A stretch of DNA of 43,798 nucleotides, taken from NCBI GenBank assembly GCA_012959695.1, contig DUCS01000005.1, positions 1-43,798 on the forward strand, read 5' to 3'. The DNA comes from Cycloclasticus sp. Its GTDB lineage: Bacteria > Pseudomonadota > Gammaproteobacteria > Methylococcales > Cycloclasticaceae. The notes below the pieces were generated by a model that did no database searches, was not told the DNA's origin, and worked only from the letters and a program-made list of their open reading frames with translations. Position 1 is the first letter of the stretch. Each line of letters starts with the position of its first letter. The position numbers were made by a program, and so were the translations under genes. Positions 1 through 43,798 of the stretch are shown here, one piece after another.

Positions 1-109
1 CTTTTGCAGCATTAATTGCTTCTTTTACAGACCGTGCGGGTTTTCCTTCCGGAACAGGGACCCCAAATTCAGCAAAAACTTGCTTTGCTTGATATTCATG
101 TAAATTCAT
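1..109 (-). CDS. sucC: Succinyl-CoA synthetase beta subunit, N-terminal fragment
   Basis: The minus strand encodes a protein beginning [20 protein letters not shown], the conserved start of SucC, the ADP-forming succinyl-CoA ligase beta subunit of the TCA cycle. Only the first 36 codons are present; the gene runs off the left edge. The ATG at 109-107 is preceded by AAGGAAG at the expected Shine-Dalgarno distance. The segment seen belongs to the start of the ATP-grasp domain. The sucD partner would lie outside the window. The fragment matches the family start closely, so identity is confident despite its shortness. Confidence 0.93.
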
Positions 110-132
110 TTTTCTTCCTTTCGTTATTAAAC

Positions 133-162
133 AATAAACTTAATATCATTATTCTATGTCAA
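133..162 (-). promoter_or_regulatory. Candidate sigma-70 promoter for sucC
   Basis: The minus strand has a perfect -35 TTGACA (162-157), an 18-bp spacer and a weaker -10 TTTATT (138-133). Transcription would start near 126, giving a leader of about 17 nt that contains the sucC Shine-Dalgarno. The -10 matches only four of six consensus bases, so the assignment is moderate. Confidence 0.4.
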
Positions 163-200
163 TTTTCTAATAAAACTAGCCAAACAACTATAATAAATAA

Positions 201-504
201 ATGCTTGCACCTCAAACACCTGAAAACTTTGTTAAAACCTGCCCATTTGGCAGAAGAAGGAACAGCCATTAAACATCTTCTCAAAGCACACACATTGGAC
301 AAAAAGTACTTACAACCATTATTTGAGGTCTTTGATATTCACATCAACAACAAGAACTATAAAAAGGCTTCCCTTATACTCGAGCAGCTAAAAAAAGCCA
401 ACAAAACAGCTCCAATAACGCGTTATAAAGAAATAATATCTATAGAAATGAAACTTCAGATATCAAGCAAAAAGGATCAAGGGGTCATATTGAAGCTCCC
501 CTAA
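201..504 (+). pseudogene. Possible decayed short gene, helical or TPR-like
   Basis: A stop-free plus frame (TTG at 229 to TAA at 504, about 91 codons) encodes a lysine- and leucine-rich, helix-prone peptide. One segment, YLQPLFEVFDIHINNKNYKK followed by ASLILEQLKK, has the look of a tetratricopeptide-type helix pair. It has no good start codon or Shine-Dalgarno in its own frame. An ATG at 201 lies in another frame and stops at 272. A frameshifted or truncated remnant of a small protein is one reading; a chance open frame in AT-rich intergenic DNA is the other. I do not recognise a family. Confidence 0.2.
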
Positions 505-561
505 CGCTTAAGCAAGTTAGTCCTTTCATCAATTTTGGGGCTTTTCGCTTGGCATGTTTGG

Positions 562-604
562 GCTTCGTACCTCGTGCGAAGCTCTACCTCCTGCGTCCGT
601 GCAG
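562..604. repeat. Pair of hairpins, possible REP-like element
   Basis: The stretch between the possible remnant and the nadA stop holds a 9-bp hairpin (562-570 with 574-582, one G-U pair, 3-nt loop). A smaller hairpin, CTGC/GCAG, follows at 591-604. The segment is richer in GC than the AT-rich DNA at 110-500. There is no long T run on either side, so it does not look like an ordinary terminator. A short interspersed palindromic repeat or a processed 3' end of the nadA transcript are both possible. Confidence 0.35.
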
Positions 605-624
605 TCGCCAGCTCCAACCTACTA

Positions 625-1719
625 CTAGATTGACAGCATGCTGTTTAATGCCTTTTTAGCCATTAGTTTGTCGTCTTGGTTTACTTCTATTGAGTTAACC
701 ACGTTGCCGTCTACAAGGTTTTCTAGCACCCACGCTAAGTGCTGCGGGTCGGTTCTGAACATGGTGGAGCACATTGCTACCGTTGGCGACATGAAATGAA
801 CATGTTTGCCTTGATCTTTTACTTCTTCGTTTAAGCGATTAACCAAATTAAGCTCGGTGGCCACAAGCCAGCGCGTATTTGGTTTTGCATCACGCACTGT
901 TTTAAGGATCATTTCTGTTGAGCCTACAAAATCAGCCTTCTCACACACCCCAAAATTAGCTTCTGGGTGAGCAATAACAATCGTCTCAGGGTGCTGTTTT
1001 TTAAAGTCGTCTATTTGCTCAGCCTGAAACATTTGATGAACAGAGCAAAAACCTTTCCATAGAATCATCTTGGCGTTTTGTATTTGCGCTTTTGTTGAGC
1101 CACCTAAGGGTTGATTGAAATCCCAAACCACCATGTCTTCTAGTGGTATACCCATACGATAACCCGTATTTCTACCTAGGTGCTCATCAGGAAAGAACAG
1201 AATTTTTTCACGTTTTTCAAAACACCAATCTAATACTTGTTGGGCGTTTGATGAGGTACACACAATACCTTCATGCTCGCCGCAAAATGCTTTTAAGTCC
1301 GCTGCAGAATTAATATACGTAACTGGCGTAACTTGTTCATCGGCATTGATGACTGAGTTTAACTCTTTCCAGCTGCGCTCTACGTTTTTACGGTTCGCCA
1401 TATCAGCCATAGAGCAACCTGCTGCAAGGTCAGGCAAAATCGTCACTTGATCTGGTCGCGATAAAATATCGGACACTTCCGCCATAAAATGCACGCCGCA
1501 AAACACAATGTATTTGGCGCTTGAGTTTGCCGCATAGTTTGACAATTTTAACGAATCACCACTCACATCCGCGTGTTTAAACACTTCATTACGCTGATAG
1601 TGGTGCCCTAAAACAACACAACTATCGCCAAGCGTTGCTTTCGCCGCTTGGATGCGCTGATCGCACTCTTCATCACTTAATAATGAATAATCTTGAATGG
1701 CGCGTGCTAATGAAGACAT
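625..1719 (-). CDS. nadA: Quinolinate synthase A
   Basis: NadA condenses iminoaspartate with dihydroxyacetone phosphate to quinolinate in NAD synthesis, using a [4Fe-4S] cluster. Family motifs are visible: VVLGHHYQRNEV near the start, VFCGVHFMAEV, VCTSSNAQQVL, the EANFGVCEKADFVGST segment and MCSTMFRTDP near the end, which together supply the cluster cysteines. The ATG at 1719 lies 4 nt after the aspS stop and has AAGG in range. An upstream TTG at 1743 would overlap aspS and is less likely. The chosen start gives 364 aa. Last gene of the apparent fmdB-aspS-nadA operon. Confidence 0.95.
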   Translation of the reverse strand: MSSLARAIQDYSLLSDEECDQRIQAAKATLGDSCVVLGHHYQRNEVFKHADVSGDSLKLSNYAANSSAKYIVFCGVHFMAEVSDILSRPDQVTILPDLAAGCSMADMANRKNVERSWKELNSVINADEQVTPVTYINSAADLKAFCGEHEGIVCTSSNAQQVLDWCFEKREKILFFPDEHLGRNTGYRMGIPLEDMVVWDFNQPLGGSTKAQIQNAKMILWKGFCSVHQMFQAEQIDDFKKQHPETIVIAHPEANFGVCEKADFVGSTEMILKTVRDAKPNTRWLVATELNLVNRLNEEVKDQGKHVHFMSPTVAMCSTMFRTDPQHLAWVLENLVDGNVVNSIEVNQDDKLMAKKALNSMLSI

Positions 1720-1723
1720 AGTA

Positions 1724-3517
1724 CTAACCTTGTGTTTCTTCAACCACGGGCGGTTTTCTTAAACGAATACCCAGTTCTTTTAACTGCGCATCGCTAACCA
1801 TTGCAGGCGCTGATGTTAACGGACACGCCGCTGTTTGCGTTTTAGGGAATGCCATCACGTCACGAATGGTAGAAGCGCCCGCCATTAACATGACCAACCT
1901 ATCTAAACCAAACGCCATGCCACCGTGTGGCGGGCAACCGTATTTCAACGCATCTAGCAAGAAGCCAAACTTTTCTTGTGATTCTTCACGTTCCATACCC
2001 AACAAATCAAACACAGTTTGTTGCATATCGGTTTTATGTATACGAATAGAGCCACCACCTACTTCTGTGCCGTTAAGCACTAAGTCGTAGGCTCTTGACA
2101 AAGCCTTGCCTGTGTTCGCCTTCAACTCTTCAGCATCGCACGATGATGCGGTAAACGGATGATGAATGGCGTTCCAACGGCTTGTTTTTTCATCCCAATC
2201 GAACATAGGGAAGTCAATAACCCAAACTGGTTTCCAATCGCCTTCTAACAAACTTTGGTCTTTACCTATTTTATCGCGTAACGCGCCAATGGCTTCGTTA
2301 ACGATTTTTGTTTTATCTGCGCCAAAGAAAACGATATCACCTGTTTGCGCACCCGTACGCTGCATGATGCTTTCAACCACGTCATCCGGTAAGAATTTCA
2401 AGATCGGCGACTGCAAGCCATCGATGCCTGCTGCACGGTCATTCACCTTTATATACGCCAAACCTTTTGCGCCATAAATGCTGACATACTTTGTATAGCC
2501 ATCTATGTCTTTACGGCTTAACGAGCTTGCGCCCGGCACCCTTAATGCGGCCACACGGCCGTCTTCACTGTTGGCTGGGCCGGAGAATACTTTAAACTCA
2601 ACGCCTGCCATTAAATCACCCACATCGGTTAAGACCAGTGGATTACGTAAGTCTGGCCGATCGGTACCGTACAAATGCATCGCTTTTTGATACGTAATTT
2701 GCGGGAATTGGTCAGGTAGTTGAACATCAATTACCTCGTTAAATAAGCGACGAATCATGCCTTCCATTAAACCCATAATTTGAGTTTCATCTAAAAACGA
2801 TGTTTCAATGTCTAATTGAGTGAATTCTGGCTGACGGTCTGCGCGCAAATCTTCATCTCTAAAACAACGAACCACTTGGTAGTAACGATCCATACCAGCA
2901 ATCATCAATAACTGTTTAAACAGTTGGGGGGATTGAGGCAAGGCAAAGAAGCTGTTTTCGTGCGTTCTGCTTGGCACTAGGTAGTCGCGCGCGCCTTCTG
3001 GCGTTGCTTTGGTTAAGATTGGCGTTTCAATTTCATAAAAGCCTTCATCTTCTAAAAAGCGGCGCAAATTCAAGGTTACATCACGACGTAAGCGAATTTT
3101 TGCTAGCATCTCTGGACGACGCAAATCAATATAACGGTAACGTAAGCGTATTTCTTCGCTCACTTCAACGTCACCATCCACTTGAATCGGTGGCGTTTCT
3201 GACTCATTCAGTACGTCTAGGTCAAGGCCCAATAATTCAATTTGACCTGTCTTCATTTTTGGGTTGACTGTTCCATCTGGGCGCGCACGTACACGGCCAC
3301 GTAGTTTCAACACGTACTCACCACGAACGGTTTCAGCCAGCGCAAATGAATCTGCACGGTCGGGATCAAAGACAACTTGCACAATCCCTTCACGGTCACG
3401 CAGGTCAATAAAAATAACGCCGCCGTGGTCGCGTCGTCTATGCACCCAACCGCAAATTTCTACTTCTTCTCCTAGGTGAGTTTCGTTAATATCACCGCAA
3501 TAATGACTACGCATCAT
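1724..3517 (-). CDS. aspS: Aspartyl-tRNA synthetase
   Basis: This 597-aa class II aminoacyl-tRNA synthetase charges tRNA-Asp. It begins MRSHYCG, followed by the OB-fold anticodon-binding region ([17 protein letters not shown]). The catalytic core carries the bacterial class II motifs, including [29 protein letters not shown] and, near the C-terminus, [13 protein letters not shown] bacterial GAD insertion lies between the catalytic blocks. An AAGGA sits 7 nt before the ATG at 3517; a second Met follows directly. Whether it also charges tRNA-Asn cannot be read here. Its place beside an fmdB-like gene is common in proteobacteria. Confidence 0.97.
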
Positions 3518-3555
3518 GTTTTATTCCTTACTTTTTAAATTATATCCAATAGCCC

Positions 3556-3810
3556 TTATTTGCTATCGCTAGATGTTTTCTTGTCGTTCGATTGTTTAGA
3601 CGAGCTTTCGGCTAAGTTTTTCTTTTTGCCACTTTTAAAATCCGTTTCGTACCAACCGTTTCCTTTTAAACGGAAGCCCGCTGCGGAGATCTTCTTCGTT
3701 AATTCATCTTTACCGCACTCGGGGCACATTGTTAGTGGCTCATCGCTAATTTTTCGCAACGCTTCGCACTGGTGCTCGCACGCACCGCATTGGTATTCAT
3801 AAATAGGCAT
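3556..3810 (-). CDS. FmdB-family zinc-ribbon protein
   Basis: A small 84-aa protein starting MPIYEYQCGACEH. It carries two cysteine pairs (CGAC and CPEC) forming the FmdB/CxxC zinc ribbon, followed by a conserved GWYETDFK segment and a hydrophilic Ser/Lys-rich tail. Members are often annotated as putative regulators, but their function is not established. The gene lies 38 nt upstream of aspS on the same strand and probably starts this operon. Its upstream region is shared with the divergent pyrC. Confidence 0.88.
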   Translation of the reverse strand: MPIYEYQCGACEHQCEALRKISDEPLTMCPECGKDELTKKISAAGFRLKGNGWYETDFKSGKKKNLAESSSKQSNDKKTSSDSK

Positions 3811-3966
3811 GTTTTATTTCGCTCCAAATACTCACTCGACACTTACACCAACATAATAGCCAAGCTCAACTGAACGGGCTATTTTCGACGATTTACAGGG
3901 TGTATAGCAAGCAATGCATGTAAAATAAGCTCAAGTTTATATAGCTCACCCTAGCAATTCACGCCT

Positions 3967-5001
3967 ATGACAACTCAATTAACGATTATAAAACCCGACG
4001 ATTGGCATTTGCACTTGCGCGATGGCGAGGCACTTAGCACAACGGTTGCGTTTACGGCCAAGCAATTTCAACGCGCTATTGTGATGCCTAACTTGGCGCA
4101 ACCTATTATTAATGCCGAGCTAGCCATGGCTTATAAGCAGCGGATTTTAGACGCTAGGCCAACAGACAGCGCCTTTCAACCGTTGATGACGTTATATTTA
4201 ACCGACAATACTACCGCTGATGACATCAAACAAGCTAGCGAAAGCAACGATATTGTTGCCGCAAAGCTGTACCCAGCAGGCGCCACCACAAACTCGTCTA
4301 ACGGCGTTACCGACATTGATAAATTAGCCCCCGTTTTCACTGCAATGCAAAAACACGGTTTGCTTTTATTGGTTCACGCAGAAGTAACCGACAACAGTGT
4401 TGATATTTTTGACCGTGAGCAAGTTTTTATAGATAAACACTTAAATACTATAAGGCGTGATTTTCCCGAGCTTAAAATCGTCTTGGAGCACGCGACGACA
4501 AAACAAGCTATTGCGTTTGTTGAAGCAAACGACAACACCGCCGCTACGTTAACGCCGCAACACCTTTTATTTAATCGTAATGATTTATTGGCCGGCGGCA
4601 TTCGACCTCATAACTATTGCTTACCCATTTTAAAGCGTGAAACACACCGCCTTGCATTGGTAAAAGCCGCCATTAGCGGCAATCGAAAATTCTTTTTAGG
4701 CACCGACAGCGCCCCACACACAAGCCATGCTAAAGAGGCCAGTTGCGGTTGCGCCGGCTGTTTTACCGCACACGCCGCCATTGAGCTTTACACCGAAGTA
4801 TTTGAAAAAGAAAATGCGCTAGATAAGCTAGAAGGTTTCAGTAGTTTTTACGGGCCTGATTTTTACAACTTACCTAGAAATAAATCAAAAATAACACTGA
4901 TTAAAGAGGCTTGGAAAGCCCCGCCAAACTATTCATTTGGTGACCATACTCTCACGCCATTTAGGCAAGAAACCTCTCTGAACTGGTCTATTAGCCAATA
5001 A
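3967..5001 (+). CDS. pyrC: Dihydroorotase
   Basis: PyrC cyclises carbamoyl aspartate to dihydroorotate in pyrimidine synthesis. The 344-aa protein has the class II (E. coli-like) signature: the metal-binding HLHLRD near residue 17, a lysine in AAKLYPAG that is carboxylated in the family, the histidines in LLVHAEVTD and LEHATT, and the GTDSAPH aspartate near the C-terminus. There is no clear Shine-Dalgarno before the ATG. The gene stands alone, divergent from fmdB, and ends in a strong hairpin terminator. Confidence 0.96.
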
Positions 5002-5054
5002 CTTGCAGCCAAAAACCGACTAGGATTTCACGGCAGTTAAATGAAGCCGACAAT

Positions 5055-5080
5055 AAAAAGCCCCTTTAACGGGGCTTTTT
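5055..5080. terminator. Bidirectional terminator between pyrC and mlaA
   Basis: A perfect 10-bp stem (AAAAAGCCCC with GGGGCTTTTT) around a 6-nt loop has five T residues on either strand. It lies between the convergent 3' ends of pyrC and mlaA and could serve both. Confidence 0.88.
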
Positions 5081-5089
5081 CAATTTGAC

Positions 5090-5824
5090 TTATTCGTCAT
5101 CAAATATATCGCCGTCATCCATTGGCGGGTTACCGTCATAAATTAGGTATTCGCGACGCTGAAAATACGCACTGCGGTGAAAATCGTAGGCATCTAACGA
5201 GGCTTGATCAGCAATCTTTTTAGTCGAAATAAGGCCTGCTCGTGTATCCACTATTTTTAACCCTATCGTTGCCCACATTGCATCAGAGTCATGAAGCTGT
5301 TGAATAGGGTCAACAAAACTATCACCCACTAAACCGACCGTGTCGCGCAAGGTACTCGAACCTAAAATTGGTAAAACGATATATGGCCCTGTTCCTACGC
5401 CATAAGCGCCCAGTGTTTGACCAAAATCTTCATTGTGCTTGGGCATACCCATGTCTGTTGCCATATCCACAAAACCTAATAAACCAATCGTCGTATTAAC
5501 GACAACACGGCCGCCATCAGATAAGGCTTGATTAAACTTAAGCTGAAGTATGTCGTTAACAACCACTACCACATCATCCAAGTTACTGAAGAAATTGGTA
5601 ACGCCGTTATCAATCGCGGCTGGTGTCACGTATTGGTAACCTTTAACGACCGGCTCAAGCACGTATTCATCGGCTGTTTCGTTAAAGCTAAAGACACCTC
5701 TGTTCACATACTCCAACGGGTCGTTTTCTGCTTGCGATGTTAATGACGCACAGCCTGACAGTATAGCTGTTGAAGCAATCACGACACACGCACACCCTTT
5801 TTTTAAATAATCCATTAAACCCAT
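5090..5824 (-). CDS. mlaA: MlaA (VacJ) family outer-membrane lipoprotein
   Basis: MlaA removes misplaced phospholipids from the outer leaflet of the outer membrane and passes them to the Mla pathway. The protein has a signal peptide ending in the lipobox LSGC, then the family opening DPLEYVNRGVFSFNE and the core RVVVNTTIGLLGFVDMA and EDFGQTLGAYGVGTGPYIVLP. The ATG at 5824 has GGAG about 9 nt upstream and is preferred to a TTG at 5839; it gives 244 aa. An acidic tail closes the protein. No mlaBCDEF genes are in the window. Confidence 0.93.
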   Translation of the reverse strand: MGLMDYLKKGCACVVIASTAILSGCASLTSQAENDPLEYVNRGVFSFNETADEYVLEPVVKGYQYVTPAAIDNGVTNFFSNLDDVVVVVNDILQLKFNQALSDGGRVVVNTTIGLLGFVDMATDMGMPKHNEDFGQTLGAYGVGTGPYIVLPILGSSTLRDTVGLVGDSFVDPIQQLHDSDAMWATIGLKIVDTRAGLISTKKIADQASLDAYDFHRSAYFQRREYLIYDGNPPMDDGDIFDDE

Positions 5825-5925
5825 CGACACTATCTCCAAAATTTTTAAGTAACTTTATTAAGCTGTTTGATATTCAATTGTTTTATTATAGCTGAATATT
5901 ATTAAATTGTTAGTCCATCGAAACC

Positions 5926-6552
5926 ATGTCTGAAAACAAAACACACCTCATGTCCCAACGCTTTCGCAGCTATTTACCGGTGGTCGTTGATATTGAAACG
6001 GCTGGTTTTAATGCTTCAACAGATGCGTTACTCGAGATGGCGGTGGTTATTCCTGCGATGGATGATGATGGAAAGCTCTTTATTCAATCTTCACATCGCG
6101 AGCACGTCAACCCATTTGAGGGCGCAAACCTTGAACCCGCCGCATTGAAGTTTAACGGCATTGATCCCTATCACCCTTTTCGCTTAGCCATTGACGAAAA
6201 AGAGGCGCTACAAAAACTGTTTGCGCCGGTTAGAGAGGCGGTAAAAGCGCAAAACTGCACCCGCGCCATTTTGGTTGGCCACAACCCTGCTTTTGATATT
6301 GGTTTTATGAACGCAGCGGTGGAACGGACTAAATTCAAGCGCAATCCTTTTCACCCGTTCAGCACCTTCGACACCGCCACATTAGGCGGCCTAGCTTACG
6401 GGCAAACTGTATTGGCTAAAGCTGCTAAAGCGGCGGGTATAGAATGGGATAACGAGCAAGCCCACTCAGCGCTTTATGACGCTGAGCAAACTGCCATTTT
6501 ATTTTGTAAAATAGTGAACCAGTGGGACGCGTTTACTCAGCAAGCTCAGTAG
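5926..6552 (+). CDS. rnt: Ribonuclease T
   Basis: RNase T is a 3'-5' DEDDh exonuclease that trims the 3' ends of tRNA, 5S and 23S rRNA. The 208-aa protein shows the three exonuclease motifs: [10 protein letters not shown] (Exo I, D and E), [15 protein letters not shown] (Exo II) and [11 protein letters not shown] (Exo III with catalytic His and Asp). The length matches the family. A second Met eight codons later is an alternative start. Its 3' end overlaps the convergent grxD by 20 bp. Confidence 0.95.
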
Positions 6553-6862
6553 ATTTAACACCATCAAGTAGCGTTTTCAATTCACCGTTTTCAAACATTT
6601 CAATCAGTATATCAGCGCCGCCCACTAGCTCTGCGTTGATATACAACTGAGGAAACGTGGGCCAGTTTGAATAGACTTTCAAACCTTCTCTTATTTCGTC
6701 GTCGTCAAAAATATTCACATAGGCGAACTCGGTTTCGCACGCTTGCAGTATTTGAACTACTTTGCTTGAAAAACCACACTGAGGGAAATACGGCGTGCCT
6801 TTCATATACAACAAAATTTGGTGACCGTTTAGTTGCTCTTCAATTCTTTCATTAATGCTCAT
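6533..6862 (-). CDS. grxD: Monothiol glutaredoxin, Grx4 type
   Basis: A 109-aa CGFS-type glutaredoxin that carries or transfers [2Fe-2S] clusters. It shows the lysine of MKGTP, the active-site CGFS near residue 30, the WPTFPQLYI cis-proline segment and the GGADI glutathione-binding motif. The length is typical. It converges on rnt with a 20-bp 3' overlap, so the two mRNAs would be complementary at their ends. Confidence 0.95.
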
Positions 6863-6906
6863 TTTTACCTTTCGTCAGAGTATTGTTTGCGCACATTATA
6901 CGCTGT

Positions 6907-8445
6907 TTACTCGCCGTCGAGCCCATAACCGCCACCACCCGGCGTTTTTATTGTAAGTCGATCCCCAACGTCGACAGCAAGACTGACTTTTGCCTGCAGC
7001 TTTTCCCCGTTTAAAAAGTTCTCGCCTGCCGCTGCATCCGCGCCGCCGTTCAAACCCCAAGGCTGATAATCTCTGCGCTCGGTTAACAACGTCAGTTGCG
7101 CTGCTTGTAAAAACACCATTTCTCTAAGCAAACCATCCCCGCCTTGTTGCTTGCCTGTGCCACCAGAACCTCGCCTGACTTGATAACGGCTAACCCGCAA
7201 CGGGTAATGCATCTCCAGTGATTCAATGGGCGTATTTAAGGTGTTCGTCATGTGCGTCTGCACGGCGGATAGCCCTGCATACTGCGCACCTGCACCCATA
7301 CCGCCACCAATGGTCTCATAATAATTCCAAGAACCTTCCGATGTTCGTGCACCCATTGCGACATTGTTCATGCTTCCGTGACTTGCCGCGGTTATTCTCG
7401 CGGGCAACGCTTTGGCTAACGCGCCCATCACTACATCAACTAACCGCGTACTCGTCTCTACATTACCCGCCGCCACTGCGGCTGGCTTAATTGCATTCAC
7501 TAAGGAGCCATGCGGCGCTTTGATGTCAATACGTCGATAAACACCAAAACACGCGGGCGTATTAGCTGGCAACAAACACCTGAACACGTAATAAACCACC
7601 GCTGCAACCACCGATAAGGGGCAATTGATATTGCCGCTCACTTGATTCGCCGTACCCTTGAAATCCGCGACGACCGTGCCACGCTGCACTGCTAAATTCA
7701 CTTTGATGGGTATGTTTTCAGCGCCTAAGCCATCACCATCCATCCAATCTAAAAAATCATACTCCCCGTCTGGAATGCTCGTTAATAGTTGCTGCATTAA
7801 GCGATCACCGTACGCATTCAAGTGCACCAACGCCGCATTATACTGCTGCGCATCCATCTCCTTAACAATCGATGATAACCGCTGCGACCCTCGTTGGTTG
7901 GCGCTCATTTGCGCATTAAAATCTCCTGTCGATTCAATGGTATTTTGCAAGACACGCATAATCTCATCAAATTCAACTGAAGTTTTACCCTCGCGCATGA
8001 TTTTAACCGGCGAAATAATGATGCCTTCTTGCTCAAGGTTTGTGGCTAACGGCATGGAGCCCGGCGTATCCGAACCGATATCGGCATGGTGCGCACGGTT
8101 GGCAACAAAACCAATTAATTTCTCATCGGCGTGCACTGGGCAAACCAAGGTCACATCCGGTAAGTGCGTGCCGCCCAAATAAGGGTCATTAAACGCCACC
8201 ATGTCACCTGGCTGCCAATCAAACTGATCGACAATGTCTTGCATGGCATACGCCATACTACCTAAATGTACAGGAATATGTGCCGCCTGGGCGCAAAGCT
8301 GCCCTTGCGTATCAAACACCGCGCATGAAAAATCTAGCCGGTCTTTTATATTAGGCGAGAAGGCGGCGCGTTGTAATACCGCGCCCATTTCATCGCACAC
8401 TGACTCGATTCGGCTGGAAAAAACACTTAACTCAATGGCGTCCAT
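6907..8445 (-). CDS. Hydantoinase B / oxoprolinase family protein, orphan
   Basis: The 512-aa protein belongs to the HyuB family, the second subunit or domain of ATP-dependent hydantoinases, 5-oxoprolinases and acetone-carboxylase-like enzymes. Typical motifs are present: SPNIKDRLDFSCAVFD near the N-terminus, FNDPYLGGTHLPDV, NRAHHADIG and a Gly-rich C-terminus ending PGGGGYG. Family members normally pair with an ATP-binding HyuA, but the neighbours here are grxD and the divergent argD. The substrate cannot be told. The ATG at 8445 is used; the upstream region is shared with argD. Confidence 0.85.
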   Translation of the reverse strand: MDAIELSVFSSRIESVCDEMGAVLQRAAFSPNIKDRLDFSCAVFDTQGQLCAQAAHIPVHLGSMAYAMQDIVDQFDWQPGDMVAFNDPYLGGTHLPDVTLVCPVHADEKLIGFVANRAHHADIGSDTPGSMPLATNLEQEGIIISPVKIMREGKTSVEFDEIMRVLQNTIESTGDFNAQMSANQRGSQRLSSIVKEMDAQQYNAALVHLNAYGDRLMQQLLTSIPDGEYDFLDWMDGDGLGAENIPIKVNLAVQRGTVVADFKGTANQVSGNINCPLSVVAAVVYYVFRCLLPANTPACFGVYRRIDIKAPHGSLVNAIKPAAVAAGNVETSTRLVDVVMGALAKALPARITAASHGSMNNVAMGARTSEGSWNYYETIGGGMGAGAQYAGLSAVQTHMTNTLNTPIESLEMHYPLRVSRYQVRRGSGGTGKQQGGDGLLREMVFLQAAQLTLLTERRDYQPWGLNGGADAAAGENFLNGEKLQAKVSLAVDVGDRLTIKTPGGGGYGLDGE

Positions 8446-8455
8446 ATCGTATTAG

Positions 8456-8484
8456 TTGCTGATTTTGATTAGTAGAATTATAAT
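8456..8484 (+). promoter_or_regulatory. Sigma-70 promoter upstream of argD
   Basis: TTGCTG (8456-8461), a 17-bp spacer and a perfect -10 TATAAT (8479-8484). Transcription would start near 8491, about 125 nt before the argD ATG. It lies in the 170-bp gap between the divergent hyuB-like gene and argD and probably drives the arg/ilv block. Confidence 0.6.
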
Positions 8485-8500
8485 GATACTTCAACACAAC

Positions 8501-8531
8501 AGGCAGTCTTATTAGGCTGCCTTCGTTTTTT
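8501..8531 (+). terminator. Terminator-like hairpin in the argD leader
   Basis: A 6-bp stem (AGGCAG 8501-8506 with CTGCCT 8517-8522) with a 10-nt loop is followed by TCG and six T residues. It lies about 10 nt after the predicted start site and about 85 nt before argD. It could attenuate the arg operon or belong to a very short transcript. I found no leader peptide before it, since there is no room. The stem is short, so confidence is modest. Confidence 0.4.
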
Positions 8532-8615
8532 GTACCATTAATGTAAATGAGGCGAATACGTTTGCCCGCATTCACGCCAAGATTTGCCCAACAAAGGCAA
8601 ACAACAGAGATTATT

Positions 8616-9782
8616 ATGAAACAACATATCATGCCAACGTATGCTTCCTTACCCGTTCGCTTTATTAAAGGCGAAGGCGCTTGGCTATGGGATGATAAGG
8701 GCGAAAAATACCTCGACGCATTATCGGGTATTGCTGTTTGCGGCTTAGGTCATGCTCACCCTGAAATTGCAGACGCCATCAGTAAACAAGCCAATACATT
8801 GCTGCACACATCAAATTTATACGCCATTGATAATCAAGAGCAACTGGCTAACACCTTGTGCGAGTTAACTGGCATGAACGATGTGTTTTTTGGCAATTCT
8901 GGCGCCGAAGCAAATGAAGCAGCGATAAAAATTGCTCGCCGCTTTGCACACAGTAAAAATATTGAAAATCCCGTCATTGTGACGATGAACAACAGCTTTC
9001 ATGGGCGAACATTAGCGACACTTACCGCTACCGGCAATCCAAAAGTGAAAGAAGGCTTCGCACCTTTACCTGAAGGCTTTTGCCATATACCTTATAACGA
9101 CATCCCTGCGTTGGAGACGTTGGCAAGCCGAGAAAACACAATTGTTGCGGTGATGGTTGAGCCGATTCAAGGCGAAAGCGGCATTCGCATTCCCGATGCT
9201 GACTATTTAAACAAATTGCGCGAACTCTGCGACCAGAACGATTGGCTATTAATATTGGATGAAATTCAAACCGGTATTGGCCGTACCGGCAGCTTTTTAG
9301 CTAGCCAACAAAACAACATCAAGGCCGATGTGGTGACACTCGCCAAAGCACTTGGCAATGGCGTACCTATTGGCGCGTGCTTAACGGCCGGTAAAGCAAC
9401 CGGCTTGTTAACAGCCGGCTCTCATGGTTCCACATTTGGCGGCAATCCATTGGCTTGCGCTGCCGCACTCACGGTCATCAACATTATCCAACGCGATCAT
9501 TTAGCCGACAGGGCAATTGAGCTTGGCGAACGTATACGCGCATCGTTTCAACATGCCTTAAGCGGCTGTAAACATGTTGTTGAAATCAGGCAAAAGGGAT
9601 TGATGATTGGCATCGAACTGACAACCCCTTGCACCGAACTTGCCAGCAAGGCCTTAGAGCAACACCTACTAATTAACGTTGCCGGTGGAAATACCGTGCG
9701 CCTCCTACCACCACTGACCATTAGCAATAAAGAAGCGGATAAAATAACCCAGCTGGTTAGCGACTTAATTATTGCCCACTAA
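8616..9782 (+). CDS. argD: Acetylornithine aminotransferase
   Basis: ArgD is a class III PLP aminotransferase of arginine synthesis that can also serve lysine synthesis. Seen are the substrate-domain opening [11 protein letters not shown], the PLP-phosphate binding [13 protein letters not shown], the [10 protein letters not shown] segment, [15 protein letters not shown] and the catalytic lysine in [13 protein letters not shown]. The ATG at 8616 starts at the usual place and gives 388 aa. An in-frame ATG at 8547 would add 23 residues not expected in the family. It begins the plus-strand block argD-argF-SH3-ilvD-argE, with only 26 nt to argF. Confidence 0.95.
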
Positions 9783-9808
9783 CCCATTCTTTCTGTACAG
9801 TAGCCACA

Positions 9809-10711
9809 ATGAAACCACGTCATTTTATTACCCTTAACGACCTCAGTGCCGACGAGTTGCGCGCTATTATTCAACGCGCCATAGAATTAAAGAAAATGCG
9901 TGCTGACGGCGCGATTTACGAGCCGTTAAAAAATAAAGTGCTGGCCATGATTTTTGAAAAATCATCCACCCGCACACGTATTTCATTTGAAGCCGGTATG
10001 GCTCAATTTGGTGGTGCCGCCTTATTTTTATCCCCACGTGATACGCAACTAGGTCGTGGCGAACCCATCGAAGATTCTGCGCGCGTTATTTCTCGCATGG
10101 TCGATGGCATCATGCTACGCACCAACGACCATGAAACGGTTACCACCTTTGCGCAACATTCTAACGTACCCGTTATTAACGGACTAACCGACCGGTTCCA
10201 CCCTTGCCAATTGCTGGCTGATTTGCAAACTTGGTTTGAACAACGTGGCGACATTAAAGGTAAACGAGTTTGCTGGATTGGCGATGGCAATAACATGTGT
10301 CAATCGTACATGAATGCAGCCAAATTATTAGACTTCAAACTGGCAATTGCCTGCCCCGCTGGTTATGAGCCCGAGCAAGCCTTGTTAGACGAAACATCTA
10401 GCCACGTTAAATTATTTCACGACCCTAAACAAGCCGTTATTGACGCTGACCTAGTGGTTACCGACGTATGGGCCAGTATGGGCCAAGAAGAAGAGCAAAA
10501 AAGCCGCGAAAAAGATTTTGCTGATTTCCAAGTTAATTCAGCACTCATGGCTCTCGCTAAACCAGACGCCATGTTTATGCATTGTTTGCCTGCACATCGC
10601 GGCGAAGAAGTCAGCACTGAGGTGCTGGATGGCGGCCAAAGTGTTATTTGGGATGAAGCAGAGAACCGCTTACATGCTCAAAAAGCGTTACTTGAATTTT
10701 TAATGAAATAA
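9809..10711 (+). CDS. argF: Ornithine carbamoyltransferase
   Basis: Makes citrulline from ornithine and carbamoyl phosphate. The 300-aa protein carries the carbamoyl-phosphate motif SSTRTR, the [12 protein letters not shown] segment, the ornithine-side DVWASMGQE and the catalytic HCLPAHRG. The length is that of the short anabolic form. The gene follows argD by 26 nt and precedes the SH3-domain gene by 24 nt, so they are probably co-transcribed. Confidence 0.96.
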
Positions 10712-10735
10712 ACCCTGTTTATCGAAGGATCACCT

Positions 10736-11401
10736 GTGAAAAAAATACTCTTAGCTATTGCTCTTTTAACCAGCACTGCCATTATGGCTGAATCAGCATA
10801 CGTTTCAGACGAGCTTGAAATTATGGTTCGTTCTGGCAAAAGTTCTGGCCATCGCATTATCGCCACATTGAAAAGCGGCAAAAAAATCAATGTCATTGAG
10901 CGTGATTCGGCCTCTGGTTACTCTCGCGTTAAACTCAGTCCATCACGTGAAGGCTGGGTACTATCAAGGTTATTACGTAAAACTCCTTCCGCTAAATCAC
11001 GCCTAGCAAAAGCGGAAGCATCATTGGCCAGTTTAAAAACAAAATTCAGCAGCTCCAGCAAACAGCTAAGCGAACTAAGCGAACAAAAAGGTAATTTAGA
11101 CAGCGAAGCCAGTACGCTCAAGACTGACAATATTTCTTTATCTCGCGAACTGGACCAACTTAAAGAAACATCCAGAAACGCTGTTGAGATTTTGCAAGAA
11201 CGAAACCAACTTCAGCAGCGCGTTGTAACCATTGAACGCGAACTTGAAAGCTTAAAAAGAGACAATGACACCTTGGTTAACAGCGACGTACAAGACTGGT
11301 TTTTAGCCGGCGCAGGCGTTTTGTTATTCGGTATTATTCTCGGCTTTATTCTACCTAAGCTGGGCTGGCGCAAGAAAACATCTTGGCAATCATCATTCTA
11401 A
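10736..11401 (+). CDS. SH3-domain membrane protein, TIGR04211/YgiM type
   Basis: The 221-aa protein has a Sec signal peptide (about residues 1-18, ending IMAES), a bacterial SH3 domain (about 20-80, with VRSGKSSGHRIIATLKSG and REGWVLSRLL) and a long coiled coil (about 85-180). One C-terminal transmembrane helix (about 187-207) is followed by a short basic tail. This is the layout of the TIGR04211 family, related to E. coli YgiM, whose function is not settled. It starts with GTG behind AAGGA at a 6-nt spacing. Its place between argF and ilvD has no clear metabolic reason. Confidence 0.88.
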   Translation: MKKILLAIALLTSTAIMAESAYVSDELEIMVRSGKSSGHRIIATLKSGKKINVIERDSASGYSRVKLSPSREGWVLSRLLRKTPSAKSRLAKAEASLASLKTKFSSSSKQLSELSEQKGNLDSEASTLKTDNISLSRELDQLKETSRNAVEILQERNQLQQRVVTIERELESLKRDNDTLVNSDVQDWFLAGAGVLLFGIILGFILPKLGWRKKTSWQSSF

Positions 11402-11422
11402 ATTCATACACACGAGCACACT

Positions 11423-13108
11423 ATGTCCGACAAAAAAAATAACAGTAGAAAATTTTCATCCCTAGTCGTCGACGGTATGGAGCGCGCACCAAGCCGCGCC
11501 ATGCTTCACGCTGTAGGCTTTAAAGACGAAGATTTCAAAAAGCCGCAGGTTGGCGTTGCCTCTACTTGGGCCATGGTCACCCCATGCAATATGCACATTA
11601 ACGGTCTAGCTGACGAAGCCGTTCGCGGCGTAGATCAAGCTGGCGGCAAAGGCGTTATATTTAATACCATCACTATCTCAGACGGTATTTCAATGGGCAC
11701 GGAAGGCATGAAATATTCACTGACCTCTCGTGAAGTGATTGCCGATTCAATTGAAACCGTTGTTGGCTGCCAAGGCTTTGATGGCGTGGTGGCTATTGGT
11801 GGCTGCGATAAAAACATGCCTGGTTGCATGATTGCCTTAGTGCGTTTAAACCGCCCTAGCGTGTTTGTTTACGGCGGCACCATTTTATCTGGCTGTCACA
11901 AACAACGTAAGCTCGATGTTATCTCAGTGTTCGAGGCCGTTGGCGCACGCGCAAACAACCTCATTGATGATGAAGAGTTACATGCCATTGAATCAAAAGC
12001 GATTCCTGGCGCAGGATCATGTGGCGGTATGTACACGGCCAACACCATGGCATCTGCCATTGAAGCAATGGGCATGAGCTTACCCAACAGTTCAGCGCAA
12101 GCCGCTATTTCTGCAGATAAAAAACAAGACTGTAAAGACGCTGGCGAAGCGGTGTTAAAATTGCTTGAGTTGGACATTAAGCCTCGCGACATAATGACCC
12201 GAAAAGCCTTCGAAAATGCAATCACTGTGGTGATTGCATTAGGCGGCTCAACCAACGCAGTACTCCACCTGCTGGCCATGGCACACAGCGCCGAAGTTGA
12301 TTTACAGCTAACTGATTTCACAACTATTGGTAAACGCGTACCCATGGTGGCCGATTTAAAACCAAGCGGCAAATACTCTATGGCGGAGCTGATTGATATT
12401 GGCGGCATCCAACCGTTAATGAAAATCTTATTGGGCGCGGGCTTACTACACGGCGATTGCTTAACCGTCACCGGCAAAACCTTGGCTGAAAACTTGGCTG
12501 ACGTTGCCCCGTACCCAGATAACCAAGATGTTATTCGCTCGTTAGACAACGCCATTAAAAAAGACAGCCACCTCGTTGTGCTACACGGCAATCTTGCAAG
12601 TGGTGGTGCGGTTGCAAAAATTACGGGTAAAGAAGGCTTAGGTTTCACCGGCACAGCACGCGTGTTTAATTCCGAAGAAGAATCCATGGCCAGCATTCTT
12701 GATGGTTCAATTAAAGAAGGCGATGTACTGGTTATACGTTACGAAGGCCCCAAAGGCGGACCCGGTATGCGAGAAATGCTAGCGCCCACATCCGCGATTA
12801 TGGGCCGCGGTTTAGGCGATAAAGTGGCGTTTATTACAGACGGTCGTTTCTCCGGCGGCACCCACGGTTTTGTGGTGGGCCATATCACCCCTGAAGCTTT
12901 CCAAGGCGGTGCTATCGCTATCGTTGAAGACGGCGACACCATCTCCATAGACAGTGTTAAAAATGAATTGCGCTTACACTTAGATGACGAGGTCATTCAG
13001 CAGCGCCTTGCTAATTGGACACAGCCAGAACCGCGCTATACACGTGGCGTGCTGTCTAAATACGCCAAACTTGTACGCTCTGCATCTGAAGGCGCCGTTA
13101 CTGATTAA
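11423..13108 (+). CDS. ilvD: Dihydroxy-acid dehydratase
   Basis: IlvD makes the 2-oxo acids that precede valine, leucine and isoleucine. The cluster-binding cysteines sit in [17 protein letters not shown] and [13 protein letters not shown], and the C-terminal part holds [13 protein letters not shown]. At 561 aa it is the shorter form, which in studied members usually carries a [2Fe-2S] cluster; that detail is by family analogy. It follows the SH3 gene by 21 nt and precedes argE by 18 nt. Confidence 0.96.
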
Positions 13109-13126
13109 TGACGTTGGTCGCTAACA

Positions 13127-14290
13127 TTGATTAAGCTCCCTAATACGCTGGACATGATGCGTGCCCTAATCGGCACGCCATCTGTCAGCAGCACAAACGA
13201 TAGGCACGACCAAAGCAACCTGCCCGTTATTCACTTGCTGGCCGATTGGCTAGAGAACCTAGGGTTCAAGGTCAGTCTTCAACCACTTGTCGGTCAAGAA
13301 GGCAAAGCCAACTTAATAGCAACCATTGGTCCTACTCATAAGGGCGCAGACGGGTTGATTTTGTCTGGCCATACTGACACGGTTCCGTACGACGACAGCC
13401 ATTGGTCGCAAGACCCTTTCACGCTAACCGAAAAAGACAATAACTTTTACGGTTTAGGCAGTACCGACATGAAGTCATTTTTTGCGTTGGCAATAGAAAC
13501 AGCCGCAAAATTTAACGCATCCGATTTCAAGCGACCGTTGACCATTCTCGCAACCGCTGATGAAGAAAGCGCCATGAGTGGTGCGCAAGCTTTATTAAAA
13601 GAACAACTTCAACACGCGAAATATGCCGTTATTGGCGAACCAACCAACTTAACGCCGATTCGCATGCACAAAGGCGCGATGATGGAGTCGTTAATCGTCA
13701 CTGGGCACGCTGGGCACTCAAGCAACCCTAGCCTAGGCGCCAGCGCTACCGAAGGTATGCACCAAGTTATCAATGAACTACTTCGCTGGCGTGAAGAGTT
13801 ACAAGCTAAACACAATAACCCCGTGTTTGAGGTTTCATCACCGACCATGAACATTGGCTCTATTCACGGTGGCGACAACCCAAACCGTATTTGCTCGCAT
13901 TGTGAAACTCAAATTGATATTCGGCCTCTACCCGGCATGGACATCAACGCTATCCGCGCCGATTTACAAAAACGACTCGCTGACGTACTGCCTGAAAGCA
14001 GTAAATTAAAGCTCGCCTACAAACCCATTTTTTGTGGCGTTCCGCCTTTCGAAACACCTGCCGACGCCAAACTAACCCGAATGATTGAATCCATTACCGG
14101 CAAAACCGCGGAGTCAGTTGCCTTTGGTACCGAAGCGCCCTATTTAACTAACCTGGGTATCGACACCCTTGTGATTGGACCCGGCAACATTGATCAAGCA
14201 CATCAACCCAACGAATATATTCCAGGCGAACAAATCACGCCTTACTGCAACTTTTTGCAAACACTTGTTCACAATATTTGCATAAAGTAG
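13127..14290 (+). CDS. argE: Acetylornithine deacetylase
   Basis: An M20-family zinc hydrolase that releases ornithine from N-acetylornithine. Metal and catalytic motifs are seen: LSGHTDTVPYDD, GLGSTDMKSFF, ATADEESAMSGA, IGEPTNL and a C-terminal FGTEAPYL and PGNIDQAHQPNEY. The TTG start at 13127 is chosen because the first residues (IKLPNTLDMMRALIGTPSVS) match the start of E. coli ArgE; no ATG fits as well. Its presence with an ArgA implies the linear rather than the ArgJ cyclic route to ornithine. Confidence 0.94.
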   Translation: MIKLPNTLDMMRALIGTPSVSSTNDRHDQSNLPVIHLLADWLENLGFKVSLQPLVGQEGKANLIATIGPTHKGADGLILSGHTDTVPYDDSHWSQDPFTLTEKDNNFYGLGSTDMKSFFALAIETAAKFNASDFKRPLTILATADEESAMSGAQALLKEQLQHAKYAVIGEPTNLTPIRMHKGAMMESLIVTGHAGHSSNPSLGASATEGMHQVINELLRWREELQAKHNNPVFEVSSPTMNIGSIHGGDNPNRICSHCETQIDIRPLPGMDINAIRADLQKRLADVLPESSKLKLAYKPIFCGVPPFETPADAKLTRMIESITGKTAESVAFGTEAPYLTNLGIDTLVIGPGNIDQAHQPNEYIPGEQITPYCNFLQTLVHNICIK

Positions 14291-14328
14291 CAAAAACACA
14301 ATATTTTCTTAGGCAATCTCTTTTTATT

Positions 14329-14357
14329 TTGCGTTTTTTGCAATAAAAGATTAAAAT
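14329..14357 (+). promoter_or_regulatory. Sigma-70 promoter of argA
   Basis: TTGCGT (14329-14334), a 17-bp spacer and TAAAAT (14352-14357). Only six bases (14358-14363) separate the -10 from the ATG, so a start at the normal distance would give a leaderless or nearly leaderless mRNA. No Shine-Dalgarno is present. An imperfect inverted repeat (TTTTATT and AATAAAA arms about 14322-14349) overlaps the promoter and could be an operator. Confidence 0.5.
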
Positions 14358-14363
14358 TTCCGC

Positions 14364-15908
14364 ATGTCAAACAATGCAGCTCACATTATCCAGCAGTTTG
14401 GTGGCGTCAAATCACTTGCTCTTGCCATTAACAAAGACCCCGCAACCATCTACCGCTGGACCTACCCAAAACATAAAGGCGGCACTGGCGGCCTTGTGCC
14501 AAGGTCTGCTTTAAAGAAAATTCACGCTGCAGCGCAGTTATTGAACATCACGCTTGATGTTGACAAACAAAGTCCAGACTCCCTAACCCATACGCCTCAC
14601 CCCCACCAATTCGTCAATTGGTTTCGAAACACCGCGCCCTATATTCACGCTCATCGCGGTAAAACATTTGTTATCAACTTCAGCGGTGAGGCTGTTGATG
14701 ATGATACGTTTTCAACCTTAATTGAGGACTTAGCTTTATTAAACAGCTTGGGTATTCGCTTAATTCTGGTTCATGGCATTCGCCCGCAGCTCGAAAAAAA
14801 GATAGCTGCTAAAAAGCGTACCAGCCATGTATTTCAGCACTTACGCGTTACGGACAAAGAAACGCTTGAAATGGCCAAAGAAGCAACGGGGACAGTCCGC
14901 ACCAACATAGAAGCGATGTTGTCTACCAGCTTAGCGAATACGCCGATGGCTGACTCAAGCATACGCGTCGCCTCAGGCAACTTCATTACCGCAAAACCGT
15001 TGGGCGTTATTAACGGCGTAGATTACCAATTTACCGGTGAAACCCGCCGTGTAGATTGCAATGCCATATCAAGCACTCTAGATTCTGGGCACATTGTTTT
15101 GGTTTCCCCGATAGGCTACTCACCCACTGGCGACGTATTTAATCTCCGTAGCGAAGAAATTGCCACCGCCATTGCCACGGACATTAACGCTGACAAATTA
15201 ATTTTAATGACCGAGTGCAATGAATTATTAAGTCAGGACAAACAACTTATTCGGCAATTAACCACCGACCAAGCTCAAGTGTTATTGGATAAGAAAAACC
15301 ACCAATACAACGATACGAGCCTCCACCTACAAGAAGCAATACGCGCCAGCAAACTGGGCGTAGAACGCATCCACTTGATCGACCGAAAAATTAACGGTGG
15401 ACTCCAATTAGAATTATTTACACGTGAAGGCGCAGGGACTCTCATTAGCACTCAGCCGTTTGAAGATGCGCGGCCTGCAACCATCGATGACATTCACGGC
15501 ATCCTCGACCTCATTCGCCCACTTGAAGCGCATGGTTTACTTACCTACCGCCCTGCTGAAACGATTGAAATGGACATCGAAAAGTTTCACGTTATTGAGC
15601 AAGACGGTTTAATAACCACTTGCGCCGCGCTTTATGCGTACCCAGAGGATGCCATCGGCGAGCTAGCCTGCGTTGCGGTACACCCTAATTACCGCACGGG
15701 TGAACGCGGCGATTACCTGTTAACACTGATTGAAAAAGAGGCTCGCTCGAAAGGCTTAACTCGGTTGTTCGTACTCACCACACAAAGTAGCCATTGGTTT
15801 GCTGAAAAAGGCTTTAAACCTGCTGTGATTGCTGATTTGCCGAAAGCAAAACGAGATAACTACAATCAAACTCGACGCTCAAGCGTGCTCATCAAAAAAC
15901 TAGCATAA
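14364..15908 (+). CDS. argA: N-acetylglutamate synthase with fused N-terminal helix-turn-helix domain
   Basis: The first step of arginine synthesis. Residues from about 80 on align with E. coli ArgA throughout: an amino-acid-kinase-like domain (about 80-330, with HRGKTFVINFSGEA, LGIRLILVHG and RVASGNFITAKPLGV) and a GNAT acetyltransferase domain (about 365-514, with ELACVAVHPNYR and LFVLTTQSSHWF). The protein is 514 aa against 443 for E. coli. The extra N-terminus (about 5-65) reads as a small Cro/YdaS-like helix-turn-helix, ending in the motif WTYPKHKGGTGGLVP, as in short phage-type DNA-binding proteins. No usable ATG or GTG start lies between the two parts, so the fusion looks real. It could repress its own promoter or other arg genes in response to arginine; that is inference. 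Confidence 0.9.
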   Translation: MSNNAAHIIQQFGGVKSLALAINKDPATIYRWTYPKHKGGTGGLVPRSALKKIHAAAQLLNITLDVDKQSPDSLTHTPHPHQFVNWFRNTAPYIHAHRGKTFVINFSGEAVDDDTFSTLIEDLALLNSLGIRLILVHGIRPQLEKKIAAKKRTSHVFQHLRVTDKETLEMAKEATGTVRTNIEAMLSTSLANTPMADSSIRVASGNFITAKPLGVINGVDYQFTGETRRVDCNAISSTLDSGHIVLVSPIGYSPTGDVFNLRSEEIATAIATDINADKLILMTECNELLSQDKQLIRQLTTDQAQVLLDKKNHQYNDTSLHLQEAIRASKLGVERIHLIDRKINGGLQLELFTREGAGTLISTQPFEDARPATIDDIHGILDLIRPLEAHGLLTYRPAETIEMDIEKFHVIEQDGLITTCAALYAYPEDAIGELACVAVHPNYRTGERGDYLLTLIEKEARSKGLTRLFVLTTQSSHWFAEKGFKPAVIADLPKAKRDNYNQTRRSSVLIKKLA

Positions 15909-16001
15909 TGAAACCGCTGGCTTAATCACAACATTCTTCAAATCATGTTGTCTATACTTAAGCAAACAAGATACGAGACTAGAAACAATTTCGACCTATT
16001 T

Positions 16002-16823
16002 ATGAACGTTTTCCTACCAGAAAAATGTAACGCTTCTGATATCAAGGTATTGCAAATATCTGATATGCACCTATTCGCGACAACCGAGCAACACTTAGTG
16101 GGTGTAAATACGGAGCAAAGTTTCTTATCCATTCTGCAATTAGCTCAAGAAGAAAGCTGGCCACCCGATCTTATTTTTCTAACGGGTGATCTCAGCCAAG
16201 ATGCTTCAGAAGCCTCTTATACACGACTAATCGAGCATCTAACAGGGCTCAATATTCCATGCTACGTACTGCCTGGAAATCACGACATACCCGACACATT
16301 AACGCATATTTTTAGTCAGCAGCCAGTCTCCTACCAGCCTTTCCTACACCACGGTAAATGGCTATTCGCTTTTCTCGACTCCGAAACACCGGGCGAAGAA
16401 GGCGGCACACTCAACGAGAAAGCGGTAGAAGAGTTACAAATAGAAATTAATCAACATCCAGATAAGCACGTGCTGATTTGTTTACACCATCAATTGAAAC
16501 CTGTCGGTAGCGAATGGCTAGACACCATGGCCGTCATAAACCCTGATTCGCTGATTAAGGTCATAGATGAATCGCCAAATGTACTCGGCATTATTCACGG
16601 GCACGTGCACCAAACATTTGAAAGCGACATAGCCGGCATACCTATTTACGCGGTACCCTCGACTTGCTTTCAGTTTAAACCGCTTTGTAAAGCCTTCGCC
16701 ATTGATAACATTGCGCCGGGTTACCGCTGGTTACGCTTACAAGCTACTGGCCAAATACAAACCGATGTCATTAGGCTGGATAAAACACCTGACAACCTTG
16801 ATCAGCATTCCGCCGGCTATTAG
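16002..16823 (+). CDS. cpdA: 3',5'-cyclic-AMP phosphodiesterase
   Basis: A metallophosphoesterase of the CpdA family that hydrolyses cAMP. All metal motifs are present: QISDMHLF, LTGDLSQD, LPGNHD, CLHHQ and IHGHVHQ. The ATG at 16002 puts 15 residues before the first motif, as in E. coli and Pseudomonas CpdA. An ATG at 15945 would add 19 residues and is an alternative. Neither has a good Shine-Dalgarno. The 3' end abuts the convergent rppH stop exactly (16823/16824), with no room for a terminator between them. Confidence 0.9.
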   Translation: MNVFLPEKCNASDIKVLQISDMHLFATTEQHLVGVNTEQSFLSILQLAQEESWPPDLIFLTGDLSQDASEASYTRLIEHLTGLNIPCYVLPGNHDIPDTLTHIFSQQPVSYQPFLHHGKWLFAFLDSETPGEEGGTLNEKAVEELQIEINQHPDKHVLICLHHQLKPVGSEWLDTMAVINPDSLIKVIDESPNVLGIIHGHVHQTFESDIAGIPIYAVPSTCFQFKPLCKAFAIDNIAPGYRWLRLQATGQIQTDVIRLDKTPDNLDQHSAGY

Positions 16824-17324
16824 TTATTTACGATGAATATTGGGTGTAATGCCCGGGAATAGGCTCGACCACATTTCAGTCAGTGCGCTCAAATAAACAT
16901 TGCGTTTAAAATGCACTACATCAAACGCCGGCTCCCAATAGTCAGCCCAACGCCAACTGTCAAACTCGGGGGTATCGGTTGCGTCAAATCGAATCTGACT
17001 CTCGTCACCCACCAGCCTTAACATAAACCATATTTGTTTCTGCCCTTTGCACACAGGAAGGTTCCCTGAGCGAATAAAGCGTTTTGGCAAGTCGTAATAC
17101 ACCCACTCGCGCGTTTGGCAAAGTATTTCAACGTGCTCAGGTTTTAGGCCAATTTCCTCATGTAACTCACGGAACATTGCCTCTGCATGCGTTTCGCCTT
17201 CATCCATGCCACCTTGTGGGAACTGCCAACCACTTTGGTTTACCCTTCTCGCCCAAAATAATTTATTTTGCTGGTTACATAAAATGATGCCGACATTACG
17301 TCGGTAGCCATCGTCATCAATCAT
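16824..17324 (-). CDS. rppH: RNA pyrophosphohydrolase (Nudix)
   Basis: RppH removes pyrophosphate from 5'-triphosphorylated mRNA and starts decay. The 166-aa protein begins MIDDDGYRRNVGIIL and has the Nudix box GGMDEGETHAEAMFRELHEE followed by IGL. It also has WQFPQGG and the family segment VVHFKRNVY near the C-terminus. The length is typical. A minus-strand TATAAT at 17363-17358 is a possible -10 without a good -35. The divergent neighbour is a HAD phosphatase, an arrangement also seen in pseudomonads. Confidence 0.95.
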   Translation of the reverse strand: MIDDDGYRRNVGIILCNQQNKLFWARRVNQSGWQFPQGGMDEGETHAEAMFRELHEEIGLKPEHVEILCQTREWVYYDLPKRFIRSGNLPVCKGQKQIWFMLRLVGDESQIRFDATDTPEFDSWRWADYWEPAFDVVHFKRNVYLSALTEMWSSLFPGITPNIHRK

Positions 17325-17459
17325 CGTGCGCTTTTTACATTAACTAATTATGTATCATTATAGACACGTTTTTATAGTGTGCGAGCTTCCTCGACAAAAT
17401 GATTGGGAATTAACCCGATCTGTGTCAGACTTGTCGCTTTATACTGCAGCGCACACAAC

Positions 17460-18113
17460 ATGAGCTTAGCTATTTTCGACTTAGACAATACCCTAATCAG
17501 TGATGATAGCGACCACCTTTGGGGAGAGTTTCTTGTCGAGCAAAACTTAGTCGATAGCCACGATTACGCGAGAGCCAACACGCAATTCTATGACGACTAC
17601 TGCCAAGGCAAACTAGACATTAATAAATACCTGATTTTCGCCTTGTCATTCTTAGCAGAACACCCCATTGAGAAACTGAACCAATGGCGTCAACAGTTTA
17701 TTAATGAAAAAATTCACCCGTTGGTGTTACCAGCCGCAGAGAAACTCGTTGAAAAACATCGCGCTCAAGGTGACACCTTAATGGTCATTACCGCCACCAA
17801 TCGATTTGTTACCCAGCCCATCGTTGATTTATTCGGCATAAACAACATGCTGGCGACAGAACCTGAGCTCATAAACGGGCGCTATACCGGTCGATATGTA
17901 GACGAACCCTGTTACCAACAAGGCAAAGTCTCACGTTTAAATGCTTGGCTAATAAGCAATCAAGCCAACCTAAAAAACAGCACCTTTTACACTGACTCGC
18001 ATAACGACATACCGTTGTTGAAAAAGGTCACATTCCCCGTCGCTGTTGACCCTGATTCTGCACTGAAACAGCACGCAAGCGATCAGTCATGGCCGATAAT
18101 CAGCTTACGCTAA
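17460..18113 (+). CDS. HAD-IB family phosphatase
   Basis: The protein (217 aa from the ATG at 17460) has the haloacid dehalogenase motifs: the nucleophile in FDLDNTLIS, a conserved threonine in VITATNRF, and DSHNDIPLL as motif III/IV. It resembles the SerB/HisB-like HAD-IB proteins found beside rppH in other gammaproteobacteria; the true substrate is unknown. An in-frame start at 17403 would add 19 residues that precede the core and look untranslated. Three nt separate it from tag. Confidence 0.85.
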   Translation: MSLAIFDLDNTLISDDSDHLWGEFLVEQNLVDSHDYARANTQFYDDYCQGKLDINKYLIFALSFLAEHPIEKLNQWRQQFINEKIHPLVLPAAEKLVEKHRAQGDTLMVITATNRFVTQPIVDLFGINNMLATEPELINGRYTGRYVDEPCYQQGKVSRLNAWLISNQANLKNSTFYTDSHNDIPLLKKVTFPVAVDPDSALKQHASDQSWPIISLR

Positions 18114-18116
18114 CGA

Positions 18117-18683
18117 ATGGACAAGCTAAATCGTTGTTCTTGGGCAAAAAAACCGCTGGATATTATTTACCATGACACCGAATGGGGTGTGCCACTAAAA
18201 GATGAACACAAACTGTTCGAGTTTCTTATATTAGAAGGCGTACAGGCCGGATTAAGCTGGTCTATTGTGTTACAACGCCGGGAAGATTACCGTCAGTTGT
18301 ATGACAATTTTGACCCTGCTGTTGTCGCCAACTACAGCCAACAAAAGATTGATGCATTATTGTCAAACGCAACGTTAATCCGCAATAAATTAAAAATTAA
18401 TGCCAGCGTAAAAAATGCAAAGGCCTTTCTCCAAGTACAAAATGAATTTGGTAGTTTTTCAGTTTATCTTTGGGGCTTCGTCGACAACAAGCCCATTATT
18501 AACCACTGGCAAACCCACGAACAAGTGCCTAATGAAACAGATATCTCTATTCGCCTCAGCCGTGATTTAAAGAAAAGAGGATTTAGTTTCGTTGGCCCAA
18601 CGATTTGTTACGCATTAATGCAGGCTACTGGCTTAGTTAACGACCACTTAACCACCTGCTTTAGGCATTCCAAGCTAAAATAA
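18117..18683 (+). CDS. tag: DNA-3-methyladenine glycosylase I
   Basis: Removes 3-methyladenine from alkylated DNA. The 188-aa protein has the family opening RCSWAKKPLDIIYHDTEWGV, whose Cys and His join a later His and Cys (in HLTTCFRH) to form the Tag zinc site. The LILEGVQAGLSW segment is the substrate pocket, and FSFVGPTICYALMQATGLVNDH closes the fold. The length matches E. coli Tag. It is tightly packed between the HAD gene and cysG. Confidence 0.95.
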   Translation: MDKLNRCSWAKKPLDIIYHDTEWGVPLKDEHKLFEFLILEGVQAGLSWSIVLQRREDYRQLYDNFDPAVVANYSQQKIDALLSNATLIRNKLKINASVKNAKAFLQVQNEFGSFSVYLWGFVDNKPIINHWQTHEQVPNETDISIRLSRDLKKRGFSFVGPTICYALMQATGLVNDHLTTCFRHSKLK

Positions 18684-18686
18684 ACC

Positions 18687-20066
18687 ATGGACTTTCTACC
18701 TCTTTTTCACAAACTGGACGACAAAAAATGTCTTGTGATTGGCGGTGGCGCTGTGGCCACTCGCAAGGTTCGATTACTCATGGATGCGCGGGCAAGCGTT
18801 ACCGTTATATCGCCATCGTTATCAGATGAACTTATGCAACGTGCTAAGGATGGCAAACTGCAACATATCAAGAGACTATTTAAAGCCAACGATACGCAAA
18901 CGTTCAGTTTGGTTGTCTGCGCAACCGACAACCCCGACATAAACGAGAATGTGTCAGCCGAAGCTCATGCCAACAATATTCCCGTTAACGTCGTCGATCA
19001 GCCAGCGCTATGCAGCTTTATTTTTCCTGCTATTGTGGATCGTGCACCTATCACCATCGGTATATCCAGTGGTGGCGTTGCGCCCGTACTTGTCCGCCTA
19101 ACACGTGCAAAGTTAGAAACATTATTGCCTCACAAGTTAGGCGACTTAGCTAAGCTTGCCGCCAAATTCAGGCAATCAGTAAAAGACCACTTTTCAAACG
19201 CTGAACAGCGGCGCATTTTTTGGGAAAACACATTCAATGGCGCCACCGCTGACTTAAGTTATCAGGGCAAGCACACAGCAGCGGAAGAAGAATTACAACG
19301 TAGCTTAAAACAATGTCAAGACCAGCCGGCAGAAGGAAAAGTTTACCTCGTTGGCGCTGGCCCTGGCGACCCTGAATTATTAACCCTCAAAGCGCTAAGG
19401 ATTCTACAACAGGCCGACATCATTATTTATGACCGTCTAGTCTCCGAAGGTGTTTTGAATCTTGCTCGTCGCGATGCAGAACGCATGTACGTTGGCAAAA
19501 AAAGAAGCGACCACAGCGTGCCTCAAGAAGACATTAACAGCCTGTTAATCAGACTAGCTAACGCTGGAAAGCGCGTCGTCAGGTTGAAAGGTGGCGACCC
19601 TTTTATGTTTGGTCGTGGCGGTGAGGAAATCGAAACACTCGTTGACGAGAACATTGCCTTTGAAGTCGTGCCAGGCATTACTGCCGCATCAGGCTGCGCA
19701 AGCTATTCAGGCATTCCCCTTACTCACCGTGACCATGCGCAGTCCTGTCTGTTTGTAACAGGGCACTTAAAAGACAACACAGTGAACCTTGACTGGGATC
19801 AACTTGCTAAGCCAAACCAAACAATTGTAATTTATATGGGCTTGATTGGTTTGCCACAAATTTGCGAAAAACTCATCAAACGTAACTTACCAAGTAACAC
19901 GCCGGTTGCGCTAATTCAAAAAGGCACGACCGCAGATCACCGCGTCATTATTTCAGATTTAGCCGGTATCGCCGATAAAGTAGATGAGCTGAAACCTAAA
20001 CCCCCCACGCTGATTATTATTGGCTCTGTCGTCTCATTACATAACAAACTCAACTGGATTCACTAA
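18687..20066 (+). CDS. cysG: Siroheme synthase, trifunctional CysG
   Basis: A 459-aa fusion of two enzymes that make siroheme for sulfite and nitrite reductase. Residues 1 to about 205 are the CysG-B dehydrogenase and ferrochelatase, with the NAD motif IGGGAVATRK and the ISSGGVAPVLVR loop. From about 215 the SUMT methyltransferase begins (VYLVGAGPGDPELLTLKA, VRLKGGDPFMFGRGGEE, VVPGITAASGCA). Length and order match E. coli CysG. The ATG lies 4 nt after tag. Confidence 0.96.
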   Translation: MDFLPLFHKLDDKKCLVIGGGAVATRKVRLLMDARASVTVISPSLSDELMQRAKDGKLQHIKRLFKANDTQTFSLVVCATDNPDINENVSAEAHANNIPVNVVDQPALCSFIFPAIVDRAPITIGISSGGVAPVLVRLTRAKLETLLPHKLGDLAKLAAKFRQSVKDHFSNAEQRRIFWENTFNGATADLSYQGKHTAAEEELQRSLKQCQDQPAEGKVYLVGAGPGDPELLTLKALRILQQADIIIYDRLVSEGVLNLARRDAERMYVGKKRSDHSVPQEDINSLLIRLANAGKRVVRLKGGDPFMFGRGGEEIETLVDENIAFEVVPGITAASGCASYSGIPLTHRDHAQSCLFVTGHLKDNTVNLDWDQLAKPNQTIVIYMGLIGLPQICEKLIKRNLPSNTPVALIQKGTTADHRVIISDLAGIADKVDELKPKPPTLIIIGSVVSLHNKLNWIH

Positions 20067-20071
20067 CCTGC

Positions 20072-20974
20072 ATGCCTTTTATTCAACTTAAATCCGTTAA
20101 TCTTCATTACGAGCACCAAACAAAGGGCGACACAGCCATTATATTTTTGCATGGGAACTTTGGAAGTTGGCATTATTGGCAGCCTTACTTACAGAATTTA
20201 CCCACTGGCTATTGTGGTTACGCACCTGATTTTAGAGGTTGTGGCGACAGTGAAGTAACTGATAACGGGTATGACATACAAACACTTTGCCAAGACATTC
20301 TCGATTTTGTCGATAAATTGCAACTCAATCAATTTCATTTAGTCGGACACTCTTTAGGCGGCGCGGTCGTACAAGAAATTGCCGCTAAGATACCCGATAG
20401 AATTATCTCTTTAACCTTGGTCGCACCAGTGCCAGCGGAAGGACTGACATCATTAGCCAATGTTTCCTTATCAGATTCTTTCTTTTCTCCAAAAAATTTA
20501 TTTAAGCTCATGGGCACCCTTGGTATCAAAAGAAAGATGATGTCAGCCTCGTTTAGAAAGTCAATGCCCGGTCTAGACAAACAAAACGTTCTATTACACC
20601 AAGCCGTCGACGATGCCCTAAAAATGGACATTAAAGCGTTTGGCGGTTTTCTATCCACTCTCAAAACATGGTCTGGCCTCCAGTTATTGCAACACGCCGA
20701 TTTCCCCGTGTTGATTATGTGGGGTGAGCTAGATACTGTCATCCCCCAGCAAGCGCTTAAAAACATGCAACAAGACATTACAAATTGCAGATTTCACACC
20801 TTCCGACACGTAGGCCATGCTCCGCAGATCGAACGCCCTAAGGCGTTTAATACGTTGCTCACCGCGTTCATACATGGCAATGATATAGAGGTGACGACTG
20901 AAAACAAACAAAACGATAAATCGACCGGACTACTAAAACAACTAAAATCAAAACTACGTCGTTTTTTTAAATAA
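20072..20974 (+). CDS. Alpha/beta-fold hydrolase
   Basis: The 300-aa protein has the alpha/beta hydrolase layout: an oxyanion-hole segment FLHGNFGS, DFRGCGDSE, the nucleophile elbow GHSLGG, an acid in WGELDTVIP and the catalytic histidine in VGHAPQIE. A cap region lies between about 130 and 215. There is no signal peptide, so it is cytoplasmic; the C-terminus is a lysine-rich tail. The substrate cannot be inferred. It follows cysG by 6 nt and precedes the WD40-like gene by 18 nt. Confidence 0.86.
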   Translation: MPFIQLKSVNLHYEHQTKGDTAIIFLHGNFGSWHYWQPYLQNLPTGYCGYAPDFRGCGDSEVTDNGYDIQTLCQDILDFVDKLQLNQFHLVGHSLGGAVVQEIAAKIPDRIISLTLVAPVPAEGLTSLANVSLSDSFFSPKNLFKLMGTLGIKRKMMSASFRKSMPGLDKQNVLLHQAVDDALKMDIKAFGGFLSTLKTWSGLQLLQHADFPVLIMWGELDTVIPQQALKNMQQDITNCRFHTFRHVGHAPQIERPKAFNTLLTAFIHGNDIEVTTENKQNDKSTGLLKQLKSKLRRFFK

Positions 20975-20992
20975 TTAAGCTACTCTTACTAA

Positions 20993-21964
20993 ATGGACCA
21001 TTACTTAAAAGCCGGGTTTTTACTGTTGTCAGCGTCCTTGCTAACCGCTTGTCAGTACGAAAGCCATTCAGAAAAAGTATGGACTCACGATGAAGCCGGT
21101 TTGTTTTCAGCCAGCTTTTCAAAAGATGGCACGCTTGCTCTCGTCGCAGCATCCGGAGCACCAGCCCACCTAATCGACGTAAATACAGACAACCACCTCC
21201 ACGAGTGGCAGCACACTGACAAGAACGCCGGCATAATAGCATCCGCCATCTCAGCCAATAATAAACATGCCATCACTGCCGAGAGCAACTCACTCGCTTT
21301 ATGGGAAACGAAAAGCGGAAAGATTATTGGTTATTGGGATTTTCCAACCATTACAGACATTGCTATCTCAGACAATGGGCGACGTGCCGTGATTGGTATG
21401 GAGTCAAACAAAGCCTATTACTTCGATTTATATCATGGAAGAATCATTCACACCTTTTATCATGACGGCGTTGTCAACACGGTTGCGCTTTCAAATAACA
21501 ATCAATACGCACTTACCGGTGGCAATGACCAATATGCAAATTTATGGGATTTAAAAACAGGTGAACGAGCTCAGCAGTGGCGGCAAAATTTCAAAATTTA
21601 TAATGTTGCCTTATCTGACGATGGCCGTTATGCGTTAAGCAATGCATCATTAGGGAAAGCAAGGTTATGGGATACCCTGTCAGGAAAAATGCTTAGCCAG
21701 CTCCCAATGCGATACATGACTATCTCTGCCAGCACATTCTCCCCAGATGGCAGCACGATATTAACTGGCCGACCCAATCAACGCATTGATTTATGGGACG
21801 TTAAAACAGGCACTTTGTTAAATACATGGTTACAGCCCAAAGGCGCCCTTTGGGGCAATACAGCCGCTGCAATTATCGCTTTATCTTTCTCTGCGGATGG
21901 TCAATATTTCTTTAGTGAGGCATCAAACGGCATTGCGCAAAAATGGAAAGTCACTAAAAAATAG
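20993..21964 (+). CDS. WD40-like repeat lipoprotein
   Basis: A 323-aa protein with a signal peptide ending in the lipobox LLTAC, so it is lipid-anchored. The rest is a run of WD40-type blades of about 40 residues, each with a core such as ALSNNNQYALTGGNDQYANL followed by WDLKTGE, or FSPDGSTILTG followed by IDLWDVKTG. About six or seven blades are seen, enough for one propeller. No catalytic motif is present. It may be a periplasmic or outer-membrane scaffold. It ends the tag-cysG-hydrolase gene string. Confidence 0.82.
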   Translation: MDHYLKAGFLLLSASLLTACQYESHSEKVWTHDEAGLFSASFSKDGTLALVAASGAPAHLIDVNTDNHLHEWQHTDKNAGIIASAISANNKHAITAESNSLALWETKSGKIIGYWDFPTITDIAISDNGRRAVIGMESNKAYYFDLYHGRIIHTFYHDGVVNTVALSNNNQYALTGGNDQYANLWDLKTGERAQQWRQNFKIYNVALSDDGRYALSNASLGKARLWDTLSGKMLSQLPMRYMTISASTFSPDGSTILTGRPNQRIDLWDVKTGTLLNTWLQPKGALWGNTAAAIIALSFSADGQYFFSEASNGIAQKWKVTKK

Positions 21965-22050
21965 CACTCAATTTACGTAACAATACGTACTACCCACACA
22001 ATTTGGGTCTGCAATAAGCTTCTAGCCGAGACCCTTCTTTTGTTAGTTGC

Positions 22051-22077
22051 AAAAAAACGGGGCATACGCCCCGTTTT
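22051..22077 (-). terminator. Terminator of the OmpA-type lipoprotein gene
   Basis: A 10-bp stem (AAAACGGGGC with GCCCCGTTTT) and a 4-nt loop. The minus strand ends with seven T residues, the plus strand with four. It lies between the convergent WD40 and OmpA-type genes and mainly suits the minus-strand gene. Confidence 0.85.
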
Positions 22078-22097
22078 CATATCTTTCTACAACCGGT

Positions 22098-22745
22098 CTA
22101 TTTGACGCTTAACTCCACGCGTCGGTTCTTAGCGCGACCTGCTGATGTTGTATTATCTGCAATTGCTTTGCTTTCGCCGTAGCCTTTTGTTGATAGTTTA
22201 TTAGCATCACAGCCATGCGTTATCATAAAGGCACGAACTGATGCTGCACGCCTTTCAGATAGGTCTTGGTTATACGCTTCGCCACCCACTGAATCTGTAT
22301 GCCCACTAATCACTAAGCTTGCATCTCCATGGTGTTTATGATGCGCCACTGCTATCGGAAGCAAAATCTTTTTCGCAGAATCCGTTAAGTTAGCTGATGC
22401 TGTATGGAAATTAACGCCATCCAATACCAATGCTTCTGCACAGCCTAATTCGTTTACTTTTGCACCTGGTGCAGAATCAGGACACTGATCTTTATAGTCT
22501 GCTACGCCATCGCCATCTGAATCAGAGGTACAACCATTTTTACCTACCACTACACCTTCAGGTGTATTGGGGCATTCATCACGGCTATCTACGACACCAT
22601 CGCCATCTGTATCAGGCTCAGCACCAGCTTTATCTAACACTGTTTCGCCGCATAGCATGCCGCCTGCAATCGCACAATTTTGCCAACTTTCCGTTTCAAC
22701 TGTTGCACAACCTGTAGACAAAATAGCCGCCGCAATAATAGCCAT
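22098..22745 (-). CDS. OmpA-family lipoprotein with TSP3-type calcium repeats, frame lost at its start
   Basis: The protein has a lipobox (LSTGC), two thrombospondin type-3-like acidic repeats (DTDGDGVVDSRDECPNTP and DSDGDGVADYKDQCPDSA) and a C-terminal OmpA peptidoglycan-binding domain with ISGHTDSVG and NQDLSERRA. The in-frame ATG at 22745 leaves a signal peptide with no basic residues and no Shine-Dalgarno. A good AAGGAGAGG with two ATGs lies just upstream but one base out of frame, separated by an A7 tract. One extra A would give a standard lipoprotein signal (MMGIQKKLMAIIAAAILSTG then C) that matches the paralogue downstream. Either a sequence error, a recent mutation or slippage explains this. 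Confidence 0.8.
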   Translation of the reverse strand: MAIIAAAILSTGCATVETESWQNCAIAGGMLCGETVLDKAGAEPDTDGDGVVDSRDECPNTPEGVVVGKNGCTSDSDGDGVADYKDQCPDSAPGAKVNELGCAEALVLDGVNFHTASANLTDSAKKILLPIAVAHHKHHGDASLVISGHTDSVGGEAYNQDLSERRAASVRAFMITHGCDANKLSTKGYGESKAIADNTTSAGRAKNRRVELSVK

Positions 22746-22748
22746 TAA

Positions 22749-22779
22749 TTTTTTTGAATCCCCATCATCCTCTCCTTTT
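22749..22779 (-). other. Shine-Dalgarno, out-of-frame starts and A7 tract of the OmpA-type gene
   Basis: On the minus strand, AAAAGGAGAGG (22779-22769) is followed by ATG at 22768 and ATG at 22765; the second is 6 nt from AGGAG. These read seven and six codons respectively, then meet TAA after the seven-A run at 22755-22749. The lipoprotein frame resumes at once on the other side. Runs of seven or more A are known sites of polymerase slippage and of sequencing error. Confidence 0.6.
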
Positions 22780-22920
22780 GAATGTTAATTTGTTTGTTCT
22801 AGCTAATTGATTCTAACCTATAGTAAGTAAAGGTCGACCAAAGCCCTATAAAATCTAGCTCTTACTCTCTTATTCAGGCTCACCTAATGCATTTGCTGCA
22901 TATTTATAAAACTAATATAC

Positions 22921-22945
22921 AAAAAAAACAGGGCATTAAGCCCTG
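22921..22945 (-). terminator. Terminator of the second OmpA-type lipoprotein gene
   Basis: A 6-bp stem (CAGGGC with GCCCTG), a 5-nt loop, and eight T residues downstream on the minus strand. It lies 25 nt after the stop at 22970 and separates the two tandem OmpA-type genes. Confidence 0.8.
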
Positions 22946-22969
22946 CTTTTTATTTGTCTTTTAACCGTA

Positions 22970-23644
22970 TTATTTTACGCTTAACTCTACTCTGCGGTTT
23001 TTAGCACGGCCGTCTTTAGTCGCGTTATCCGCAATTGCTTCGCTTTCACCATGGCCAACTGCCGTTAACTTAGTCACATCACAGCCGTGTTCGACCATAA
23101 AGGCAACCACTGCTTCAGCACGTTGTTGAGACAGCGATTGATTGTAGTTTGCAGAACCTTGAGAATCTGTATGCCCACTGATTAACAAATCAACATCACT
23201 ATGGTGTGTATGATGAGCCGTTGCAATTTGATGAAGAACTGATTTAGCTTCTTCAGTTAGCTCAGCAGAATCAGTATGGAAATTAACGCCATCCAGTACT
23301 AGCGGTGCAACACAACCTAATGCATTTACAACAGCACCTGGTGCTGAGTTAGGGCATTGATCAGCGTCATCTAAAACGCCATCGCCATCCGTATCAAGCA
23401 CAGGCGCTGGTTTAACATCGTCTTCCGCCATTAAAGCACAGATTGTTCCACCGATAATTGCTCCACCTACCGCACTTAGCAATAAATCTTCTCTATCGTG
23501 ATCATCACCAAATCCACCTGCAGCACCACCAATAGCAGCGCCAGCTATAGCGCAGTCTTGCCATTTTTCAGTCGATACTGAAGCACAACCCGTCGCCAAT
23601 AAAGCTACCATAGTCACAGCAGCAAATTTTTTAAATAATTTCAC
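22970..23644 (-). CDS. OmpA-family lipoprotein with one TSP3-type repeat
   Basis: A 224-aa paralogue of the next gene downstream. The signal peptide starts MKLFKKFAAVTMVALLATGC, with a standard lipobox. A Gly-rich, membrane-like segment (about 32-70, with GAAIGGAAGG and GGAIIGGTICA) resembles glycine-zipper domains and is absent from the paralogue. One acidic repeat, DTDGDGVLDDADQCPNSA, and an OmpA C-terminal domain (ISGHTDSQG, NQSLSQQRAEAVV) follow. The protein should sit in the outer membrane and bind peptidoglycan. A tandem duplication followed by divergence is likely. Confidence 0.88.
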   Translation of the reverse strand: MKLFKKFAAVTMVALLATGCASVSTEKWQDCAIAGAAIGGAAGGFGDDHDREDLLLSAVGGAIIGGTICALMAEDDVKPAPVLDTDGDGVLDDADQCPNSAPGAVVNALGCVAPLVLDGVNFHTDSAELTEEAKSVLHQIATAHHTHHSDVDLLISGHTDSQGSANYNQSLSQQRAEAVVAFMVEHGCDVTKLTAVGHGESEAIADNATKDGRAKNRRVELSVK

Positions 23645-23725
23645 AGTTTTCTCCCTTGAATAAAATTTAGTTACTTAATTGATCATTCGCATTAAAGCCT
23701 AATGACTGTTCGATACGCGCTTATA

Positions 23726-23911
23726 TTAAATCAGGACGCTTTTCATCAAACCGCACCGCCTACAACGATAAACGGTCATCAGTTTACCTTTTTTCACATC
23801 AAACCACCTCTTTTTATCAACTCTCCAACCGTGATGCCCTTCCCTACATAACGTATTCCCTTTATGCTTTTCTGAAAGCGACTTTCTTTTAAATGGTAGT
23901 ATGTCTGCCAT
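23726..23911 (-). CDS. Small conserved zinc-ribbon-like protein
   Basis: A 61-aa basic protein starting MADILPFKRKSLSEKHKGNT. It has CREGHH and a later CRRCG, spaced to bind one metal, joined by an aromatic KKRWFDVKKGKLMTVYR segment. I recall similar unnamed small proteins in pseudomonads; no function is known to me. The start at 23911 avoids overlap with the divergent oxidase gene at 23941; an ATG at 23950 would overlap it by 10 bp. The motif makes it more than a chance frame. Confidence 0.7.
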   Translation of the reverse strand: MADILPFKRKSLSEKHKGNTLCREGHHGWRVDKKRWFDVKKGKLMTVYRCRRCGLMKSVLI

Positions 23912-23940
23912 AATATTTGACCTTGGCTTCTTAAAACCAT

Positions 23941-25029
23941 ATGAGCTCACTTGAACGAATGTTAAACATACTTGATTATGAGAAAGCCAGTCAAGCTCTC
24001 CTAGAACCCTCGGCTAGCGACTATTACAAAAGCGGTGCAATGGACGAGCATACGCTTGCAGATAACACAGATGCTTTTCGGCGTATTAAATTATTACCAC
24101 GCGTCTTGAATGATGTCTCTAACGTCAATATAAGCACCCGTCTTGCCACTCTTACGGTTGACTCACCACTCATTATTTCGCCCACTGCATTTCTTGGTAT
24201 GGCGCACCCCGATGGTGAACTGGCTGTCGCGCGTGCTGCCAGCGCATCCAACAATATAATGATTTGCAGCACCATGGCAAACCAACCGATAGAAGACGTC
24301 ACAACATCAACTCAATCTTCTGTTTGGTTTCAACTGTACGTTTATAAAGATAAAGAAGCGACGTTAGCACTTATCGAGCGAGCAAAGAATGCCGGCTGTA
24401 AAGCTATCGTGATTACTGTCGACGCACCGTTTCTTGGGCAGCGTGAACAAGACGTGCGCAACCAGTTCCAACTACCCGATCGCTTACACATGAGTAACTT
24501 ACACGCCCTAGGCCACCGTAAGTTACCGGATAAAACCGGCCATTCTGGGCTGTCTCATTATTTTGATGAACTGATTAATAAAAGCCTTACGTGGCGAGAC
24601 ATTCGGTGGATAAAAGAACACGCCGGCCTACCTATTTATTTAAAGGGTATTTTGCACCCAAAAGATGCACAATTGGCTATTGAGCACGGCGTCGATGGCA
24701 TCATCGTTTCCAATCACGGCGGGCGACAATTAGACACCTCTGTTGCTAGCATCGATGCCTTACCGGCTATCAGCAAAGCTGTTAATAAACAAATTCCAAT
24801 TATCTTAGATGGTGGTATTCGTAGAGGCACCGATATTCTAAAGGCACTGGCCTTGGGTGCTCAATGCGTTGGCATTGGTCGCCCTGTTATCTGGGGACTA
24901 AGTCATTCAGGACAGCAAGGTGTTGAAGATATATTAACTATATTACAGTCTGAATTAAAACTCGTGATGGCCCTAGCCGGTTGCGCTAGCATATCCGACA
25001 TTAACGCAGGCCTTATTGCCGATTTATAA
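23941..25029 (+). CDS. FMN-dependent 2-hydroxy-acid oxidase or dehydrogenase
   Basis: The 362-aa protein belongs to the glycolate oxidase / lactate dehydrogenase (LldD) family. It has the N-terminal DYYKSGAMDEHTL, the FMN-site PLIISPTAFLGMAHPDGE, FQLYVYKD, VITVDAPFLGQRE, the lysine in LPIYLKGIL, the catalytic histidine in VSNHGGRQLD and the phosphate-binding DGGIRRGTDILKALALGA. There is no membrane-anchor loop as obvious as in LldD, so a soluble glycolate or lactate oxidase type is plausible. The substrate is not settled. Its end overlaps the convergent ligase gene by 6 bp. Confidence 0.87.
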   Translation: MSSLERMLNILDYEKASQALLEPSASDYYKSGAMDEHTLADNTDAFRRIKLLPRVLNDVSNVNISTRLATLTVDSPLIISPTAFLGMAHPDGELAVARAASASNNIMICSTMANQPIEDVTTSTQSSVWFQLYVYKDKEATLALIERAKNAGCKAIVITVDAPFLGQREQDVRNQFQLPDRLHMSNLHALGHRKLPDKTGHSGLSHYFDELINKSLTWRDIRWIKEHAGLPIYLKGILHPKDAQLAIEHGVDGIIVSNHGGRQLDTSVASIDALPAISKAVNKQIPIILDGGIRRGTDILKALALGAQCVGIGRPVIWGLSHSGQQGVEDILTILQSELKLVMALAGCASISDINAGLIADL

Positions 25030-26643
25030 CGCGTTAGCTTTATCCCTCAGGACGAATTTTTGAATTTTACCGGTTGATGTTTTAGGCAAATCGCCAAACA
25101 CAACGAATTTTGGTGCTTTGTAATGCGCTAAATTATCACGACAAAAAACTATAATTTCTTTTTCAGTCGCCTTTTTCCCTTCTTTTAATGTCACAAAAGC
25201 ACATGGCTTTTCACCCCAAACATCATCGTGCTTAGCAACAACCGCAGCTTCCATAACGGCTGGGTGCCGGTACAAAACTGACTCCACTTCCAAGGTGGAA
25301 ATATTTTCCCCGCCTGAAATAATAATATCTTTTGAGCGATCTTTAATTTCAATATAGCCATCTTCATGCCACACCGCTAAATCACCCGAATGAAACCAGC
25401 CGCCTTTAAACGATTCTTCCGTAGTGGCCGGGTTTTTCAAATATCCTTTCATAACATTATTGCCGCGCATAAACACCTCACCCATACTCACGCCGTCTTT
25501 TGGCATCGGTTCAAGCGTTTCAGGGTCAGCAACCATTAAGTCTTCCAGCATGGCGCTACGAACACCTTGCCTCGCCCTTAACGTCGCTCGCTCATCATTT
25601 GGCAACTCATCCCATTCATCATGCCAAGCGCACACGGTACAAGGACCGTATGTTTCAGTTAAACCGTAAACATGCGTGACATCAAAACCCATCTTTTCCA
25701 TGTTCTGGATAACAGCCGCAGGCGGCGCTGCACCAGCTGTCATTACTTTTACTTTATGATTAATGCCTTCTTTATGCTTCGCTGGGGTGTTGATTAACAT
25801 CGTTAACACCGTTGGTGCGCCACAGAAGTGGTCAACCTTTTCAGATTTAATGAGTTTATAAACTGTTTTAGGTAATACCGAGCGCAAGCAAATATTTGTA
25901 CCCGCGGATGCTGCAAGGCTCCAAGGGAAACACCAACCATTGCAATGAAACATGGGTAATGTCCAAAGGTATACGGGGTGATTACCCATATCCCAGGTAA
26001 TGACATTGCTGATGGCATTTAAATACGCACCTCTATGATGATATACGACGCCTTTGGGGTTGCCAGTTGTGCCTGAGGTGTAATTTAGGGTAATCGCTTG
26101 CCATTCGTCTTCTGGCAATTCCCATTGATATGCCTCGCTACCTTCGCCAATTAGAGATTCATACTCAAATTGGCCAATCTTATTCTTCGCGCTAAACGTG
26201 GCATCCTCTACATCAACAACAAACGGCGCAACCTCTGCTTCCTTTATTGCCACATTCATAATCGCAGCAAATTCGCTGTCAATAAATACCGCCTTACTTT
26301 CGGCATGATCCAATTGAAACGCTACAGACTCTGCATCTAAACGCGTATTAATTGAATGCAGTACCGCACCCAGCATCGGCACAGCAAAGTGCAATTCAAA
26401 CATTGCTGGGATATTCGGTAACATTGCAGAAACTGTATCCCCTTTACCTATGCCTTTCGCGGATAACGCGGCTGCCAACTTAACACAACGCTGATATGTT
26501 TCAGCCCACGTGATGCGTTGCTCACCGTGAATACATGCAATTTTGTTTGGGTAAACATCCGCCGAACGTTTAAGGAATGTTAATGGAGAAAGGGAAACAT
26601 AATTTGCAGGATTTTTATCCAGCGATAGTTCAAAAAGATTCAT
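25024..26643 (-). CDS. Short/medium-chain acyl-CoA ligase, DmdB-like AMP-binding enzyme
   Basis: A 539-aa adenylating enzyme that activates carboxylic acids with CoA. It has the AMP-binding P-loop YTSGTTGNPKGV, the VYGLTETYGPC motif, the hinge aspartate in WFHSGDLAVWHEDGYI, KDRSKDIIISGGENIS and the C-terminal catalytic lysine in PKTSTGKIQKF. Length and sequence style resemble the ligase group that includes 3-methylmercaptopropionyl-CoA ligase (DmdB) and general medium-chain acyl-CoA ligases. The gene lies next to an acyl-CoA dehydrogenase of the DmdC group, but a terminator and its own promoter separate them. The likely substrates are short aliphatic acids; that is inference. Confidence 0.88.
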   Translation of the reverse strand: MNLFELSLDKNPANYVSLSPLTFLKRSADVYPNKIACIHGEQRITWAETYQRCVKLAAALSAKGIGKGDTVSAMLPNIPAMFELHFAVPMLGAVLHSINTRLDAESVAFQLDHAESKAVFIDSEFAAIMNVAIKEAEVAPFVVDVEDATFSAKNKIGQFEYESLIGEGSEAYQWELPEDEWQAITLNYTSGTTGNPKGVVYHHRGAYLNAISNVITWDMGNHPVYLWTLPMFHCNGWCFPWSLAASAGTNICLRSVLPKTVYKLIKSEKVDHFCGAPTVLTMLINTPAKHKEGINHKVKVMTAGAAPPAAVIQNMEKMGFDVTHVYGLTETYGPCTVCAWHDEWDELPNDERATLRARQGVRSAMLEDLMVADPETLEPMPKDGVSMGEVFMRGNNVMKGYLKNPATTEESFKGGWFHSGDLAVWHEDGYIEIKDRSKDIIISGGENISTLEVESVLYRHPAVMEAAVVAKHDDVWGEKPCAFVTLKEGKKATEKEIIVFCRDNLAHYKAPKFVVFGDLPKTSTGKIQKFVLRDKANAL

Positions 26644-26669
26644 TACAACTCGCTTATGGTGTGTTTATC

Positions 26670-26701
26670 ATTATAAATATTAACACGCGCATAGGTGTTA
26701 A
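26670..26701 (-). promoter_or_regulatory. Promoter with inverted repeat upstream of the acyl-CoA ligase gene
   Basis: On the minus strand a perfect -10 TATAAT (26675-26670) lies 26 nt before the ATG. Just upstream, a 7-bp inverted repeat (TTAACAC and GTGTTAA, 8-nt spacer, 26680-26701) covers the spacer and the expected -35 position, where no good -35 is seen. This is the layout of a repressor or activator operator. Confidence 0.5.
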
Positions 26702-26708
26702 CACACAT

Positions 26709-26738
26709 AAAAAAGCCCACTTTAAAAGCGGGCCTTTT
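26709..26738 (-). terminator. Terminator of the acyl-CoA dehydrogenase gene
   Basis: An imperfect stem (GCCC and GGGC plus an inner CTT and AAG, one mismatch) with flanking A and T runs, about 33 nt after the dehydrogenase stop. Six T residues follow on the minus strand. Confidence 0.65.
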
Positions 26739-26770
26739 CAACTTGCGTTATTCTTTAACCAGCGTGTCAA

Positions 26771-28540
26771 CTAGATAATTAAATCTTCACTTGGGTCCAT
26801 TACACAATCACTACCCGCCATTACTACCGGCGCCAAGCCGTGAACACGTGGTAATAATTTTGTTGCAAAGAATTTTGCCGTCGCTAATTTACCTTGATAA
26901 AAAGCCCCGTCATTTGCAACAGACACTTTAGCCGCACGCAACCAATAATAACCAAGCGTTACTAAACCAAATATTTGCAAATAATCTACCGCCGCTGCAG
27001 CTGAGTCATTTGGGTTATTAGTTTTAGATTCAATTAACCAATCGGTTGTTTTACCAAGTTCTAACAAAGCAGATTTAAGTGGCTCAGCAATAAAGTTTAA
27101 TTCACTGCCTGTGGATTCTATTTCCGCCAATACATCTGCGAAAAAGTCTTTCGGCAATTGCCCTCCGTTCATCGACAGCTTCCTACCAACCAAATCCATC
27201 GCTTGAATGCCGTTCGTGCCTTCGTATATACAAAAGATTTTACTGTCACGTAGGTTTTGCTCCATGCCGTTTTCTTTTATATAACCGTGGCCGCCATACA
27301 CCTGCACGCCTAAACCGGTCACTTCAACGCCGACGTCCGTAATAAAGGCCTTACAAATGGGTGTCATTAAATCCACACGTGCTTTAGATGCCGCTCTAAC
27401 AGCCTCGTCTAAATGATTTTCTGACAAATCAACGTGCTTAGCCGTGTCGTAGGCCATCATTCGACAACCTTCTGTCAATGCCTTCATGGTCAATAACATA
27501 CGGCGCACGTCTGGGTGCACAATAATAGTATCGCTATCGAACGATGACTCAGCTTTGCGTGTTAATGGGCGACCTTGCTTTCGCTCTTTAGAATAAGTAA
27601 TGGCATTTTGCGTGGCTCTCTCAGCAACGCCTAATCCCTGCAAGCCAACCATTAAACGAGCTGAGTTCATCATCACAAACATGTTCTGAATACCTTTGTT
27701 CAACTCGCCCACAAGGTAGCCCTTGGCATCATTGAAATTCAACACACAAGTACACGAACCGTGAATACCCATTTTTTCTTCAATGCTTGGACACACGATG
27801 GCATTACGATTACCTAAAGAGCCGTCGTCATTAACCATGTGTTTCGGCGCAATAAACATACTGATACCACGAATACCTTCAGGTGCCCCCGGCGTTCTTG
27901 CCAACACTAAGTGAAGAATATTATCGGTTAGGTCATGTTCACCCGCTGTAATGAAGATTTTACTGCCTTCAATCAAATAGCTACCGTCATCTTGCGGTGT
28001 TGCCTTTGTTCTAACTTGTCCCAAATCACTACCGGCACCGGGTTCGGTTAAACACATCGTGCCGCTCCAATCCCCCATGCTCAAATGACTCATGTAGGTA
28101 TCTTTCTGTTCTTGTGAACCATGTGCTTTTAGCGCTTCATACGCACCATTGCTCAACCCAGGGTATAAAGAGAATGCCGCATTAGCACCTGACAACATAT
28201 CCGTAACCGCAGTAGCCAACGCATAAGGCAGGCCTTGACCATCAAACTCAATATCTTTATCCAAGCCAATCCAGCCACTTTCTGCATAGGCAGCATACGC
28301 TTCTTTAAAGCCTTCCGGCGTTGTCACTTCTCCATCATTTAACGTCGCACCTTGTGCATCGCCGGATTCATTTAAGACGCCAATCGTGCCATCAATTTGC
28401 TTTGCCGCTTCCTCAAGCACGCCCGATACAATATCTGACGTTGCATCTTCAAATTTCTCGATTTGAGTTAATGAATCCACGTTAATGATTTCATTTAAAA
28501 CAAACTCCATATCCCGAACGGGCGATTTATACGTTGCCAT
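26771..28540 (-). CDS. Acyl-CoA dehydrogenase, DmdC-like long form
   Basis: A flavoenzyme that makes a double bond between C2 and C3 of acyl-CoA. At 589 aa it is the long form with an extra N-terminal block and a C-terminal extension, as in 3-methylmercaptopropionyl-CoA dehydrogenase (DmdC) and related proteins. Motifs are MCLTEPGAGSDLG, the FAD-contacting VYGGHGYIKENGMEQNLRDS and the catalytic glutamate in IYEGTNGIQAMDL. The ATG at 28540 follows AAAGGA and is preferred to a TTG at 28561. The gene has its own promoter overlapped by a 16-bp inverted repeat. It probably oxidises short acyl-CoA esters. Confidence 0.9.
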   Translation of the reverse strand: MATYKSPVRDMEFVLNEIINVDSLTQIEKFEDATSDIVSGVLEEAAKQIDGTIGVLNESGDAQGATLNDGEVTTPEGFKEAYAAYAESGWIGLDKDIEFDGQGLPYALATAVTDMLSGANAAFSLYPGLSNGAYEALKAHGSQEQKDTYMSHLSMGDWSGTMCLTEPGAGSDLGQVRTKATPQDDGSYLIEGSKIFITAGEHDLTDNILHLVLARTPGAPEGIRGISMFIAPKHMVNDDGSLGNRNAIVCPSIEEKMGIHGSCTCVLNFNDAKGYLVGELNKGIQNMFVMMNSARLMVGLQGLGVAERATQNAITYSKERKQGRPLTRKAESSFDSDTIIVHPDVRRMLLTMKALTEGCRMMAYDTAKHVDLSENHLDEAVRAASKARVDLMTPICKAFITDVGVEVTGLGVQVYGGHGYIKENGMEQNLRDSKIFCIYEGTNGIQAMDLVGRKLSMNGGQLPKDFFADVLAEIESTGSELNFIAEPLKSALLELGKTTDWLIESKTNNPNDSAAAAVDYLQIFGLVTLGYYWLRAAKVSVANDGAFYQGKLATAKFFATKLLPRVHGLAPVVMAGSDCVMDPSEDLII

Positions 28541-28576
28541 GTTTTTTCCTTTATTGTTCAATTCTTAATGACCCAA

Positions 28577-28619
28577 ACTATAGCAGATTATTTTCTAATC
28601 ATCATTAGAAAATAATCTG
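28577..28619 (-). promoter_or_regulatory. Promoter and perfect 16-bp inverted repeat upstream of the acyl-CoA dehydrogenase gene
   Basis: The minus strand has a -10 TATAGT (28582-28577) about 36 nt before the ATG. A perfect inverted repeat with 16-bp arms (28584-28599 and 28604-28619) and a 4-nt spacer lies just upstream of it, covering the spacer and -35 positions. The arms are AT-rich with no following T run, so an operator is more likely than a terminator. The repressor gene is not in the window. Confidence 0.6.
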
Positions 28620-28626
28620 TGGGCAT

Positions 28627-28653
28627 AAAAAAGCCGGCAAACGCCGGCTTTTT
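28627..28653 (-). terminator. Terminator of xoxF
   Basis: A GC-rich stem (AAAAGCCGGC with GCCGGCTTTT) and a 4-nt loop with A and T runs on both sides, 17 nt after the xoxF stop. It works best for the minus-strand xoxF transcript. Confidence 0.85.
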
Positions 28654-28669
28654 TAAACTACTTTTTAGC

Positions 28670-30469
28670 TTAGCTCTTATGAAGTTTAAACACCCATAAT
28701 GAACCACCTTGGTTAAGCGCTTTAATACGCTTGGCAACTTGGCCGCCCCATAAAGGAACCGCGCCACCCCAACCAGAAGCAACAGCAACATATTGCTCGC
28801 CATCCATTTCCCAAGTAACAGGAATACCAATAACACCTGAACCTGTTTGGAACCTCCAAAGTAACTCGCCTGTTTCAGCGTCTAATGCGTTGAAGTAACC
28901 TTCAGGCGTTCCGAAAAATACCAAGTTACCAGCCGTTGTCATCACACCGCCCCATAGTGGAGCATTGTTTTTGTATTCCCAAATTTGTTTACCTGTTTTA
29001 GGATCAATGGCACGAAGCGCACCAATATAGTCTTCATACAAAGGTTCGATAGTGAAACCAGCACCTAAGTAAGCTGCGCCTTTTTTATAGGTAATCGCTT
29101 CATTCCAAAGCTCCATTCCCCATTCGTTTGCAGGAACGTAGAATAAATCAGTTTTTGGACTGTAAGCCATCGGCATCCAGTTTTTACCACCTAGGAAAGA
29201 AGGAACAGCAAAGGTTGATGTGCCTTTCTTACCATCAGCTGAGTCCGCAGGATTGCCTGGACGAGCTGTTGCAGTTTCAATTGGACGACCTGTTTTCATA
29301 TCAACACCCGTTGTCCACTCTTGGCGAGTAACAAATGGGTTGGCTGAAATCAATTTACCGTTTGTACGGTCCATCACATAGAAGAAACCGTTTCTATCCG
29401 CTTTCGCGCCAGCTTTAATGGTTTTTCCATCTTTTTTAAGGTCAAAAGAGATAAATTCGTTCACGCCATCAAAATCCCAACCTTCGTTAGGTGTTGATTG
29501 GTAATGCCAAACCATTTTGCCTGTATCAGGATCAATCGCTACTGTTGATGCAGCATATAGGTTGTCGCCAGGACGTAAATGAGAGTTCCAAGGAGCAGGG
29601 TTACCTGTGCCGAAGAACAACAAATCAACTTCATGATCGTACGTGCCACCTAACCAAGTAGCTGCGCCACCTGTTTTCCACATATCACCCGGCCATGTTG
29701 CGCCACGTGTACCTGTGATGCCATTTTCGATTTTTTCGCCGTCTTTAAATTTGCCATTTTTCTTTTTAACAGCAGGGCCGTATTTATAACCCATGTGGCC
29801 TTCGATAACAGGACGGACCCATGCTAGCGCACCGGTTAATGCGTCACGTGCTTCTACACGACCAACAACACCGAACTCACCACCAGAAACACCCGTGATC
29901 ACTTTACCTTTAACAATGATTGGCGCAGCCGTTAATGAATAGCCCGCTTTATAATCATCGACTTTAGCTTTCCAAACAACTTTACCCGTGTCTTGATGTA
30001 AAGCAACGATTTTTGCATCCAGTGTACCGAAGATAACCAGGTCGCCATAAAGCGCAGCACCACGGTTAATAACATCACAACAAGGAAGAATTCCATCAGG
30101 AAGACGGTGATTGTATTCCCAAAGCTCTGCACCCGTTCTTGCGTCAATCGCAAATAAACGCGAATAAGAAGCTGTTACAAAAATTTTGCCGTTATAAATA
30201 ACTGGCTGCGCTTCTTGTCCACGCTGTTTTTCACCACCAAAAGAAAAAGACCAAGCCGGTACTAAATCTTTAACAGAGTCTGCATTAATGGCATCAAGCG
30301 GGCTATAACGCTGCCCCTGTAAACCCATGCCATAGGACACAACGTTTTCTGTGTTCGTAGCATCATTTAAAATATCATCATCTGTTACACCAGCACTGGC
30401 TGCGCCTGCTGACAATACTGCACTTGCAAGACAGACCTTAATGACTGACTTTAATTTACGTAGTTCCAT
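28670..30469 (-). CDS. xoxF: PQQ-dependent alcohol dehydrogenase, lanthanide XoxF type
   Basis: A periplasmic quinoprotein of 599 aa with a Sec signal (about 1-26, ending GAASA). It has the eight-bladed propeller repeats (for example [14 protein letters not shown] and [13 protein letters not shown]) and the vicinal cysteine pair at residues 130-131 (ILPCCD). The metal ligands expected for XoxF are all present: E198 (GGEFG), N290 (FFGTGN), catalytic D332 and the extra D334 in WDFDG. The second aspartate is Ala in calcium MxaF and Ser in calcium ethanol dehydrogenases, so this enzyme should need a lanthanide. GAGGAG precedes the ATG. The substrate may be methanol or a longer alcohol. It is a single gene: no xoxG or xoxJ adjoins it, and the accessory genes are 9 kb away. 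Confidence 0.92.
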
Positions 30470-30513
30470 TTAAAACTCCTCGTTTATTCTTTAAAATTTT
30501 TTTAATCCAGCTA

Positions 30514-30575
30514 TTTTCCAAATCTTAATTTGAAAAACTGACTTTTGAGTTTACCATAACGACTCCTTTTCACAA
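30514..30575 (-). promoter_or_regulatory. Candidate xoxF promoter and inverted repeat
   Basis: On the minus strand, TTGTGA (30575-30570), a 16-bp spacer and TAAACT (30553-30548) form a moderate promoter. An imperfect inverted repeat (TTTTCCAAAT and ATTTGAAAA, one bulged base, 30514-30536) lies just downstream in the leader. Both are weak signals in an AT-rich 117-bp gap shared with the divergent MBL gene. Confidence 0.3.
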
Positions 30576-30586
30576 TAGCTAAAAAC

Positions 30587-31522
30587 ATGAATAATCTTAT
30601 ATACGAAGACATTGGCCACGGCGTTAGCTGTATCGATTCACAATACATTCGTCCTGGCTTGGCCAGTTGCTATCTAATAGAACAAAACGGTCACGCAGCT
30701 TTTATAGATGTTGGTACTAATTACACTGTGCCTTTATTAATTGAACTGCTAGCAAAAAAGAACATACCGCTTGAAAACGTAGATTACGTCATCCCCACTC
30801 ACGTTCATTTGGACCACGCCGGCGGCGCGGGCAGCATGATGCAGCACGCACCCAATGCACAATTGATTATTCACCCCCGCGGTGCACGCCATATGATTGA
30901 CCCAAGTCGTCTGCAAGCAGGCGCCTCTGCCGTGTATGGCGAAGGCGAATTCAAAAAGCACTATGGTGACTTGATTGCTATTGATGAACAACGCGTCACC
31001 GTGGCTGACGACGGCTTCAATATTAATTTCCAAGGCCGAACGCTTGAATTTATTGACACCCCTGGGCATGCAAAACATCATTTTTGCATTGTCGACAATA
31101 CCAGCAATGGCGTGTTTACCGGCGATACCTTTGGCGTCGCTTACCCCGAACTCACCGTTAACGGGCAACCATTCATCTTCCCGCCATCCTCACCCGTGGA
31201 TTTCAACCCCGAAGACTGGTTAAAATCAATTGATAAATTAATGGCTGCAGGGTGCAATCGAGCCTATCTCACTCACTTTAACAAAGTCGATGAGTTACAA
31301 CCTTTGGCCTCAGCGCTACGTGATAGGGTAACGCTATTCGCACAATTCGCCATGCAATCACCAAACAGCGATGCGCTTAAAACTCAAGTTCAAGCCTACT
31401 TTATTGAAGAAATTTTAAAAACGGGTTGCCAGCTGACGACTAACGAAATCATTAACGTTTTATCATTAGACATTGACTTGATAACACAAGGCCTAACGGT
31501 CTGGGTTGAAAAAAACGCTTAA
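30587..31522 (+). CDS. MBL-fold metallohydrolase
   Basis: A 311-aa metallo-beta-lactamase-fold hydrolase with a full metal-binding set: THVHLDHAGG, the DTPGHAKHH histidine, VFTGDTFG and a late LTHFNK histidine. The C-terminal 80 residues form an extra helical region. There is no signal peptide, so it is cytoplasmic. It is divergent from xoxF and lies directly before prpE; the prp promoter overlaps its 3' end. A glyoxalase II-like thioesterase or aldehyde-detoxifying role would fit the context but is not shown. Confidence 0.85.
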   Translation: MNNLIYEDIGHGVSCIDSQYIRPGLASCYLIEQNGHAAFIDVGTNYTVPLLIELLAKKNIPLENVDYVIPTHVHLDHAGGAGSMMQHAPNAQLIIHPRGARHMIDPSRLQAGASAVYGEGEFKKHYGDLIAIDEQRVTVADDGFNINFQGRTLEFIDTPGHAKHHFCIVDNTSNGVFTGDTFGVAYPELTVNGQPFIFPPSSPVDFNPEDWLKSIDKLMAAGCNRAYLTHFNKVDELQPLASALRDRVTLFAQFAMQSPNSDALKTQVQAYFIEEILKTGCQLTTNEIINVLSLDIDLITQGLTVWVEKNA

Positions 31523-31534
31523 AAAACGTATAAT
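31506..31534 (+). promoter_or_regulatory. Sigma-70 promoter of the prp operon
   Basis: TTGAAA (31506-31511), a 17-bp spacer and a perfect TATAAT (31529-31534). The -35 lies inside the last codons of the MBL gene. Transcription would start near 31541, about 50 nt before prpE. It is among the best promoters in the window. Confidence 0.65.
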
Positions 31535-31591
31535 CCGCGGCCGGCTTATAACCTAAGCGCATAAGAAACGCACATTAAAAAACGAGGAAAG

Positions 31592-33493
31592 ATGATGGGA
31601 AAGTACATAGAAAGCTACGAACAATCACTTAACAACCCGAACGAATTTTGGGGTAACGCAGCCAAAGCAATCGATTGGGATCAACCGGCGACCAAAGTTC
31701 TTGATGATTCAAACGCTCCAATGTACCGCTGGTTTTCTGGCGCTAAATTAAACACTTGCTATAACGCACTAGACCGCCATGTTAAAAACGGCCGCGCTGA
31801 CCAAGCTGCACTTATTTATGACAGTCCTGTTACAGACACCAAAAGAACCTACTCGTACCAAGAACTTTTAGATGAAGTTGCAAAACTTGCAGGCGTGTTA
31901 ACCGGCTTAGGCGTTACCAAAGGCGATCGCGTACTTATATATATGCCGATGATTCCCCAAGGCGTGATGGCAATGCTAGCTTGCGCTAGAATTGGCGCAG
32001 TTCATTCTGTTGTGTTTGGTGGCTTTGCTGCTGCCGAATTAGCGGTTCGTATTGATGATGCTAAACCAAAAGTAGTTCTTTCAACGTCTTGCGGCATTGA
32101 AGGTTCTCGTATTATTAAGTACAAGCCTTTATTAGATGGCGCAATTGAGCTAGCCGAACACAAACCAACCAACACCGTTATTTTCCAACGCCCTCAAGAA
32201 GTAGCCGCCATGCAAGAAGGCCGCGATGTTGATTGGGCTGACGCAGTTGCGAATGCAACACCGGCTGATTGCGTATCAGTAGAAGCAACCGACCCGCTTT
32301 ACATTCTGTACACATCAGGCACAACAGGTCAGCCTAAAGGCGTTGTTCGTGACAATGGCGGCCACGCTGTTGCTCTTATGTGGACAATGAAAAACCTATA
32401 CAACATTAAACCCGGCGAAGTCTTTTGGGCTGCATCGGATATTGGCTGGGTGGTTGGTCACTCCTACATTTGTTACGGCCCATTATTAAACGGCTCCACT
32501 ACGCTTATCTTTGAAGGCAAGCCAATCGGCACGCCTGACCCAGGTGCTTTCTGGCGCATTATTTCTGAGCACAAAGTCGCATCATTATTCACTGCGCCGA
32601 CAGCCTTAAGAGCGATTAGAAAAGAAGACCCTGATTGCGAATACATCAAAAAATATGACATGTCTTGCATGCGCGCTTTATTCCTTGCTGGCGAACGTTG
32701 CGACCCAGACACACTGCATTGGGCACAAGATAAAATTCAAGTTCCCGTGGTAGACCACTGGTGGCAAACAGAAACCGGTTGGGCGATTGCGGCTAACTGC
32801 TTAGGCCTTGAAGAATTTCCAGTTAAATCAGGCTCACCGACTAAAGCTGTTCCAGGCTATGACATACAATTTTTGAACGAAGCTGGTGAACAAGTTAAAG
32901 ACGGCGAAATGGGCGCCATTGCGATCAAATTACCGTTACCTCCCGGTACTTTCCCAACGCTTTGGCAAAACGAAGAACGCTTCTTTAGCTCGTACCTAGA
33001 AACATTCGAAGGCTTTTACGAAACTGGCGATGCAGGCTACCAAGATGAAGACGGCTACGTTTACATCATGGGCCGTACTGATGATGTGATTAACGTTGCT
33101 GGTCATAGGCTGTCTACTGGCGCGATGGAAGAAGTGATTGCAGAGCACCCAGACGTAGCGGAATGCGCAGTGATTGGTGTTGCCGACAAACTAAAAGGCC
33201 AATCCCCAATGGGCTTTGCTGTATTACAGTCTGGCGCTAACCGTGACGATGCTGAAGTGGTTAAAGAACTGGTTGCATTAATGCGCGAAAAAATTGGCCC
33301 TGTTGCTGCGTTTAAAATGGCGACCATTGTTAAACGCTTACCAAAAACGCGATCTGGCAAAATCCTACGCGGCACAATGCGTAGCATGGCAGATGGCGTT
33401 GAGCACAAAGTTCCAGCCACCATCGACGATCCAGAAACATTAGGCGAAATTGCCGAAAACCTTAAAGCGCTTGGTTATCCAAAAAGCGTTTAA
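31592..33493 (+). CDS. prpE: Propionate-CoA ligase
   Basis: PrpE makes propionyl-CoA from propionate through an acyl-adenylate. The 633-aa enzyme has the acetyl/propionyl-CoA synthetase motifs: ILYTSGTTGQPKGVVRDNGG, the DHWWQTETGW loop, YETGDAGYQDEDGYVYIMGR, VINVAGHRLSTG and the C-terminal catalytic lysine in PKTRSGKILRG. GAGG lies before ATGATG; either Met may be used. It is the first gene of prpE-prpB-prpC-acnD-prpF. Acetyl-CoA synthetase is the alternative, but the length and operon favour PrpE. Confidence 0.93.
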   Translation: MMGKYIESYEQSLNNPNEFWGNAAKAIDWDQPATKVLDDSNAPMYRWFSGAKLNTCYNALDRHVKNGRADQAALIYDSPVTDTKRTYSYQELLDEVAKLAGVLTGLGVTKGDRVLIYMPMIPQGVMAMLACARIGAVHSVVFGGFAAAELAVRIDDAKPKVVLSTSCGIEGSRIIKYKPLLDGAIELAEHKPTNTVIFQRPQEVAAMQEGRDVDWADAVANATPADCVSVEATDPLYILYTSGTTGQPKGVVRDNGGHAVALMWTMKNLYNIKPGEVFWAASDIGWVVGHSYICYGPLLNGSTTLIFEGKPIGTPDPGAFWRIISEHKVASLFTAPTALRAIRKEDPDCEYIKKYDMSCMRALFLAGERCDPDTLHWAQDKIQVPVVDHWWQTETGWAIAANCLGLEEFPVKSGSPTKAVPGYDIQFLNEAGEQVKDGEMGAIAIKLPLPPGTFPTLWQNEERFFSSYLETFEGFYETGDAGYQDEDGYVYIMGRTDDVINVAGHRLSTGAMEEVIAEHPDVAECAVIGVADKLKGQSPMGFAVLQSGANRDDAEVVKELVALMREKIGPVAAFKMATIVKRLPKTRSGKILRGTMRSMADGVEHKVPATIDDPETLGEIAENLKALGYPKSV

Positions 33494-33521
33494 CAAATCT
33501 AACGTCGGAGTTTTATTTTAG

Positions 33522-34406
33522 ATGAGCAATATTAAATCAGCAGGCCTACGCTTCCGTGAAGCAATGGCAGAAGAAAAACCATTACAAATTATGGGCACAA
33601 TCAATGCCTACGCAGCACTCTTAGCAGAAAGAACTGGCTACAAAGCCATTTACTTATCTGGCGGCGGCGTTGCGAACACATCATTCGGCCTTCCCGATTT
33701 AGGCGTAACAACATTAAACGACGTACTCACAGACGCTAGCCGCATTACTGCTGCTACCGACGTACCTTTATTAGTTGATATTGATACTGGCTGGGGCAGC
33801 GCTTTTAGCATCGCTCGCACGATTAAAGAATTTGAACGTGCTGGCGTTGCTGCGGTTCATATTGAAGACCAAGTCGCGGCGAAACGTTGCGGACACCGTC
33901 CAAACAAAGAGCTTGTAACAAAAGAAGAAATGGTTGACCGCGTTAAAGCAGCAGCCGATGCTAAAACAGATTCAGACTTCGTTTTAATGGCACGAACCGA
34001 TGCGTATAACAGCGAAGGTCAACAAGCGGCTATTGATCGTGCTTGCGCTTACGTTGAAGCCGGCGCAGACATGATTTTTGCTGAAGCTGTGTACGAATTG
34101 GACGATTACCGCGCATTTACTGCCGCAGTTGACGTGCCTGTATTAGCAAATATCACAGAGTTTGGTCAAACTCCTTACTTCACAACAACAGAACTTGGTG
34201 AAGCCGGCGCGAGCATGGTGCTTTATCCATTGTCTGCTTTCCGCGCCATGAGCAACGCTGCGTTGAATGTTTACGAAACCATTCGTAAAGAAGGTACTCA
34301 AGTAAACGTTGTAGACACCATGCAAACTCGTATGGAGCTTTACGATGTGTTGGGCTACCACGAATACGAACAAAAATTAGACGCGCTATTTTCAAAGGAG
34401 AAATAA
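33522..34406 (+). CDS. prpB: 2-methylisocitrate lyase
   Basis: Splits 2-methylisocitrate to succinate and pyruvate, the last step of the methylcitrate cycle. The 294-aa protein has the isocitrate-lyase-family catalytic motif KRCGH near residue 124, plus [18 protein letters not shown], the DIDTGWG magnesium site and LMARTDAYN. The short length is that of PrpB rather than AceA. CGGAG precedes the ATG, and an AAAGGAGA for prpC lies within its 3' end. Confidence 0.95.
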
Positions 34407-34409
34407 AAA

Positions 34410-35543
34410 ATGACTGAAGAAAAAACACACGGCAGCCTGAAAGGCCTTAGAGGTCAATCTGCTGGGTCTACTGCACTATGTACTGTCGGCAAAACCGGCA
34501 CTGGCCTCACCTACAGAGGCTACGACATGAGCGAATTGGCTGACACTTCATCGTTTGAAGAAGTCGCTTACTTGTTAGCTAAAGGCGAACTCCCTACTCA
34601 ACAACAATTAGACGACTACATTGGCAGACTAAAAAGCAACCGCGGTTTGCCGGAAGCACTTAAAATTGTATTAGAAAAAATCCCTGCCGATGCGCACCCA
34701 ATGGACGTACTACGCACGGGCTGTTCAATGCTGGGCAACTTAGAAATAGAAAACGATTTTTCTGAGCAGCAAGAAAAAGTTGAACGTATGCTCGCTATAT
34801 TCCCATCCATTATCTGCTATTGGTACAAATTCAGTCACGGCGGTGTACGCATCAATACTGAAACAGATGATGATTCAATTGGCGGTCATTTCTTACATTT
34901 GTTGCGCGGCGAAAAGCCTAGCGACCTTCATGCGCAAATTATGACAGTGTCACTTATTCTATATGCAGAACATGAGTTTAATGCCTCTACATTTGCTGCT
35001 CGTGTCTGTGCTTCAACTTTATCTGATATTCATTCTTGCGTAACCGGCGCCATTGGCACATTACGTGGCCCACTACACGGTGGCGCTAACGAAGCGGCGA
35101 TGGACATGATTCAAGACTGGACATCACCTGAAGAAGCTGAAGAAAAAATGATGGGCATGCTGGAACGCAAAGAAAAAATCATGGGCTTTGGCCACGCTAT
35201 CTACAAAACATCAGACCCACGTAACGCCATCATCAAAAAATGGTCTGAAAAACTGGCCAATGAAGCTGGTGACACTACGTTGTATCCTGTGTCTGTGCGA
35301 TGCGAAGAGGTCATGTGGCGCGAAAAGAAATTATTCTGCAATGCTGATTTCTTCCACGCCTCTGCTTATCACTTCATGGGCATCCCTACTAAGTTGTTCA
35401 CGCCTATCTTCGTGATGTCACGCGTATCAGGTTGGACGGCTCATGTGATGGAGCAACGTTCAGACAACCGCATTATTCGACCTAATGCGGATTATATTGG
35501 TGAAGCCCCTCGTTCTGTTAAACCGTTTGCAGATAGAGGCTAA
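34410..35543 (+). CDS. prpC: 2-methylcitrate synthase
   Basis: Condenses propionyl-CoA with oxaloacetate. The 377-aa protein has the citrate-synthase-fold catalytic segments: the SHGGVRINTETDDDS region, GPLHGGANEAAMDM and GFGHAIYKTSDPRN. The size is that of the short, prokaryotic type II-like PrpC rather than GltA. It starts 3 nt after prpB. A hairpin terminator follows it inside the operon. Confidence 0.94.
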   Translation: MTEEKTHGSLKGLRGQSAGSTALCTVGKTGTGLTYRGYDMSELADTSSFEEVAYLLAKGELPTQQQLDDYIGRLKSNRGLPEALKIVLEKIPADAHPMDVLRTGCSMLGNLEIENDFSEQQEKVERMLAIFPSIICYWYKFSHGGVRINTETDDDSIGGHFLHLLRGEKPSDLHAQIMTVSLILYAEHEFNASTFAARVCASTLSDIHSCVTGAIGTLRGPLHGGANEAAMDMIQDWTSPEEAEEKMMGMLERKEKIMGFGHAIYKTSDPRNAIIKKWSEKLANEAGDTTLYPVSVRCEEVMWREKKLFCNADFFHASAYHFMGIPTKLFTPIFVMSRVSGWTAHVMEQRSDNRIIRPNADYIGEAPRSVKPFADRG

Positions 35544-35566
35544 ACACCTTTTCATAAGAAAGCACA

Positions 35567-35597
35567 GCCAGTCTTGAACTTTAAGGCTGGCTTTTTT
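35567..35597 (+). terminator. Intra-operon terminator between prpC and acnD
   Basis: A 9-bp stem (GCCAGTCTT with AAGGCTGGC, one G-U pair), a 7-nt loop and six T residues. It lies 24 nt after prpC and 30 nt before acnD, so acnD-prpF must rely on read-through or on a separate promoter. I see no strong promoter in the 30 nt after it. Confidence 0.72.
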
Positions 35598-35626
35598 ATC
35601 TATACCTATATTAAGTGAGTAAATAC

Positions 35627-38221
35627 ATGAACACTGAATACCGCAAAAAACTTCCCGGCACCGACTTAGACTTTTTCGACACACGCGCTGCAATAGAAGC
35701 TATTCAACCTGGCGCTTACGCCAAGCTACCGTACACATCACGCGTATATGCAGAAAACCTTGTGCGTCGTTGCGACCCAGCATCATTAACTGACTCACTT
35801 AAACAAATCATTGAACGCAAGCAAGACCTCGATTTTCCTTGGTACCCAGCCCGTGTTGTTTGCCATGACATTCTTGGCCAAACAGCCCTAGTTGATCTTG
35901 CAGGCTTACGTGACGCGATTGCCGACAAAGGCGGTGATCCTGCAGAAGTTAACCCGGTTGTACCTACTCAGCTAATTGTTGATCACTCGTTAGCTGTGGA
36001 ACACGCGGGTTTTGAAAAAGACGCTTTTGAAAAAAACCGTGCGATTGAAGACCGCCGTAATGATGATCGTTTTCACTTTATTAACTGGTGTAAAACCGCC
36101 TTTAAAAATGTTGATGTGATTCAACCCGGCAACGGCATCATGCACCAAATCAATTTAGAAAAAATGTCACCCGTTGTTCACGCTCGTGATGGCATTGCAT
36201 TCCCAGACACCCTCGTGGGTACTGATAGTCACACACCACACGTCGACGCATTAGGTGTTATCGCTCTTGGCGTGGGCGGACTTGAAGCTGAAACTGTGAT
36301 GTTAGGCCGCCCTTCTTACATGCGCTTACCGAATATTATCGGCGTAGAGCTAACTGGCAAAGCTCAACCCGGCATCACCGCCACCGATATTGTCTTGGCG
36401 ATGACCGAATTTTTGCGTAACGCCAAAGTTGTTTCCTCTTACCTAGAGTTTTATGGCGAAGGCGCGCGCAGCCTAACCATTGGTGATCGTGCCACCATCT
36501 CAAATATGACGCCTGAATTTGGCGCATCTGCTGCGTTGTTTTTCATTGATGAACAAACCATTGATTACCTAAAACTAACGGGGCGCGACGCTGAGCAAGT
36601 TAAATTAGTCGAAACATATGCCAAAGAAACTGGCCTATGGGCTGACGACCTTGAGACAGCCGAATACGAACGCGTCCTAACGTTTGATTTATCGTCTGTT
36701 GTTCGTAATATTGCAGGCCCATCAAACCCACACCGTCGCGTACCAACATCTGAACTGGCTGAACGCGGCATCTCAGGTGTAGTAGAAAATGAAGAAGGCT
36801 TAATGCCTGATGGCGCTATCATCATCGCAGCGATTACCAGTTGCACAAACACCAGTAATCCGCGTAACGTTATTGCCGCGGCTCTTATCGCACGTAACGC
36901 AAATAAGCTTGGCTTAAAACGTAAACCTTGGGTTAAAACATCGTTCGCACCGGGTTCCAAAGTCGCCCAACTGTATCTTGAAGATTCAAAGCTACTACCT
37001 GAACTTGAAGAAATGGGCTTCGGCATCGTCGGTTTTGCCTGCACAACCTGCAACGGCATGAGCGGCGCGTTAGATCCTGTTATTCAAAAAGAGGTTGTTG
37101 ATCGCGACTTGTATACAACCGCTGTTTTATCTGGCAACCGTAATTTTGATGGCCGTATTCACCCGTATGCAAAACAAGCGTTCTTAGCTTCACCTCCATT
37201 AGTGGTTGCCTATGCGATTGCAGGCACCATTCGTTTTGATATTGAAAAAGATGTGCTTGGAAATGATCAAGACGGCAATCCTATTACCTTGAAAGATATT
37301 TGGCCTAGTGATGAAGAAATTGACAACATTGTCAAGCAAAGCGTTAAGCCCGAGCAATTCCGCGAAATCTACATCCCTATGTTCCCAGAAAATGTTGCTC
37401 AAGCTGAGCAAGTTCATCCACTATACGATTGGCGTCCGCAAACTACCTATATTCGCCGCCCTCCGTACTGGGAGGGCGCATTAGCAGGCGAACGTACAAT
37501 GAAAGGTATGCGCCCACTAGCTGTATTAGGTGACAACATTACGACCGATCATTTATCACCGTCTAACGCGATTATGCTCGACAGCGCTGCTGGTGCCTAC
37601 TTAGATAAAATGGGCTTGCCAGAAGTTGACTTTAACTCGTATGCAACACACCGCGGTGACCATTTGACGGCTCAACGCGCGACGTTTGCCAACCCAAAAC
37701 TATTGAATGAAATGGTTCTAGAAAACGGTGAAGTAAAACAAGGTTCTTTGGCTCGTATTGAACCAGAAGGCGAGGTTAGCCGCATGTGGGAAGCCATTGA
37801 AACGTACATGGAACGCAAGCAACCACTCATCATTATTGCTGGCGCGGATTATGGACAAGGCTCATCACGTGACTGGGCTGCCAAAGGCGTACGCCTAGCG
37901 GGTGTTGAAGCCATCGCCGCCGAAGGCTTTGAACGTATTCACCGTACCAATTTAGTTGGCATGGGTGTACTGCCATTAGAATTTAAGTCTGGCGACAATC
38001 GCAACACATATGACATTGATGGCACAGAAACATTCAGCGTAACCGGCGACATTACACCACTGGCTACATTGACCTTAACCATCACCCGTAAAAATGGCGA
38101 AACAGTTGATGTACCCATGACTTGTCGCTTGGATACTGCCGATGAAGTATTGGTTTATCAAGCTGGCGGTGTATTACAACGCTTTGCTCAAGACTTCCTT
38201 GAGTCTTCAACTGCTGCTTAA
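35627..38221 (+). CDS. acnD: 2-methylcitrate dehydratase, Fe-S dependent
   Basis: AcnD, an aconitase-family enzyme, dehydrates 2-methylcitrate and works with PrpF in place of PrpD. The 864-aa protein (ATG 35627) has the [4Fe-4S] cysteines in AITSCTNTSNPRN and FACTTCNGMSG, the substrate segment LVGTDSHTPHVD, and the C-terminal swivel domain with GADYGQGSSRDWAAKG. An upstream GTG at 35615 is an alternative that adds four residues. Adjacency to prpF distinguishes AcnD from AcnA. Confidence 0.94.
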   Translation: MNTEYRKKLPGTDLDFFDTRAAIEAIQPGAYAKLPYTSRVYAENLVRRCDPASLTDSLKQIIERKQDLDFPWYPARVVCHDILGQTALVDLAGLRDAIADKGGDPAEVNPVVPTQLIVDHSLAVEHAGFEKDAFEKNRAIEDRRNDDRFHFINWCKTAFKNVDVIQPGNGIMHQINLEKMSPVVHARDGIAFPDTLVGTDSHTPHVDALGVIALGVGGLEAETVMLGRPSYMRLPNIIGVELTGKAQPGITATDIVLAMTEFLRNAKVVSSYLEFYGEGARSLTIGDRATISNMTPEFGASAALFFIDEQTIDYLKLTGRDAEQVKLVETYAKETGLWADDLETAEYERVLTFDLSSVVRNIAGPSNPHRRVPTSELAERGISGVVENEEGLMPDGAIIIAAITSCTNTSNPRNVIAAALIARNANKLGLKRKPWVKTSFAPGSKVAQLYLEDSKLLPELEEMGFGIVGFACTTCNGMSGALDPVIQKEVVDRDLYTTAVLSGNRNFDGRIHPYAKQAFLASPPLVVAYAIAGTIRFDIEKDVLGNDQDGNPITLKDIWPSDEEIDNIVKQSVKPEQFREIYIPMFPENVAQAEQVHPLYDWRPQTTYIRRPPYWEGALAGERTMKGMRPLAVLGDNITTDHLSPSNAIMLDSAAGAYLDKMGLPEVDFNSYATHRGDHLTAQRATFANPKLLNEMVLENGEVKQGSLARIEPEGEVSRMWEAIETYMERKQPLIIIAGADYGQGSSRDWAAKGVRLAGVEAIAAEGFERIHRTNLVGMGVLPLEFKSGDNRNTYDIDGTETFSVTGDITPLATLTLTITRKNGETVDVPMTCRLDTADEVLVYQAGGVLQRFAQDFLESSTAA

Positions 38222-38233
38222 TAGGACACCTAA

Positions 38234-39412
38234 ATGGCTCACGTACCCCAAATCAAAATTCCTGCCACGTATATGCGTGGTGGCACCAGCAAAGGTGTGT
38301 TCTTTAATTTAACCGACTTGCCTGAAACGGCTCAAGTTGCCGGTGAAGCACGTGATAATTTATTATTGCGCGTTATTGGTAGCCCAGACCCTTACGGTAA
38401 ACAAACTGACGGCATGGGTGGCGCAACATCAAGTACCAGCAAAACGGTGATTCTCGCTAAAAGCACCCAAGCGGATCACGATGTTGACTATTTATTTGGC
38501 CAAGTGGCTATCGACAGAGCCTTTGTTGATTGGAGCGGTAACTGCGGCAATTTAACCGCTGCGGTTGGCTCATTTGCCATTTCACAAGACTTAGTTGACG
38601 CCAGCAGAATTCCAGAAAATGGCATCGCCGTTGTACGAATCTGGCAAGCGAATATCAACAAAACCATTATCGCCAATGTACCTATCACCAATGGTGAAGT
38701 ACAAGAAACAGGTGACTTTGAATTAGATGGCGTTACATTCCCCGCCGCAGAAGTGGCCGTTGAATTCATGAAACCATCTGCCGATGGCGAGTCTATGTTC
38801 CCCACTGGCAACTTAGTGGATGACCTTGAAGTGCCTGGCGTAGGAACATTTAAAGCAACGATGATAACTGCGGGCATACCCACTATTTTCATCAACGCTG
38901 AGGACATCAATTATTCTGGCACCGAGCTGCAAGACGACATTAACAATGATGACAAAGCACTCGCCATGTTCGAGACTATTCGTGCCTACGGTGCCATTAA
39001 AATGGGCTTGATTACTGACATAAAGGAAGCTGAAAGTCGCCAACATACGCCCAAAGTCGCGTTTGTTAGCGGGCCTAAAGCGTATACAACCTCAAGTAAT
39101 AAAAACATTGCTGCTAATGACATAGATTTACACGTACGTGCCTTATCCATGGGCAAACTACACCACGCGATGATGGGCACAGCCGCTGTAGCCATTGGCG
39201 CTGCCGCTGCTGTTCCTGGCACATTGGTGAACCTTGCCGCAGGCGGTGGTGAACGTTGTGCAGTTATATTTGGTCACCCATCAGGAACGTTGCGTGTGGG
39301 TGCTGAAGCCAGTATCGAAAATGGCGAATGGGCTGTTTCAAAAGCCATCATGAGCCGTAGCGCTAGGGTGTTGATGGAAGGCTGGGTTCGCATACCAGGC
39401 GATTCATTCTAA
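38234..39412 (+). CDS. prpF: 2-methylaconitate cis-trans isomerase
   Basis: PrpF converts the AcnD product to the isomer used by the second hydration step of the methylcitrate cycle. The 392-aa protein starts with the family motif YMRGGTSKGVFF and has the duplicated diaminopimelate-epimerase-like fold, with DWSGNCGNLTAAVGSF in the first half and the LAAGGGERCAVIFGHPSGTLRVG segment, split by a Gly-rich turn, in the second. It starts 12 nt after acnD and ends the operon at a strong terminator. Confidence 0.95.
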   Translation: MAHVPQIKIPATYMRGGTSKGVFFNLTDLPETAQVAGEARDNLLLRVIGSPDPYGKQTDGMGGATSSTSKTVILAKSTQADHDVDYLFGQVAIDRAFVDWSGNCGNLTAAVGSFAISQDLVDASRIPENGIAVVRIWQANINKTIIANVPITNGEVQETGDFELDGVTFPAAEVAVEFMKPSADGESMFPTGNLVDDLEVPGVGTFKATMITAGIPTIFINAEDINYSGTELQDDINNDDKALAMFETIRAYGAIKMGLITDIKEAESRQHTPKVAFVSGPKAYTTSSNKNIAANDIDLHVRALSMGKLHHAMMGTAAVAIGAAAAVPGTLVNLAAGGGERCAVIFGHPSGTLRVGAEASIENGEWAVSKAIMSRSARVLMEGWVRIPGDSF

Positions 39413-39430
39413 GCCCGTTACAAGACATGT

Positions 39431-39460
39431 AAAAAAGCAGCCAATTGGCTGCCTTTTTTA
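39431..39460. terminator. Bidirectional terminator between prpF and the quinoprotein operon
   Basis: GCAGCC and GGCTGC around an AATT loop (39437-39452), with six A before and six T after. It lies between the convergent ends of prpF and the CXXCW-type gene and can stop both transcripts. Confidence 0.88.
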
Positions 39461-39480
39461 TTATTGTCTAGAAATTACAA

Positions 39481-40056
39481 CTAATCATTAACGGGCAAAT
39501 TAATGGGCTCAATAGGCTCAAGCTGTCCATTGATATCTTTCCAACCATCTACACCCTCACGAAACCACATAACGTCGCTGTAACCCCATTCACGCGCTCG
39601 TTTAGCAGCATTCCAAGCCATCCAGCAATCTTCAATACAGTAGAAAACTAACGACTTTGATTTATCGCCTGACGTTAAGTCTACTAAATTAGTATCAAAA
39701 TACAGTTTCACAACGGGTTTCAATTCTTGTTTACCGACATTCGGCAACCAAACGCTGCCCGGAATATTTTTACGTGGTGAACTAACAAGCCAAGCACCAT
39801 CAAAATCCAAAGATTCTTCTCTAAAAATAGCACCATAAACGTCAATCATTACTGGCTTTTGCTTACTTGCTAATAAACCTTTTAAATCAATGGCTGAAAT
39901 ACGCTTAATGCCAATCGGCGGCACCTGACTTGTAACCGCATGATATGGCAACCCGCGATAAGGCTCGTCAATTTGGTTTGTTTTTATATCGGTTTCAGCA
40001 CAAGCAGATGAAAATATCGCAATAAAAAACAAAACACTTACTACACGAATCATCAT
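39481..40056 (-). CDS. PQQ-dependent catabolism-associated CXXCW-motif protein
   Basis: A 191-aa periplasmic or lipid-anchored protein (signal ending SSACAE) with a rhodanese-like fold. The defining motif reads FYCIEDCWMAWNAAKRA, with three residues between the cysteines, followed by YSDVMWFREGVDGW. The family (TIGR03865 as I recall) occurs beside quinoprotein dehydrogenase genes; its role is unknown but probably redox. It is the last gene of the six-gene operon and starts 2 nt after the MBL gene. Confidence 0.87.
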   Translation of the reverse strand: MMIRVVSVLFFIAIFSSACAETDIKTNQIDEPYRGLPYHAVTSQVPPIGIKRISAIDLKGLLASKQKPVMIDVYGAIFREESLDFDGAWLVSSPRKNIPGSVWLPNVGKQELKPVVKLYFDTNLVDLTSGDKSKSLVFYCIEDCWMAWNAAKRAREWGYSDVMWFREGVDGWKDINGQLEPIEPINLPVND

Positions 40057-40058
40057 TA

Positions 40059-41000
40059 TTAATTTACACGTTTAAAAACAAGGTTCTCATATGACAAATA
40101 CAAATGAGTTATTGAGCGCGAAAATTCGCTTTTTAATAAAGCATTCGTTTTAAAACGTTCTGGCAACTCTATTTGCATCGCATCTGTCATAGACAAACCA
40201 TCATTCACGGCGTTGCTTATGGTCTCATCAAGCCAGTTAATATAATCAACCATCTCATTAATTGGCTTTTTTGTCTTAGTAATAGGACCATGACCCGGCA
40301 CGAGCACTTTAATTGGTAATGCACGTAGCGTGGTCAAGCTTGCCAACCATTGCTCAAAATTTGCGTGTGGTGTTGTTAACGTGCGTTTATGGAATATCAA
40401 ATCACCGGAAAAAAGCACCCCCGTCGTGTGATCAAATATGGCCATATCGGCACTAGTATGCCCAGCTAATGACATAATTTCTAGCTTGTGCCGCCCCATA
40501 GTCACTAAGCCTAATTCAGCAACGTGGTTTGGCGCCAAAACATCCGTACCTCGCATCCAATCACCGACCATTAAATAAAGATTATCTGCAAAACCAGCGC
40601 CTTCATTATTGATATTCTTGATTGTTTCGCCAAGTGCCACTATACCCACACCTTTAAACGCTTGATTACCTAGGAAGTGGTCAGGATGATGATGAGTTAT
40701 ATAAACAAGCACAACCGGTTTGTCTGTGACTGATGCAATCGCCTCTTTCATTTGATTACCGTATCTAAGCGAAGAGCCCGTATCAATAACCACGACACCA
40801 TCTGATGTAACAATAAAGCCGGTATTAACAATATTTCCACCATTTTCAAAGGTGAAATCTTCCGTTTCACCAACGAATACGTATGTATTCTCGGCAACTT
40901 TAGTTGCTTTTAATTGGTAGTCAAAATTTGCAGCTATCGTCACTGACGTTACAATTATTTGAACAAACAAAATTAAGGAAAACTTAAGCAAATAACTCAT
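40059..41000 (-). CDS. Quinoprotein relay-system MBL-fold zinc hydrolase
   Basis: A 313-aa exported metallo-beta-lactamase-fold protein with a signal peptide (ending VTIAA). Metal motifs are ITHHHPDHFLGN, LAGHTSADMAIFDH, LFSGDLIFH and VPGHGPIT. It fits the quinoprotein relay zinc metallohydrolase families found beside PQQ alcohol dehydrogenases, with an unknown reaction. It overlaps the SoxYZ-like gene by 4 bp (ATGA-type), so the two are translationally coupled. Confidence 0.88.
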   Translation of the reverse strand: MSYLLKFSLILFVQIIVTSVTIAANFDYQLKATKVAENTYVFVGETEDFTFENGGNIVNTGFIVTSDGVVVIDTGSSLRYGNQMKEAIASVTDKPVVLVYITHHHPDHFLGNQAFKGVGIVALGETIKNINNEGAGFADNLYLMVGDWMRGTDVLAPNHVAELGLVTMGRHKLEIMSLAGHTSADMAIFDHTTGVLFSGDLIFHKRTLTTPHANFEQWLASLTTLRALPIKVLVPGHGPITKTKKPINEMVDYINWLDETISNAVNDGLSMTDAMQIELPERFKTNALLKSEFSRSITHLYLSYENLVFKRVN

Positions 41001-41761
41001 AAGTGAAATTCCGCCTCAAATTCGTTGCCATTATTATCTGAGCCTGTCATGAAAATAGGTGTAGATTTATCACGTTGTTTAAAGTTTAAACTTAACACCG
41101 GATTTTCATTGATCGGCTCAAACAACTCCAGGTGCGCCAACACATCACCCGCGTCATTTCTAAAGTTAAGGTGTTCTATATAGAATGCAGGAATGCCTGG
41201 TGCTAAACCTGTATCCATCGGGTGTTTAATTTGAAAACGTAAACGGTTTGAACTATTTGAAGCCCAACGCTTGCCATACACCTCACCCATATAGTCCATC
41301 CAGTCACCGACTACCTGCCCTGTACTTGCGGCTGTGCAACCGCCGCCTGCAGAATTAACCCAACTTCCTGCCATATGCCATTTACCATCTCCCGTCAAAA
41401 CAGCTGCCCTAACAGGTGAGGCTTGTTGAATTTTAAATCTAAATGATAGTAGTGCTTCAGCGCCTGTTGGATAAAATCGCGCAATAAGTGGAATGGGGTT
41501 AAAGTCTGCAAATATAACGATTTTTTTTATGTCCTTTAAATTTCGCGCATCCACCGTGACAGGTACATTCATTGGGTCTTCTGCAAAATTCGGCGCTATT
41601 AATTTTACACGGTCATCAAAAACTGCAGGATGCCCCTTTAAAAAAGCGTTATACATATCATTCCACTGCACCGAGCCTAAGGGGTCTTGAGGTAATTCTT
41701 TAGCAAACGTTAAACATGAAAACGTTAAGCACAGTAGTAATAGAGCGGTTTTTTTCATCAT
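40997..41761 (-). CDS. Quinoprotein-associated SoxYZ-like carrier protein
   Basis: A 254-aa periplasmic protein with a signal peptide (ending TFAKE). The N-terminal half resembles SoxY, with a cysteine in NSAGGGCTAAS; the C-terminal half resembles SoxZ (KHPMDTGLAPGIPAFYI followed by EHLNFRN, then ENPVLSLNF). Real SoxY carries sulfur on a C-terminal Cys; here the Cys is internal, between the halves. Its function beside alcohol dehydrogenases is unknown. Coupled to the MBL gene downstream. Confidence 0.87.
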   Translation of the reverse strand: MMKKTALLLLCLTFSCLTFAKELPQDPLGSVQWNDMYNAFLKGHPAVFDDRVKLIAPNFAEDPMNVPVTVDARNLKDIKKIVIFADFNPIPLIARFYPTGAEALLSFRFKIQQASPVRAAVLTGDGKWHMAGSWVNSAGGGCTAASTGQVVGDWMDYMGEVYGKRWASNSSNRLRFQIKHPMDTGLAPGIPAFYIEHLNFRNDAGDVLAHLELFEPINENPVLSLNFKQRDKSTPIFMTGSDNNGNEFEAEFHL

Positions 41762-41770
41762 TAAAAAATA

Positions 41771-42313
41771 TTACTTAATTAATACGCGAGGGTACACATA
41801 ATTATTTTCATCCGCTTCAAATATTTCGTCTTCGGCAAACGGTTCATCTAGGCTATCAGGCGGCGAAGCCAAAATATTCATATCCACTTCGGAAACAATA
41901 CCTTCTATCTGGATACCAACAACGGATAGTTTGTAAAAAATACCATTCCACATATTGATGCCATATTCTGATGGACTTTTATGCAAAAATAACAAATCAA
42001 AAGATAAATCTCTTAGATCGCTTCTTTTAATAAAGCCTTTTTTCTCATAGGGGTAAGGTACGTGACACATCACTTGCTTAGAACCCATGACACATTTAAA
42101 TGGCCTCATCGATAAAAATTGATTTTCAAACGGCTTGTCAATCATCGAAACGGTGTAATCAATGTTATCGTTATTTGGCTTGAATTCGACAGTAGCCACT
42201 TGCGTAAGTTCACCAGTAGTACTAACGAGATAGATTTTCTTTAAACCTTCCAATGGAGCTGCAAGCGAAACGGCGCTGGTAAGAAGCAGTGATAATAGTA
42301 TTATTCTCTTCAT
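41771..42313 (-). CDS. Uncharacterised exported protein in the quinoprotein operon
   Basis: I do not recognise this 180-aa protein. It has a clear Sec signal (about 1-18, ending VSLAAP). The mature part is beta-rich in look, with two cysteines 10 residues apart (FKCVMGSKQVMCHVPYPYEK) that could form a disulfide, and an acidic stretch near the C-terminus (DEPFAEDEIFEADENN). It sits between the binding-protein and SoxYZ-like genes with gaps of 9 and 38 nt, so it is surely co-transcribed and periplasmic. Confidence 0.8.
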   Translation of the reverse strand: MKRIILLSLLLTSAVSLAAPLEGLKKIYLVSTTGELTQVATVEFKPNNDNIDYTVSMIDKPFENQFLSMRPFKCVMGSKQVMCHVPYPYEKKGFIKRSDLRDLSFDLLFLHKSPSEYGINMWNGIFYKLSVVGIQIEGIVSEVDMNILASPPDSLDEPFAEDEIFEADENNYVYPRVLIK

Positions 42314-42351
42314 TAGCCTTCCTTGTTATTGATGAAGCCCCTAAGTTGAAT

Positions 42352-43167
42352 TTAAGGTGCGATGTAACTTGTGTTGTACTTTTCAAATAACGCCTTTAAC
42401 TCACCGGAAGCTTTTATTTCTGCCAACGCTTTAGTGATTTTAGTTACAAGATTATCTCGGCCCTGTTTAACCGCCATTCCAACAACCCAACTCGATTGGT
42501 AAGATGCAGGCATTGAGACTCCAGAAAATAAATATTCATTCACTGATTTACCCAATGCTGATTGGATTTGACTTCTTGGAGCAACGACCGTTTTAACGTC
42601 GCCTTCTTGCAAAGCCTTGATTGCCAATTCAACTGTAGCATAATGTGTAACATTTTCTCTGAAGCGGCCACCCATAGCGCCTACTAAATAAAAATCAGGC
42701 AGTGTATCCAACTCTACACCAATAAGTGAGTTGGCAAATAGTGTCGCTAAGGGTATGCCTGCTTTTGAATTATGTCTAACAGCAACAGTTTCCTCTTTAA
42801 AATAAGGGTTAAAAATAATAACACGGTCGTTATTTTCTGCAAAACGCTTATTTACGGGAACATGGAACATAACATCTGCTGTGCCTCCCCCGAGGTAATG
42901 CCCTTTCCATACTGTGTTTCTTAGGTCATCTTCCATATTCTCGTCTGCGCCAATGGCCCAGATTAACGGGTCGACTCCTAACTTGGCCGCGAGTAACTTA
43001 CCTAAATCAACTTCTATGCCTGTTAATCGACCGTTTTCGCGAAAAGAAAAGGGGGCATAATTTTTATAAACAGCAACTCGAAGATAGCCTTTTTCTTTCA
43101 CCTCTGAAAACGAAAAAACCTGCTGAGAGAAAACTCCCAACAGGATTATTATAATGAGTTGCTTCAT
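42352..43167 (-). CDS. Quinoprotein-associated periplasmic binding protein (MxaJ/XoxJ-like)
   Basis: A 271-aa protein with a signal peptide (about 1-19) and the family 3 solute-binding fold: LRVAVYKNYAPFSF, GIEVDLGKLLAAKLG and, late, MAVKQGRDNLVTKITKAL. It belongs to the binding-protein-like group (TIGR03871) that accompanies PQQ dehydrogenases; XoxJ and MxaJ are thought to help maturation or activation rather than transport. No ABC transporter genes are nearby, which agrees. Gap to the cytochrome gene: 6 nt. Confidence 0.87.
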   Translation of the reverse strand: MKQLIIIILLGVFSQQVFSFSEVKEKGYLRVAVYKNYAPFSFRENGRLTGIEVDLGKLLAAKLGVDPLIWAIGADENMEDDLRNTVWKGHYLGGGTADVMFHVPVNKRFAENNDRVIIFNPYFKEETVAVRHNSKAGIPLATLFANSLIGVELDTLPDFYLVGAMGGRFRENVTHYATVELAIKALQEGDVKTVVAPRSQIQSALGKSVNEYLFSGVSMPASYQSSWVVGMAVKQGRDNLVTKITKALAEIKASGELKALFEKYNTSYIAP

Positions 43168-43173
43168 TCTAAA

Positions 43174-43587
43174 TTAGTCAGCAGGAACAGTTTCAATCCA
43201 AGATCTAATAGCCCACATAGCTTCTTGACTGAAAATTCCTTCGAAAGCAGGCATATAAGTAATACCATTACGTGTAGCGCCTGTTCTGATGCGATAGATA
43301 AACCATTCATCACCCTCTTCACCTTCTTCTAACTCACGAAGATCAGGAGAAATGCCGCCAGAGACCGCGCCTAAACCATGACATCTTGCACAATTAGATG
43401 TATAGGCCGCTTTACCCACTTTAATAACTTCTTCTTGACCACTGTATGGATTTGTTTCCAACCACTCTTCACCCAACGGAGGTAATGTTGATACATCAAC
43501 AGGTTGGGGAGCCGCGTCACCATGAGCAAATGCGTTGCCACCAACTAAAAGCAACCCTAAACCAAAGACTAAAAATAATTTTCTCAC
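43174..43587 (-). CDS. pedF: Cytochrome c-550, PedF type
   Basis: A 137-aa periplasmic class I cytochrome c. A signal peptide (ending NAFAHG) is followed by the heme-binding CARCH near residue 68 and a distal methionine in YMPAFEG. It resembles PedF, the cytochrome that takes electrons from PQQ ethanol dehydrogenases, and should accept electrons from XoxF here. It starts with GTG behind AGAGGA. A minus-strand TATAAT at 43625-43620 is a possible -10 for the whole operon. First gene of the six. Confidence 0.88.
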   Translation of the reverse strand: MRKLFLVFGLGLLLVGGNAFAHGDAAPQPVDVSTLPPLGEEWLETNPYSGQEEVIKVGKAAYTSNCARCHGLGAVSGGISPDLRELEEGEEGDEWFIYRIRTGATRNGITYMPAFEGIFSQEAMWAIRSWIETVPAD

Positions 43588-43705
43588 AGTATTAATTCCT
43601 CTTTATTAAAAACACTTTAATTATATGAAGTTCATCTGAATGAAACATGAATATCAGAATTCTTTACATAGCTAATTATATCATATTCATACAAATCAAT
43701 TTCGC

Positions 43706-43734
43706 AAAAAAAACCCGCCAAAAGGCGGGTTTTT
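43706..43734 (-). terminator. Terminator of the rRNA operon
   Basis: A GC-rich stem (AACCCGCC with GGCGGGTT) with a 4-nt loop; the minus strand continues with eight T residues. It lies 7 nt past the 3' end of 5S rRNA and ends the rRNA transcript before the pedF promoter region. Confidence 0.88.
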
Positions 43735-43740
43735 GTGTAA

Positions 43741-43798
43741 AAGCCTGGCGGTTCCCTACTTTCACATGGCTACTGCCACACTATCATCGGCGCTAAAC
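43741..43798 (-). rRNA. rrf: 5S ribosomal RNA, 3' part
   Basis: The complement of this end gives the typical 5S 3' half: GCGCCGATGATAGTGTGGCA, then a CATGTGAAAGTAGGGAACCG segment and the CCAGGC closing helix. It matches the E. coli 5S 3' end closely apart from loop changes. About 58 nt are present and the gene continues past the right edge, where 23S and 16S should follow. Confidence 0.93.

Follow-up and report, generated by a model that had tools for sequence, protein, structure and literature searches.

The window analysed here is a stretch of 43,798 nucleotides from Cycloclasticus, an oil-degrading bacterium, in which a single open reading frame of 514 amino acids with an ATG start occupies positions 14364–15908, adjoining the argD-argF-ilvD-argE block. 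The gene and the features upstream of it are listed in Table 1. The original prediction had read the frame as a single one of 514 codons, the C-terminal 435 or so being classical N-acetylglutamate synthase (NAGS, ArgA) and residues 1–65 a helix-turn-helix (HTH) domain, and both parts of this reading are borne out, with the same architecture recurring in congeners.

Table 1. Features of the fused argA gene and its upstream region (positions are those of the window).
Feature	Position	Strand	Basis or remark
17-bp palindrome TTTGCGTTTTTTGCAAT, putative HTH-ArgA operator	14328..14344	.	19 nt upstream of ATG
Putative sigma-70 promoter TTGCGT-17-TAAAAT	14329..14357	+	Consensus match only; left arm of the palindrome supplies the -35 box
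Cro-like helix-turn-helix, residues 1–65	14364..14558	+	NF046037 just below cut-off, AlphaFold2, Foldseek
Helices of the Cro-like domain, residues 5–12, 15–22, 26–31 and 47–59			AlphaFold2 model
Linker, residues ~66–78, unconserved	14559..14597	+	Low identity, high pN/pS
N-acetylglutamate synthase, residues 79–514	14598..15908	+	NF003641, PDB relative, arginine motif
Parts of the synthase: N-terminal helix, amino-acid-kinase domain with arginine site (K278, E350–T359), GNAT domain

NF003641, the NCBIfam equivalog model for amino-acid N-acetyltransferase, matches residues 79–513 at 613 bits, its cut-off being 344, and the best solved relative of the enzyme part in a PDB search is the NAGS of Neisseria gonorrhoeae (E 1.9e-92). 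According to PMC4490483, the arginine-binding motif of NAGS is E-(L/I)-(F/M)-(T/S)-X-X-G-X-G-T, together with a key lysine and glutamate; aligning the window's ArgA to the N. gonorrhoeae enzyme places this motif at E350LFTREGAGT359 and the lysine at K278, and neither the motif's fixed positions nor the key Lys and Glu vary among 16 species. A model of the whole fusion (pLDDT 78.9, residues 67–92 and 352–354 being modelled with low confidence) also has N. gonorrhoeae NAGS as its best fold matches. The protein is thus like classical bacterial ArgA (NF003641/TIGR01890) over residues 79–513, with the arginine motif kept, but adds an N-terminal Cro-like domain and an operator-like palindrome at its own promoter. 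At the sequence level, 14364–15908 is confirmed to encode a genuine HTH-ArgA fusion.

The Cro-like domain and its conservation

The NF046037 ('carph-isopro') model matches residues 5–65 with 36.9 bits when residues 1–79 are searched alone and with 30.6 bits in the whole protein, and since these scores lie under its 38-bit cut-off, which the ArgA domain does not reach, we refer to the domain as carph-isopro-like. The same region matches the Pfam families P22_Cro (PF14549; 19.9 bits, gathering cut-off 30.2) and YdaS (12.5 bits, cut-off 30), in both cases below the cut-off, and a Pfam search found no Arg_repressor match anywhere in the protein. The domains of 15 of 16 species match a phage 'transcriptional regulator' family, with a best E-value of 1.5e-5 and a value of 0.031 for the window's own domain; a sequence profile of the domain compared with PDB chains gave no match better than E 0.4.

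Modelled alone with AlphaFold2, the domain is predicted to form four helices (mean pLDDT 91.5, pTM 0.79), and the top nine Foldseek matches to this model are all phage Cro or Cro hybrid proteins, with probabilities of 0.87–1.00, query TM-scores of 0.50–0.61 and E-values of 0.075–0.61, none being at 0.001 or better. The best PDB matches are 3bd1, 6on0, 2hin and 1rzs (Xfaso 1, N15 both free and bound to operator DNA, and P22). The predicted fold may be that of phage Cro of the P22 and N15 kind, from which the ArgA domain differs in being fused to an enzyme, in lying outside a phage context and in scoring under the Pfam cut-off; the expectation of an HTH fold in residues 1–65 agrees with a four-helix model whose best matches are phage Cro, the NF046037, P22_Cro and YdaS scores falling below their cut-offs. 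In the predicted recognition helix (26–31), all but one of the six residues are identical throughout 16 species, and the remaining one is almost constant.

The fusion is a feature of the genus. A full-length search finds HTH-ArgA in 16 of 18 Cycloclasticus genomes, and in one further genome the fusion is interrupted by a contig end (L047/L089), giving 17 of 18; in the last (G010, 83% complete) no argA was found. Elsewhere in the order 293 genomes were searched, none of which has the HTH domain in an ArgA-length frame and seven of which have weak domain matches in frames of 52–345 amino acids, and in a class-wide sample the domain is matched in two of 369 genomes, both Cycloclasticus. Of the 101 genomes searched for the enzyme, 83 are from outside Cycloclasticus, and 80 of these have an ArgA match, with a kinase-like match only in the other three. 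The match starts at residues 73–82 in 70 of the 80 and earlier, at residues 20–72, in the remaining ten, seven of which have an internal stop codon and three of which do not (G059, G077 and G083).

Within the genus, mean pairwise identity among 16 species is 0.68 for the HTH (residues 1–65), 0.16 for the linker (residues 66–80), and 0.71 and 0.74 for the two enzyme domains, and the corresponding mean pN/pS values are 0.30, 0.82, and 0.25 and 0.23. By these measures, purifying selection acts on the HTH as it does on the enzyme, but not on the linker.

The palindrome upstream of argA

In fused argA genes the palindrome has the consensus TTTGCGT-N3-ACGCAAA, from which the window's copy departs at two positions. 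In a search of the 150 nt upstream, 14 of the 17 fused argA genes have it with at most two mismatches and 16 with at most three, where dinucleotide shuffles lead to expectations of 0.27 and 2.07 of 17, respectively; the species are related, and this consensus, like those of the two other fusions described below, was derived from the same sequences on which it was counted. The palindrome lies 11–24 nt from the argA start, and in the seventeenth fused gene (L015) an additional base at the centre makes it 18 bp long. In an alignment of the upstream regions the TTGC columns do not vary at all and the GCAA columns hardly do, in contrast to the flanks, and in one genome (G003) where argE was not found between ilvD and argA the palindrome is still kept.

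Fourteen of the 80 unfused ArgA genes served as controls, and none has the 17-bp site with at most two mismatches and one has it with at most three, although these genes are from other families and visibly richer in G+C; a looser 15-bp pattern is present within two mismatches in three of the 14. When palindromes in the last 60 nt are scored without a consensus, the value is barely above that of shuffles (5.41 against 5.06, sd 0.19), and in the AT-rich DNA upstream of argA this score is nearly uninformative; the case for an operator rests on the conservation of the block, the comparison with unfused argA genes and the parallel fusions to CarA and LeuA. The set-derived consensus, the weak consensus-free score and the G+C-richer controls weaken the statistics, and the parallel with CarA and LeuA restores much of their strength.

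A promoter-like pattern, TTGCRW-N16..18-TANNNT, is present in all 16 upstream regions tested and begins at the left arm of the palindrome in 14 of them; in L010 and L013 the palindrome is nearer to the start and more half-sites are found upstream. A further perfect half-site is present in the 60 nt upstream in eight of the 17 fused genes, compared with 3.6% of 60-nt pieces, mostly coding, taken at random from the window. The suggestion that argA's own promoter would be a likely target is accordingly matched by a conserved palindrome lying over the putative promoter.

Related fusions to CarA and LeuA

The name 'carph-isopro' suggests carbamoyl-phosphate and isopropylmalate, and domains of this family are found N-terminal on the small subunit of carbamoyl-phosphate synthase (CarA) and on 2-isopropylmalate synthase (LeuA). 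In a phylum sample, NF046037 matches in 94 of 398 genomes at E 0.001, 14 of them above the cut-off. The identity of the enzyme was confirmed with NCBIfam for two of each kind (L103 and L148; L158 and L160) and was read from the translations for others (CarA in L102, L104, L105 and L106; LeuA in L098 and L100). The domain is present in 74 of 80 sampled genomes of one family, mostly in CarA-length frames, and in one order 19 of 150 genomes have it with an E-value no higher than 1e-10, every frame being of 593–650 amino acids. Other strong matches are to short stand-alone proteins. We also note two long frames with a strong match (L099 and L101) that belong to neither CarA nor LeuA; downstream of the domain their sequence is of low complexity and looks like coiled coil.

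Both fusions have palindromes of their own. Among 34 HTH-CarA genes, comprising 29 loci of one family (from 30 of its 80 listed places, L128–L157) and five phylum-sample loci (L102–L106), TGGGAA-N5-TTCCCA is present within 200 nt upstream with at most two mismatches in 33, where shuffles give 0.40; the best site of L137 has four mismatches, and L140, whose start is mis-set at a contig end and whose best site has three mismatches, was left out of the set. Two or more sites at up to three mismatches are found in 32 of the 34 regions, 27 of these 32 having a spacing of 37–40 bp. Upstream of HTH-LeuA genes (L098, L100 and L158–L174), TTWGACA-N3-TGTCWAA is found within 200 nt at up to two mismatches in 17 of 19, with 0.10 in shuffles and at distances from the domain start varying between 52 and 137 nt; among 17 unfused LeuA genes from the same order, none has it at up to two mismatches and one (L205) has it at three. 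None of the ArgA, CarA and LeuA motifs occurs in another set at up to two mismatches, and three HTH variants, each with its own 17-bp palindrome, are what would be expected from self-binding. HTH-CarA and HTH-LeuA are thus like HTH-ArgA in having a similar N-terminal domain before a biosynthetic enzyme and a palindrome upstream, but they differ in the enzyme, in the half-site, and in an HTH that is without the G-G-T-G-G of ArgA.

This G-G-T-G-G stretch, absent from the aligned CarA and LeuA domains, is shared by ArgA with some stand-alone forms (L110 and L115, with similar stretches in L240 and L241). Among the stand-alone relatives are a phage gene annotated as cro, a Cro-like gene of a phage that is divergent to the gene of a CI-like repressor, and a gene on a Rhizobium plasmid that is divergent to an XRE regulator; the latter two have G-G-[TA]-D-G, which is near to the ArgA stretch. 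In a small-domain tree (57 rows, 70 columns) the CarA domains form one group (96/91) and the LeuA domains another (97/87), and ArgA groups with stand-alone forms, with weak deep splits (71/90) and a long-branch warning. The ArgA HTH is probably of phage origin, and a separate capture of the domain by each of ArgA, CarA and LeuA is suggested by these groupings.

Proposed mechanism, alternatives and flanking region

We consider it likely that HTH-ArgA is an autogenous enzyme-repressor, in which a Cro-type HTH on a complete NAGS acts at the palindrome of its own promoter. Read from the sequence, the gene combines a DNA-binding-type domain on an enzyme with a candidate operator at that enzyme's promoter, as in a trigger enzyme. 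HTH-ArgA would bind the 17-bp palindrome overlapping its own promoter and block transcription of argA. In NAGS the arginine site adjoins the N-terminal helix, and in the N. gonorrhoeae enzyme arginine moves this helix and the hexamer ring widens by ~10 Å (PMC4490483). In the fusion a short linker joins the HTH to what is expected to be this helix (residues 80–89 in the model, at low confidence), so that arginine probably changes the geometry of the HTHs in the hexamer. Arginine-bound hexamers may then present HTH pairs that fit the palindrome, and arginine would be a co-repressor, which at high levels would shut off production of the enzyme as well as inhibiting it; the reverse, with arginine as an inducer, is also conceivable.

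The original prediction had gone further and proposed a one-protein regulator that represses argD-argF-ilvD-argE as well as argA and replaces ArgR, which now appears improbable. The position of argA beside the arg block fits such a role, as does the failure to find Arg_repressor_C (PF02863) in the window's own genome or its 17 congeners. However, the domain is absent from all 101 genomes searched, fused or unfused (the same search giving a match in 8 of 14 control genomes), and since ArgR is missing equally from the unfused relatives, nothing can be inferred about its replacement by the fusion. The argD block is not supported as a target, with an argA-type site at up to three mismatches in none of 13 argD upstream regions. 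The window's own genome, which is 80% complete and covers the arg promoters in part, has 46 sites at up to two mismatches compared with 33 for a reversed-pattern control, and so is without a clear regulon; an arg regulon was rejected on these two results. With the strict pattern, 28 loci (L032–L059) were examined out of 75 places listed in 18 genomes, and of these seven are argA promoters, 19 lie within mechanical ORFs of at least 60 amino acids, and two are intergenic (L041 and L048), adjoining what look like dioxygenase genes. The palindrome is therefore likely, on the distribution of its copies, to have a role in argA autorepression rather than in control of the pathway.

It is quite unlikely that the palindrome is the site of an unrelated transcription factor, with the HTH either having another role, such as DNA anchoring, or having lost DNA binding. 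The borderline profile score of the HTH leaves room for this, and the binding of HTH-ArgA to the palindrome is something that we infer from sequence, but the palindrome tracks the fusion (16 of 17 fused genes compared with 1 of 14 unfused at up to three mismatches), each of the three HTH-enzyme fusions has a different site, and the predicted recognition helix is almost wholly invariant. We give very little credence to the HTH being a functionless appendage, or being untranslated with the enzyme starting downstream. The window does have internal GTG and TTG codons (residues 45 and 60), both weak, and the earlier statement that no good start codon lies between the domains holds in part; four of 16 species (L007, L008, L009 and L014) have no ATG, GTG or TTG from the HTH start to about residue 100, and production of an enzyme lacking the HTH is hard to envisage there. 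The pN/pS of the HTH, close to that of the enzyme, likewise argues against an idle domain.

Autorepression by HTH-ArgA may be one instance of a wider design. The pathways of ArgA, CarA and LeuA are those of arginine, of arginine and pyrimidines, and of leucine, respectively, and CarA and LeuA are feedback-controlled steps; ArgA is likewise a feedback-controlled step (PMC4490483). The three fusions point to a recurrent class of biosynthetic enzymes in which a captured phage Cro domain would repress the enzyme's own gene. On balance we favour the broader view that at least three enzymes (ArgA, CarA and LeuA) took up a phage Cro-type domain, probably separately, and evolved 17-bp operators of their own, becoming single-protein, single-promoter feedback circuits in which repression of the gene would be set by the same end product that inhibits the enzyme.

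The DNA-binding domain and the enzyme of PutA and BirA are both different from those of HTH-ArgA, which, compared with trigger enzymes of this type, probably has a single target promoter. PutA and BirA each unite an enzyme and a transcriptional repressor in one protein (PMC6978683), and with such enzyme-repressors known the principle is not new. A literature search of titles and abstract openings found no report on HTH-ArgA, HTH-CarA or HTH-LeuA, and likewise none on the HTH-ArgA operator or its link with CarA and LeuA. If the proposal is true, HTH-ArgA gives bacteria that lack ArgR a self-contained circuit for controlling a gene of arginine synthesis, and it exemplifies a more general design whereby the addition of a phage Cro domain makes a metabolic enzyme its own repressor. 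The three fusions and three palindromes would form a natural set from which to read how Cro-type recognition helices choose their DNA, and HTH-enzyme fusions could be a ready module for building enzyme-coupled feedback.

The arg block has further features. Between argF and ilvD lies a gene for a TIGR04211-family SH3-domain protein (10736–11401), a relative of which is present in 14 of the 15 genus upstream stretches, the fifteenth being too short to show it. The argD leader (8460–8530) has a TATAAT-type promoter followed, ~16 nt past the -10 box and before argD, by a terminator-like hairpin; Rfam gives no match in 8300–16000. The hairpin, GGCAGYC...GGCTGCC followed by a T-rich stretch, is found in 11 of 13 regions and is weaker or absent in L188 and L189; by eye, L177 and L179 have paired changes in it, and from its sequence it looks like an attenuator.
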